Assembly (NCBI GenBank): GCA_043809745.1 | Contig: JBDROU010000039.1 | Location: 1 to 43,725 of the forward strand | Direction: 5' to 3' | From: JBDROU01 sp043809745 [NCBI: bacterium] | GTDB taxonomy: Bacteria > Elusimicrobiota > JBDRMW01 | Length of the DNA stretch: 43,725 nt | Shown: positions 1-43,725 of the stretch, in pieces | How positions within the stretch are numbered: position 1 is the stretch's first letter | How the letters are laid out: the number at the start of each line of letters is the position of its first letter | The notes under the pieces: model-generated | What the model was told of the DNA's origin: nothing | The model's database searches: none | Seen by the model: the letters and a program-made list of their open reading frames with translations, nothing else | Translations under genes and position numbers: made by a program

Positions 1-489
1 AAGTTAGACGCCGGACTAGACCAATGTCCTGCTTCCAAAATTCTGACAGCATACAGCGTATTATCTTTGCTGTTTTTTATAGATTAAATAATAAATGGGA
101 GTCTAAGCCTTTGAAACTTACACACAATTCTTGACATTACCTTGTGACTGTAGTTTCCCCATTTTATTTTTTAGCTTGTCAAAACCTATATAAAAACAGC
201 AGAAAACATTTTTTGCAACGACTTGCAAAATTTAGGGCCCTGCTGCGCGAAAATATTCGGAAACTTTTGCCGAAGTGTTTGAGCCGCAAAAAGTCTTCGA
301 CTTTTTGCGTGCGAGTTGTCGGCGAACCGAATATTTTCGTTCATCGAAGCCCGTATAGAATTTTGCATCGGAGTGAAAAAAATGTTTTCTGCTGTTTTCA
401 CTTGTTATACCAACCTTTTGCTTATTTTTATATATAAAATTAACAAATGTATAAATATTTTGAGGAAACTCTTGGATATTTGGGATATG
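1..489. other. Gene-free region at the left edge
   Basis: No convincing protein gene is seen here. The reading frames that exist on both strands between about 144 and 507 follow from a large inverted repeat (193-398) and have no recognisable composition. A 36-codon frame at 24-134 (plus) starts with ATG and ends TGA but has no clear ribosome binding site and resembles nothing I know. A TTGACA hexamer at 131-136 has no matching -10 at normal spacing. The edge sequence GTTAGAC (3-9) resembles an integron core site but nothing around it supports that. Confidence 0.6.
193..398. repeat. Nested, interrupted 206-nt inverted repeat
   Basis: Five consecutive arms pair in perfect order around one centre: 193-214 with 377-398 (22 bp, perfect), 224-232 with 359-367 (9 bp, TGCAAAATT), 248-260 with 327-339 (13 bp, CGAAAATATTCGG), 269-273 with 319-323 (5 bp, GCCGA) and 285-295 with 299-309 (11 bp, CGCAAAAAGTC, TTC loop). 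About 60 bp pair, separated by internal loops. It lies downstream of the minus-strand alkyltransferase gene. It could be a MITE-like element or a structured RNA; no transposase, clear target-site duplication or good promoter is visible. The pairing is certain, the function unknown. Confidence 0.85.
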
Positions 490-789
490 TCACCCTTCTT
501 CCTTTAATAACCTTTTTTTGGATTGTATTCCTCCCTTACCCGAGTATCCGCCTAATTTACCGTCTTTCCTTATAACTCGATGGCAAGGAATGGCAGGAGC
601 AAATGGATTATTGGCAAGCGCATTAGCTACCGCTCTATGCGCTTTTGGAGACCCTATTGATTTTGCTATCCATTCATAGGTTCTGGTTTCACCTCTGGGT
701 ATTGTACAACACTTACGCCATACTCTTTGATAAAACTTTGAATATTTACTTATTGCTATATTTATTTTTTTGCTTATTTTTATAGTCAT
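490..789 (-). CDS. Methylated-DNA--protein-cysteine methyltransferase-like, short form
   Basis: A 99-residue protein corresponding to the C-terminal DNA-binding and catalytic domain of O6-alkylguanine-DNA alkyltransferases. It has the active-site PCHRVI (Cys69), the GETRTYEWIA helix, an AHRAVANALANNP recognition-helix segment (Arg52 in the arginine-finger position) and the following GGYSGKGG. Family members such as Ogt are usually about 160 residues with an N-terminal domain that is absent here; no frame of that domain is visible upstream. With the catalytic Cys-His pair kept, it should transfer alkyl groups from O6-alkylguanine. It is the last gene after uvrC and the lytic transglycosylase on the minus strand, so it may be co-transcribed with uvrC, another repair gene. 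The exact subfamily (Ogt, or Atl which lacks the Cys) favours a true transferase. Confidence 0.88.
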   Translation of the reverse strand: MTIKISKKINIAISKYSKFYQRVWRKCCTIPRGETRTYEWIAKSIGSPKAHRAVANALANNPFAPAIPCHRVIRKDGKLGGYSGKGGIQSKKRLLKEEG

Positions 790-819
790 TTTGCTATATC
801 ATCAACAATTATTTTGGGG

Positions 820-1584
820 TTAGTTTTCCGTAGCCTGAGACTTATCATTTACATCCACATCATTTATATGCAATACTCCCTTACTATCAGTATAACTATA
901 AAATTTTTTCTCTGATTTTCTATACATATTATATAATCCTATTACCTTATTCACATAGGCCTGTGTTTCAGGATAGGGAGGTATATTTTCATACTTTTTT
1001 ACCGCATTAGGTCCTGCATTATAGGCCGAAAGTGCGAGCTTTAGGTTCCCGTCAAATTCATCCATCATTGCCCTGAGATATTTACATCCTCCGTCAATAT
1101 TCTGTATGGGGTTATATATATTATTTACACCCAGACTATCCGCAGTGCTAGGCATCAACTGCATCAGGCCTCTGGCCCCTTTACTTGAGATTCCAAAAGG
1201 ATCAAAATTCGATTCAACCTGAATTACAGCTCTTATCAAAGATGAACTGAGATCATATTTTTTTGCAAATTTCTTTATCAATGCTGCATACTTATCGGGT
1301 TTATTTGAGCTGCTGATTAAATTTTCAGGAAAATTGTAATAAGCATAATAGAAGGGGTAATCTTTATTATAATTCTTATTCCTTTTTGAATACTCTATTT
1401 TTCTAATTTCTGATTTTTTAAAGTGGACTGCTCCGCTCGTTATCGAAACAACAATATTGCCCTTTTCGCTTTCAGCTATGTCACCTACTATAGTATGGCC
1501 GTTATTCAATATAATTTTACCATGCCGAGCAAAAACATTCGCAGGAATAAAAAAAACCAAAACCAATAATACGAGATCTCTCAT
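820..1584 (-). CDS. Soluble lytic murein transglycosylase, SLT domain
   Basis: A 254-residue exported protein. Residues 1-19 form a signal peptide (hydrophobic core LVLLVLVFFIPA, cleavage near VFA-R). A small beta-rich segment (about 21-67, KIILNNGHTIVGDI...) follows, then a Slt-type domain from about 100: catalytic Glu124 in VIQVESNFDP, the GARGLMQLMPSTA motif, and the ALSAYNAGPNAV motif. The tail YTDSKGVLHINDV resembles a DUF4124-like segment. It would cleave peptidoglycan glycan strands with 1,6-anhydro product formation in the periplasm. The frame stays open to 1677, but I chose ATG 1584 because it begins the signal peptide and avoids most overlap with uvrC (ends 1604). No strong Shine-Dalgarno is seen, so translation may depend on uvrC. 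Confidence 0.9.
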   Translation of the reverse strand: MRDLVLLVLVFFIPANVFARHGKIILNNGHTIVGDIAESEKGNIVVSITSGAVHFKKSEIRKIEYSKRNKNYNKDYPFYYAYYNFPENLISSSNKPDKYAALIKKFAKKYDLSSSLIRAVIQVESNFDPFGISSKGARGLMQLMPSTADSLGVNNIYNPIQNIDGGCKYLRAMMDEFDGNLKLALSAYNAGPNAVKKYENIPPYPETQAYVNKVIGLYNMYRKSEKKFYSYTDSKGVLHINDVDVNDKSQATEN

Positions 1585-1603
1585 AATTCTAGTATAACAC
1601 TCA

Positions 1604-2905
1604 TTATGCATCATTTTCAAGCATTTCTTTTCTGTGCAGTTTTCTATAAAATGAGATGGCAAATCTGTGCGATTCATCCCGAATGTACCGCAGCAGCGTT
1701 AAAGCGCTGCTGTCTTTCGACAAACTTAGAGATTCCTTCTTGCCAACTGCATATATATCATCATTTTCCTTTGCGATAGATATAAGATTTATATTGCTGA
1801 TTTTTAATTCATCCAGCGCTGCCTTGGCGCTATTCAACTGCCCGCTCCCCCCATCAACCATGATTAACTGCGGAAGTTTAGTACTTTCTTTTAACAGCCT
1901 CCTATACCTTCTTCCAACTACTTCTTTTATCATACCTGTGTCGTTGATTTTGTTAAAACCTCTTATCTTATACATCCTGTAATTAGATTTATCCGGCCTC
2001 CCATTCTTAAAGCGAACCAAACTGCCCACAGCATATTTCCCAATTATATTGGAAATGTCAAAGGCTTCTATATTCAATGGCACGGTTTTTAAATCCAGCA
2101 CCTTCTTTAATTCGCTCAACGCCTGTGTGCTTTTTATGGAAACAGCCAAATCCCCTTCCTCTATTTTTCTAAATCTGACTCTCTCATACATATATTCTAA
2201 TGCTTGTATCCTGTCCCTTATATTCGATGCGCGTTCAAATTGAAGCTTTTTTGAAGCTTTTTTCATCTCTTTTTTCCAGATATTTAATAGATCTCTATGC
2301 TTTCCATTCAAAAACAGCTTCAACTTTTGAACAGCTGAAGAGTATTCTTTTGCAGACACCCCGCCAATACAGGGAGCCGGGCATTTTTTTATGTGCATAT
2401 AAAGACAAGAACTATATTTTCTTTTATTTTTTTCTATATCTTGATCCAATTTTTCTTTACAGGGCCTGAGGTTAAAATTTTTTATAAGCCATTTTATAAG
2501 CCCCCGTACCTGGGCAACAAAAGGGTATGGGCCAAAATAAACATTTTTGTCATTCCTTTTTTTTCTTGTAAGAAATAATCTTGGAAATTTTTCAGCTGTA
2601 GTTAAAACTAAATAAGGGAAAGTCTTATCATCCCTTAAAAGCGTGTTATACCTAGGCTGATACTTTTTTATAAGCTTGTTCTCAAGAATTAATGATTCCT
2701 GTTCATTATTAGCAATAATATAATCAAATCTTTGAATATTGGCTATTAGTGATGCGATTTTCGGCGTGATGTTTCTTTGATAAAAATAACTTTTTACCCG
2801 GCTTTTTAAATCCACAGCTTTCCCAACATAAATAATGCTTCCGGTACGATCCCTCATCAAATATACACCGGGAGCATGTGGAATATCATTTAAATCACTG
2901 ACCAT
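1604..2905 (-). CDS. uvrC: Excinuclease ABC subunit C, C-terminally short
   Basis: UvrC makes the dual incisions in nucleotide excision repair with UvrA and UvrB. The order seen is: GIY-YIG nuclease domain (PGVYLMRDRTGSIIYVGKA near residues 12-30, DLKSRVKSYF), four cysteines in the family's cluster spacing (RPC...CLYMHIKKCPAPC), a UVR domain (KKASKKLQFERASNIRDRIQALE), then the RNase H-like nuclease (EAFDISNIIG, LIMVDGGSGQLN and DESHRFAI), whose Asp and His positions are kept. The protein stops at 433 residues, shortly after the final nuclease motif, so the tandem helix-hairpin-helix region of about 600-residue UvrCs is missing. No continuation of it is seen in other frames. ATG at 2905. Downstream are the transglycosylase and alkyltransferase genes. 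Confidence 0.95.
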   Translation of the reverse strand: MVSDLNDIPHAPGVYLMRDRTGSIIYVGKAVDLKSRVKSYFYQRNITPKIASLIANIQRFDYIIANNEQESLILENKLIKKYQPRYNTLLRDDKTFPYLVLTTAEKFPRLFLTRKKRNDKNVYFGPYPFVAQVRGLIKWLIKNFNLRPCKEKLDQDIEKNKRKYSSCLYMHIKKCPAPCIGGVSAKEYSSAVQKLKLFLNGKHRDLLNIWKKEMKKASKKLQFERASNIRDRIQALEYMYERVRFRKIEEGDLAVSIKSTQALSELKKVLDLKTVPLNIEAFDISNIIGKYAVGSLVRFKNGRPDKSNYRMYKIRGFNKINDTGMIKEVVGRRYRRLLKESTKLPQLIMVDGGSGQLNSAKAALDELKISNINLISIAKENDDIYAVGKKESLSLSKDSSALTLLRYIRDESHRFAISFYRKLHRKEMLENDA

Positions 2906-2956
2906 AATAATTCCAAAATTATTTTATTTTACTAGATATCTTATTTCCTGCAGGTG

Positions 2957-4513
2957 TTATTCATTTCCGGCAATTGTTTCTTTGCGCGCCATCTGCAGGA
3001 TATCAGTAAGTTCCTTAAGTTTAAATACTTTTAACATTAATACGTAAATAACTGCAGCGCAGGCAATAGATGCTAAAACTTGCAGAAATATATAACTAAC
3101 GAACACAAAAAACGCCAGATAATATGCTGCAACTCCCATAATAATTGAAGCTATAAATATTTTACCCACAGCCCCGAAAATACTTTTTAACCCTAAAAAA
3201 CCTATTTTCTTTCTGAGAAAGTATGCCAGCAGTATTATATTAATCCATGAAGAAATCGCGGTTGCAAGCGCTAACCCGCCAACGCCTAGCGGCCTCATCA
3301 AAATTATGTTTAATGTGATGTTAACTATCATCGCTACATACCCAATTTTAAGAGGCGTTTTAGTGTCTTGAAACGCGTAAAAACAATTTGCGATTATCTT
3401 AACCCCGGAATAGGCAATCAGTCCGAGACTGTAAAACATCAGGCTGGACGCTGTTATTAAAGTGGCAAAAGAATCAAAACGGCCTCTTTCAAATAGAAGC
3501 TGAATGATAGGTTTATTGAGTACAATCAATCCTACTGTCGCCGGCAGTATTGCCAAAATCATAATCCTCAATGAGTAGTTAAGTGTTTCCTTCAGCTGAG
3601 GTATATCATTTTTTGCCACACTCTTAGACATATTTGGAAGACATACGCTTGCAAGCGAAATACCAAAAATTGCTAATGGCAGCTGCATTATCCTGTTAGA
3701 ATAATAGAGCGCGGTAATTGAGCCTTGCTGCAAAAAAGAGGCGCAAATTGTATCAACAAATGTATTAATCTGATCAACAGAAAGTCCGATCATGGCAGGC
3801 AGCATCAAAAGCATTACCTGCTTCTGTCCCGGATGGCTTAATGAAAATTTCCAAACAGGTTTAATTCCTTTTTTTATCAGGGCTATTAACTGAATAATGA
3901 ACTGCCCCATGCCTCCCACAACCACACTAACTGCCAGAGCTAAAATTCGTTGTTCACTGTGTATAAAAGGCAGCACTATAAAAACACATCCGATCTCACT
4001 TATACTTAAGAATGCCGGCGAGATTGCGGGAATAAAGAATACTTTTAGAGAATTCAGGACACCCATAAGCAGTGCCGCCATTGATATAAATAACAAAAAT
4101 GGGAACATAATTCGGGTAAGTTGTACGGTAAGTTCAAGTTTCCCGGGAAAAGTAGTAAATCCCCATGTGATAAGTTTCGTTAATTGCGGAGCAAAGATAA
4201 CGCCCAAAGCGCAAATAACTATTAACACTATTAACAGAGTTGTGAATATGGTTTGAAAAAATTTCTTTGTTTCCTGCTCACTATTTTTAACAAGATACTG
4301 GCCGAATACCGGAACGAACGAAGCGCTAAGCGCACCTTCACCAAGCAGCCTTCTAAAGAGATTTGAGATCCTAAAAGCAGCATAGAAAGAATCTGCCAGG
4401 AAATTTGCGCCGAAAGCATACGCCACCACACCATCCCGTATGTATCCGAGAATTCTTGAAATGAGCGTGGCTAAACCTACTGAAGAAGCAAACTTAAGTA
4501 ATTCTTTTTTCAT
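2957..4513 (-). CDS. murJ: Lipid II flippase MurJ
   Basis: A polytopic membrane protein of 518 residues in the MOP/MVF superfamily. The N-terminus (SVGLATLISRILGYIRDGVVAYAFG) and following FRISNLFRRLLGEGALSASFVPVF are hallmark MurJ segments, and about 14 hydrophobic helices follow. MurJ moves lipid II across the inner membrane for peptidoglycan synthesis. ATG 4513 (MKKELLKF) matches the usual family start; an upstream in-frame TTG at 4555 adds 14 residues of non-membrane sequence and has no better ribosome binding site. It is divergent from rpsT and ends about 50 nt before uvrC on the same strand. Confidence 0.94.
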   Translation of the reverse strand: MKKELLKFASSVGLATLISRILGYIRDGVVAYAFGANFLADSFYAAFRISNLFRRLLGEGALSASFVPVFGQYLVKNSEQETKKFFQTIFTTLLIVLIVICALGVIFAPQLTKLITWGFTTFPGKLELTVQLTRIMFPFLLFISMAALLMGVLNSLKVFFIPAISPAFLSISEIGCVFIVLPFIHSEQRILALAVSVVVGGMGQFIIQLIALIKKGIKPVWKFSLSHPGQKQVMLLMLPAMIGLSVDQINTFVDTICASFLQQGSITALYYSNRIMQLPLAIFGISLASVCLPNMSKSVAKNDIPQLKETLNYSLRIMILAILPATVGLIVLNKPIIQLLFERGRFDSFATLITASSLMFYSLGLIAYSGVKIIANCFYAFQDTKTPLKIGYVAMIVNITLNIILMRPLGVGGLALATAISSWINIILLAYFLRKKIGFLGLKSIFGAVGKIFIASIIMGVAAYYLAFFVFVSYIFLQVLASIACAAVIYVLMLKVFKLKELTDILQMARKETIAGNE

Positions 4514-4604
4514 GAGAGTGTTCTTATTTGCATCATTATTTTTTAATGCCAGCAAATCCTAATTCATATAATATATTATCTGCGTGTGCAATGTAAATTA
4601 GTAT

Positions 4605-4633
4605 TTGTATAAATCCGGTTATTATTATATAAT
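4605..4633 (+). promoter_or_regulatory. Sigma-70-type promoter for rpsT
   Basis: TTGTAT (4605-4610), a 17-nt spacer, and a perfect TATAAT (4628-4633). The predicted start of transcription is near 4640, about 30 nt before the rpsT start codon. The gene is isolated on this strand, so it needs its own promoter. Confidence 0.75.
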
Positions 4634-4669
4634 GCTACTTTAATAATTTAATCGTATTTGGAGGATTAT

Positions 4670-4945
4670 ATGGCTAAACTTAAGACTGGACGGCATACAT
4701 CGGCCCTAAAAGAAAATCGCAAGACACAAAAAAGAACTGAAGCCAATAAAATTGTTAAGTCTAATATGAATACTTTAGCAAAGAAAGTTGAACAAGCGTG
4801 TGCAAAGAAAGATGCTGAGTCGGCGAAACAGTTATTGAAGGAAGCTTTTTCCGCCTGGGATAAAGCAGCTAAAGCAAACATAGTTCATTGGAAGAAAGCC
4901 GCTTCTAAAAAAGCTCAATTGGCAAAAAAAGTCTCGAAATTATAA
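4670..4945 (+). CDS. rpsT: 30S ribosomal protein S20
   Basis: A 91-residue, very basic, helical protein with the S20 N-terminal pattern (MAKLKTGRHTSALKENRKTQKRTEANK), which binds 16S rRNA early in 30S assembly. The start is ATG 4670, 5 nt after GGAGG (4660-4664); an upstream in-frame ATG at 4658 would place the Shine-Dalgarno inside the gene. It stands alone on the plus strand between divergent murJ and convergent holA. The rpsT-holA neighbourhood is common in bacteria. No clear terminator hairpin lies in the 18 nt between the two stop codons. Confidence 0.97.
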   Translation: MAKLKTGRHTSALKENRKTQKRTEANKIVKSNMNTLAKKVEQACAKKDAESAKQLLKEAFSAWDKAAKANIVHWKKAASKKAQLAKKVSKL

Positions 4946-4963
4946 TCCTACATTTAATTTTAT

Positions 4964-5983
4964 TTAGTTTTGGGCACGCTGGCACAGGTTAAGCCATAAT
5001 TTACTTAATATGTATATTGGGGTACCCTGACCCGACTTTAAACGATCTTCTGCTTGTATCAATAGATTAATCCCTTTAGTTAACTCATCATATTTGAAAT
5101 TCTTTAGCTTTTCAAAAAACTCCTTGTCAAAAAAACGGTGCAGACCTAATAATGATGAGATTTCCTGATTATTATATGATCCTTCCTTTAACAGCATTTT
5201 TGCGCATAAAAGCCTCTTTACAGCCTTAAATAGATAACTTAAAATTAATATCCCGTTATATCTAACTTGCATTATACCCTGAATGCATATAAGACCCTGC
5301 TTTATATCCCTCTTGTATAAATATTTATCGAGATCATATATAGTATAATCCCTGCTTTGTCCCCGCATTGAACTTATATCTTCATAAGTGATCTGGCGTC
5401 TTTCCCCCAGATAAACGATAATTTTATCCAGTTCACTCTTAAGAATTCGCACATCTTCATTTGAAACTGCTATTAATTCGCGTATAGTCTTTTCATCTGT
5501 TGTAAATCCATTCTTCTTAACATATTCCTTAACCCAAATTTCCATCGCTGATTGAGACAGCTGCCAGAATACAACAGGGTGCGCTTTTTTTTGCAGCTCG
5601 GATATAAGTATATCTTTTTTCTTAAATTTATATTCGCTCGACGTAAATATAACGCATACATTATCCGGTATTTCATTTAAGAATGGGATTAAATCTTCCC
5701 CGATAGCTGAAGGTACATCATCGGTGTTGTAAACAATAATAATTCTGCGATCTCCAAATATACTTAAGCCTTGAGAAATAGATGAAAAATGAGAGAGGGT
5801 CAAATCCGAACCTTCCACAGTATCTACACAAAATGCCTTATTCTCCGCAGTAATAAACTTATTTACTATCTCTCGAGTGATTTCCTCCTTTAAGAATTCT
5901 TCGGGTCCGTAAAAAAAATACAGCGGAAATATTTTATTGTTATTTATTTCATGTTTTAACTGGTAGTATTTTATCGGCTGCAT
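4964..5983 (-). CDS. holA: DNA polymerase III delta subunit
   Basis: 339 residues. The delta subunit opens the beta clamp and loads it with the tau/gamma and delta' subunits. The N-terminus (PLYFFYGPEEFLKEEITREIVNKF), the DVRILKSELDKIIVYLG segment and the C-terminal collar-like helices (LTKGINLLIQAEDRLKSGQGTPIYILSKLWLNLCQ) fit the HolA family. Like other delta proteins it has no functional P-loop. ATG 5983. It follows lptE with a 38-nt gap and converges on rpsT. Confidence 0.9.
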   Translation of the reverse strand: MQPIKYYQLKHEINNNKIFPLYFFYGPEEFLKEEITREIVNKFITAENKAFCVDTVEGSDLTLSHFSSISQGLSIFGDRRIIIVYNTDDVPSAIGEDLIPFLNEIPDNVCVIFTSSEYKFKKKDILISELQKKAHPVVFWQLSQSAMEIWVKEYVKKNGFTTDEKTIRELIAVSNEDVRILKSELDKIIVYLGERRQITYEDISSMRGQSRDYTIYDLDKYLYKRDIKQGLICIQGIMQVRYNGILILSYLFKAVKRLLCAKMLLKEGSYNNQEISSLLGLHRFFDKEFFEKLKNFKYDELTKGINLLIQAEDRLKSGQGTPIYILSKLWLNLCQRAQN

Positions 5984-6021
5984 GGTAAACTTAAGATATA
6001 ACTTTCTTTATTCTAATAAAT

Positions 6022-6576
6022 TTATTCCTCTGATATGGACTGCGGCGCTCTTTTGTCACTAAGACCTGTCACAGAACCAAAACCCTCTATGGTCCTTTTT
6101 ATTATGTTTCTGGACAGGTTATCCCATACAAACTCCCGAGCTTCATCTTCCGTAAGTCCTCCCGGTTTTGTATCAACAAAAAAACGATGGTCTCCCTCAA
6201 GATTTCGCTCTTCCCATAAAATTTTATTTCTAACCCTATCTATAAAACGCAGATCAACCAGCACCCATAGTTTATATTCTTCAATAACATGATTTTCATC
6301 ATAACTAAGCGGTTCTAATATATATCTTGATATGACTGTTTCCACATCCCCATCAGATTCTATGTCATTATTAATAGGAATCCTCCCATCCCTGATAAAC
6401 TCATCCTTTATTGTTCTTGTGAGTTCATCCTCAAGTCCATAGATCGGTGTATTATTGATTACAGGACTTATAGAAATTGACCTGATATGAGAAGGTAAAA
6501 CTACCGGAGCAGGATTATATACCCCGCAGGCTTGAAACAGTAAGACAATAAAGATGAAACCCAAATTTTTTTTCAT
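6022..6576 (-). CDS. lptE: LptE-like LPS-assembly lipoprotein
   Basis: 184 residues. It starts with a lipoprotein signal peptide (MKKNLGFIFIVLLFQAC) with Cys17 as the predicted lipidated residue. The following LPSHIRSISISPVINNTPIYGLEDELTRTIKDEFIRDGR pattern is typical of the LptE family found between leuS and holA. LptE plugs the LptD barrel and helps deliver LPS to the outer membrane, so this is evidence for an LPS-bearing diderm. A Shine-Dalgarno AAGGGGGAT precedes ATG 6576. The leuS-lptE-holA order is a well-known arrangement, which supports the call beyond weak sequence conservation. Confidence 0.88.
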   Translation of the reverse strand: MKKNLGFIFIVLLFQACGVYNPAPVVLPSHIRSISISPVINNTPIYGLEDELTRTIKDEFIRDGRIPINNDIESDGDVETVISRYILEPLSYDENHVIEEYKLWVLVDLRFIDRVRNKILWEERNLEGDHRFFVDTKPGGLTEDEAREFVWDNLSRNIIKRTIEGFGSVTGLSDKRAPQSISEE

Positions 6577-6607
6577 AACACATCCCCCTTATGCAAAGCT
6601 TTTTTTA

Positions 6608-9064
6608 TCAAACAACTATGTTGATTAATTTATCCGGGACAACAACAACCTTCCTTATGCTCTTATCAGATGTTATTTCCTGTACCTTGGTTAACGACAA
6701 CACCTTTTCCCTTAAAGCTGCCTCCCCAATTCCACAAGGGATTTTAATTTTATCCCGCAATTTGCCATTAACCTGCACTACGATCTCAATCTCATTTTCA
6801 ACAATAAAATCCGGATCATATTTCGGCCACAGGGCTTTAACAAGCAGTTCCTTTTCTCCGATAAGCTGCCACAGTTCCTCTGAGATATGAGGAGTAAAAG
6901 GATTCAGCAGCATTATAAGCATCTTAATTCCATATCTGGATGCGTCATCTCCCAGGAACTCGTAGCTTTGTATCGCGTTATATAATTCCATTAAACGCGC
7001 GATAGCAGTATTGAACTGAAATCTTTCCTCAATATCAACCGTTACTTTTTTAATTGTTTGATGAATTAATCTCTCTAGAACCAATCCTTTTTCATTTTGC
7101 TCTTTTACTTCTTTAACATCATTTGAATAACAAGAATTGGTGATTCTCCATACACGATTTAAGAATCGCCATGAGCCTTCCAACCCCTCACTGGACCACT
7201 CCAGACTTTTCTCTGGAGGAGAAGCAAATAATATGAATAATCTTACAGCATCAACACAGTATCCCTTTATAATCTCACCCGGCTCTACAACATTCCCCTT
7301 AGATTTAGACATAGCGCTTCCACCCAAGGTTACCATTCCCTGAGACAGAAGCCTTGCAAATGGTTCATCACTTTTTACCAAACCAATATCTCTCATAAAT
7401 TTATTGAAGTATCTGGAGTATATAAGATGCATACAGGCATGTTCTATCCCTCCGACGTACTGTGTAACCGGCAAAAAACTCTTTCCCTTGCTCGGAGAAA
7501 AAGGTTCTTTATCATTTCTGGGGTCCAGATATCTCGCAAAATACCAAGAGCTATCCACAAAAGTATCCATTGTATCTGTCTCTCTTACTGATTTGGACTT
7601 ACATTTCGGACAATTTACATTTAAAAATTCTTTGCTCTTTTTCAACGGGGATTCACCTTCAGCATTAAACGCAACATCTCTTGGAAGCAAGACCGGGAGC
7701 TCTTCTTCATTTACAGGAACAGGACCGCAGTTAGAACAGTGGATGATCGGTATCGGAGTACCCCAATACCTTTGACGGGAGATCAGCCAGTCCTTAAGCC
7801 TGTAATTAACTTTTTCTTTGGCCTGACCTTTAGCTGATAGCTCATTAACAATTCTTTTTCCCGCTTCTGTAGAAGAGAGATTATCATATTTGCCCGAATT
7901 TACCATTAACCCGGGTTCTTCATAAGCATATTCTTTTATATCAGATTTCCCATCATCAGATCTAATTACTTCTATTATAGGTATATTATGCTTCTTCGCG
8001 AATTCATAGTCTCTTTGATCATGAGCCGGCACAGCCATTATCGCGCCAAAACCGTACTCACCTAATACATAATCGGCTGCCCATACAGGTATACTCTTTC
8101 CATTTACTGGATTGACAGCGTCCGCTTCTAAATAAACTCCTTCTTTCTCAAATCCAGACATAATCCTATCCTTCTTTGTACGCTTGCTAACATTTTCTAG
8201 ATATGAGAGAATTTTTTTCTTATTCTTTGCCTTATCAACTAATTTCTTGACAAGATCGTGTTCCGGGGCCAATACCATGAATGTAGCCCCGAATAGCGTA
8301 TCCGGTCTTGTAGTGTAAACAGTTATATTTTCATTTCCACAATTAATAGAAAATACGATCTCAGCACCTTTACTCTTGCCAATCCAATTCTTCTGCATAG
8401 CAAGTATTTCTTTCGGCCACTTACCTTCCAAAATTGAATGATCATTTAACAGCTCTTCAGCATATTCAGTGATTTTAATAAACCATTGTTTTAACCGCTT
8501 CTCTGACACCTTGCTGCCGCATCTCCAGCATGAACCATCGTCCACAACCTGTTCATTAGCCAATACAGTCTGACAACTCGGACACCAGTTAACATCCCCA
8601 TCTTTATAATCAATTAATTTTTTCTTATACATCTGCAGGAAAAACCATTGATTCCACTTATAATACTCTGGATCGCAAGTTGCGATTTCCCTGCCCCAAT
8701 CATAACCGATACCTAAAGATTTTAACTGCTGGCGCATCTCACTTATATTTTGCTTGGTCCACTCATCCGGATGGATATTATTTTTAATAGCAGCATTCTC
8801 CGCAGGCAGCCCGAAAGCATCCCAACCAATAGGATGCATTACTTCCATGTTATTCATCCATTGGAATCTGGATATAACATCTCCAATTACATAATTTCTC
8901 ACATGACCCATATGGATCTTGCCTGATGGATAAGGAAACATCTCCAGACAATAATAGTAATTCTTTTTTGAAGTTTCATTAAAAGCAAAACAGCTTTTTT
9001 CTGACCAGATGTTCTGCCATTTTTCTTCTATGGTTTTTGGGTTGTACTGAAAATCTTTTTCCAT
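6608..9064 (-). CDS. leuS: Leucyl-tRNA synthetase
   Basis: An 818-residue class I aminoacyl-tRNA synthetase. Visible in order: the HIGH-type motif in PYPSGKIHMGHVRNY, a zinc-ribbon-like cysteine set (WCPSCQTVLANEQ...CWRCGSK), the CP1 editing domain (TTRPDTLFGATFMVLAPEHDLV, AVPAHDQRDYEFAKK), a second Cys cluster (CSNCG...CPKCKSKS) in the leucine-specific region, and the KMSKS motif as MSKSKGN. The C-terminal anticodon-binding and tail domains are complete. It charges tRNA-Leu. ATG 9064 is 4 nt after the stop of the upstream HEAT-repeat gene, so the two are probably co-transcribed. Confidence 0.98.
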   Translation of the reverse strand: MEKDFQYNPKTIEEKWQNIWSEKSCFAFNETSKKNYYYCLEMFPYPSGKIHMGHVRNYVIGDVISRFQWMNNMEVMHPIGWDAFGLPAENAAIKNNIHPDEWTKQNISEMRQQLKSLGIGYDWGREIATCDPEYYKWNQWFFLQMYKKKLIDYKDGDVNWCPSCQTVLANEQVVDDGSCWRCGSKVSEKRLKQWFIKITEYAEELLNDHSILEGKWPKEILAMQKNWIGKSKGAEIVFSINCGNENITVYTTRPDTLFGATFMVLAPEHDLVKKLVDKAKNKKKILSYLENVSKRTKKDRIMSGFEKEGVYLEADAVNPVNGKSIPVWAADYVLGEYGFGAIMAVPAHDQRDYEFAKKHNIPIIEVIRSDDGKSDIKEYAYEEPGLMVNSGKYDNLSSTEAGKRIVNELSAKGQAKEKVNYRLKDWLISRQRYWGTPIPIIHCSNCGPVPVNEEELPVLLPRDVAFNAEGESPLKKSKEFLNVNCPKCKSKSVRETDTMDTFVDSSWYFARYLDPRNDKEPFSPSKGKSFLPVTQYVGGIEHACMHLIYSRYFNKFMRDIGLVKSDEPFARLLSQGMVTLGGSAMSKSKGNVVEPGEIIKGYCVDAVRLFILFASPPEKSLEWSSEGLEGSWRFLNRVWRITNSCYSNDVKEVKEQNEKGLVLERLIHQTIKKVTVDIEERFQFNTAIARLMELYNAIQSYEFLGDDASRYGIKMLIMLLNPFTPHISEELWQLIGEKELLVKALWPKYDPDFIVENEIEIVVQVNGKLRDKIKIPCGIGEAALREKVLSLTKVQEITSDKSIRKVVVVPDKLINIVV

Positions 9065-9068
9065 ATAA

Positions 9069-9716
9069 TTATTTTATTCTAGTTAAGGCCTGCGCAGCAT
9101 GAGCTCTTACTCTGTCGTTTCTCAGCGCCATAAGAAGAGCCGGCACGGCTGATCTGCCTATATTAGACAAAGCCTCACAAGAATACTTGCTTACTAAATC
9201 ATTTTCATCATTACATGATTCATACAATGACGGGACAGAGGATTCATCTCCGATTATTCCAAGCGAGATTGCCGCTCTCATGCGCGCGAATGCGCTTTGA
9301 TCCTTTAATGATCTTATCAATGCCGGGACCGCCTCTTTGTCTTTCAAATGACCTAAAACACCGGCCGCAGTAACCCGCACTTCTTCACTTATATCATTCA
9401 GACATTCTATAAGCGCAGGCACACACACCTTGTCTCCAAGCTGGCCCAGAGCTATAATTGCTTTTTCTCTTACGTATTTTGACGGATCCTTTAATGCCAT
9501 TATCAGGTCTTCCAATGCTTTCTTTTCATTCAATCTGCCGAGGACTTCTGCAGCGATAGACCTTATAAATGGATCAGCATCCTTCAATGATTCAATAAGC
9601 GCTTTAGCGCTCTTTTGCTGCAGTTTATCAAGTAAAGGTGTCTGTTCAGTATTGCTGCCTTTAATGGTTACTTTCACACCCCTTTTCATAAAATACTTAG
9701 GTAAACGAATTTTCAT
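9069..9716 (-). CDS. HEAT-repeat (PBS lyase HEAT-like) protein
   Basis: 215 residues built of about five to six HEAT-like repeats of about 31 residues (ALIESLKDADPFIRSIAAEVLGRL, DLIMALKDPSKYVREKAIIALGQL, ALIECLNDISEEVRVTAAGVLGHL, ALIRSLKDQSAFARMRAAISLGII and so on). The fold should be an alpha-solenoid for protein binding; no catalytic residues or signal peptide are seen. A strong Shine-Dalgarno (GGGAGGGG) precedes ATG 9716. It sits directly upstream of leuS. The partner cannot be told from sequence. Confidence 0.85.
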   Translation of the reverse strand: MKIRLPKYFMKRGVKVTIKGSNTEQTPLLDKLQQKSAKALIESLKDADPFIRSIAAEVLGRLNEKKALEDLIMALKDPSKYVREKAIIALGQLGDKVCVPALIECLNDISEEVRVTAAGVLGHLKDKEAVPALIRSLKDQSAFARMRAAISLGIIGDESSVPSLYESCNDENDLVSKYSCEALSNIGRSAVPALLMALRNDRVRAHAAQALTRIK

Positions 9717-9775
9717 AACACCCCTCCCGCTGCGTTGAGATCCCGTATTTTTTTCTGACCATCTCTGCGCAAATT

Positions 9776-10510
9776 TTATAAAATAAAATAAAAAAAATAT
9801 TCCTGATTTCCCTTTGCGCCTTTAACCTTAGATTTCTTAAATCCTATCAATTTAATCTTCAGCCTCTCGACAAAACCGATAAAATCATTGATTGCTTTTT
9901 TTACTACAACTTCATTCCGAACAACACCTTTCACTGTATATTTAGAATTTACCTCAAATTGAGGTTTAAACAGCAAAATTATTTGACTGTCAACCGGAAG
10001 CAATTCCTTCAACTTAATCAGTATATTCCTGCATGAACTAAATGAAACATCAACGCAAGTTATATCTATTTTTTTATCGAAGTCAACTTTTTTTAGAGTT
10101 CGATAATTTTTTTTCTCCAAATTAACTATTCTTGAATCATTTCTTAATTTCCAATCCAGTTTACCTTTTGCAACATCTACGCAATACACTTTTTCGGCAT
10201 TTTTCTGCAATAAGCAATCAGTGAACCCGCCTGTTGAAGCTCCTATATCAAGACAAACAGATCCTTGCGGATCAATATTAAAATATTTTAAGAAACCTTC
10301 TAATTTATCTCCCCCTCTTGATACAAATTTGTCAATCCCTGTTAATTCAATAGAATTTTCTATACTTACCAACTGCCCTGGCTTATTGTATATTCGACCA
10401 TCTTTTGATCTAATTCGCCCGCTTAAAGCAAGAGCCTGGGCCTCCCTTAAATCAGCGGCCCAGTTCTTTTTTATAATGATTTCTGATAATGGTAAGTATC
10501 CTTTAGACAA
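9776..10510 (-). CDS. tlyA: TlyA-family rRNA 2'-O-methyltransferase (S4 + FtsJ domains)
   Basis: 244 residues. An N-terminal S4 RNA-binding domain (REAQALALSGRIRSKDGRIYNKPGQLV) is followed by a Rossmann methyltransferase domain with the SAM-binding motif CLDIGASTGGFTDCLLQ and the conserved SRGGDKLEGFL segment between them. TlyA enzymes methylate cytidine 2'-OH of 16S and/or 23S rRNA; 'hemolysin' is an old name. The start is TTG 10510, overlapping the last 40 nt of dxs, which suggests translational coupling. The dxs-tlyA pairing is common across bacteria. Confidence 0.9.
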   Translation of the reverse strand: MSKGYLPLSEIIIKKNWAADLREAQALALSGRIRSKDGRIYNKPGQLVSIENSIELTGIDKFVSRGGDKLEGFLKYFNIDPQGSVCLDIGASTGGFTDCLLQKNAEKVYCVDVAKGKLDWKLRNDSRIVNLEKKNYRTLKKVDFDKKIDITCVDVSFSSCRNILIKLKELLPVDSQIILLFKPQFEVNSKYTVKGVVRNEVVVKKAINDFIGFVERLKIKLIGFKKSKVKGAKGNQEYFFYFIL

Positions 10511-12360
10511 CTGGTTAAAAATTCTCTCGCTTTTTCTGCAATTTTTTCTTTTGTTAGGCCATATTTATCTTTTAGCTCATTTATAGATCCATGTTCAATA
10601 AATGAATCCGGTAATCCTAAATTAAGTATAGTTATCTTACCACTGCAGAAGAACTCGTTTATAGCAGATCCAAAACCACCTTTTATTACGTTCTCTTCTA
10701 CAGTAATAATTGATTGAAAACGAGATCCTATATCTTTTAGCAAATCTTTATCTAAGGGCTTTATAAACCGCATATTTATAACTTCAGCGGATATGCCATG
10801 TTTCTTTAGTATATTAGATGCCTCAACTGACGGATATACCATGCTGCCTACGCTTAAGATTGCCAAATGATTTCCCGGAATAGCTACTTGCGCAAGAGGC
10901 GGCTCAAGACATTTAAGATTACTATCAATTTTCACACCGATACCAGCGCCTCTGGGATAGCGAATCGCGACCGGACCTTTTAGCTTAGTAGCTGTATAAA
11001 GCATATGCTGCAGCTCATTTTCATCTGCAGGCGCCATCATGACTAAATTTGGTATCATTCTCAGGTATGATATGTCAAAGGCCCCGTGATGCGTTGGGCC
11101 ATCCTCACCAACAATACCTGCTCGATCAAGCGCAATAATTACAGGCAGGTTTTGCAACGCTATATCATGAATAATCTGATCAAAACCTCGCTGTAAAAAA
11201 GTAGAATAAATTGCGCAAACAGGCCTAAAACCCTGGGTTGCCAATCCCGCTGCAAATGTAAGAGCATGTTGCTCGGCTATACCAACATCAAAATATCTGT
11301 TGGGAAAAGTTTTGCTGAACTCCTCTAACCCTGTACCTTGGGGCATAGCGGCAGTTATCGCAATTATCTTGCTGTTTTCTTCTGCAATACGGACAAGGGT
11401 CTTTCCAAACATCTTTGTATAAGAGATTGGATCATTTTCTTTTGTAGGTTGTCCTGTACTAATGTCAAATGATCCAATTCCATGAAATGATATTGGATTT
11501 TTTTCAGCAATCTCATACCCTCTGCCTTTCTTGGTTATTACATGAAGCACAATAGGTCCTTTAAGCAATATAACCTTTTCTAAAACCCTTATAAGATTGT
11601 TTAAATCATGCCCGTCAACCGGTCCAAAATATGCAAATCCCATTTCCTCAAAAAGCATTCCTGGGAAAAGCAGAACCTTAAATCTTTTGGCTAACCTCAG
11701 CAAATATTTACCGTAGAAATGAATTCTCTTTAAGAATAATTCCAATTTCTTTTCAAATTTATTAACTAAACCCAGTGTAAGCAACTTTGCAAGGAATGCT
11801 CCTAATGCCCCAACTCTCTCTGATATAAACATCTCATTGTCATTCAGTATGACCAGCATATCCTTAGCCAAATACCCAGCATTCTGTAATGCTTCAAAAG
11901 CCATCCCACCGGTTAGACTGCCATCACCAACCACTGAAACTACTTTATATTCGTCTCCCTTCAAATCCCTGGCAGCAGCAATTCCTAAAGCTGCGGAAAT
12001 TGCAGTTGATGAATGGCCAACTCCAAAACTATCATATTCCGACTCACTTCTTTTTGGAAAACCGCTAATCCCGCCATGCTGCCTTAATGTGCAGAATGAA
12101 TCTTTTCTTCCTGTAAGAAGTTTATGGGCGTATGCTTGATGGCCGACATCCCAAATAATCTTATCTGTGGGTAAGTTAAGGCAGTAATGAAGAGCTATAG
12201 TCAATTCAACTGTCCCAAGACTGGAAGCAACATGACCGCCATTTTTGGAGCAGGTGTTGATAATTTTCTCTCTGATATCTTGAGCTAGAAATGGCAGCAA
12301 CTCTCTTTTAATTATCTTCAAATCCGATGGTTTGTCTATTTTATCAAGTAAATTACCCAA
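10471..12360 (-). CDS. dxs: 1-deoxy-D-xylulose-5-phosphate synthase
   Basis: A 629-residue thiamine-diphosphate enzyme that condenses pyruvate and glyceraldehyde 3-phosphate, the first step of the MEP isoprenoid pathway. Visible are GGHVASSLGTVELTIALHY, the ThDP motif (VVGDGSLTGGMAFEALQNAG), the active-site RAGIVGEDGPTHHGAFDISYLR and the C-terminal transketolase domain. Full family length. The start is TTG 12360, placed immediately after the ispA stop (TAA-TTG), with GGAG about 9 nt upstream. It is in an operon with ispA, which uses its isoprenoid products, and with xseB and tlyA. Confidence 0.97.
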   Translation of the reverse strand: MGNLLDKIDKPSDLKIIKRELLPFLAQDIREKIINTCSKNGGHVASSLGTVELTIALHYCLNLPTDKIIWDVGHQAYAHKLLTGRKDSFCTLRQHGGISGFPKRSESEYDSFGVGHSSTAISAALGIAAARDLKGDEYKVVSVVGDGSLTGGMAFEALQNAGYLAKDMLVILNDNEMFISERVGALGAFLAKLLTLGLVNKFEKKLELFLKRIHFYGKYLLRLAKRFKVLLFPGMLFEEMGFAYFGPVDGHDLNNLIRVLEKVILLKGPIVLHVITKKGRGYEIAEKNPISFHGIGSFDISTGQPTKENDPISYTKMFGKTLVRIAEENSKIIAITAAMPQGTGLEEFSKTFPNRYFDVGIAEQHALTFAAGLATQGFRPVCAIYSTFLQRGFDQIIHDIALQNLPVIIALDRAGIVGEDGPTHHGAFDISYLRMIPNLVMMAPADENELQHMLYTATKLKGPVAIRYPRGAGIGVKIDSNLKCLEPPLAQVAIPGNHLAILSVGSMVYPSVEASNILKKHGISAEVINMRFIKPLDKDLLKDIGSRFQSIITVEENVIKGGFGSAINEFFCSGKITILNLGLPDSFIEHGSINELKDKYGLTKEKIAEKAREFLTSCLKDTYHYQKSL

Positions 12361-13272
12361 TTATTTGCTCCGTTCTAAGACATAATCCGCAAGTAAATTC
12401 AGATATAATGCTCTTTTCCCAAATACTTTTAAATCATTCTTTGCGGAATGAATAAGATTTTCGGCTCTCTTAAAAGATTTTTCTAAACCATATATGCCGG
12501 GAAATGTGATTTTCTTGTTTTTGCTATCTGAATTTGATTTTCCTAATTCTTTTGCAGTTTTTGTTTCATCAAGAATATCATCAACAACTTGAAAAGCCAA
12601 TCCAATCTTAAGTCCGAACTCCATTAAATATTTAATATTTTTCTTAGGAGCTTTTGCCAGAACCCCACCTGCAGTTATAGAAGCGCTTATTAAGGCAGCT
12701 GTTTTATTAATATGCATAAAGTTCAGCTTCTTATTAATTTCTCCCCTGCTAACAGCCTCATGCTTCATGCTTAACAACATATCTACTACCTGCCCTCCCA
12801 CCATCCCGTCATAACCAATTGACCTTGCTATAGTCGCAATTAATGTTGAAAAATCATTTGAATTCAATCCCAGCATGTCAGCATTCTTTGCTAACAATTC
12901 GAAGGCATATGCAAGCAAGGCATCACCGGCTAAAAGCGCTACAGCCTCGCCAAATCTTTTGTGATTGGTAAGCTTTCCTCTACGGAAATCATCATTATCC
13001 ATACAAGGTAAATCATCATGTATCAGAGAATAGGTATGAATAAGCTCTAAAGCGCATGCGGCATATTTGACCTTTCGCATCGGCAATCCAAACATTTCAG
13101 AAACTGCAATCAAAAGAAGCGCTCTTAATCTCTTTCCATCTGCTAAGACTGAGTACTTCATTGATTCAGCAAGTACCTGCGAGTACCCTAATTTATCAGG
13201 TAAAACCTTTATTAAACTCTTATTGACAAAGATCCTTTTCTTCTGGTAATACTGCTTAAGTTGAATATCCAT
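12361..13272 (-). CDS. ispA: Polyprenyl (farnesyl/geranylgeranyl) diphosphate synthase
   Basis: 303 residues, all-helical isoprenoid synthase. The first aspartate-rich motif is LIHDDLPCMDNDDFRRG and the second is VVDDILDETK; GDALLAYAFELL and MVGGQVVDML are also family signatures. It condenses IPP with allylic diphosphates for quinone, undecaprenyl or other lipid synthesis; chain length (C15 or C20) cannot be fixed here. ATG 13272 overlaps the xseB stop by one base (TAATG), and dxs starts directly after its stop. Confidence 0.95.
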   Translation of the reverse strand: MDIQLKQYYQKKRIFVNKSLIKVLPDKLGYSQVLAESMKYSVLADGKRLRALLLIAVSEMFGLPMRKVKYAACALELIHTYSLIHDDLPCMDNDDFRRGKLTNHKRFGEAVALLAGDALLAYAFELLAKNADMLGLNSNDFSTLIATIARSIGYDGMVGGQVVDMLLSMKHEAVSRGEINKKLNFMHINKTAALISASITAGGVLAKAPKKNIKYLMEFGLKIGLAFQVVDDILDETKTAKELGKSNSDSKNKKITFPGIYGLEKSFKRAENLIHSAKNDLKVFGKRALYLNLLADYVLERSK

Positions 13273-13553
13273 TAAAACAATCCCTCTTTTGGCTTAAACA
13301 TATCATTATTCTCTTTCTTTTCAATCTTTTCCGGATCAAATGCTTCTTTGGTGAAATTATCCTTTTCCTTCACAACGATCTCAATTTTAGCTTTTGCCTC
13401 ATCAAGTTTTTTAGAGCAGAAACGCGCCAGACTAATTCCCTCCTGATATAATCCTATAGAATCATCAAGCGAGATATCGCCTTTCTCTAACTTCTGGACT
13501 ATTACCTCAAGTTTTTGCAATGACTTTTCAAAACTCTGCTTTTCCTTAACCAT
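13272..13553 (-). CDS. xseB: Exodeoxyribonuclease VII small subunit
   Basis: 93 residues with the XseB pattern: SFEKSLQKLEVIVQKLEKGDISLDDSIGLYQEGISLARFCSKKLDEAKAKIEIV. Several copies coat the XseA coiled coil in the exonuclease VII complex, which degrades single-stranded DNA. ATG 13553; GGGG lies about 6 nt upstream. The short gap to xseA (13554-13672) contains a 14-nt symmetric sequence GCAAAAGATTTTGC (13566-13579) just before the ribosome binding site. Confidence 0.94.
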   Translation of the reverse strand: MVKEKQSFEKSLQKLEVIVQKLEKGDISLDDSIGLYQEGISLARFCSKKLDEAKAKIEIVVKEKDNFTKEAFDPEKIEKKENNDMFKPKEGLF

Positions 13554-13672
13554 TAAGATCCCCTGGCAAAAGATTTTGCTTATTAGTATTCAGCACAGCT
13601 CTAATTTATACAATTTAAATACACAGTTTTAAAGATAATTCTCTCCAATATACAGTTAGTTTTAGATAATCC

Positions 13673-14866
13673 CTATTTCTCAGCCCTTGCCTTTATTTCA
13701 CCCTTATGCAGTTTTATAAGAAGTTCTTGGTTATTGCTGATTTCAGCAGTATCTTTGACTATTTTTTTTTCAGGCATCTTCCACAAAATCGAATAGCCCC
13801 TTGCCAGGCAGGCTAATGGGGAGAGTAATTCAAGTTTTTCTATTTGCTTATCAAATTTGAAAGCAGCTACTTCAGCAATGTGATTTAAGTGCAGTGTTAT
13901 CCTATCTGTTAAGTCATCAACTTCCTGTGACCGTTCTTCAATAAAGCTGAACGGATATGTGAAGTATTTAGAATTAATCAAAAAGTTAACTTTAGCTGAT
14001 ATATAAGCGATTTTGTTGTTAATGTAGTTAATAAGTCTTTGATTTAAACTGTTGATATTTTGGACAAATTCTTCCTTAGCTTTTATCACCATTTCGGCAG
14101 CTGCGCTTGGGGTAGGAGCTCTTTTATCTGCTGCATAATCAGAAATAGTGTAATCAATTTCATGTCCTACCGCTGATATTATAGGTATATTTGAATCGCA
14201 GATTGATCTTGCAACAATTTCTTCGTTAAAAGCCCACAAATCCTCAATTGAACCGCCGCCTCTGGCAATAATAATTACTTCTAAATCTGAGAAATTATTA
14301 TTAAGATCAACTATTGCTCTGGAAATCTCAAACTTAGCCTCATCACCTTGCACCCTTACAGGATATATAAGCACTTCAAGGTTGCTGAACCTTCTCTTTA
14401 ATACAGACAGAATATCCCTCAACGCCGCACCCGTAGGTGATGTAACGATGCCAATTTTTCTGGGAAAGACAGGTATTGCTTTTTTTAACTTACTGTCAAA
14501 CAACCCTTCTTTTTCAAGTTTGGCTTTAAGCTGTTCAAAAGCGAGCTGAAGCGCTCCCTTCCCTGACGGATCTATTTTTAAAACTATAAGCTGGTACTGA
14601 CTCCTTGCTATATACGCTGAAAGACGCGCCAGAACAGTTACTTTTTGTCCGTTCTCCAGTTTAAATTTCAGTATACTTGATTGTCCGCTCCATATGACGG
14701 CATTTATATTAGATTTCTCATCTTTCAAAGAGAAATATATATGACCGGAAGTGTGGTATTTTATATTAGAGATCTCACCTTCAATCCATACATTAGTGAA
14801 CTGGCTTTCTATTAACTGTTTTATTTGCTGACTTATTTCTGAAACAGTATAAATTTTTTGATTCAT
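13673..14866 (-). CDS. xseA: Exodeoxyribonuclease VII large subunit
   Basis: 397 residues. The N-terminal OB-fold (YTVSEISQQIKQLIESQFTNVWIEGEISNIKYHTSGHIYFSLKDE) binds single-stranded DNA. The catalytic domain carries GIVTSPTGAALRDIL, IIARGGGSIEDLWAFNEE and the PIISAVGHEIDYTISDYAADKRAPTPSAAAE block, followed by a coiled coil. It is somewhat shorter than the E. coli protein (456) but all motifs are present. It is upstream of xseB with a 119-nt gap, and downstream of rny. Confidence 0.96.
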   Translation of the reverse strand: MNQKIYTVSEISQQIKQLIESQFTNVWIEGEISNIKYHTSGHIYFSLKDEKSNINAVIWSGQSSILKFKLENGQKVTVLARLSAYIARSQYQLIVLKIDPSGKGALQLAFEQLKAKLEKEGLFDSKLKKAIPVFPRKIGIVTSPTGAALRDILSVLKRRFSNLEVLIYPVRVQGDEAKFEISRAIVDLNNNFSDLEVIIIARGGGSIEDLWAFNEEIVARSICDSNIPIISAVGHEIDYTISDYAADKRAPTPSAAAEMVIKAKEEFVQNINSLNQRLINYINNKIAYISAKVNFLINSKYFTYPFSFIEERSQEVDDLTDRITLHLNHIAEVAAFKFDKQIEKLELLSPLACLARGYSILWKMPEKKIVKDTAEISNNQELLIKLHKGEIKARAEK

Positions 14867-14935
14867 TTCTTAAAATACTAAAAACAATGCGTAAAGTTAA
14901 CTATTAATAATACGATGATATATTCTGCTATTTTC

Positions 14936-16495
14936 CTATTTTGCTATTTCATGAGCTCTTGTCTCACGAATCACTGTTACCTTTACCTGTCCGGGATACT
15001 CAACATCATTTTCGATTTTTTTTGCAATATCTCTTGCAAGAATAATTGTCTCCGGATCACTTACATCCTCAGGTTCAACCATAATCCTTACTTCCCTTCC
15101 AGCTGAAATAGCATAAGCAGAATCCACACCTCTAAATGATAACGCAACCTTTTCCAGCTGCTCAAGCCTCTTAATATAATTTTCCACATTTTCTCTTCTA
15201 GCTCCAGGTCTGGCCGCAGATATCGCATCTGCCGCGGCAATAATAAATGCTTCTATAGTCTGAGGTTCAGCAATCCCCTCGTGATGAGAGAGTATCGCAT
15301 TAATCATATCAGGAGACTCACCATATTTCTTGGCTATATCGGATGATATCTGATGATGAGTCCCTTCCACATCATGATCGATTGCCTTCCCTATATCATG
15401 CAGCAAGCTTGCTCTCCTGCAAAAAGTACTGTCAGCTCCAAGCTCATTTGCAATGGCGGAAGAAAGCCATACTACTTCCAGAGTATGCTGCAGCTGATTC
15501 TGCCCGTAAGAACTCCTGAATTTTAATTTTCCCAGAAGCTTGAGAATCTCCGGATGCAAACCACTGACACCCGCATCCTGCGCAGCCTGATCCCCAATCT
15601 CTTTTAGTTTCTGCTCCATCTCCTTCTTCACCTTTGCTACTACCTCTTCTATGCGGGCCGGATGTATCCTCCCATCCACAATTAAGCGCTCAAGGGCAAT
15701 TTTAGCAATCTCCCGCCTAACCCCATCAAATCCGGAAATAGTTATAGATTCCGGCGTATCATCAACAATAATGTCCACTCCGGTAGCTTGTTCAAAAGTC
15801 CTTATATTCCTGCCCTCACGTCCTATTATCCTGCCTTTAAGTTCGTCATTTTGTATAGCAACAGAACTTACTGTCATCTCACTGGTAAATTCAGCTGCTA
15901 TCCTTTGAATAGCGGTAGCAATTATTTCTTTGGCCTTCTTATTTGCTATTTCCTTTGTATCCTGCTCTACCTGCTTTATTATGTTTGATTGCTCCCTGAG
16001 AACCTCAGTTTTGACTGTTTCCAGAAGAAGCTTCTTAGCTTCATCTGAAGATATGCCGGAAATCCGTTCTAATACCCTCTTTTGCTCCTCTTTCCTTTTG
16101 TTTATCTCTTCTTCAGTAACCCTTAAATCTCTTTCCTTATTGCCAAGCTCTCTAACCCTTTGATCAATATTCTTCTCCTTTTTCTCAAGGATATCCAATT
16201 TCCTGTCCAGATTCTCTTCTTTTTGATGCAGTCTGTGCTCAAATTTCGAAAGTTCTTCTTTTCTACCAGCTGTAGATAACTCAAAATTCTTACGCTCTTT
16301 ATCCATCATCTCTCTAACTTCAATTATACCTTCCTTCTTTTTTGCTTCTGCCTTCGCTTCTGCCTCGGAAAGGATCCTCTTTGCAGTCAACTCCGCCGAA
16401 GAAAGCTGCTTTTTCCCATACAACGAACGTACGTAGATCCCAACAATACCTCCCAAAATAATACCGCCAAACAAACCCAAAAATAACAGTTCCAT
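14936..16495 (-). CDS. rny: Ribonuclease Y
   Basis: 519 residues. An N-terminal membrane anchor ([22 protein letters not shown]) is followed by a long charged coiled coil (about 35-200), a KH domain ([31 protein letters not shown]) and an HD domain ([25 protein letters not shown]). RNase Y is a membrane-bound endoribonuclease that starts mRNA turnover. Shine-Dalgarno AAGGGGAG precedes ATG 16495. A 15-bp hairpin (16522-16569) lies between this gene and the upstream cyclo-ligase gene and could be a processing or autoregulatory site. Confidence 0.97.
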
Positions 16496-16521
16496 TTTTA
16501 AACTCCCCTTAACAAATATAT

Positions 16522-16569
16522 ATCTAATATCTGAACCAAAAATCAGATCAAAGTTCAGCTATATTAGAT
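16522..16569 (-). promoter_or_regulatory. 15-bp hairpin in the rny leader
   Basis: ATCTAATAT + CTGAAC (16522-16536) pair with GTTCAG (16553-16558) and ATATTAGAT (16561-16569), with a two-base bulge and a 16-nt loop. On the minus strand it precedes the rny ribosome binding site by about 15 nt and is not followed by a U-tract, so it is not a terminator in that direction. On the plus strand a T-run follows, but no plus-strand gene leads into it. Confidence 0.6.
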
Positions 16570-16583
16570 TTTTTCATTCTTTT

Positions 16584-17171
16584 TCAGCGCCTCTTTAAAG
16601 ACCTTATTATTCTAGACTCTGTGATGATATAATCGACCTGAATATCATGCTCGTCTACTGGAATAATATTCCTTACTTGCAAGTCAAAAGCTAATGCAAC
16701 TTTAGGTGCATTATTTAACTTGCTTAATACTTTATCGTAATACCCCTGTCCTCTGCCTATTCTGTTCCCATATTCATCAAAAGCAATACCAGGCACTATA
16801 ATCAAGTCAATTATTTTCAGAGCCTGAATATCTGAGCCTTTATCTTTCGGCTCGCTTATACCCCATTTACCGACACATAAATCAGTATCGCAATTACTTA
16901 CAGAACAAACATTAAAACACTTGCTGTTTTCAACAATCTTAGGCAGAAATACAGTCTTCCCATTATCCAGAGAATCCTTAATAAACTCATGTGTGCTTAC
17001 TTCCGGATATTTTGAATAGTAAAAAACTATATTCTTTGCCTCCTTAAATACTCTAAGCTGCTTTACTCTGCCGCTAATTAGTTTACTTTTCTCAATAATT
17101 TCAGTTTCTGTCAAACCTCTTAACGCTTTGCTGACATCATTTCTTATTTTTTTCTTTTGATCTGCCATCAT
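16584..17171 (-). CDS. 5-formyltetrahydrofolate cyclo-ligase
   Basis: 195 residues. The family's signatures are present: an N-terminal RNDVSKALRGLT... region, NIVFYYSKYPEVSTHEFI, and the C-terminal LIIVPGIAFDEYGNRIGRGQGYYDKVLS active-site block. It converts 5-formyl-THF with ATP to 5,10-methenyl-THF in one-carbon metabolism. ATG at 17171, with a second ATG as the next codon; the gene follows rarA by only a few nucleotides. The usual link zapA - cyclo-ligase (ygfA in E. coli, with 6S RNA between) is echoed here with rarA in between; I see no 6S RNA. Confidence 0.93.
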   Translation of the reverse strand: MMADQKKKIRNDVSKALRGLTETEIIEKSKLISGRVKQLRVFKEAKNIVFYYSKYPEVSTHEFIKDSLDNGKTVFLPKIVENSKCFNVCSVSNCDTDLCVGKWGISEPKDKGSDIQALKIIDLIIVPGIAFDEYGNRIGRGQGYYDKVLSKLNNAPKVALAFDLQVRNIIPVDEHDIQVDYIITESRIIRSLKRR

Positions 17172-17174
17172 TAA

Positions 17175-18506
17175 CTATTTATAATCTTTTTTTTCCTTCC
17201 AAAGGTTCTCAAGCCTTAGTTTTATATTCTTTTCAAAACCGATCTCTGTAGGCTTATAAAAAGTATCACTCAACGGGTTTTGATTCGAAAGATACTCCTG
17301 TATCACAAAATGATCCTCGAAATTGTGAGGATAAAGATACCCTTCCCCGTGACCTCTGCTTTTCTTATCCAAATTACTGTCCTTAAGATGATTAGGAACT
17401 TCTTTTACCGCATCTTGCTTTATCCGTTCTGTCGCTTTTTCAATACCCATATATGAGGCGTTCGATTTTGGGGCAGAAGCTATATATGTAGTCATTTGAG
17501 CAAGCGTAATCCTGCCTTCGGGCATACCGATCCTGTGAACAGTTTCATATCCTGCCTGTGCAATTAATAAAGCCCGCGGATCCGCATTACCTACATCCTC
17601 GCTGGCAGAGATTACCAATCTTCTGGCTATGAATAACGGATTTTCGCCGGCTTCAATCATTAGCGCCAAATAATACAGCGCGGCATCCGGATCGCTGCCT
17701 CTTAATGACTTAATAAACGCGGATATTACATCGTAATGCTTATCGCCGGATTTATCATACACTATGCTCTTTTTTGATAATGATTCTTCAACATTGCTTA
17801 ACTCCAGATTTATTATTTTTTCCGAGGATTTTATCTTGCCCAATACGGCAATTTCCAGCGTGTTCAACACCCTTCTTGCATCACCTTCAGACTGTGAAAC
17901 AAGAAATTCCTTTGCCTCTTTTGAAAGCCTAATTTCATATGAACCCAATCCATTCGGATGTTTCAGCGCCCGTTCGATGATATCTGATATGTTTTCTTTA
18001 CTCAAAGGTTGAAACTCAAACAAATTTGAACGTGATATTAAGGTGCTGTTAACATAAAAATGAGGGTTTTCAGTGGTCAGTCCAATCAAAATAATGGTCC
18101 CGGATTCCACATCCGGCAGTAAAGCGTCCTGCTGGGTACGATTAAAATGGTGTATCTCATCAATAATTAAAACCGTTCGTTTAGCGTGTATTTTGCGGTG
18201 TTCTTTTGCAAGGCCTATAATCTTGCGTATATCGCCAACCCCGGCTGTAACAGCATTTATCTTGTACGCCTTTGATTTAGTAATTTGAAGTATGATATTT
18301 ACCAGTGCCGTTTTGCCGCACCCCGGAGGGCCAAATACTATAATAGAAGAAAGTTTATCAGAATCCACCAGCCTCCTTAAAAGCTTATCCTTTCCCAATA
18401 CATGATCCTGCCCTACGAATTCATCCCATGTTTTAGGCATAATCCTATAAGCAAGAGGCTGATGTTGAGTGATTTCTTTATTTGTTAATTCCTGGAACAG
18501 TTCCAT
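17175..18506 (-). CDS. rarA: Replication-associated recombination protein A (MgsA/RarA AAA+ ATPase)
   Basis: 443 residues. N-terminal AAA+ core with Walker A GPPGCGKT, Walker [12 protein letters not shown] and sensor regions ([30 protein letters not shown]). The C-terminal tetramerisation region has the RarA-specific blocks [40 protein letters not shown] and HLKDSN...[13 protein letters not shown]. It acts at stalled replication forks with SSB and the clamp-loader-like family. ATG 18506. It lies between zapA and the folate gene in one co-directional run. Confidence 0.97.
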
Positions 18507-18574
18507 TTTTTATTAGCTTTTTTTGTAATATAAATGGAAAAGAAAGGTATTAAAAGAAGAATCTTAAGGTACTG

Positions 18575-18871
18575 TCAATCATTAATAGCGGAATCTAATT
18601 GAATGATTAGTTCATCTAATTTCTTATCATTATTGCCATTTGTGCTATTCTTGCTTTCTTTTACTCGAAATAGCTCATCAGCGATATTCAAAGCGGCAAG
18701 AACCGCCAATTTTGAAGTATCAACTGTATTTGTCTTATCAGCAACAGCCTCTATCTGTTCATTAACATAGTTAGCCCTTGCGGAAAGCTCCAATGGCGTT
18801 AGACCACCACCGTCAATATCAAATTCACGATTATTAATTTTTACCCTGATTTTCTCTGCTAACATAACCAT
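18575..18871 (-). CDS. zapA: Cell division protein ZapA
   Basis: 98 residues from ATG 18871: a beta head (IRVKINNREFDIDGGG) and a long helix (LSARANYVNEQIEAVADKTNTVDTSKLAVLAALNIADELFRVKE), the ZapA pattern. ZapA crosslinks FtsZ filaments in the division ring. The frame extends to a TTG at 18886, but ATG 18871 has GGAAAAG at a fitting distance. It is 22 nt after a small coiled-coil gene that is probably its partner. Confidence 0.88.
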   Translation of the reverse strand: MVMLAEKIRVKINNREFDIDGGGLTPLELSARANYVNEQIEAVADKTNTVDTSKLAVLAALNIADELFRVKESKNSTNGNNDKKLDELIIQLDSAIND

Positions 18872-18893
18872 AATTTTCTTTTCCAAAACACAA

Positions 18894-19142
18894 CTAAATA
18901 TTTAAACGATCTACTTTATGTTTTAAATCAAATATTTTATCTTTTATCTTTTTATCTCGAGCTATAATTTGCTCTAACTCGCTTCTAAGCTTATAAGTCC
19001 CTTTGGCATCATTTCTCAGTAACTCCAACTCGGAAACTAATTTCATTCTATCAGACTTTAATCGCTTATTCTCCTCCTTTAATGTCCTTATTAAATTAAT
19101 AGCTTGTTTAACTTTCCCTTCAAGAACCTTTATTTTAGTCAA
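18894..19142 (-). CDS. Small coiled-coil protein, ZapB-like
   Basis: 82 residues, almost entirely heptad-rich charged helix (KVKQAINLIRTLKEENKRLKSDRMKLVSELELLRN...LEQIIARDKKIKDKIFDLKHKVDRL). It starts at TTG 19142, with AGGTGA 8-9 nt upstream; no ATG is available near the start. Its size, coiled-coil nature and position directly upstream of zapA match proteins annotated as ZapB-like division factors, but coiled coils are easily mis-assigned and the call rests mainly on context. Confidence 0.7.
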   Translation of the reverse strand: MTKIKVLEGKVKQAINLIRTLKEENKRLKSDRMKLVSELELLRNDAKGTYKLRSELEQIIARDKKIKDKIFDLKHKVDRLNI

Positions 19143-19188
19143 TCCGTATCACCTAACAATCATTATTGTATCTGCAGCTTACACTAAT

Positions 19189-19218
19189 ATAATAGAACAT
19201 TTACTGGAACAGTTTCAA
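19189..19218 (-). promoter_or_regulatory. Sigma-70-type promoter for the zapB-like/zapA/rarA run
   Basis: On the minus strand TTGAAA (19218-19213), an 18-nt spacer and TATTAT (19194-19189). It lies about 40 nt before the TTG start of the zapB-like gene, just after the boundary of the exported-protein block, and could drive the whole downstream run. Confidence 0.55.
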
Positions 19219-19236
19219 CAAAAAAATCGAAAAATC

Positions 19237-19366
19237 GGGGACGTTGTTGACAGATGGACAGTTAATACTTGAACTTCTTTTGATATTTCAAGTAACGTTG
19301 ATGAATATATTTTGAACTTATATAAAATCAGGACTTAATGATTAAGGAATTATGTGATGTGTCCCC
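19237..19366. other. Segment bounded by inverted GGGGAC ends, possible mobile-element relic
   Basis: GGGGACGTTGTTGACAG at 19237 and, in opposite orientation, GGGGACACATCACAT reading back from 19366, enclose about 130 bp of AT-rich DNA without a gene. Next to the right end are two overlapping palindromes (CTTAATGATTAAG at 19334-19346; ATTAAGG/CCTTAAT at 19341-19347 and 19365-19371). GGGGAC-type motifs of this kind are often scattered near REP-associated transposases; that link is from memory and no transposase is in the window. It lies between the 3' end of the giant gene and the zapB promoter. Confidence 0.35.
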
Positions 19367-19375
19367 TTAATGCTT

Positions 19376-22300
19376 TTATAATGCAACTTTAAATTCTTTT
19401 GGGGTTTTATTTAGAGCATCATCCAAATCAACTGGCATTGTATTATTACCACTTCCATTTGAATTCATATTTAGCAATACTAAAACTGATTTTATTAGTA
19501 CCTGATCGTAATCAGGCAATTCTAACCCACCCAATGTCTTATGAACTGTATTAAAAATTGGAAACAGCAATTGAGGAGTAAAACTACCCGTTCTCAACAT
19601 GTCTGAAATAATTACATCCGGAGTATATGCATAATTTCGCATAATATTTTTGAAATTGTCTTCATCTATTTCGAAAGGTAGTGATTGGTTCAGTGCTTCA
19701 TACACTATTGCAACAGTCTTTCTCTTAATGGGCTTCTCAATTTCTTGCGCCTCCAGCCTCTCGATAATTTCCTGTCTGATTATGTATTTAAAAGTTTCAG
19801 GATTTAAATTCGGAAAATATTCCTTAAAATTTTGCCTGGGGTAATTTGTTGCATCTTCAAGGATATAAAGTTGCGTTTTTGCAATAATCTCACCGAGCTC
19901 TACGTTTATTGCAGCTGCTGCTATATATCCTGATATTTCACCCGCCGAAGTTGAATTATATTTTATAAAAACATTATTTAATAACTCCAGAAGTATAGTC
20001 GGTTCATCATAATTCCGCTCTTCCCCGCTGGCAAGTTTGACAGTATCCGGGGTTATGACTTCTGACCGATTGTCAGCTTGTCTAACTAATTTTATGTTGA
20101 TGCTGGAGGCATCTCCTCCTCTGGAAGGTGTCCTACTGCCCCATGGATTAGGTGAAACATTAATACCGATTTGTTTAAGATCTTTGTCTTTACTTCCTTT
20201 TAAGTCACCAAATTTTATCTTATAAGTATTTCCCATCTTAAGTGGTTTAGAAAACATATTTGGACTGTCAAAAGATTGATTTTCTCCCACCAGACGTAAT
20301 ATATATTCGCCGCTCCCCTCAACGGTTACTTCAAAATAGTCATTATCGCTAAGATCTTTCCACTTTCCATCCTTAAAAAATGCCACCCCTCCCCAGTTCT
20401 GCGGGCATCTGCCTGTACAAATATTTGTACTTACAACTGTCGGAGCAGGTTTAGGTTTTTGAACTTTGGAGGAATCTTTAATTTTTCTAGAGATTAATTC
20501 TTCCATAGCCGCCGCGCGGATTTCTATATCCATCTTTGTATTTCTAATAGTCCCTTCCAATGCTTCTTCAGTAACGCTTTTCATTAATGTTTGATGTCCA
20601 GTCCATATTTGACCCTTAGCTTTTCTAGAAAACAATTCTGCCATAGCTGCCGCGCGAATTTCTATATCCATCTTTTTATTGCTAATAGTATTTTCCAATG
20701 TATCTTCACTTACACTTTTCATTAGCGCTTGATGCTCCGGCTTAATAATGCTTTTTAGTTGGGTTGAGCTTTGGGCTATGGGTTTTTCATCTGGTGATTT
20801 TTCTATCAATGAATCGATTAATCCCTTATCAACTTTTTCTGATTTGGGTTCAGCTGATGTTTTTTCCGCCAATTTGTCGATTAATCTTTTATCGACTTTT
20901 TCTGTTGCTGGCTTTTCATCTTTATTTAGAAAGATACCTTTTAACCTACTCAGAAAACCACCTTGCGCATTATCCCCAGATACTGAGGAGGTGCCCTTTA
21001 CACTTTCCGGAATTGAAAAACTGCTGGGATGCTTTATAAAGTAATAATCTTTCAAGAAAACATTTGCTCCCCTTGGGTTATTAGTAGTAGCCATTCCGAC
21101 ATCAAAAGAAATAGCCCTAATTTTAGAAATATCAGCTCCGGATTCATCCAGATTAACTGTTACAGTATGCCATTCTCCATCAGAATGAATTTCTGCCATT
21201 ACAAATGGCGGAGGTATCTTCCAGTTTTTAGCCTGAATATAAGAATCATCAACAACGTTAATTCTAACCGCCTTAGCACCTTTTTCTCCTCTTACTTTAA
21301 GAGTTAAAAAGGGTGTTTTTGATAAATCCTGCATTTTTTGAAAACTTACTTCAGCGCTGTTCCAGCTAGTAATGGTTTGAATGCCAATTTCATCTTTTGA
21401 AGCTTTTATCATCCCCTTGTTTTTTCCAATAGCGGAGTAAAAGTTCACCTCTTTTAATATACGAGGATCTCCAAGATGAATACTTCTATCATCTTTTTTA
21501 ACGGTTGTTAGCCATCGTTCAAGTGCTACTTTAGTGATTTTTGAGCCCGGCATGGTGAGAGATTTATTAGAAAATGTGTTTTCATCTTTCATTGTTACTA
21601 AAAGCAACTCAATTCCTTTCCGAATTCCGAGACGATTAATTCCGGGTAAGTTTCTTAAAGAATGTCCTTCAGGATCAAACGGATTCCCTCTGTGATCCAA
21701 AGCAAACAGCATCCAGGTCCCCGCGGTGCTTCCACCCGGAGCATTTGGAGTATTCCACCCGTATCCAACAGCCATTCCACGCTCAGTGGCATATTCCCAA
21801 TAAAGCATCCCATCACGTTCTGTGGCTCTTATAAATGCAAAATACCTTAATGCATCAGCCATTGCTAATAAATTTTCAGCTTTTTTAACAAGACCAATTT
21901 CATAATAATAGCCTGCCATGACATCCATTGCGCAAATGACGCCTGCTGTCCATTCATCAGTTATTTGTCCTTTAATCCCGCCGCGTTGAGCTTGGATATC
22001 GCTTAGATGCGGATCACTAAAATCAGAGCCAATTGTTGTGACTTCGTAGCCATCCGGCCGGATATAATCAGTTAATACCAAAGCATTCCTTAACAGCCAA
22101 TTCATCATCCCTTCCGCTGTGCCCTCCCCAAATATTTCATTCAATTTTTTTGGGCCAACACTGGAGATAGCTTTGGCGTTTGTCATTGTAGTAGAAGATA
22201 GAATCCCCCAACTTTGTACGTCTACAGGGATTTGCGGATTTATTTTTCCATACGCAAAGCCCTGATAAAAAAAGGCTTCATCCCCTTCCTTTACTAAAGC

Positions 22301-24247
22301 GCCTCTTTTTTTCAGTTCCGGATAAATACTGTCAGCTTTTTTTCTGCATCTTGAAGCTAATCTAGGATTAAGATGATTTTCTTCCAAATAATTCGCTAAT
22401 TGATGCAAGAAAGAATAATGATCATGCATATTTTCAATATGCCCTAAATGCTCCCTTGCGGGTGCGCCATCTATGTCCTGCAAGGCAGGACCCGCAGACA
22501 CGATATTTTCAGTGCTGAAAAGACCAAGAATCGTTTCCCCGAGTTCTTGCACAAATTGTTCCAATATTTTTCTTTCCTGCCTTGAAAGATCTGAATCCTT
22601 CCTTAAAGATTGAAGTGCGGCTCCCAACAGAAAACTTTGCGGTCCGCCATCTGTATACCATTCAATAATTCCGTTTCCTTCTGTCCAAGAAGAACTTGTG
22701 TCGATGCAGTTAATAATATGCTTCCTTTTTACTCCATCAAACGGGCTTGGAAGAAGCCTTATAAATCCATAAACATTATTTTCATCCACTTTCCCAGATA
22801 ATTCCTCTGCAGAATATTTAATAAAACGCTCGGCAAAATATAAAACGTACTTTCTTGCTTTTGCATAATCTTTAGTCAGTATCAAATGCCGCAACGCCGC
22901 GAGCGCTTCGTCATAAGTAAATCCCCCTGTCGCGAAACCATTTTTAACCGCAACTGGACTTTGGTCTCCAACATGACTTGGCTGAAGACCCGTGTTTGTG
23001 TCTGAGATAGAATCTTCCCATTCGGAAAATTCTTTGTGTAATTTTCGAGCTGGAGGTAATATTTTTGGAATTGTTTTCGTTGGCAAGCTTGCAAAAGCAG
23101 GAGCTGGGAAATTACCCATACTGGTTAAATTAAAATCACTATTTTGAGCATTGCCTGCACTAATTGACACATATCCTTGAATCAGCGGAACTGAAATTAA
23201 TATAAATATCGGCGCAAGTAAATAAAAATATATAAATATTCCTGCTCCGAACGCAGCTATAAAAGCAACTTTCTTAACCCGTGACAAATTGGGATAAAAA
23301 TTCATCATACCTTCTAATACATTTCTTAAAGACCCTGGGGTTTGAGAAGTCTGTGTACTGGGAAATTTTAATTCATAGGTTTCTATATATGAATTTCCAT
23401 CTGTGTCGGCCTCATAATATTTAATCAATAAACTTTTACTGGGTATACTTTCATCAAAACGAAACCAATTGATTAATGTGTTTTCTTCTTCTAATATTTT
23501 CTCTAATTTTTCTTTTTCTTCTGGCTCATCTGGCATTAAAAACCATTTTATCACTTGTTTTAAGGCGACATTAATGGGTTTTGTTAATTTGCGTCTCTCA
23601 TTTAAGGCATTCACGTATTTTATTAATGTCTGTGAAAAATCGCCTTTGTCAAAAACACCCTCTTCATCAAACAGGGCTGATATTAAATCTTTATATACCA
23701 GCCTCTGTTCTGTTGAATCAGGATCAATTTCAGATAAGTTGTCTATTATCAAAGTTAAAGCTGTTTCTTTCAAGACGACAATATTTAAAAACAAATTCTT
23801 GTAATAATCTGCTATCTCTTCTAGCCCATCTTTTTTTGCTGATATGTATTTATTTATAATGTCGCCATAGAATAATTTATGGTCATTTTCAGTATTTGAT
23901 ACTTTTTCTAAAGATTGCTTAAAAAGACTTTGCGTTATGACACTAACCACTGATACTAAAGGTGTCAAATTCTCTTTTTCTTGCTCTCGAAGTAGAACAT
24001 CAAAATCTGTAAGAATTCTAAAAAGCTTGCTTATATCAAGTTCTGCCAAAGAGATAGAATCAACAACCCCTTTTTCCAATAAAGGAGATACCACTATTTC
24101 TCTAGTTGCGTTGAAAGCATCAGTTATCTTATTTAGTTCAGTTCTAACGGGTGGAGCTAAATAAGCACTTCCATGACACAATGAGGAATAATTAAATTGT
24201 AAGCTCAAAAAACTTATTAACAAAATGCAAACAAATATTTTTTTCAT
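19376..24247 (-). CDS. Giant exported protein with (alpha/alpha)6-glycosidase-like core and beta-rich binding modules
   Basis: 1,623 residues from ATG 24247, which follows AAGGGGAA by about 7 nt; the frame also extends 20 codons upstream. A signal peptide (1-25) leads to the motif AYLAPPVRTEL. Helical region to about 300, then a hydrophobic hairpin or membrane segment (325-360). Residues about 440-900 look like an (alpha/alpha)6 toroid (TYDEALAALRHLILTKDYAKARKYV, VDVQSWGILSS, DEWTAGVICAMDVMAGYYYEIG), the fold of GH8/GH94-like enzymes; catalytic residues cannot be assigned. Residues about 945-1075 resemble a carbohydrate-binding beta-sandwich. Then come repeated EKVDKxLIDxLxEK linkers, two 46-residue repeats (1171-1262), a second beta module (about 1270-1390) and a helical C-terminus. 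It is probably cell-envelope located and acts on glycans; the substrate is unknown. Confidence 0.75.
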   Translation of the reverse strand: MKKIFVCILLISFLSLQFNYSSLCHGSAYLAPPVRTELNKITDAFNATREIVVSPLLEKGVVDSISLAELDISKLFRILTDFDVLLREQEKENLTPLVSVVSVITQSLFKQSLEKVSNTENDHKLFYGDIINKYISAKKDGLEEIADYYKNLFLNIVVLKETALTLIIDNLSEIDPDSTEQRLVYKDLISALFDEEGVFDKGDFSQTLIKYVNALNERRKLTKPINVALKQVIKWFLMPDEPEEKEKLEKILEEENTLINWFRFDESIPSKSLLIKYYEADTDGNSYIETYELKFPSTQTSQTPGSLRNVLEGMMNFYPNLSRVKKVAFIAAFGAGIFIYFYLLAPIFILISVPLIQGYVSISAGNAQNSDFNLTSMGNFPAPAFASLPTKTIPKILPPARKLHKEFSEWEDSISDTNTGLQPSHVGDQSPVAVKNGFATGGFTYDEALAALRHLILTKDYAKARKYVLYFAERFIKYSAEELSGKVDENNVYGFIRLLPSPFDGVKRKHIINCIDTSSSWTEGNGIIEWYTDGGPQSFLLGAALQSLRKDSDLSRQERKILEQFVQELGETILGLFSTENIVSAGPALQDIDGAPAREHLGHIENMHDHYSFLHQLANYLEENHLNPRLASRCRKKADSIYPELKKRGALVKEGDEAFFYQGFAYGKINPQIPVDVQSWGILSSTTMTNAKAISSVGPKKLNEIFGEGTAEGMMNWLLRNALVLTDYIRPDGYEVTTIGSDFSDPHLSDIQAQRGGIKGQITDEWTAGVICAMDVMAGYYYEIGLVKKAENLLAMADALRYFAFIRATERDGMLYWEYATERGMAVGYGWNTPNAPGGSTAGTWMLFALDHRGNPFDPEGHSLRNLPGINRLGIRKGIELLLVTMKDENTFSNKSLTMPGSKITKVALERWLTTVKKDDRSIHLGDPRILKEVNFYSAIGKNKGMIKASKDEIGIQTITSWNSAEVSFQKMQDLSKTPFLTLKVRGEKGAKAVRINVVDDSYIQAKNWKIPPPFVMAEIHSDGEWHTVTVNLDESGADISKIRAISFDVGMATTNNPRGANVFLKDYYFIKHPSSFSIPESVKGTSSVSGDNAQGGFLSRLKGIFLNKDEKPATEKVDKRLIDKLAEKTSAEPKSEKVDKGLIDSLIEKSPDEKPIAQSSTQLKSIIKPEHQALMKSVSEDTLENTISNKKMDIEIRAAAMAELFSRKAKGQIWTGHQTLMKSVTEEALEGTIRNTKMDIEIRAAAMEELISRKIKDSSKVQKPKPAPTVVSTNICTGRCPQNWGGVAFFKDGKWKDLSDNDYFEVTVEGSGEYILRLVGENQSFDSPNMFSKPLKMGNTYKIKFGDLKGSKDKDLKQIGINVSPNPWGSRTPSRGGDASSINIKLVRQADNRSEVITPDTVKLASGEERNYDEPTILLELLNNVFIKYNSTSAGEISGYIAAAAINVELGEIIAKTQLYILEDATNYPRQNFKEYFPNLNPETFKYIIRQEIIERLEAQEIEKPIKRKTVAIVYEALNQSLPFEIDEDNFKNIMRNYAYTPDVIISDMLRTGSFTPQLLFPIFNTVHKTLGGLELPDYDQVLIKSVLVLLNMNSNGSGNNTMPVDLDDALNKTPKEFKVAL
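20483..20758 (-). repeat. Tandem 138-bp duplication inside the giant gene
   Basis: Two head-to-tail copies of 138 bp (46 codons), starting at 20483 and 20621. Each encodes a helical unit around HQxLMKSV...MDIEIRAAAMxELxSRK. DNA identity is high over the core, so the duplication looks fairly recent. It keeps the reading frame and lies in the linker between the two beta modules. Confidence 0.85.
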
Positions 24248-24309
24248 TACTGTTCCCCTTAATTTTAAGAAATTTATTAACACATCTAGCTTTTCTTTTG
24301 CTTTCACAT

Positions 24310-24323
24310 GCCAAAATTTTGGC
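24310..24323. promoter_or_regulatory. 14-bp perfect palindrome near the start of transcription of the giant gene
   Basis: GCCAAAATTTTGGC is fully symmetric. It lies just downstream of the -10-like TATAGT (24335-24330) and upstream of the coding start, a position typical of a repressor operator. AT-rich DNA makes such palindromes less surprising, but the GC caps are not. Confidence 0.4.
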
Positions 24324-24329
24324 CAAACT

Positions 24330-24358
24330 ACTATAATGCTATTTTCTATTTTATCAAA
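24330..24358 (-). promoter_or_regulatory. Sigma-70-like promoter candidate for the giant gene
   Basis: TTTGAT (24358-24353), 17-nt spacer, TATAGT (24335-24330). It would give a leader of about 75 nt. It is an alternative or addition to the box-driven promoter immediately upstream. Confidence 0.4.
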
Positions 24359-24390
24359 AGCATATTAAGAAGTTGTAAAAGTCTTGTAAA
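24359..24390 (-). promoter_or_regulatory. PhoB/PhoP-like box promoter for the giant gene
   Basis: On the minus strand TTTACA (24390-24385), 5 nt, TTTACA (24379-24374), 9 nt, TATGCT (24364-24359). The 11-bp period and the 9-nt distance to a -10-like hexamer are the same as upstream of the receiver gene and of the PorV-like gene in this window. Confidence 0.5.
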
Positions 24391-24405
24391 ATTTTTTATT
24401 CCAAA

Positions 24406-24425
24406 CAACGTTTCACAACGTTTCA
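24406..24425. repeat. Tandem decamer CAACGTTTCA x2
   Basis: Two perfect adjacent copies of CAACGTTTCA, about one helical turn apart, 16 bp upstream of the TTTACA boxes of the giant gene. This could be an additional regulator site. Confidence 0.45.
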
Positions 24426-24537
24426 AAAGTTTTGAGAAGTTGCTCAAAAACAGGGTATTTTTCAATCGTAGTTGCTGATAGCGATATAAATGGTTTTTCG
24501 ATTAAATCTCATTGAGATAGTGGAATAATGAACACTA

Positions 24538-26103
24538 TCAATGGCTGATTGCTAATGGCTTTGATCTAGAAGATAAAGGACGATTTTGAATTTTTATATT
24601 CTCTCTTTCCCATTTTTCAGAGCATTCTTTATATTTATAAAAACCTGGTTTCATTGAAAAGTCCGGCCTGACCAAACCGAAATTATCCACTCCATTACCG
24701 AAGTTATTTACTGTATCCTGAAAGAAAGCCCAGAAGATTTTATCTACTCCTTCAATGTCTAAACCTTTAATAAAAATCTGTTCTACCCATCGAGCCTGCT
24801 GATCTTCTGTTGTGCTTATTCCGTGCCACCACGTGTTTTTAAATGAGATTTCACTAACACCGGGGCTTCCCAACTCGGTCAGCCAAATCCTCTTGCTCCC
24901 GTCGCCGTACTCAGACATTATTAGTCTCACTGAAGCTATCTTTTCATTCAGCTCTTGCATCGGATTATTATTAAGAGGGTTTACAAAAGGGTGTACGTTA
25001 ACGATATCGAAAAACTGCCCGCCAACAAGAGAATATACCGCCCTTAAAGGTTTTCCACTTGCTTCCGTAAGCCCTCCAAGAAGCACTTTACAACTTGGAT
25101 CTGCTGCTTTAGCTGCGGTATAACTTTTTTTCAATAGACCGGAATACCGTTTCATTCCGTCCTGCCCCTTCCAGTGTATGGCCGAATCAGGTTCGTTCCA
25201 TACCTCCCAATATTTTACGCTGTGTTTATATCTAGATACCACTTTAGTTACAAAATCCGCGAAATCTTCGTTATTATAAGGTGGACTGTCCCAGGTATCT
25301 CCGCCCCATGAACTGGAATAGGACAGAAATCCCAGAATTCGAATGTTGTTTCTTTTAAGTAATTTAATTATAAGGTCATATCTATTAAATGTGAATGTGT
25401 CGTTTTTAGCCTCGATATCTTCCCACAAAAATCCTAAACGCACTGAATTTACTCCTAACTCTTTTAGCATGGCCACCGCCTGTATCAGTTTTTGGTCACT
25501 ATACATATAGTTATTCCATTGATGATTCCAATTAAGGAACACCAGCATACCGAACGGACTATAACCCTTCTCTCTCCAATCGTATGGGCTGGGATCGAAC
25601 TGATTATCAACTCCGTCTCCGTCAATATCCTGGTCCACTTGATTGGGAATGCCGTCATTATCCATATCTTCATCATCCTTCCCGGGAATTCCATCATTAT
25701 CCTGATCCAGAAGCATGACCGCTTTATTTTCATTTACTGATGGTAACAAGTGATTATTCTTTTTCTGCCATTCGTACGAGTTTTTTGAATAATCGAACCC
25801 TGGAAGTTTATTTTCTGCAGCCACAATAAATAGCGGCATAACAATAAATAAGGTAATAGCAGCAATAAACAATACAAAGCTGGAGATCCTTGTCCCATAG
25901 AAAAAACCCGGCAACTCTGGCATATCGTTTGAATCTGACACATTTATTGTTTCATTAATTGGCAGCTCTTCTGTAAATATCATATTCTCTGAAATTTCAT
26001 TAATTCCGGAAGGTGCAAGCAGATATAAATCATTAACAAACACTTCGGATACAGCAAACGCTGTAATCAATAAAAATAGATTAAAAGTTTTAATAATTTT
26101 CAT
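24538..26103 (-). CDS. Exported or membrane-anchored clan GH-A glycoside hydrolase with calcium-binding repeats
   Basis: 521 residues from ATG 26103. A signal-like N-terminus (MKIIKTFNLFLLITAFAVSEVF) is followed by LYLLAPSGINEI, akin to the YLAPP motif of the neighbouring giant protein. A membrane segment spans about 74-97. Residues 132-171 are thrombospondin-type-3-like DxDxDGxxD repeats, expected to bind Ca2+. Residues about 182-500 form a TIM-barrel hydrolase: LGVNSVRLGFLWEDIE, acid/base candidate Glu304 in YWEVWNEPD, VHPFVN, and nucleophile candidate Glu410 in IWLTELGSPG. The pattern fits clan GH-A, closest by eye to GH39/GH5-type retaining enzymes. The substrate is unknown. It is upstream of the giant gene and separated by a regulatory region, so the two are likely coordinated rather than in one transcript. 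Confidence 0.82.
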   Translation of the reverse strand: MKIIKTFNLFLLITAFAVSEVFVNDLYLLAPSGINEISENMIFTEELPINETINVSDSNDMPELPGFFYGTRISSFVLFIAAITLFIVMPLFIVAAENKLPGFDYSKNSYEWQKKNNHLLPSVNENKAVMLLDQDNDGIPGKDDEDMDNDGIPNQVDQDIDGDGVDNQFDPSPYDWREKGYSPFGMLVFLNWNHQWNNYMYSDQKLIQAVAMLKELGVNSVRLGFLWEDIEAKNDTFTFNRYDLIIKLLKRNNIRILGFLSYSSSWGGDTWDSPPYNNEDFADFVTKVVSRYKHSVKYWEVWNEPDSAIHWKGQDGMKRYSGLLKKSYTAAKAADPSCKVLLGGLTEASGKPLRAVYSLVGGQFFDIVNVHPFVNPLNNNPMQELNEKIASVRLIMSEYGDGSKRIWLTELGSPGVSEISFKNTWWHGISTTEDQQARWVEQIFIKGLDIEGVDKIFWAFFQDTVNNFGNGVDNFGLVRPDFSMKPGFYKYKECSEKWERENIKIQNRPLSSRSKPLAISH

Positions 26104-26105
26104 TT

Positions 26106-26124
26106 CAATACTATTATAGTATTG
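26106..26124. promoter_or_regulatory. Perfect 19-nt palindrome over the -10 of the glycosidase gene
   Basis: CAATACTAT-T-ATAGTATTG on the plus strand, with 9-bp arms. On the minus strand it contains TATAAT (26118-26113) and ends 2 nt before the ATG at 26103. This is an operator-like position; if the TATAAT is used, the mRNA would be almost leaderless. Confidence 0.5.
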
Positions 26125-26156
26125 GATTATTAAGAATCAAGTTAAGAATTTGTAAA
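26113..26156 (-). promoter_or_regulatory. Degenerate box promoter for the glycosidase gene
   Basis: On the minus strand TTTACA (26156-26151), TTAACT (26145-26140) and CTTAAT (26134-26129) at an exact 11-bp period, then 10 nt and TATAAT (26118-26113). TTGATT 16 nt before the -10 could also act as a standard -35. Weaker than the other three box promoters of the window. Confidence 0.35.
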
Positions 26157-26264
26157 ATAATTTATACGGATTGTAGAATTGTCCGCTTAAAAATAGGATT
26201 TTTATTGTCTTAATTCACAATATTGAATAATATTTTAAAACTGTTGAGAATGGACCGTTTGCTT

Positions 26265-28658
26265 CTAAGTCCGCAAACTGGCATGAAATTTGGTTTGAAG
26301 TTTATTTATAATTTCGTCTCTGAATGTGTCCGCGTCTGAATCTGTAAGCGTTTTATCCATTGCGCGAAATGTTATTCTAAATGAAATGTTTTTCTTATCT
26401 TTGCCTATTTGTTCATCCTGATATACATCAAATACTGACAAATTTTCCATATGCAATTTATTAAGCGATTCTATGTGCGTTTTTATATCCTGCCACTCAA
26501 TTGAGGAATCAAACAACAGTGACACATCCCTTTTTATCGACGGGAATCTCGAAAAGCTGATAAATTTCTTTTCTTTATATAAAAATTGGCTTAATGCATT
26601 AAGTGAGTATTCAAAATAATACAAATCATTTACAAAATCAAAAGATTTGGTTATCAAAGGATGAAGTTTGCCGTATTCGCCAATTAATGTATCTCCAACA
26701 AATACAGATGCAGATTCAACTGGATGAGAAAACGGATTCATGGGCTTACGCAAAACAAAATCATTGATTGAAATCAATTTAAGAAATGCCTCCATAATGC
26801 CTTTTATATAATAAAATGAAAGAATTTGCGTATTATCAGATAACCACGATGCCGATTTTTCATTCTGATACAATATACCGGCTAACACGCGTTTTTCAAT
26901 CGGTTCGTTATTTTCTAGATAGAACACCTTGTTAATTTCAAAAATCCTTACTTCCTTATTCTGCTGATTCATATTTCTTATAGCAGTTTCAATTAAATTC
27001 GGTATTAGAAAACTCGCAACAAGCATATTGTCTTGAGACATTGGATTCTTAACACTGACACACTTAGATCTATAATCATCATCTGAAAGCATAAATTCCT
27101 TTATAGTCTTATTAGAAAAAAAACAATAATTCCTAACTTCAGATAAACCTAATGAAGCAAGGCTCTGCTCATACAATCTTTCCTCATCCCATACCTGCGA
27201 GATTTGCTGCGGAAGAAAATCTATCAGGACCCTCTCTGGAATTTTATCATAACCGATAATCCTTGCTATCTCTTCAATCAAGTCAATTTCTTCGTTTAGA
27301 TCAATTCTGAAAGTGGGTATTTTTAATCTTGAAACCTCTTCCTTGTGGGAGATCAGTTCAAGCCCCATTCTTGTCAGCACATCTATTATCTGGCTTTTTT
27401 CAAATTCCTTTCCTAAAATCTTTTCCACCCTTTTATGCCGTAAATCAATAACTTTATTTTCTGAACGGTCAGGATAATGATCTTCAAAAGCAGCAACCCT
27501 TGCATCTGCATACTGCGACATTAAAAACACAGCTCTCCTGGAACTGAAATATACATTTTCTATATCCGTTCCTCTCTCAAATCTGATAGAGGATTCACTG
27601 GAAAGCTCCAATCTCTTACTGGTACGTCTGATTGAGATCGGATCGAAATAGGCAGATTCCAGTATGATAGATGAGGTTGATTTTGATATAGATGAGTACT
27701 CTCCTCCCATAATCCCGGCAATTGCGATAGGTTTCTTTTTATCTGCAATAATCAAATCTTCAGGGGTAAGTTTATATACTTTTTCATCTAAGGTAGTAAT
27801 CTCCTCTTTTACTTTTGCGTTTCTTATATAGATCTCATCACCTTCAATATTTTTACGGTCAAACGCGTGAAGAGGATGTCCTAGTTCAATTAAAACATAA
27901 TTGGTAATATCAACGATATTATTTATTGACCTGATGCCGCAGTTCTGAATATGCAATCTCATCCATAAAGGCGCAGGGCCTACTTTCACATCATCTAGTA
28001 AAACACCATAGTAACGGGAGCAAATCTGCGGATTATCAATAAATATTTTGCGCAATTTAGATTTTGATACATTCTTAAAAATCTCCGGGTATTTCAAAGG
28101 CAGTTTGTAGTCACAAGCCAACTCTCTTGCTATACCTATATGGCTCATGCAATCCGGCCTGTTTGGGGTAAGTTCTATATCTATTATTGAATCACTTTCA
28201 GGAATCTCTGTTTTAATCAGCTTCCCTAAAGGAATAGATTTTTCCAACTCTAAAATGCCGGCCAAATCTTCCCATAATCCCAGTTCAGTAGCGGAACACA
28301 GCATACCCTCGGAATAAACACCCCTGATTTTAGCCTTACTTATTACCATACCGGAATGTAATTTAGCACCTTCTTTTGCAAGTGCGGCAAGCATACCCTG
28401 GAATACATTCGGCGCCCCGCAAACGATATTATAATTCGCTTTCCCGTCATTAACAACGCAAAGTTTAAGACGGTCTGCCGATGGATGAGGTTTCACTTCA
28501 TTAACCTGCACGCAAACTATTTTTTCATCTATAAAATATTTTTTTTGTTCAATTGAGGCAACTTCTCTCCCTATAGAATTCAGTTGGTTTACTATCATTT
28601 CAGGAGTTTTATCATTAATTGCCAGCAGCCTATTTAAGATATTAAAAGATATTTTCAT
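26265..28658 (-). CDS. pheT: Phenylalanyl-tRNA synthetase beta subunit
   Basis: 797 residues. The bacterial PheT layout is visible: an N-terminal tRNA-binding OB domain (VCVQVNEVKPHPSADRLKLCVVNDG...IVCGAPNV), B3/B4 editing domain (YYGVLLDDVKVGPAPLWMRLHIQNCGIRSINNIVDITNYVLIELGHPLHAFD, IMGGEYSSIS), B5 domain, a catalytic-like core (RDVSLLF) and the C-terminal ferredoxin-like anticodon-binding domain. It pairs with PheS as an alpha2beta2 enzyme. ATG 28658 comes one base after the pheS stop. Downstream on this strand the classical neighbour zapA is displaced about 7 kb by two exported-protein genes. Confidence 0.97.
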   Translation of the reverse strand: MKISFNILNRLLAINDKTPEMIVNQLNSIGREVASIEQKKYFIDEKIVCVQVNEVKPHPSADRLKLCVVNDGKANYNIVCGAPNVFQGMLAALAKEGAKLHSGMVISKAKIRGVYSEGMLCSATELGLWEDLAGILELEKSIPLGKLIKTEIPESDSIIDIELTPNRPDCMSHIGIARELACDYKLPLKYPEIFKNVSKSKLRKIFIDNPQICSRYYGVLLDDVKVGPAPLWMRLHIQNCGIRSINNIVDITNYVLIELGHPLHAFDRKNIEGDEIYIRNAKVKEEITTLDEKVYKLTPEDLIIADKKKPIAIAGIMGGEYSSISKSTSSIILESAYFDPISIRRTSKRLELSSESSIRFERGTDIENVYFSSRRAVFLMSQYADARVAAFEDHYPDRSENKVIDLRHKRVEKILGKEFEKSQIIDVLTRMGLELISHKEEVSRLKIPTFRIDLNEEIDLIEEIARIIGYDKIPERVLIDFLPQQISQVWDEERLYEQSLASLGLSEVRNYCFFSNKTIKEFMLSDDDYRSKCVSVKNPMSQDNMLVASFLIPNLIETAIRNMNQQNKEVRIFEINKVFYLENNEPIEKRVLAGILYQNEKSASWLSDNTQILSFYYIKGIMEAFLKLISINDFVLRKPMNPFSHPVESASVFVGDTLIGEYGKLHPLITKSFDFVNDLYYFEYSLNALSQFLYKEKKFISFSRFPSIKRDVSLLFDSSIEWQDIKTHIESLNKLHMENLSVFDVYQDEQIGKDKKNISFRITFRAMDKTLTDSDADTFRDEIINKLQTKFHASLRT

Positions 28659-28659
28659 G

Positions 28660-29700
28660 TTAAAATTGCCTCAAAAACCTGTTATCATTTTCAAAAAATA
28701 ATCTCATATCGTTTATACCGTATTTCAGCATAGCGATGCGCTCTACGCCCATACCAAATGCGTAACCTATATATTTCTCTGCATCATAGCCAACAGCGGT
28801 CAAAACGTGCGGATGGACCATTCCTGAACCCATAATCTCCAACCAACCGGTGGATTTACATACCCTGCACCCGCTGCCCTTGCAAAAAATACACACTATA
28901 TCCATCTCAGCGCTGGGTTCGGTAAAAGGGAAGAATCCAGGTCTAAAGCGGGTTTTTATCTCTTTACCAAACATCTGCTGGGCAAAAATATTCAGATTCC
29001 CTTTCAAATCAGCAAAATTTATATTAGTATCTATCGCAAGACCCTCAACTTGATGAAACATATAAGAATGTGTTGCATCAGTCGCTTCATGGCGGAATAC
29101 CCTTCCCGGCACAAGTATTCTCAATGGCGGCTTATGCGCCTTCATAACCCTTATCTGCACCGGTGAAGTATGAGTGCGCATGATAAACGGCTTTCCTTTA
29201 TTATCATTTATATTTAAGTAAAATGTATCGTGTTCATCCCGGGCTGGGTGCTCATTAGGAAAGTTTAACGCTTCAAAATTATTATAATCTGTTTCAATTT
29301 CAGGACCGTCAGCGCAAACAAATCCCAGTCTTGAAAATATCAGTATTATTTCTTGAATAATCTGTGACAATGGATGAGTGCTCCCAATATATACCGGAAC
29401 GCCTGGCAAAGTTGCATCTATTAATTTACTCTTTATTTCTTTTTCAACTGATGCTTTAGAATATTCCTCTATTTTTGACGAACAGAATGTTTCAAATTCT
29501 TCTTTTATTTTGTTCAGCGCTTTGCCTATCTGGGCTTTCTCAGATTGAGCCACATCCTTTAGCGATCTCAAAAGCACCGTAAGCGCGCCTTTTTTACCCA
29601 GGAATTCCTGTCTGAGTTTCTCAAGACCGGTTAAATCGCTTATTTTTTCAAACTCATTGCGTATTCTTTTTTTTAGGTTTGATATATCTTCTTTTTTCAA
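28660..29700 (-). CDS. pheS: Phenylalanyl-tRNA synthetase alpha subunit
   Basis: 346 residues, class II synthetase catalytic subunit. An N-terminal coiled coil (about 1-90, [19 protein letters not shown]) binds tRNA. Core motifs: [42 protein letters not shown], motif 2 ([23 protein letters not shown]) and motif 3 ([28 protein letters not shown]; here [12 protein letters not shown]). The frame starts at TTG 29700, with AAAGGGG about 11 nt before it; no better start is nearby. Confidence 0.97.
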   Translation of the reverse strand: [346 protein letters not shown]

Positions 29701-29702
29701 TA

Positions 29703-30002
29703 TTATTTTAACCCCTTTAACTTGTTTAAATGCTGGTTTGCCTTTTTATAATCTGGATTTATTTGCAGAGCTCTTTCAAACATCTTCTGCGCCAAATCCT
29801 TAGCATTCTGGTTTTCATAAATCAATCCAAGATTGTAGTAAGCTTCTTCGTTATTCTTATTGATCTGCAAAGTTCGATTAAAACTTTCTATCGCCTCCGC
29901 ATATCTTCCATTATAAAAATAAAATTTGCCCAATTCTAACGCATCCTGTTCCTGCGAAATATTATCTTTGCCATTTGTTAAATCACCATTTTTTTCATTC
30001 AT
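29703..30002 (-). CDS. Small tetratricopeptide-repeat protein
   Basis: 99 residues with two clear TPR units (ALELGKFYFYNGRYAEAIESFNRTLQINKNNEEAYYNLGLIYENQNAKDLAQKMFERALQINPDYKKANQHL). No signal peptide. A scaffold for protein-protein contacts; the partner is unknown. GGAAGAGA precedes ATG 30002. It is wedged between ktrA (3-nt gap) and pheS (2-nt gap), so it is certainly co-translated within this operon. Confidence 0.85.
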   Translation of the reverse strand: MNEKNGDLTNGKDNISQEQDALELGKFYFYNGRYAEAIESFNRTLQINKNNEEAYYNLGLIYENQNAKDLAQKMFERALQINPDYKKANQHLNKLKGLK

Positions 30003-30005
30003 AAA

Positions 30006-30701
30006 TTATTTCTCTTCCTTCAATTTATTTAATTTTTCATTTGACCCTATAACTATGAGCACATCACCCTCATTTATCTCCTCATCAGGATTAGGCGCTA
30101 TACTTAATGTTTCCTCCCAATCGCTTTCGCCTTCATCAGTGACCACAGGCACATGCGTTTTCTTACCTATTAATATAACGTTATATTTTGCTCTTAAGTC
30201 AATATCCTTAAGATTTTTACCTATAAATTTTTTTGGAGCGACAAGTTCTATCATATTATAATCACTTGAAAGGTAGATTTCCTCAAGTATGTTGGGCGAT
30301 AACAGACTGTGAACAAGTTTCTCAGCCATTTCTGACTCTGGAAATACTATACGATCCGCACCTACTCGCGCAAGAACCTTCCCATGCAATTGATTTAATC
30401 CTTTCGCTATAATGTTTTTTACCCCCAGCTCCTTAAGCAGAAGTGTTATCATGATGCTTGCCTCCATATTATCACCTATGGAAACTATGGCATAATCAGT
30501 ATCTGCAATATCAAGCGATTTAAGCGATTTTTCATCAGTTGCGTCAGCAACGATAGCCTGCGTAACAGCATCTATTATTTCCTGAACCTTTTCCTCATCT
30601 TTATCTATTACAAGCACTTGCTCCCCTTTAGCGGCTAATTCTCTGGCTATACTTGATCCAAATGTTCCTAAACCAATTATGACATAAGACTTTTTTTTCA
30701 T
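30006..30701 (-). CDS. ktrA: Potassium uptake regulatory subunit KtrA/TrkA
   Basis: 231 residues. An RCK N-domain with the Rossmann motif IGLGTFGSSIARELAAKGEQVLVIDKDEEKVQ (GxGxxG, acidic end of beta-2) binding nucleotide, then an RCK C-domain (about 135-230, IGKNLKDIDLRAKYNVILIG...GDVLIVIGSNEKL). It gates the KtrB/TrkH channel next to it, usually as an octameric ring, in response to ATP/ADP or NAD(H) and c-di-AMP in some lineages. AGGGGG precedes ATG 30701. Confidence 0.93.
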   Translation of the reverse strand: MKKKSYVIIGLGTFGSSIARELAAKGEQVLVIDKDEEKVQEIIDAVTQAIVADATDEKSLKSLDIADTDYAIVSIGDNMEASIMITLLLKELGVKNIIAKGLNQLHGKVLARVGADRIVFPESEMAEKLVHSLLSPNILEEIYLSSDYNMIELVAPKKFIGKNLKDIDLRAKYNVILIGKKTHVPVVTDEGESDWEETLSIAPNPDEEINEGDVLIVIGSNEKLNKLKEEK

Positions 30702-30736
30702 GCTAAAAACCCCCTGTTCAAAAACTTAAAGGAACT

Positions 30737-32062
30737 CTAACCAACCAATACCTTTTCACAAGGATATCTGATCTTTCCAACATGATATGACTTCAGCACA
30801 GCCACTCCTATTGTTAATGGACCTAACCTGCCTAGAAACATCGAAATTATAATAATAAGCTTGCTTAAACTTCCAAGTTTCGTAGTTATTCCTGTAGATA
30901 ATCCTACTATATTAAATGCAGAAACACATTCAAAAAGTATGTCTATAAATTTAAATTTCTCAAAACTAAGCATTAAAATCGTAGCAAAACTTATCCATAA
31001 CAATGCAGCAAAAATCACAGTAAAAGATTTCTTAATTATATCATATTCAATTCGCCTTCCAAAAAAATTGACATCTCTTCTGCCTTTTAATGTCGACCAT
31101 AATGTGGAAAATATTACCATAAAAGTTGTTACCTTAACTCCTCCTGCTGTGCCTCCAGGAGCTCCGCCGACAAACATTATAAATATCATTAAAAATAAAG
31201 TAAAATTATTAAAATTTCCTGTTGGAAAAGTATCAAAACCGGCTACTTTCCCAACTGTAGCAGGAAAAATACTATTAAATATCTTCCCCGTTAAACTCAT
31301 GTTCCCTATAGTTTCCGGGTTTCCAAATTCAGACAAGAAAATCAATCCGGCAGGAATTATATAAAAAATAGCCAACCCAAGAATAACCATTTTCGAATGC
31401 AGAGTGAGTTTTTTTATTTTTCTGTAATTAACCGCCTCAATCAACACAACATAGCCCATACAACCGCAAACTGAAACAAATATCACACCTGAAAGCAAAC
31501 CATAATTGTCATTGAAATCCACCAACCCGTTCGGGAGAGAACTAAAACCTGCATTGCAGAATCCGGAAATTGAATGAAAGAGAGCATGATAAAATGATTC
31601 TCCAAAACTGAAATATTTCAAAAAGAACACAAGCAAAATAAGTAATCCTGCTGCTTCAATTAACAGTATCAGCTTAAATGCCCGTACTAAAAATTTGCCA
31701 AAACCTTCATACGATAAAGTTACCTCATGCGCAGGTTCATTAAATACAAGCTTTTCATTTAATGGAATCCTGCCGAATAAAATAGCCCCCAGGGTAGCCA
31801 GTGTCATATACCCTAAACCACCTAATTGTATCAATATCAAAATAACAAATTGCCCAAAATATGTAAAACTTTCAGACATAGTATTTACTGCAAGTCCGGT
31901 AACGCAAACAGCGCTAGTTGCTGTAAACAGACAATCCAGTAAACTTACAACGCCGAGATTCCTGTTTTGCGATATAGGTAAATAAAGCAGCAGCGTTCCT
32001 AAAAAAATGCATCCTAAAAAAACTATCGTCAATATTCTTGCGGGAGAATATTTTGAAAACAT
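30737..32062 (-). CDS. ktrB: Potassium uptake channel subunit KtrB/TrkH
   Basis: 441 residues, a four-fold pseudo-repeat of membrane-pore-membrane units. Pore loops seen: ATSAVCVTGLAV, HSISGFCNAGFSS, APGGTAGGVKV and SAFNIVGLSTGIT, each with the selectivity-filter Gly. It imports K+ (with or without Na+) across the inner membrane under control of the adjacent ktrA product. ATG 32062 is 2 nt after the rplT stop. The K+ system thus lies inside the rplT-pheST translation cluster. Confidence 0.94.
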   Translation of the reverse strand: MFSKYSPARILTIVFLGCIFLGTLLLYLPISQNRNLGVVSLLDCLFTATSAVCVTGLAVNTMSESFTYFGQFVILILIQLGGLGYMTLATLGAILFGRIPLNEKLVFNEPAHEVTLSYEGFGKFLVRAFKLILLIEAAGLLILLVFFLKYFSFGESFYHALFHSISGFCNAGFSSLPNGLVDFNDNYGLLSGVIFVSVCGCMGYVVLIEAVNYRKIKKLTLHSKMVILGLAIFYIIPAGLIFLSEFGNPETIGNMSLTGKIFNSIFPATVGKVAGFDTFPTGNFNNFTLFLMIFIMFVGGAPGGTAGGVKVTTFMVIFSTLWSTLKGRRDVNFFGRRIEYDIIKKSFTVIFAALLWISFATILMLSFEKFKFIDILFECVSAFNIVGLSTGITTKLGSLSKLIIIISMFLGRLGPLTIGVAVLKSYHVGKIRYPCEKVLVG

Positions 32063-32064
32063 TT

Positions 32065-32412
32065 TTAACCTTTGGCAATATCCAGCAGCTTATTAAAAGT
32101 TGCATCATCATGAGTCGCAAGATACGCCAGCATCTTTCGATTTATAGTAATGCCTTGTTTTTTTAGTCCGGAAATAAATCTGTTGTAAGATAAGCCTTCC
32201 TGCCTGACTCTTGCGTTAATTCTCATTATCCATAGTTTGCGAAATTCTGCTTTTCTATCTTTTCTATCTCGATAAGCATAATGAAGGCTCCTGTCGATCT
32301 GTTGAATCACCTGCCTCCATTTTGCGCCCTTATCAGAATAATAACCTTTCGCTAAACGAAAGATTTTCTTTTTCCTTCTCCTTGTATAAACAGCTGATTT
32401 GACCCTTACCAT
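32065..32412 (-). CDS. rplT: 50S ribosomal protein L20
   Basis: 115 residues, the L20 sequence (MVRVKSAVYTRRRKKKIFRLAKGYYSDKGAKWRQVIQQIDRSLHYAYRDRKDRKAEFRKLWIMRINARVRQ). It binds 23S rRNA early in assembly, and in many bacteria represses its own infC-rpmI-rplT operon. AAGGAGG precedes ATG 32412. Third gene of the infC-rpmI-rplT set. Confidence 0.99.
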   Translation of the reverse strand: MVRVKSAVYTRRRKKKIFRLAKGYYSDKGAKWRQVIQQIDRSLHYAYRDRKDRKAEFRKLWIMRINARVRQEGLSYNRFISGLKKQGITINRKMLAYLATHDDATFNKLLDIAKG

Positions 32413-32490
32413 ATATCCTCCTTACTAACTGATTAAATTTTAGAATCACCCAGAACAAACATCCAATGGGAGTGTGTCAAAATAATATTC

Positions 32491-32688
32491 TTAAGCGTAG
32501 GGAAGAAAGCGACTGATATTCTTAGCATCAGTCTTATTAAGCTTATTTTTCTTCCGTAAATGTCTGCTCCTATTTGTAGACATTCCTGTGAGCAAATGGC
32601 GAGCTCCTGCCTTTTTATGCACAATGCAACCACTTGAGGTTTTCTTAAAACGTTTTTTTGCTCCTTTATGAGTTTTCATCTTTGGCAT
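32491..32688 (-). CDS. rpmI: 50S ribosomal protein L35
   Basis: 65 residues matching L35 (MPKMKTHKGAKKRFKKTSSGCIVHKKAGARHLLTGMSTNRSRHLRKK). AAAGGAAA precedes ATG 32688. Between infC and rplT as in most bacteria. Confidence 0.98.
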   Translation of the reverse strand: MPKMKTHKGAKKRFKKTSSGCIVHKKAGARHLLTGMSTNRSRHLRKKNKLNKTDAKNISRFLPYA

Positions 32689-32775
32689 TATTAAGTTTCC
32701 TTTCGATTAACAACATGTTAATTTTAATATTATATTTTTGTCTGATTTAGTTACTCAAAGTCACGGTTTGAATAA

Positions 32776-33294
32776 TTACTTAGATTTTGGGTTTAGCATA
32801 ACAATCAAGCGATTTCCTTCGAGTTTGGAATCCTTTTCCACTTCGGCCAGATCCTCTACAGTGCTCAAGAGCTGCTGCAGTATTTCCTTGCCTCTTTCTT
32901 GATGCTCGATCTCCCTTCCCTGAAACACTATCGCTACTTTTACTTTATCCTTCTCTTTCAAAAATCCCTTTATATAATTTATCTTTGTATCCAAGTCATG
33001 CAAGCTAATCTTAGGCCTAATTCTAATTTCCTTCAATTGAACAACTTTATTTTTTTTTCGAGCTTCTTTAATCTTTTTAATACGCTCATACCTGTACTTA
33101 GAGAAATCAACAATTCTGCAAACAGGCGGCGTTGACTGCGCTCCTATCTCAACAAGATCGAGCCCTCTATCCTGAGCTAATGTTAAAGCCTCCTGAAGCG
33201 GCTTAATCCCTAACTGAGTCCCATCCTCATCGATCAATCTTACTTCCTGCGCCCTTATGTCTTTATTCTTTCTAGATTCTTGCTTTTTAGCGAT
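32776..33294 (-). CDS. infC: Translation initiation factor IF-3, AUC start
   Basis: 172 residues: IF-3 N-domain (NKDIRAQEVRLIDEDGTQLGIKPLQEALTLAQDRGLDLVEIGAQSTPPVCRIVDFSKYRYE), linker, and C-domain (KEIRIRPKISLHDLDTKINYIKGFLKEKDKVKVAIVFQGREIEHQERG). IF-3 blocks premature subunit joining and checks the start codon. The codon at 33294 is ATC, beginning (M)AKKQESRK; GGGAGGG ends 4 nt before it. Rare AUU/AUC/AUA starts are a known feature of infC that lets IF-3 limit its own translation. The frame is open to an ATG at 33348, but that would put the Shine-Dalgarno inside the gene and add a non-homologous segment. Confidence 0.95.
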   Translation of the reverse strand: MAKKQESRKNKDIRAQEVRLIDEDGTQLGIKPLQEALTLAQDRGLDLVEIGAQSTPPVCRIVDFSKYRYERIKKIKEARKKNKVVQLKEIRIRPKISLHDLDTKINYIKGFLKEKDKVKVAIVFQGREIEHQERGKEILQQLLSTVEDLAEVEKDSKLEGNRLIVMLNPKSK

Positions 33295-33328
33295 TTTACC
33301 CTCCCATAAACTAAAGTTTAATATATAT

Positions 33329-33359
33329 AAAAAAAAAAGATGACCCATTCTTGGCCATC
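33329..33359 (-). terminator. Intrinsic terminator in the infC leader (attenuator)
   Basis: On the minus strand GATGGCC (33359-33353), a 7-nt loop and GGTCATC (33345-33339) pair (one G-U), followed at once by ten T's (33338-33329). It sits between the infC promoter and the infC start codon, so it can end transcripts before the gene. An upstream leader element TTGGCT (33433-33428) can pair with GGCCAA (33356-33351), which would disrupt the terminator, a possible antiterminator. Confidence 0.7.
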
Positions 33360-33481
33360 CTTTACAAATTAATAACTTTTTTTGATATCTCTTTGTAAAC
33401 CTTTTCCCTGTTAAACCAGTAAAGGTGAGCCAACATCCTAACCCAATTACAAATGGCTGCTTTCATAAATATTAGAACAAA

Positions 33482-33511
33482 TTATATATTTAGATCAATA
33501 CTTTTGTCAAG
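33482..33511 (-). promoter_or_regulatory. Consensus sigma-70-type promoter of the infC operon
   Basis: Perfect TTGACA (33511-33506), an 18-nt spacer and perfect TATAAT (33487-33482) on the minus strand. Transcription should begin near 33475, leaving a leader of about 180 nt before the infC start. Confidence 0.85.
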
Positions 33512-33632
33512 TGAATTTTATTATAAAAAACCTAATTCGGATACCCAATTTTTGCTATTTAATTAAGAGCAAAACAAAGGCTTATTATTTCCTAAAAAAC
33601 AAAATTCTTGTTGTTTACAATGCTTTAATTTA

Positions 33633-35354
33633 TTAAATCAATTCCTTTTTAATTAAATCTAAAAAATCTTTTAAATTAAAATTACCCAACTCCCCACCTT
33701 GACTTTTTCTAATAGAAATAGTCCCAGCTTCCGCTTCTCTCTGCCCAGCTATGGCGATATAAGGTATTTTTTGAGTTATTGCTGATCTAATCTTTGCGCT
33801 TATCTTCTCTGAGGAGGTATCAATTTCAGCTCTAATTCCTTCAACCTTAAGTTTTTCCATGAAATCAGCACTGTATTCATTTTGTCTATCTGTTATGCTT
33901 AAACATATAACCTGTACCGGAGCAAGCCACAATGGGAAATGACCAGCATAATTCTCTATTAAGATGCCAAAAAACCTCTCAAGTGAACCCATAAGTGCTC
34001 TATGAATCATAATTACAGTTTTTTCTTTTCCATCAGTATCCCTGTAAGTCATATTGAATCTTTGAGGGTTGTTAAAATCCACCTGTATGGTAGAACACTG
34101 CCAAGGTCTGCCTAAACAATCCTTTATTTTTATGTCTATTTTAGGCCCGTAAAAAACACCCTCTCCAGAATCTATGCTATATTCAAAATTCAGGCTCTCT
34201 AATGCTCTCTTTAATGCAGATTCTGCCTTTTCCCATAAATCCAGACTGCCAACAAATTTTTCGGGACGGGTTGAAACCATAATTTTATAATCATTGAATC
34301 CAAATCTTTTGAGCAATTTTACTGTAAATTTAATAACATTTACAATCTCTCCTTCTAATTGATCCGGCCTGCAAAATATGTGCGCATCATCCTGAGTAAA
34401 ACCACGAACCCTCATAAGACCGTGCAGTACACCGCTTCTTTCGTACCTATATACGGTTCCAAGCTCAGCAAAACGCACAGGCAGATTGCGATACGAATGC
34501 AGTCTGCTTTTATATATCAGATTATGACCGGTGCAATTCATCGGTTTTAATATATAATCCTGAGTGTCTATTTTCATAGGAGAGTACATATACTCTTTAT
34601 AAAATTCGAGGTGGCCGCTCCTCTTCCAAAGATCAATTTTCGAAATATGAGGTATAAAAACCAACTCATAACCGCTTTTAAGATGCTCCTCTTTCCAGTA
34701 TGTCTCTATAATATGACGCATAAGCGCGCCTTTTGGATGCCAAAATATCAAACCCGCTCCTGCTTCTTCCTGAATGCTGAAAAGATCCAGCTCCTTGCCA
34801 AGTTTTCTATGATCTCTCTTTTTTGCTTCTTCAATTTTAAGAAGGTAATCCTTTAATTCATCCTTAGAAAAAAATGCAGTCCCATAAATGCGCTGAAGCT
34901 GCGCATTACTCTCATCCCCCCTCCAATATGCACCTGCAACTGATAAAAGCTTAAAATGCTTAATCCTTTTTGTTGAAGATATATGCGGACCTCTGCATAA
35001 GTCTATGAAACTGCCTGTATTGTATAATGATACTTTTTCATCAGGAATTTCATTTAACAACTCTATCTTATATATTTCGTTCCTATTTTTAAAATAATTC
35101 AGAGCATCTTGTCTTTTATACTCCATTCTTTCAAATGTCTCATTTTTGTTAATTATCTCCTGCATCTTTGCTTCAATTTTGGGTAAGTCTTCTACAGATA
35201 TTTTTTGAGGAATATCAAAATCATAATAGAACCCATTTTCAATATCAGGTCCGATAGCCAGTTTTGTGTCAGGATATAGTTCGCATACAGCCGCAGCCAT
35301 AATATGCGAGCATGAGTGTCTTAGAGTTTCAAGCTTTATATCTTCATTTTCCAT
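33633..35354 (-). CDS. thrS: Threonyl-tRNA synthetase lacking the TGS domain
   Basis: 573 residues from ATG 35354. The protein begins directly with the editing-domain helix LRHSCSHIMAAAVCELYPDTKLAIGPDIENGFYYDFD; the roughly 60-residue TGS domain of typical bacterial ThrRS is missing. The second editing motif (CRGPHISSTKRIKHFKL), the class II core with Zn-ligand Cys in PMNCTGHN, motif 2 (ELGTVYRYERSGVLHGLMRVRGFTQDDAHIFC), motif 3 (HRALMGSLERFFGILIEN) and the anticodon-binding domain are intact. It charges tRNA-Thr. An upstream ATG (35378) adds eight residues. It is just upstream of infC as in E. coli and downstream of tRNA-Val. Confidence 0.96.
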   Translation of the reverse strand: MENEDIKLETLRHSCSHIMAAAVCELYPDTKLAIGPDIENGFYYDFDIPQKISVEDLPKIEAKMQEIINKNETFERMEYKRQDALNYFKNRNEIYKIELLNEIPDEKVSLYNTGSFIDLCRGPHISSTKRIKHFKLLSVAGAYWRGDESNAQLQRIYGTAFFSKDELKDYLLKIEEAKKRDHRKLGKELDLFSIQEEAGAGLIFWHPKGALMRHIIETYWKEEHLKSGYELVFIPHISKIDLWKRSGHLEFYKEYMYSPMKIDTQDYILKPMNCTGHNLIYKSRLHSYRNLPVRFAELGTVYRYERSGVLHGLMRVRGFTQDDAHIFCRPDQLEGEIVNVIKFTVKLLKRFGFNDYKIMVSTRPEKFVGSLDLWEKAESALKRALESLNFEYSIDSGEGVFYGPKIDIKIKDCLGRPWQCSTIQVDFNNPQRFNMTYRDTDGKEKTVIMIHRALMGSLERFFGILIENYAGHFPLWLAPVQVICLSITDRQNEYSADFMEKLKVEGIRAEIDTSSEKISAKIRSAITQKIPYIAIAGQREAEAGTISIRKSQGGELGNFNLKDFLDLIKKELI

Positions 35355-35473
35355 ATTATTGTTCTCTTTTACAATCATTGAATTAACAGAATCTTATACT
35401 GCTTGCTTAATTAATTTGGATTATTGATTTAGGCTTTCCATTAAAACCAAAAACTATTTGCAAAAAGAATAAA

Positions 35474-35547
<74 letters not shown>

Positions 35548-35718
35548 AAACATAGCATTAAAACCGGAATAAAATTCAGTTATTTTTCTTACCTTAAAAC
35601 AAATCGTAAAACAGCCGTTTTATTACGAATATAAAACGCATTAAAGTAATACGGAATTATATCAAAAGGACTACTAGATGTGCAACAAATTAATTTTTTA
35701 CTATGACATTATTAAGAT

Positions 35719-36153
35719 CTAATAATAACTTCTCATAACAGCCCTCATGCGGGCTTCTAATTCTCTTATGGAGAATGGTTTTAATATGTAATCGTCTGCA
35801 CCACATTCCAATCCCTTGATTTTATCATTTGTTCGCGTATTTGCTGTAAGTATTATTAGAGGGATCGATTTGGTATATGAATCTTCTTTAAATTTACGGC
35901 ATAATTTATAACCGTCAATACTTTTCAGATTGACATCCATAACAATTACATCGGGATTAGTCACCTTCGCACAACGAAGCGCTTCGTATCCATCATTACA
36001 GACATCAACATTATAGTCGATTTGATTGTATATATCCTGGAAATAATCCTGAAACTGAGGATCCTCATCAACTAGCAAGACCTTTTTTTGCCTTGCAAAA
36101 GCTCGCGTAAAACTTCTTTTAGTCTCTCCGTATACAGCGCTTTCTTTTCCCAT
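35719..36153 (-). CDS. Stand-alone response-regulator receiver protein
   Basis: 144 residues. A 22-residue basic N-terminal extension is followed by one receiver domain with the full set: acidic pocket Glu30/Asp31, phosphoacceptor Asp73 in IVMDVNL, switch Thr103 in ILTAN, and Lys125 in ILKPFS. There is no DNA-binding or other output domain, so it would act by protein contact or as a phosphorelay step. Shine-Dalgarno AAGGATGG precedes ATG 36153. It has its own promoter with four 11-bp-phased TTTACA boxes, and lies downstream of the multi-PAS kinase gene, its likely partner. Confidence 0.9.
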   Translation of the reverse strand: MGKESAVYGETKRSFTRAFARQKKVLLVDEDPQFQDYFQDIYNQIDYNVDVCNDGYEALRCAKVTNPDVIVMDVNLKSIDGYKLCRKFKEDSYTKSIPLIILTANTRTNDKIKGLECGADDYILKPFSIRELEARMRAVMRSYY

Positions 36154-36201
36154 ACTATTACCATCCTTTTAATATTATTATTTTGTGGTTGCCCTGCATA
36201 T

Positions 36202-36255
36202 ATTGTACTGCAAGTATGTAAAGGAATTGTAAAGGAGTTGTAAAGTAATTGTAAA
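36202..36255 (-). promoter_or_regulatory. Four-copy PhoB/PhoP-like box promoter of the receiver gene
   Basis: On the minus strand TTTACA occurs at 36255-36250, 36244-36239, 36233-36228 and 36222-36217, exactly 11 bp apart, then 9 nt and TACAAT (36207-36202). There is no canonical -35; the box array occupies that place, as in PhoB-type activated promoters where direct repeats with 11-bp period replace the -35. The same layout recurs at 43445-43498 and 24359-24390. Confidence 0.75.
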
Positions 36256-36333
36256 ATAATATATCAAAAAAGATGAGAGATCTTTAAGAATTACTGGCAT
36301 GAGAAAAAAAATTTGAATAACTAGGAATTGGAA

Positions 36334-39300
36334 TTATTTCTTAAAAATAATTGTATACTTTGTGCCGCCGAATCTATCCAGCTTCATCTCGCCTTTTAAT
36401 TGTTTTATCAATACATCTACTAAACGCATACCCAGCGATTTCGTGTTTTGGAAGCTAATACTTTCCGGCAAACCAACACCATTGTCTTGAATAATAAACT
36501 CAAATGAATCAGTTCTTATTTTATGCAGTTCTACCCGTATTTCTCCCTTGCTTTTAGAAGGAAATGCATATTTAAGAGAATTAGAAATAATTTCATTTAC
36601 AATAAGTCCACAAGGGATAACTGTATCAATATCAAATAATACATCTTCAATATCGATCCTTACATCAATCATCTCCCTATCAATCCCGTAAGCTGATAGC
36701 AGCTCATCTGCTAAATCTTTGACATAATCCTTAAAACTTATTTCTGCCAGATTATTTGAATTATACAGCTTTTCATGAACAAACGATATTGACTTTATTC
36801 GATTCTGGCATTCCTTAAAAACATCACTTACAAGCTTATCTTTTATACGGAATGCTTGAAGATGAAGTATGCTGGAAATTACCTGCAGGTTATTCTTTAC
36901 CCTGTGATGTACTTCCTTAATTAAAACCTCTTTTTCCGCCAAAGATTTTTGCAGCATCTCCTCAGTCTTTTTTCTCGCAGTAATATCCGTTTGAACCGAT
37001 ATATACGAATAGATTTCACCGTATGCATTCCTGAGCGGCGAGATCTTGAATTCACAAAGAAAAACACTTCCATCCTTTCTTTTATTGCAGTGCGACCCGA
37101 ACCATATCCCGCCAGAACTTACAGTTTCATATATATTTCTCTCAATTTCCTCCGCAATCGGCTCCGCATTAAGTATGGACGGATTTTTAAATCTGAGTTC
37201 ATCTAATGTATACCCATATAACTTTTCCGCGGCTTCATTAATGAAACTTATTTGTAAATTTTTATCAGTTACAATTACAGCATCTGAAACCTGTTTGCAC
37301 ACTGAACTTAAAAATTGAGATTCTTCCTCGGCAAGTTTCCGTTTTGTGATATCCATTACAACTGCTGTTGATCCAATATAATTACTCCGATTATCTATTA
37401 TCGGAGCTGCACCTATCTGCGTTAGTATTCTTGCGCCGTCCTTCCTCAAGAATTCAAACTCATATCGTTCCTTTAAACCCTGCTTTCTGTTGGCCAGGTG
37501 TTTCTCCATGAAATTTACTTTACGTTCATTTATAAATGAAAAAATATGCCTTCCTATCATCTCATTTATTGAATATCCGAGCATCTCCGCCATCTTTTGA
37601 TTGACAAAAACGGTATGATAGTTTTTGTCAGTCACCCAAATTCCTTCATCAAGGTTTTCAACAAGCCTGCGGTATTTTTTCTCACTTTCTATTAATGCTA
37701 CTGCCGCCATTTTGCGCTCTGTAATATCCTGAATAGTACAAATCATTCCGTTAAAACTTCCCTTTTTAATCTCTGGAATTATCCATCCGGAAAGATAAGT
37801 TACTTTATTTTCGTCTTCTATAGGCAATGATTCAAAATAAACAGCTTTCTGCATCTCCTTTGCTTTTGAATAAATAGCATGGAAATTTTTTAATAAACCG
37901 TCTGACGAATCTCTCAGAATCTTAACACCAATGCATACATCCTTTTCTACTCCAAATAGCTTCGCCGCACCGCTGTTTGCAAAAACAACTGTATCAGTAT
38001 CATCGGTCACCCAGATTCCATCATTAACACCCTCTAAAACACTCCCATAGAATTCCTTAACTCCACGAATTTTATCTTCTATTTTCTTGCGATCGGTAAT
38101 ATCGGTAATGGTAATTAGCACTTTAGAAAAGCTATCCTCATAACTCGGCGCGACCAACATACGCATATTTATATAGATTTTATTGCCTTCTAAATCCATA
38201 TTAACTGTATCGCCTTCAAAGGATGTCTTACCTTCTGCGATAGCTACAAGCATCTCCTTTAATGTACCGTAAGATTCCTCAGCGAACACCTTGTTCAAAT
38301 CATTAATAAAATTATCCTTATTTTGGGCTTTATACATTTTCACAGTAGTCATATTAACATCAACTATTTTCGCCAAACGAGCGCATTCAACAGCTTCTTG
38401 CGGATTTTCGTTAAAATGCTTTAGAAAATCTTTTATCCCCATCATTTTTAGAGCTTCCAGATGCATTTTAACTTTAGACAAATCCTCTTCCCAAATAGAA
38501 ATTGGTGAATTCTCAAAAATACTTCTGTATCGCTCTTCACTTTCTCTTAAGGCAAGCTCAATTTTTTTTTGCTCGCCAATATCCTTGAACACAGCTATAA
38601 TCTCACCGGTTGGAAGTTTATAGACATAGTTCTCCCTCCAAACTTCTATTCGATTATCCTTATATAATGTTATCGGATGATGCTCCGGAACCCCTGTAGC
38701 CCATACCCTGCGAATAACATCAAGGAGACCGAATTTTTCTATTTCCGGATAAACAGATACTAAACTTTTTCCTAATATCTCTTCCTTTTTTATCTTTTCC
38801 ATCGCTTCTGCTTTGCTGTTAAAATTTCTAAAAACAAAATCATTTCCGCTATCAATTGCCTCATAAACTGCGACTCCGTCATTCATATTTTTAAACAACT
38901 CTCTATACCTTACTTCACTTTCTTTAAGAGCTTCCTGCATCAATCTGTTTTCTGTTATATCACGAGCAAGCACAAAAGCGTAATCCTTGCCTCTGTATTC
39001 AAAATAATTATATGTCATCTGAGCGGGAAATATCTTCTCGTCCTTTGATCTAAGACAACCCTCTAAAGTATAAGAACGCCTGATTTTAAGTTCATTCCAA
39101 TGGTCATTCCAAATTTCCTCCGGCAGATTAGGATCGATATCATATATCTTTAATGATAAAAAATCATCGCGCGAATAGCCTAATATCTTCGTGGCAGCCT
39201 CATTTGAATACAGGATTTTGGATTTAGAATCCAACCAAAATATTGGATCGTTTGCATGATCTATTGAAAACTGCGTGAATGTAAGATTTGTTTCAGTATG

Positions 39301-39762
39301 AAATTTATCTGTAATGTCCTGTCCCAGGCTGAGCACTCCGATTATTTCGCCGTTTCTGTTTTTTAATAACGAATTATGCCACCCTATTATCCTCTCCTTA
39401 CCGCTGCTTGTTATTACCGGCCCTTCTATATAATCCGTGTTTTTTTCTTTTCTGTGGATTAAAACATCAAAAGCAACTTTTAGTTTATCCTTCTGGATTG
39501 AAGGAATAAAACTGGAAAACCAATCTTTTCCTATAATCTCGCTTTCATTGAATCCCAGAACCTCACAACTTCTTTCATTCACAAGGATTACCCTGTACTT
39601 ATCATCAATAATTACAACCAGGACATTCCCCATCTCAAGCAAACGAGAATCAATTACAGACTCGTTCATCTGTTTGCTTTGCTTGCTGCTATTAGTTGAA
39701 GGATTGGTTTTCTTACTGTTGCGAGAAAGCATTGTTTCTTGTTTCAACTTTGCTTTTTTCAT
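36334..39762 (-). CDS. Cytoplasmic multi-PAS sensor histidine kinase (HisKA_2 type)
   Basis: 1,142 residues with no membrane segment. Seven PAS-like domains follow each other from about residue 38 to 930, most ending in the PAC-type motif D-I-T-(D/E/A)-(R/K) (QDITDKF, RDITENR, KDIGEQKK, TDITDRKK, QDITERK, MDITKRK, TDITARKK). The fourth is the most divergent. The transmitter is of the HisKA_2 class: phospho-His in EVHHRVKNNLQVIS (His953), N-box VNEIISNSLKYAF (Asn1056), and DNGVGLP plus GMRLV in the ATPase domain. It senses intracellular cues; ligands are unknown. Upstream is mscS, downstream the receiver gene. Confidence 0.93.
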   Translation of the reverse strand: MKKAKLKQETMLSRNSKKTNPSTNSSKQSKQMNESVIDSRLLEMGNVLVVIIDDKYRVILVNERSCEVLGFNESEIIGKDWFSSFIPSIQKDKLKVAFDVLIHRKEKNTDYIEGPVITSSGKERIIGWHNSLLKNRNGEIIGVLSLGQDITDKFHTETNLTFTQFSIDHANDPIFWLDSKSKILYSNEAATKILGYSRDDFLSLKIYDIDPNLPEEIWNDHWNELKIRRSYTLEGCLRSKDEKIFPAQMTYNYFEYRGKDYAFVLARDITENRLMQEALKESEVRYRELFKNMNDGVAVYEAIDSGNDFVFRNFNSKAEAMEKIKKEEILGKSLVSVYPEIEKFGLLDVIRRVWATGVPEHHPITLYKDNRIEVWRENYVYKLPTGEIIAVFKDIGEQKKIELALRESEERYRSIFENSPISIWEEDLSKVKMHLEALKMMGIKDFLKHFNENPQEAVECARLAKIVDVNMTTVKMYKAQNKDNFINDLNKVFAEESYGTLKEMLVAIAEGKTSFEGDTVNMDLEGNKIYINMRMLVAPSYEDSFSKVLITITDITDRKKIEDKIRGVKEFYGSVLEGVNDGIWVTDDTDTVVFANSGAAKLFGVEKDVCIGVKILRDSSDGLLKNFHAIYSKAKEMQKAVYFESLPIEDENKVTYLSGWIIPEIKKGSFNGMICTIQDITERKMAAVALIESEKKYRRLVENLDEGIWVTDKNYHTVFVNQKMAEMLGYSINEMIGRHIFSFINERKVNFMEKHLANRKQGLKERYEFEFLRKDGARILTQIGAAPIIDNRSNYIGSTAVVMDITKRKLAEEESQFLSSVCKQVSDAVIVTDKNLQISFINEAAEKLYGYTLDELRFKNPSILNAEPIAEEIERNIYETVSSGGIWFGSHCNKRKDGSVFLCEFKISPLRNAYGEIYSYISVQTDITARKKTEEMLQKSLAEKEVLIKEVHHRVKNNLQVISSILHLQAFRIKDKLVSDVFKECQNRIKSISFVHEKLYNSNNLAEISFKDYVKDLADELLSAYGIDREMIDVRIDIEDVLFDIDTVIPCGLIVNEIISNSLKYAFPSKSKGEIRVELHKIRTDSFEFIIQDNGVGLPESISFQNTKSLGMRLVDVLIKQLKGEMKLDRFGGTKYTIIFKK

Positions 39763-39833
39763 AATCTGATGATCTCAAAAATAAACGTAAAATACATTGG
39801 GAAATTAAAATAACTTTATATTAATATTGAGCC

Positions 39834-40880
39834 TTATTTGTTTATATATAATGTCTGTGTCGGATAAGCAAATTGAATTTTCCGTTTCTCGAATTCTTCT
39901 GATATCTTGAAGTTTATCTCTTGCTGAATATCCATGTACTTGTTGTAATCACCGCTTAGCACATAATAAACAACCTCAATCACAAGGCTAAAATCACCAA
40001 AAGACAAAAAATGAGCCCTATCAAATGCGCTGTCACTAACATTTTTAATGATATTTTCGATAATGCCCGGTATCTCTTTTAGCTTTTTTAATTCCGTTTG
40101 ATAAGTTACACCAAGCTTAAATACTACGCGCCTTTTCTCCATCCTTTTATAATTTTTTATCCTTGAATTCGTAAGATCTGTGTTGGAGAAAACCAGCTGT
40201 TCGCCTCCCAGACTCCTTATTCGTGTTGTTTTAATACCTATATGTTCAACCACACCCATGTAATCACCTACAATAATAAAATCACCTATTACAAAAGGCC
40301 TATCAAAGAATATCGCAAAGTGGCTGAATAAATCACCAAGTACAGTTTGAGCCGCAAGCGCGACCGCGATGCCTCCAATTCCTAGCCCGGCAACCACAGC
40401 AGTAATCTTTATTCCCATATTATCCAGGAAAATAACAAAAGCTGCCACCCATATAACCAGCTTTAGCACCGTCTGTATCCCCGTAATTGCCTGTTGTTTG
40501 TTAGGATCAACTTCCTTTCGTAACCAGAGAATATTAGTGAAATTGACTATAATAGCAATTAAAAATCTAACACCAAAAAATATAAATAAAAATAAACCTA
40601 CAACTTTTATCCCTTTAACAATCGAGGCGTTTAATGTTAATCCCTGTAAGCTGAGATAAACTACTGATAAATATAACAATGGAACTATATTTTTACTAAC
40701 ACCATCCAAAAGATAATCGTCTATTAGACTAGATGTCCTACTCACCAAAACTTTTAAACGCTTCTGCATAACATGCTTAACAATTTTGATTATAATAAAA
40801 CCAATAATTATTATCGAAACGCAAATAAGATAATCCAAAATGCTATTATTAAAATAAATACTTTGTAGGAATTCTTTCAT
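39834..40880 (-). CDS. Small-conductance mechanosensitive channel, MscS family
   Basis: 348 residues. N-terminal hydrophobic helices (18-36, about 75-110 and 130-155) lead to the pore helix TM3 and MscS beta domain: ITAVVAGLGIGGIAVALAAQTVLGDLFSHFAIFFDRPFVIGDFIIVGDYMGVVEHIGIKTTRIRSLGGEQLVFSNTDLTNSRIKNY. The Gly/Ala-rich TM3 pattern is the pore. It would release solutes on hypo-osmotic shock. GGGAG precedes ATG 40880; a TTGATT-N17-TAGAAT promoter lies upstream. Confidence 0.94.
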   Translation of the reverse strand: MKEFLQSIYFNNSILDYLICVSIIIIGFIIIKIVKHVMQKRLKVLVSRTSSLIDDYLLDGVSKNIVPLLYLSVVYLSLQGLTLNASIVKGIKVVGLFLFIFFGVRFLIAIIVNFTNILWLRKEVDPNKQQAITGIQTVLKLVIWVAAFVIFLDNMGIKITAVVAGLGIGGIAVALAAQTVLGDLFSHFAIFFDRPFVIGDFIIVGDYMGVVEHIGIKTTRIRSLGGEQLVFSNTDLTNSRIKNYKRMEKRRVVFKLGVTYQTELKKLKEIPGIIENIIKNVSDSAFDRAHFLSFGDFSLVIEVVYYVLSGDYNKYMDIQQEINFKISEEFEKRKIQFAYPTQTLYINK

Positions 40881-41077
40881 AATTTATCTCCCTGAAATTA
40901 AAATTGAAAATATATAAATATAATAGTTTTTTCCGTCTACATTATTCTATATTTATTTGATAAAATAATCAACAAATAATGTATATTAATAAAAGTTAAT
41001 CCGGGCAATCTAATATCGACTTTAATAGACAATAATTAATTAGGCTTTCTGTAAAAATATTTTATATAATAATAAAG
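40881..41077. other. Divergent intergenic region mscS / marC
   Basis: 197 nt, very AT-rich. It contains the mscS promoter (40972-40944, minus). For marC only a TATAAT at 41065-41070, eight bases before the ATG, is visible, without a good -35. Confidence 0.5.
40944..40972 (-). promoter_or_regulatory. Sigma-70-type promoter of the mscS-like gene
   Basis: TTGATT (40972-40967), 17-nt spacer, TAGAAT (40949-40944) on the minus strand, about 60 nt upstream of the start codon. Confidence 0.6.
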
Positions 41078-41689
41078 ATGCCGGAAATTATTTCATTATT
41101 AAAACCATATATTTTGGCCTTTATTCCAATATTTGTCGCTGTAAACCCTCCCGGACTGCTTCCTATGTATATGTTTTTCACCGAAAATATCAGCCAAAAA
41201 GATAAAAATAAGATTATCTGGCAGTCTTTGGCAACAGCTCTTTTTGTATCTATAGGTTTTGTTTTTTTAGGAAAAGGTATTTTTCTGCTTTTAGGAATAC
41301 GCGTTTCTGATTTTCTCGTGGCTGGAGGCATATTGCTTTTTGTTATTGCTATTAACGAGATTCTTGATGGGCCGCGCCGCAAACCTAAACCTAAGTCCCA
41401 TCTATTGGGAGTCGTTCCCCTCGGAATGCCGCTAATGGCTGGACCTGCGGTGCTTACTACTTCACTCATTATTATAGACGCTCACGGTGTTATGCCTACA
41501 CTCACAGGCTTGTTTTTTAATATCCTGCTTGCCGGACTCATTTTTAAACTAGCTGATTTTTTTGTTAAACATATAGGAATTACCGGACTAAAAGCAATAT
41601 CAAAACTGGCATGCATCCTTTTATCTGCCTACGGAATTATGATGATCCGAAGAGGGATTATGGAAATCATCTCTTTCTGGTATAAATAG
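41078..41689 (+). CDS. marC: MarC-family integral membrane protein
   Basis: 203 residues with six hydrophobic helices. The family hallmarks are AFIPIFVAVNPPGLLPMYMFFTENIS near the N-terminus and GVVPLGMPLMAGPAVLTTSLIIID in the middle, followed by AISKLACILLSAYGIMMIRRGI. MarC/YchE proteins are inner-membrane proteins of unknown transport role; the old link to multiple antibiotic resistance is not supported. ATG 41078 has no clear Shine-Dalgarno and lies close to a TATAAT, so a leaderless message is possible. It converges on the DUF1846 gene. Confidence 0.88.
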   Translation: MPEIISLLKPYILAFIPIFVAVNPPGLLPMYMFFTENISQKDKNKIIWQSLATALFVSIGFVFLGKGIFLLLGIRVSDFLVAGGILLFVIAINEILDGPRRKPKPKSHLLGVVPLGMPLMAGPAVLTTSLIIIDAHGVMPTLTGLFFNILLAGLIFKLADFFVKHIGITGLKAISKLACILLSAYGIMMIRRGIMEIISFWYK

Positions 41690-41714
41690 TAAAATATTTT
41701 TCACACCAAAATAA

Positions 41715-43265
41715 CTAATAATCCGCAAGTGATTTTGTAGAAAAGTTGGGTTCGCATGTAAGTCGAACCCCAAGCTTTTTTAAACCCGCTTCATCTCCGG
41801 GTGTCGGCATATGAGTCAGGTGCACTTCGCAATCCTTCAATTTCCCTAACTGTTCAATAGCGGATTGCGCCACCGGATTGGTCGTTGCGCTGATACTCAT
41901 CGCTATCAGTGTTTCTTCAAGATCAAGACTTATTGTCTTAGAATTAAGAATATTTCTCTTGAGGAGCCCTATTGATTCTATTATATTCGGCGATAGCAGA
42001 TGAATCGCATCAGGGATTCCAGCCAGATATTTTATGGCATTTATAATCAGGCTCGATGACGCGTGTAAAAGAATTGAATTTTTACCTTCTATGATTGTAC
42101 CATCCTTTAATTCGATTGAAGCACCGCAATAAATACCTTCGTTGCCTTTCTTTTCAGCCGCGCATTTGTGGGCAGCCCGTCTGGCTGGCTCTACAATTCT
42201 TAAATCCTCCGGTTTACAGTTAACCTCCCCCATAATAAATAATGAACGGTCAACGGTTTCCTTATCTTCAAAACCCATAACATATTCACAGCTGTACCTG
42301 AAATATCTGCGTATAATCTCTTTTTTAGCCGCTTCCCTGACAATTTCATCATTAACTATTCCAAATCCGGCTCGGTTAACGCCCATATCTGTAGGCGATT
42401 TATAAAAAGATTCTAAATTTGTAATTTTCTCAAGTATTTTTTTCAGAACGGGGAAGATTTCCACATCGCGATTGTAATTTATGGCAGTTTTGCCATATTC
42501 TTCAAGATGAAACGGGTCAATCATATTAAAATCCCTGATATCAGCTGTTGCGGATTCATATGCAATATTCACAGGATGCTTTAATGGGATGTTCCAAATA
42601 GGGAATGTTTCAAATTTAGCATAACCGGCTTCTTTCCCCTTTCTAAAATCATGATACAGTTGAGACAAACAGGTTGCCAGCTTCCCGCTGCCCGGACCCG
42701 GGCCTATGACAACCACCAGAGGCTTCTGGGTTTCAATATACTCGTTTGCGCCGTATCCCTTATCACTGACTATCAGATCCACATCGGTAGGATATCCTTT
42801 AGTTGAACGATGCGTACAAACATGAATATTCCTTCGCTCAAGCTTATTCTTAAATATCCTGGCTGAAGGTTGATTATCATAACGCGTGATTACAACTGAA
42901 TGAACATCCAGACCCCAGTGACGTAAATCATCTATCAGCTTCAAAGCATCCACGTCATACGTAATTCCAAAATCTGCTCGAATTTTTTTTCGCTCTATAT
43001 CACCTGCATATATACAAATAATGATTTGCGCTATATCACTGAGTTTTTGAAGCAGTCTCATCTTAACATTTGGATCAAAGCCCGGCAATACTCGCGCAGC
43101 ATGATAATCAAACATCAACTTCCCCCCAAATTCAAGGTAGAGCTTGTTTTTAAATAATTCAACCCTTTCTTGAATAGCTGCGGTTTGTTCTTTAAGATAC
43201 TTCTCGCTATCAAAACCAACAGAAGTATTAACAGTTTTTTCTTCCTTATTGATTGTTTCAGGCAT
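41715..43265 (-). CDS. DUF1846 (UPF0371) family protein
   Basis: 516 residues. Recognised by the N-terminal [59 protein letters not shown], the glycine-rich [24 protein letters not shown] and [16 protein letters not shown] blocks. The glycine-rich loop resembles a nucleotide-binding P-loop. Family structures are known but a biochemical role is not established to my knowledge. AAGGAGAT precedes ATG 43265. Upstream on the minus strand is TATAAT at 43340-43335 with only a weak -35. It is divergent from the PorV-like gene. Confidence 0.88.
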
Positions 43266-43515
43266 GTAATCTCCTTTGCAATTATCGGCTTTAGCCAGCT
43301 AATCCACTTCTAGTTAGTTGTTTATTTGTTAAGGATTATATCATAAAAATATAATTTGCAACAGAACTTTGGGTTATTAATTTAAACCACCGGCTGTACT
43401 TCTAACCAAAATATCGCTTCAAAGATAAAGTTTTAAACGCAATCTTTACAAGAATTTTACACATTCATAACATAAATTTTACATATCCTGCTTATCCTTA
43501 TTATAGGAGCAAGAT
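43266..43515. other. Divergent intergenic region DUF1846 / PorV-like gene
   Basis: 250 nt with no gene. It holds a TATAAT for the minus-strand DUF1846 gene (43340-43335; a TTGCAA lies 15 nt upstream, short spacing) and a four-box promoter for the plus-strand gene (43445-43498). GGCTAAAGCC (43288-43297) is a small hairpin in the DUF1846 leader. Confidence 0.5.
43445..43498 (+). promoter_or_regulatory. Four-box PhoB/PhoP-like promoter of the PorV-like gene
   Basis: TTTACA (43445-43450), TTTACA (43456-43461), ATAACA (43467-43472) and TTTACA (43478-43483), all at an exact 11-bp period, then 9 nt and TATCCT (43493-43498). The number of boxes, spacing and distance to the -10-like hexamer match the receiver-gene promoter. 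AGGAG follows at 43505-43509, before ATG 43516. Confidence 0.7.
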
Positions 43516-43725
43516 ATGAGGAATATTTATATATCCTGTATTGCTTTTCTTATATTAGCCATAACCTTTACATCCGCCTTTTGTGAAAGCGGCGGAACTA
43601 AATCTGCTGAATTCTTGAAAATAGGCATCGGTGCAAGAGCCGTAGCTATGGGTGAAGCCTTCACTGCCGTATCCAGCGATGCCGATTGCATGGCATGGAA
43701 TCCTGCCGGACTGGCAACTCTTAAA
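43516..43725 (+). CDS. PorV/PorQ-like outer-membrane protein, 5' part
   Basis: 70 codons, open at the window edge. A signal peptide (MRNIYISCIAFLILAITFTSAFC) is followed by KSAEFLKIGIGARAVAMGEAFTAVSSDADCMAWNPAGLA, the hallmark N-terminus of the PorV/PorQ (UPF0164, FadL-like beta-barrel) family, which forms outer-membrane barrels and in some phyla takes part in type IX secretion. AGGAG lies 6 nt before ATG 43516. The full protein is not in view, so its exact subfamily is open. Confidence 0.85.
   Translation, partial: MRNIYISCIAFLILAITFTSAFCESGGTKSAEFLKIGIGARAVAMGEAFTAVSSDADCMAWNPAGLATLK

Follow-up and report, generated by a model that had tools for sequence, protein, structure and literature searches.

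Four TTTACA boxes in 11-bp register as a candidate Pho-type operator before a stand-alone receiver gene of an Elusimicrobiota genome

The unit recognized by PhoP of Bacillus subtilis is of the TTAACA type. More generally, Pho boxes are built of direct repeat units of 11 nt, and confirmed boxes are also known from genes without obvious phosphate regulation, as stated in the accessible part of PMC4415409. The box of the cyanobacterial regulator SphR consists of at least three repeats of the 8-bp unit CTTAACCT with a 3-bp linker, and the Pho repeats of Escherichia coli lie 10 bp upstream of the -10 hexamer (both from the available sections of PMC1906773). A described system of another kind is Osp of Rhodobacter sphaeroides, a single-domain receiver whose gene a response regulator activates and which is able to inhibit the kinase of the system it belongs to (PMC9430884, as far as its available text goes).

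Here, we analysed a promoter region in a 43,725-nt stretch of Elusimicrobiota DNA (the window, to which all positions refer unless a relative is named). The features at this locus are as follows.

36217..36255, minus strand: proposed Pho-type operator of four perfect TTTACA boxes with a period of 11 (from sequence and weight matrix)
36202..36207, minus strand: TACAAT, a -10-like hexamer 9 nt past the last box (the same N9 occurs in pst-linked ladders of relatives)
35719..36153, minus strand: stand-alone receiver gene, 144 aa, no output domain (Pfam Response_reg)
36334..39762, minus strand: histidine kinase gene with several PAS, HisKA_2 and HATPase_c domains, 180 nt upstream of the receiver gene and on the same strand

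Read 5' to 3' on the minus strand, the TTTACA boxes occupy positions 36255-36250, 36244-36239, 36233-36228 and 36222-36217, and are separated by the five-base spacers ATTAC, ACTCC and ATTCC, in this order. The last box is followed by the nine bases TACTTGCAG and by TACAAT at 36207-36202, and the receiver ATG at 36153 lies 48 nt downstream of this -10-like hexamer, so that the whole array falls inside the gap which separates this ATG from the kinase stop (36334). The first-pass annotation had described the same four hexamers 11 bp apart, the 9 nt and TACAAT on the minus strand, and its coordinates agree exactly with ours. As in the PhoB, SphR and PhoP boxes, the repeats are tandem and direct, have an 11-bp period and stand just upstream of a -10 sequence, an arrangement in which no -35 is needed. 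Unlike those boxes, the array consists of four perfect TTTACA units with N9 to the -10, its gene is receiver-only and not a known Pho gene, and its binding protein is a predicted one. A simple promoter scan found no -35-like hexamer 16-18 nt before TACAAT at 36207, which fits the earlier proposal that the boxes stand in for the -35.

Taken together with its complement, TTTACA is the sole hexamer in the entire window with four copies at a constant period between 7 and 15. It occurs 44 times on both strands, and its mutual distances of up to 60 bp are 11, 22, 33 and 43 on the plus strand and 11 (four times), 22 (twice), 33 and 60 on the minus strand. Ladders of this kind were scored by their fit to four TTWACA boxes of period 11 followed by N9 and TATAAT, with a maximum of 30. 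The receiver array reached 29/30, as compared to a maximum of 23 in 100 first-order Markov resamplings of the window; the real window scored with periods of 9, 10, 12 and 13 likewise gave a maximum of 23.

Relatives were collected by an rplT search, which found 124, of which 80 were kept, none of them close; the set includes the Elusimicrobia MAG G001 (L001). The first relative search, with PheT as the query, had found nothing. The ThrS encoded in the window shares 53% identity with its G001 counterpart and 46-61% with those of 15 of the 16 chosen genomes of G001's phylum; for six genomes from other named groups in which the match was long, the values are 45-54%.

Ladders of the same layout were found in the pst clusters of distant relatives. 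PF12849, the family used for pstS-type genes, is present in 85 of the 94 genomes of the class of G129. From 115 matches to this family 84 upstream regions were scored, three of them short (311-517 nt); the second match of G137, those of G049 and G129 and the second of G085 were covered as parts of longer stretches, and 27 matches fall outside the count, mainly from genomes of at most 1.3 Mb, fragments and two more of G085. The controls were 1372 single-strand chunks of 1500 nt from sampled stretches of G076, G137, G085, G129 and G049. A ladder score of at least 24 was reached by 8 of the 84 pstS-type upstreams vs 3 of the 1372 control chunks. Among the eight ladders, those of G076, G230, G085 and G137 stand directly before the pstS-type gene, that of G045 lies 267 nt before it, that of G074 precedes a gene of 321 aa without a Pfam match, itself followed by the pstS-type gene, and those of G248 and G249 precede a Porin_5 gene which in turn precedes the pstS-type gene. 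G049 and G032 also carry ladders directly before a pstS-type gene. The pstS of G076 is preceded by TTAACA-N5-TTAACA-N5-TTTATA-N5-TTAACA-N9-TATAAT, and this ladder opens a series of PBP_like_2, two BPD_transp_1, two ABC_tran and PhoU genes, i.e., the pst-phoU order. In G129 the cluster runs from a regulator with receiver and Trans_reg_C domains through a HisKA kinase, a ladder, a sigma-70-like gene, another ladder and small genes to Porin_5 and PstS-like genes. One of the three control matches, in G129 (L238:3439-9457), stands before a Porin_5 gene with two PHO4 phosphate-transporter genes behind it, and because of these genes it is probably a Pho promoter as well. Porin_5, the porin family of these Pho clusters, is also the family of the gene preceded by a TTTACA ladder (27/30) in G260.

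The array of the window thus shares with the Pho-cluster ladders of relatives the four boxes, the 11-bp period, the N9 and the -10. Unlike it, those ladders are mostly of the TTAACA type, often with TTTATA as box three, and this difference from the TTTACA of all four boxes in the window counts against a Pho reading, as does the lack of a ladder of at least 24 in 76 of the 84 pstS-type upstreams. In G047 the pstS upstream is without a ladder of at least 24, and the TTTACA ladder of this genome precedes a different, secreted-looking protein. G221 has a TTTACA ladder (26/30; L135:1501-1617) with atpC on one side and a stand-alone receiver gene on the other; we gave it no weight as support, since its receiver and that of the window share 26% identity and chance is plausible.

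Two kinds of small genes were noticed in the pst clusters of relatives. Small sigma-factor-like genes (L242:6211-6708 and L191:2791-3030) each stand behind a Pho-like ladder, and their products have Sigma70_r2 and r4 in one case and r4 in the other; a Pho-driven sigma-like protein would be unusual. Proteins of 63-71 aa are encoded in the clusters of two genomes (L242:6807-7016, L242:7066-7281 and L212 near 16560), and in each of the two clusters a ladder precedes the first of them.

A 54-column weight matrix was made from ten pst-linked sites outside the window, two near-identical ones being used at half weight. Its best match in the window, on either strand, is the receiver promoter with 30.6 bits. 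The matrix peaked at 25.3 bits (mean 7.2) in 200 Markov resamplings of the window and at 18.9 bits in a further 300, so that 0 of 500 reached 30.6, and 200 column-permuted matrices peaked at 22.4 bits. Training sites that were left out scored 22.8 to 53.1 bits, which puts the receiver site in their lower range. The second-best match, with 21.2 bits, is the region of a PorV-like gene (see below), one repeat upstream of the register of the ladder present there. Spacers ending in C make up 22 of the 30 training spacers and all three spacers of the receiver array. The sequence therefore matches the Pho-cluster box of relatives, though with TTTACA instead of TTAACA. On these sequence comparisons, we consider the array a likely Pho-type operator, recognized by a predicted activator of the PhoB/PhoP class. 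An OmpR/PhoB-type activator, possibly phosphate-responsive, had already been suggested in the first-pass annotation, and the suggestion is strengthened by the presence of the same ladder before pstS and Pho-cluster genes elsewhere and by the first rank which a pst-trained matrix gives to this promoter.

The earlier annotation had taken a chance frequency of the motif as evidence against its reading, and a proxy for this comparison spoke against it, as perfect triples of TTWACA boxes were no commoner in 340 genomes of the phylum (10) than in the reversed control (9); perfect triples of TTTACA boxes numbered 4 in 294 genomes vs 2 in the control. The two-box pattern TTTACA-N5-TTTACA-N(7-22)-TANAAT gave 32 matches in 29 of the 340 genomes, vs 4 in the reversed control, and in 17 of these matches the gap is 20-22. 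Judged from the protein starts, 9 of the 32 matches precede an organophosphate-antiporter-like gene and 3 a Na/Pi symporter gene. Pfam (four of the nine) and NCBIfam (three of the nine) assign the antiporter-like proteins analysed to the major-facilitator family, the models for GlpT, PgtP and UhpC matching these proteins far below their cut-offs, and one of the three symporter proteins, analysed with both collections, is Na_Pi_cotrans and exceeds the cut-offs of two Na/Pi models. These transporter matches are not independent, because they concern related genes in related genomes.

The window contains two weaker ladders.

43445..43498, plus strand: second ladder (27/30), TTTACA, TTTACA, ATAACA, TTTACA, N9, TATCCT, followed by a PorV-like gene with its start at 43516
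24348..24401, minus strand: third and weakest ladder (24/30), a poor first box, TTTACA, TTTACA, TTAATA, N9, TAAAAT

The gene behind the ladder at 24401 encodes a 1643-aa product that appears to carry a signal peptide. When the matrix is set to the same register as the ladders, it gives 13.5 bits to the PorV site and 10.3 bits to the 24401 site, values within reach of resampled windows, and thus both sites are weak as Pho boxes; the 21.2 bits of the PorV region exceed all of the second 300 resamplings. PorV-like genes were matched in 54 of 94 genomes, and a ladder of at least 24 was found before none of them at the 30 loci read, in what is a large family of unproven orthology, so that the PorV site of the window is not backed by conservation. 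Neither of the two genes has an evident phosphate role, and a density of three ladders per 43.7 kb would be high for a Pho regulon, which counts against the Pho reading. As to the proteins themselves, the 1643-aa product (19376-24307) has an HGSAYLAPP motif and no Pfam or NCBIfam match, and a similar motif, YLLAPS, lies near the start of its neighbour, which resembles glycosidases (24538-26103).

The same site could serve another OmpR-family regulator (WalR-, CpxR- or KdpE-like) governing envelope and secreted proteins. Direct repeats with a period of about 11 bp are a general trait of this family, the sites of WalR or CpxR are direct repeats of the TGTAAA or GTAAA type, and on the opposite strand the unit of the array reads TGTAAA-N5. 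The genes behind the ladders of the window, which encode the receiver, the secreted-looking 1643-aa protein and the PorV-like outer-membrane protein, would suit such a regulon, and TTTACA ladders of relatives (L103 and L169) also precede secreted-looking proteins. However, a matrix derived from pst sites only puts the receiver site first, clear of the resampled windows, and the array has in common with the pst ladders both the preference for spacers ending in C and the identical N9 to the -10. We regard an operator of this kind as unlikely, though it deserves serious consideration.

Slippage might also have left a neutral 11-bp minisatellite without function. Tandem Repeats Finder reports 3.5 copies of an 11-bp unit with 89% matches, and perfect triples are at the control level in relatives, both of which would agree with such an origin; the hexamers are, however, invariant while the spacers vary, the -10-like hexamer stands in exact register, the array lies just before a gene, and the same layout recurs before pstS elsewhere, and we find this explanation very improbable. 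Hardly any weight can be given to an ordinary sigma-70 promoter that uses one TTTACA as its -35. TTTACA equals TTGACA at 5 of 6 positions and the simple scan does find TTTACA-18-TACAAT inside the array, but the scan returns 6 sites vs a mean of 5.2 in shuffles, and four copies in register would be left without explanation.

The product of the gene behind the array has the traits of a single-domain response regulator, i.e., a receiver alone with the phosphorylation site kept. Pfam finds Response_reg at residues 25-136 (E 4e-27) and the output domain is absent; D73 and K125 are invariant in an alignment of nine sequences, and the acidic pair and T103 are present. The best NCBIfam model is that of PhoB (receiver part), below the cut-off. 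We dropped this match as proof of PhoB identity, since the model (TIGR02154) tops all seven OmpR-class regulators tested and descent from PhoB is thus not proved by it. In comparison with solved structures the best-scoring sequences were PleD and then the PhoP receiver 1mvo, that of B. subtilis, which places the protein in the general OmpR/PhoB-like range. It keeps the motif GADDYILKPFSIRELEAR, typical of OmpR/PhoB-type regulators, in a region which is the pairing surface of these regulators.

The matches listed from 149 genomes of the phylum include no clear receiver orthologue, the ten best by score having 36-42% identity and partial matches reaching 52% in a stretch of 91 residues; at ten match loci that were read, nine proteins are longer and one (L088) is receiver-only. 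Among the matches listed, the receiver is not nearest to pst-linked regulators: it scores 104 bits to one of G049 and at most 88 bits to the five listed regulators that have a pstS-type gene no more than about 5 kb away, and it is 33% identical to the G129 regulator. Hence, the binding protein is deduced from the site and not from its gene. Inspection of the window ORFs by eye revealed no regulator with a DNA-binding domain, in line with the earlier remark that the regulator is not encoded there. No terminator-like site was found between the kinase and receiver genes, so that read-through combined with a regulated internal promoter is possible.

Under the Pho-type reading, a winged-helix activator of the PhoB/PhoP class, phosphorylated under phosphate limitation, would bind the boxes head to tail and recruit sigma-70 polymerase in place of a -35, and since it would act when phosphate is limiting, we propose that a shortage of phosphate leads to production of the receiver-only protein. 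The promoter is well-formed and of a known kind and the mechanism is ordinary; the unusual part is the target, a receiver-only gene instead of the phosphate-acquisition gene that usually, though not strictly, follows a Pho box. More tentatively, the receiver may take or block phosphoryl flow from a sensor kinase, which could be the neighbouring PAS/HisKA_2 kinase or else that of the Pho system. The outcome would be feedback or cross-talk, for which Osp and CckA are a reported example. The likeness to Osp lies in the single-domain receiver and in the switching by a response regulator, observed for Osp and proposed for our gene; the difference is that Osp belongs to the CtrA/CckA system and that feedback was demonstrated there and is proposed here (Osp after the available text of PMC9430884). 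A decoy function can also be imagined, as the receiver keeps the PhoB-type surface GADDYILKPFSIRELEAR and is without the DNA-binding half, so that, driven by the Pho promoter, it could form pairs with the full-length regulator or compete with it and in this way weaken the Pho response; we consider this doubtful.

A full-text literature search, with most subscription journals outside its coverage, showed no Pho regulon in Elusimicrobiota by title and the start of the abstract. The present analysis gives a sequence-based Pho box for this little-studied lineage. It also suggests that a receiver-only protein may be among the Pho targets, in which case phosphate status and another sensor kinase would be linked.

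Two further observations concern the surroundings of the locus. A DUF1846 gene at 41715-43265 has counterparts in 4 of 97 relatives of G001, the main matches being 67-69% identical, and with this patchy distribution it was perhaps transferred. On the other side, a tRNA-Val (GAC) at 35473-35548 sits between the receiver gene and thrS.
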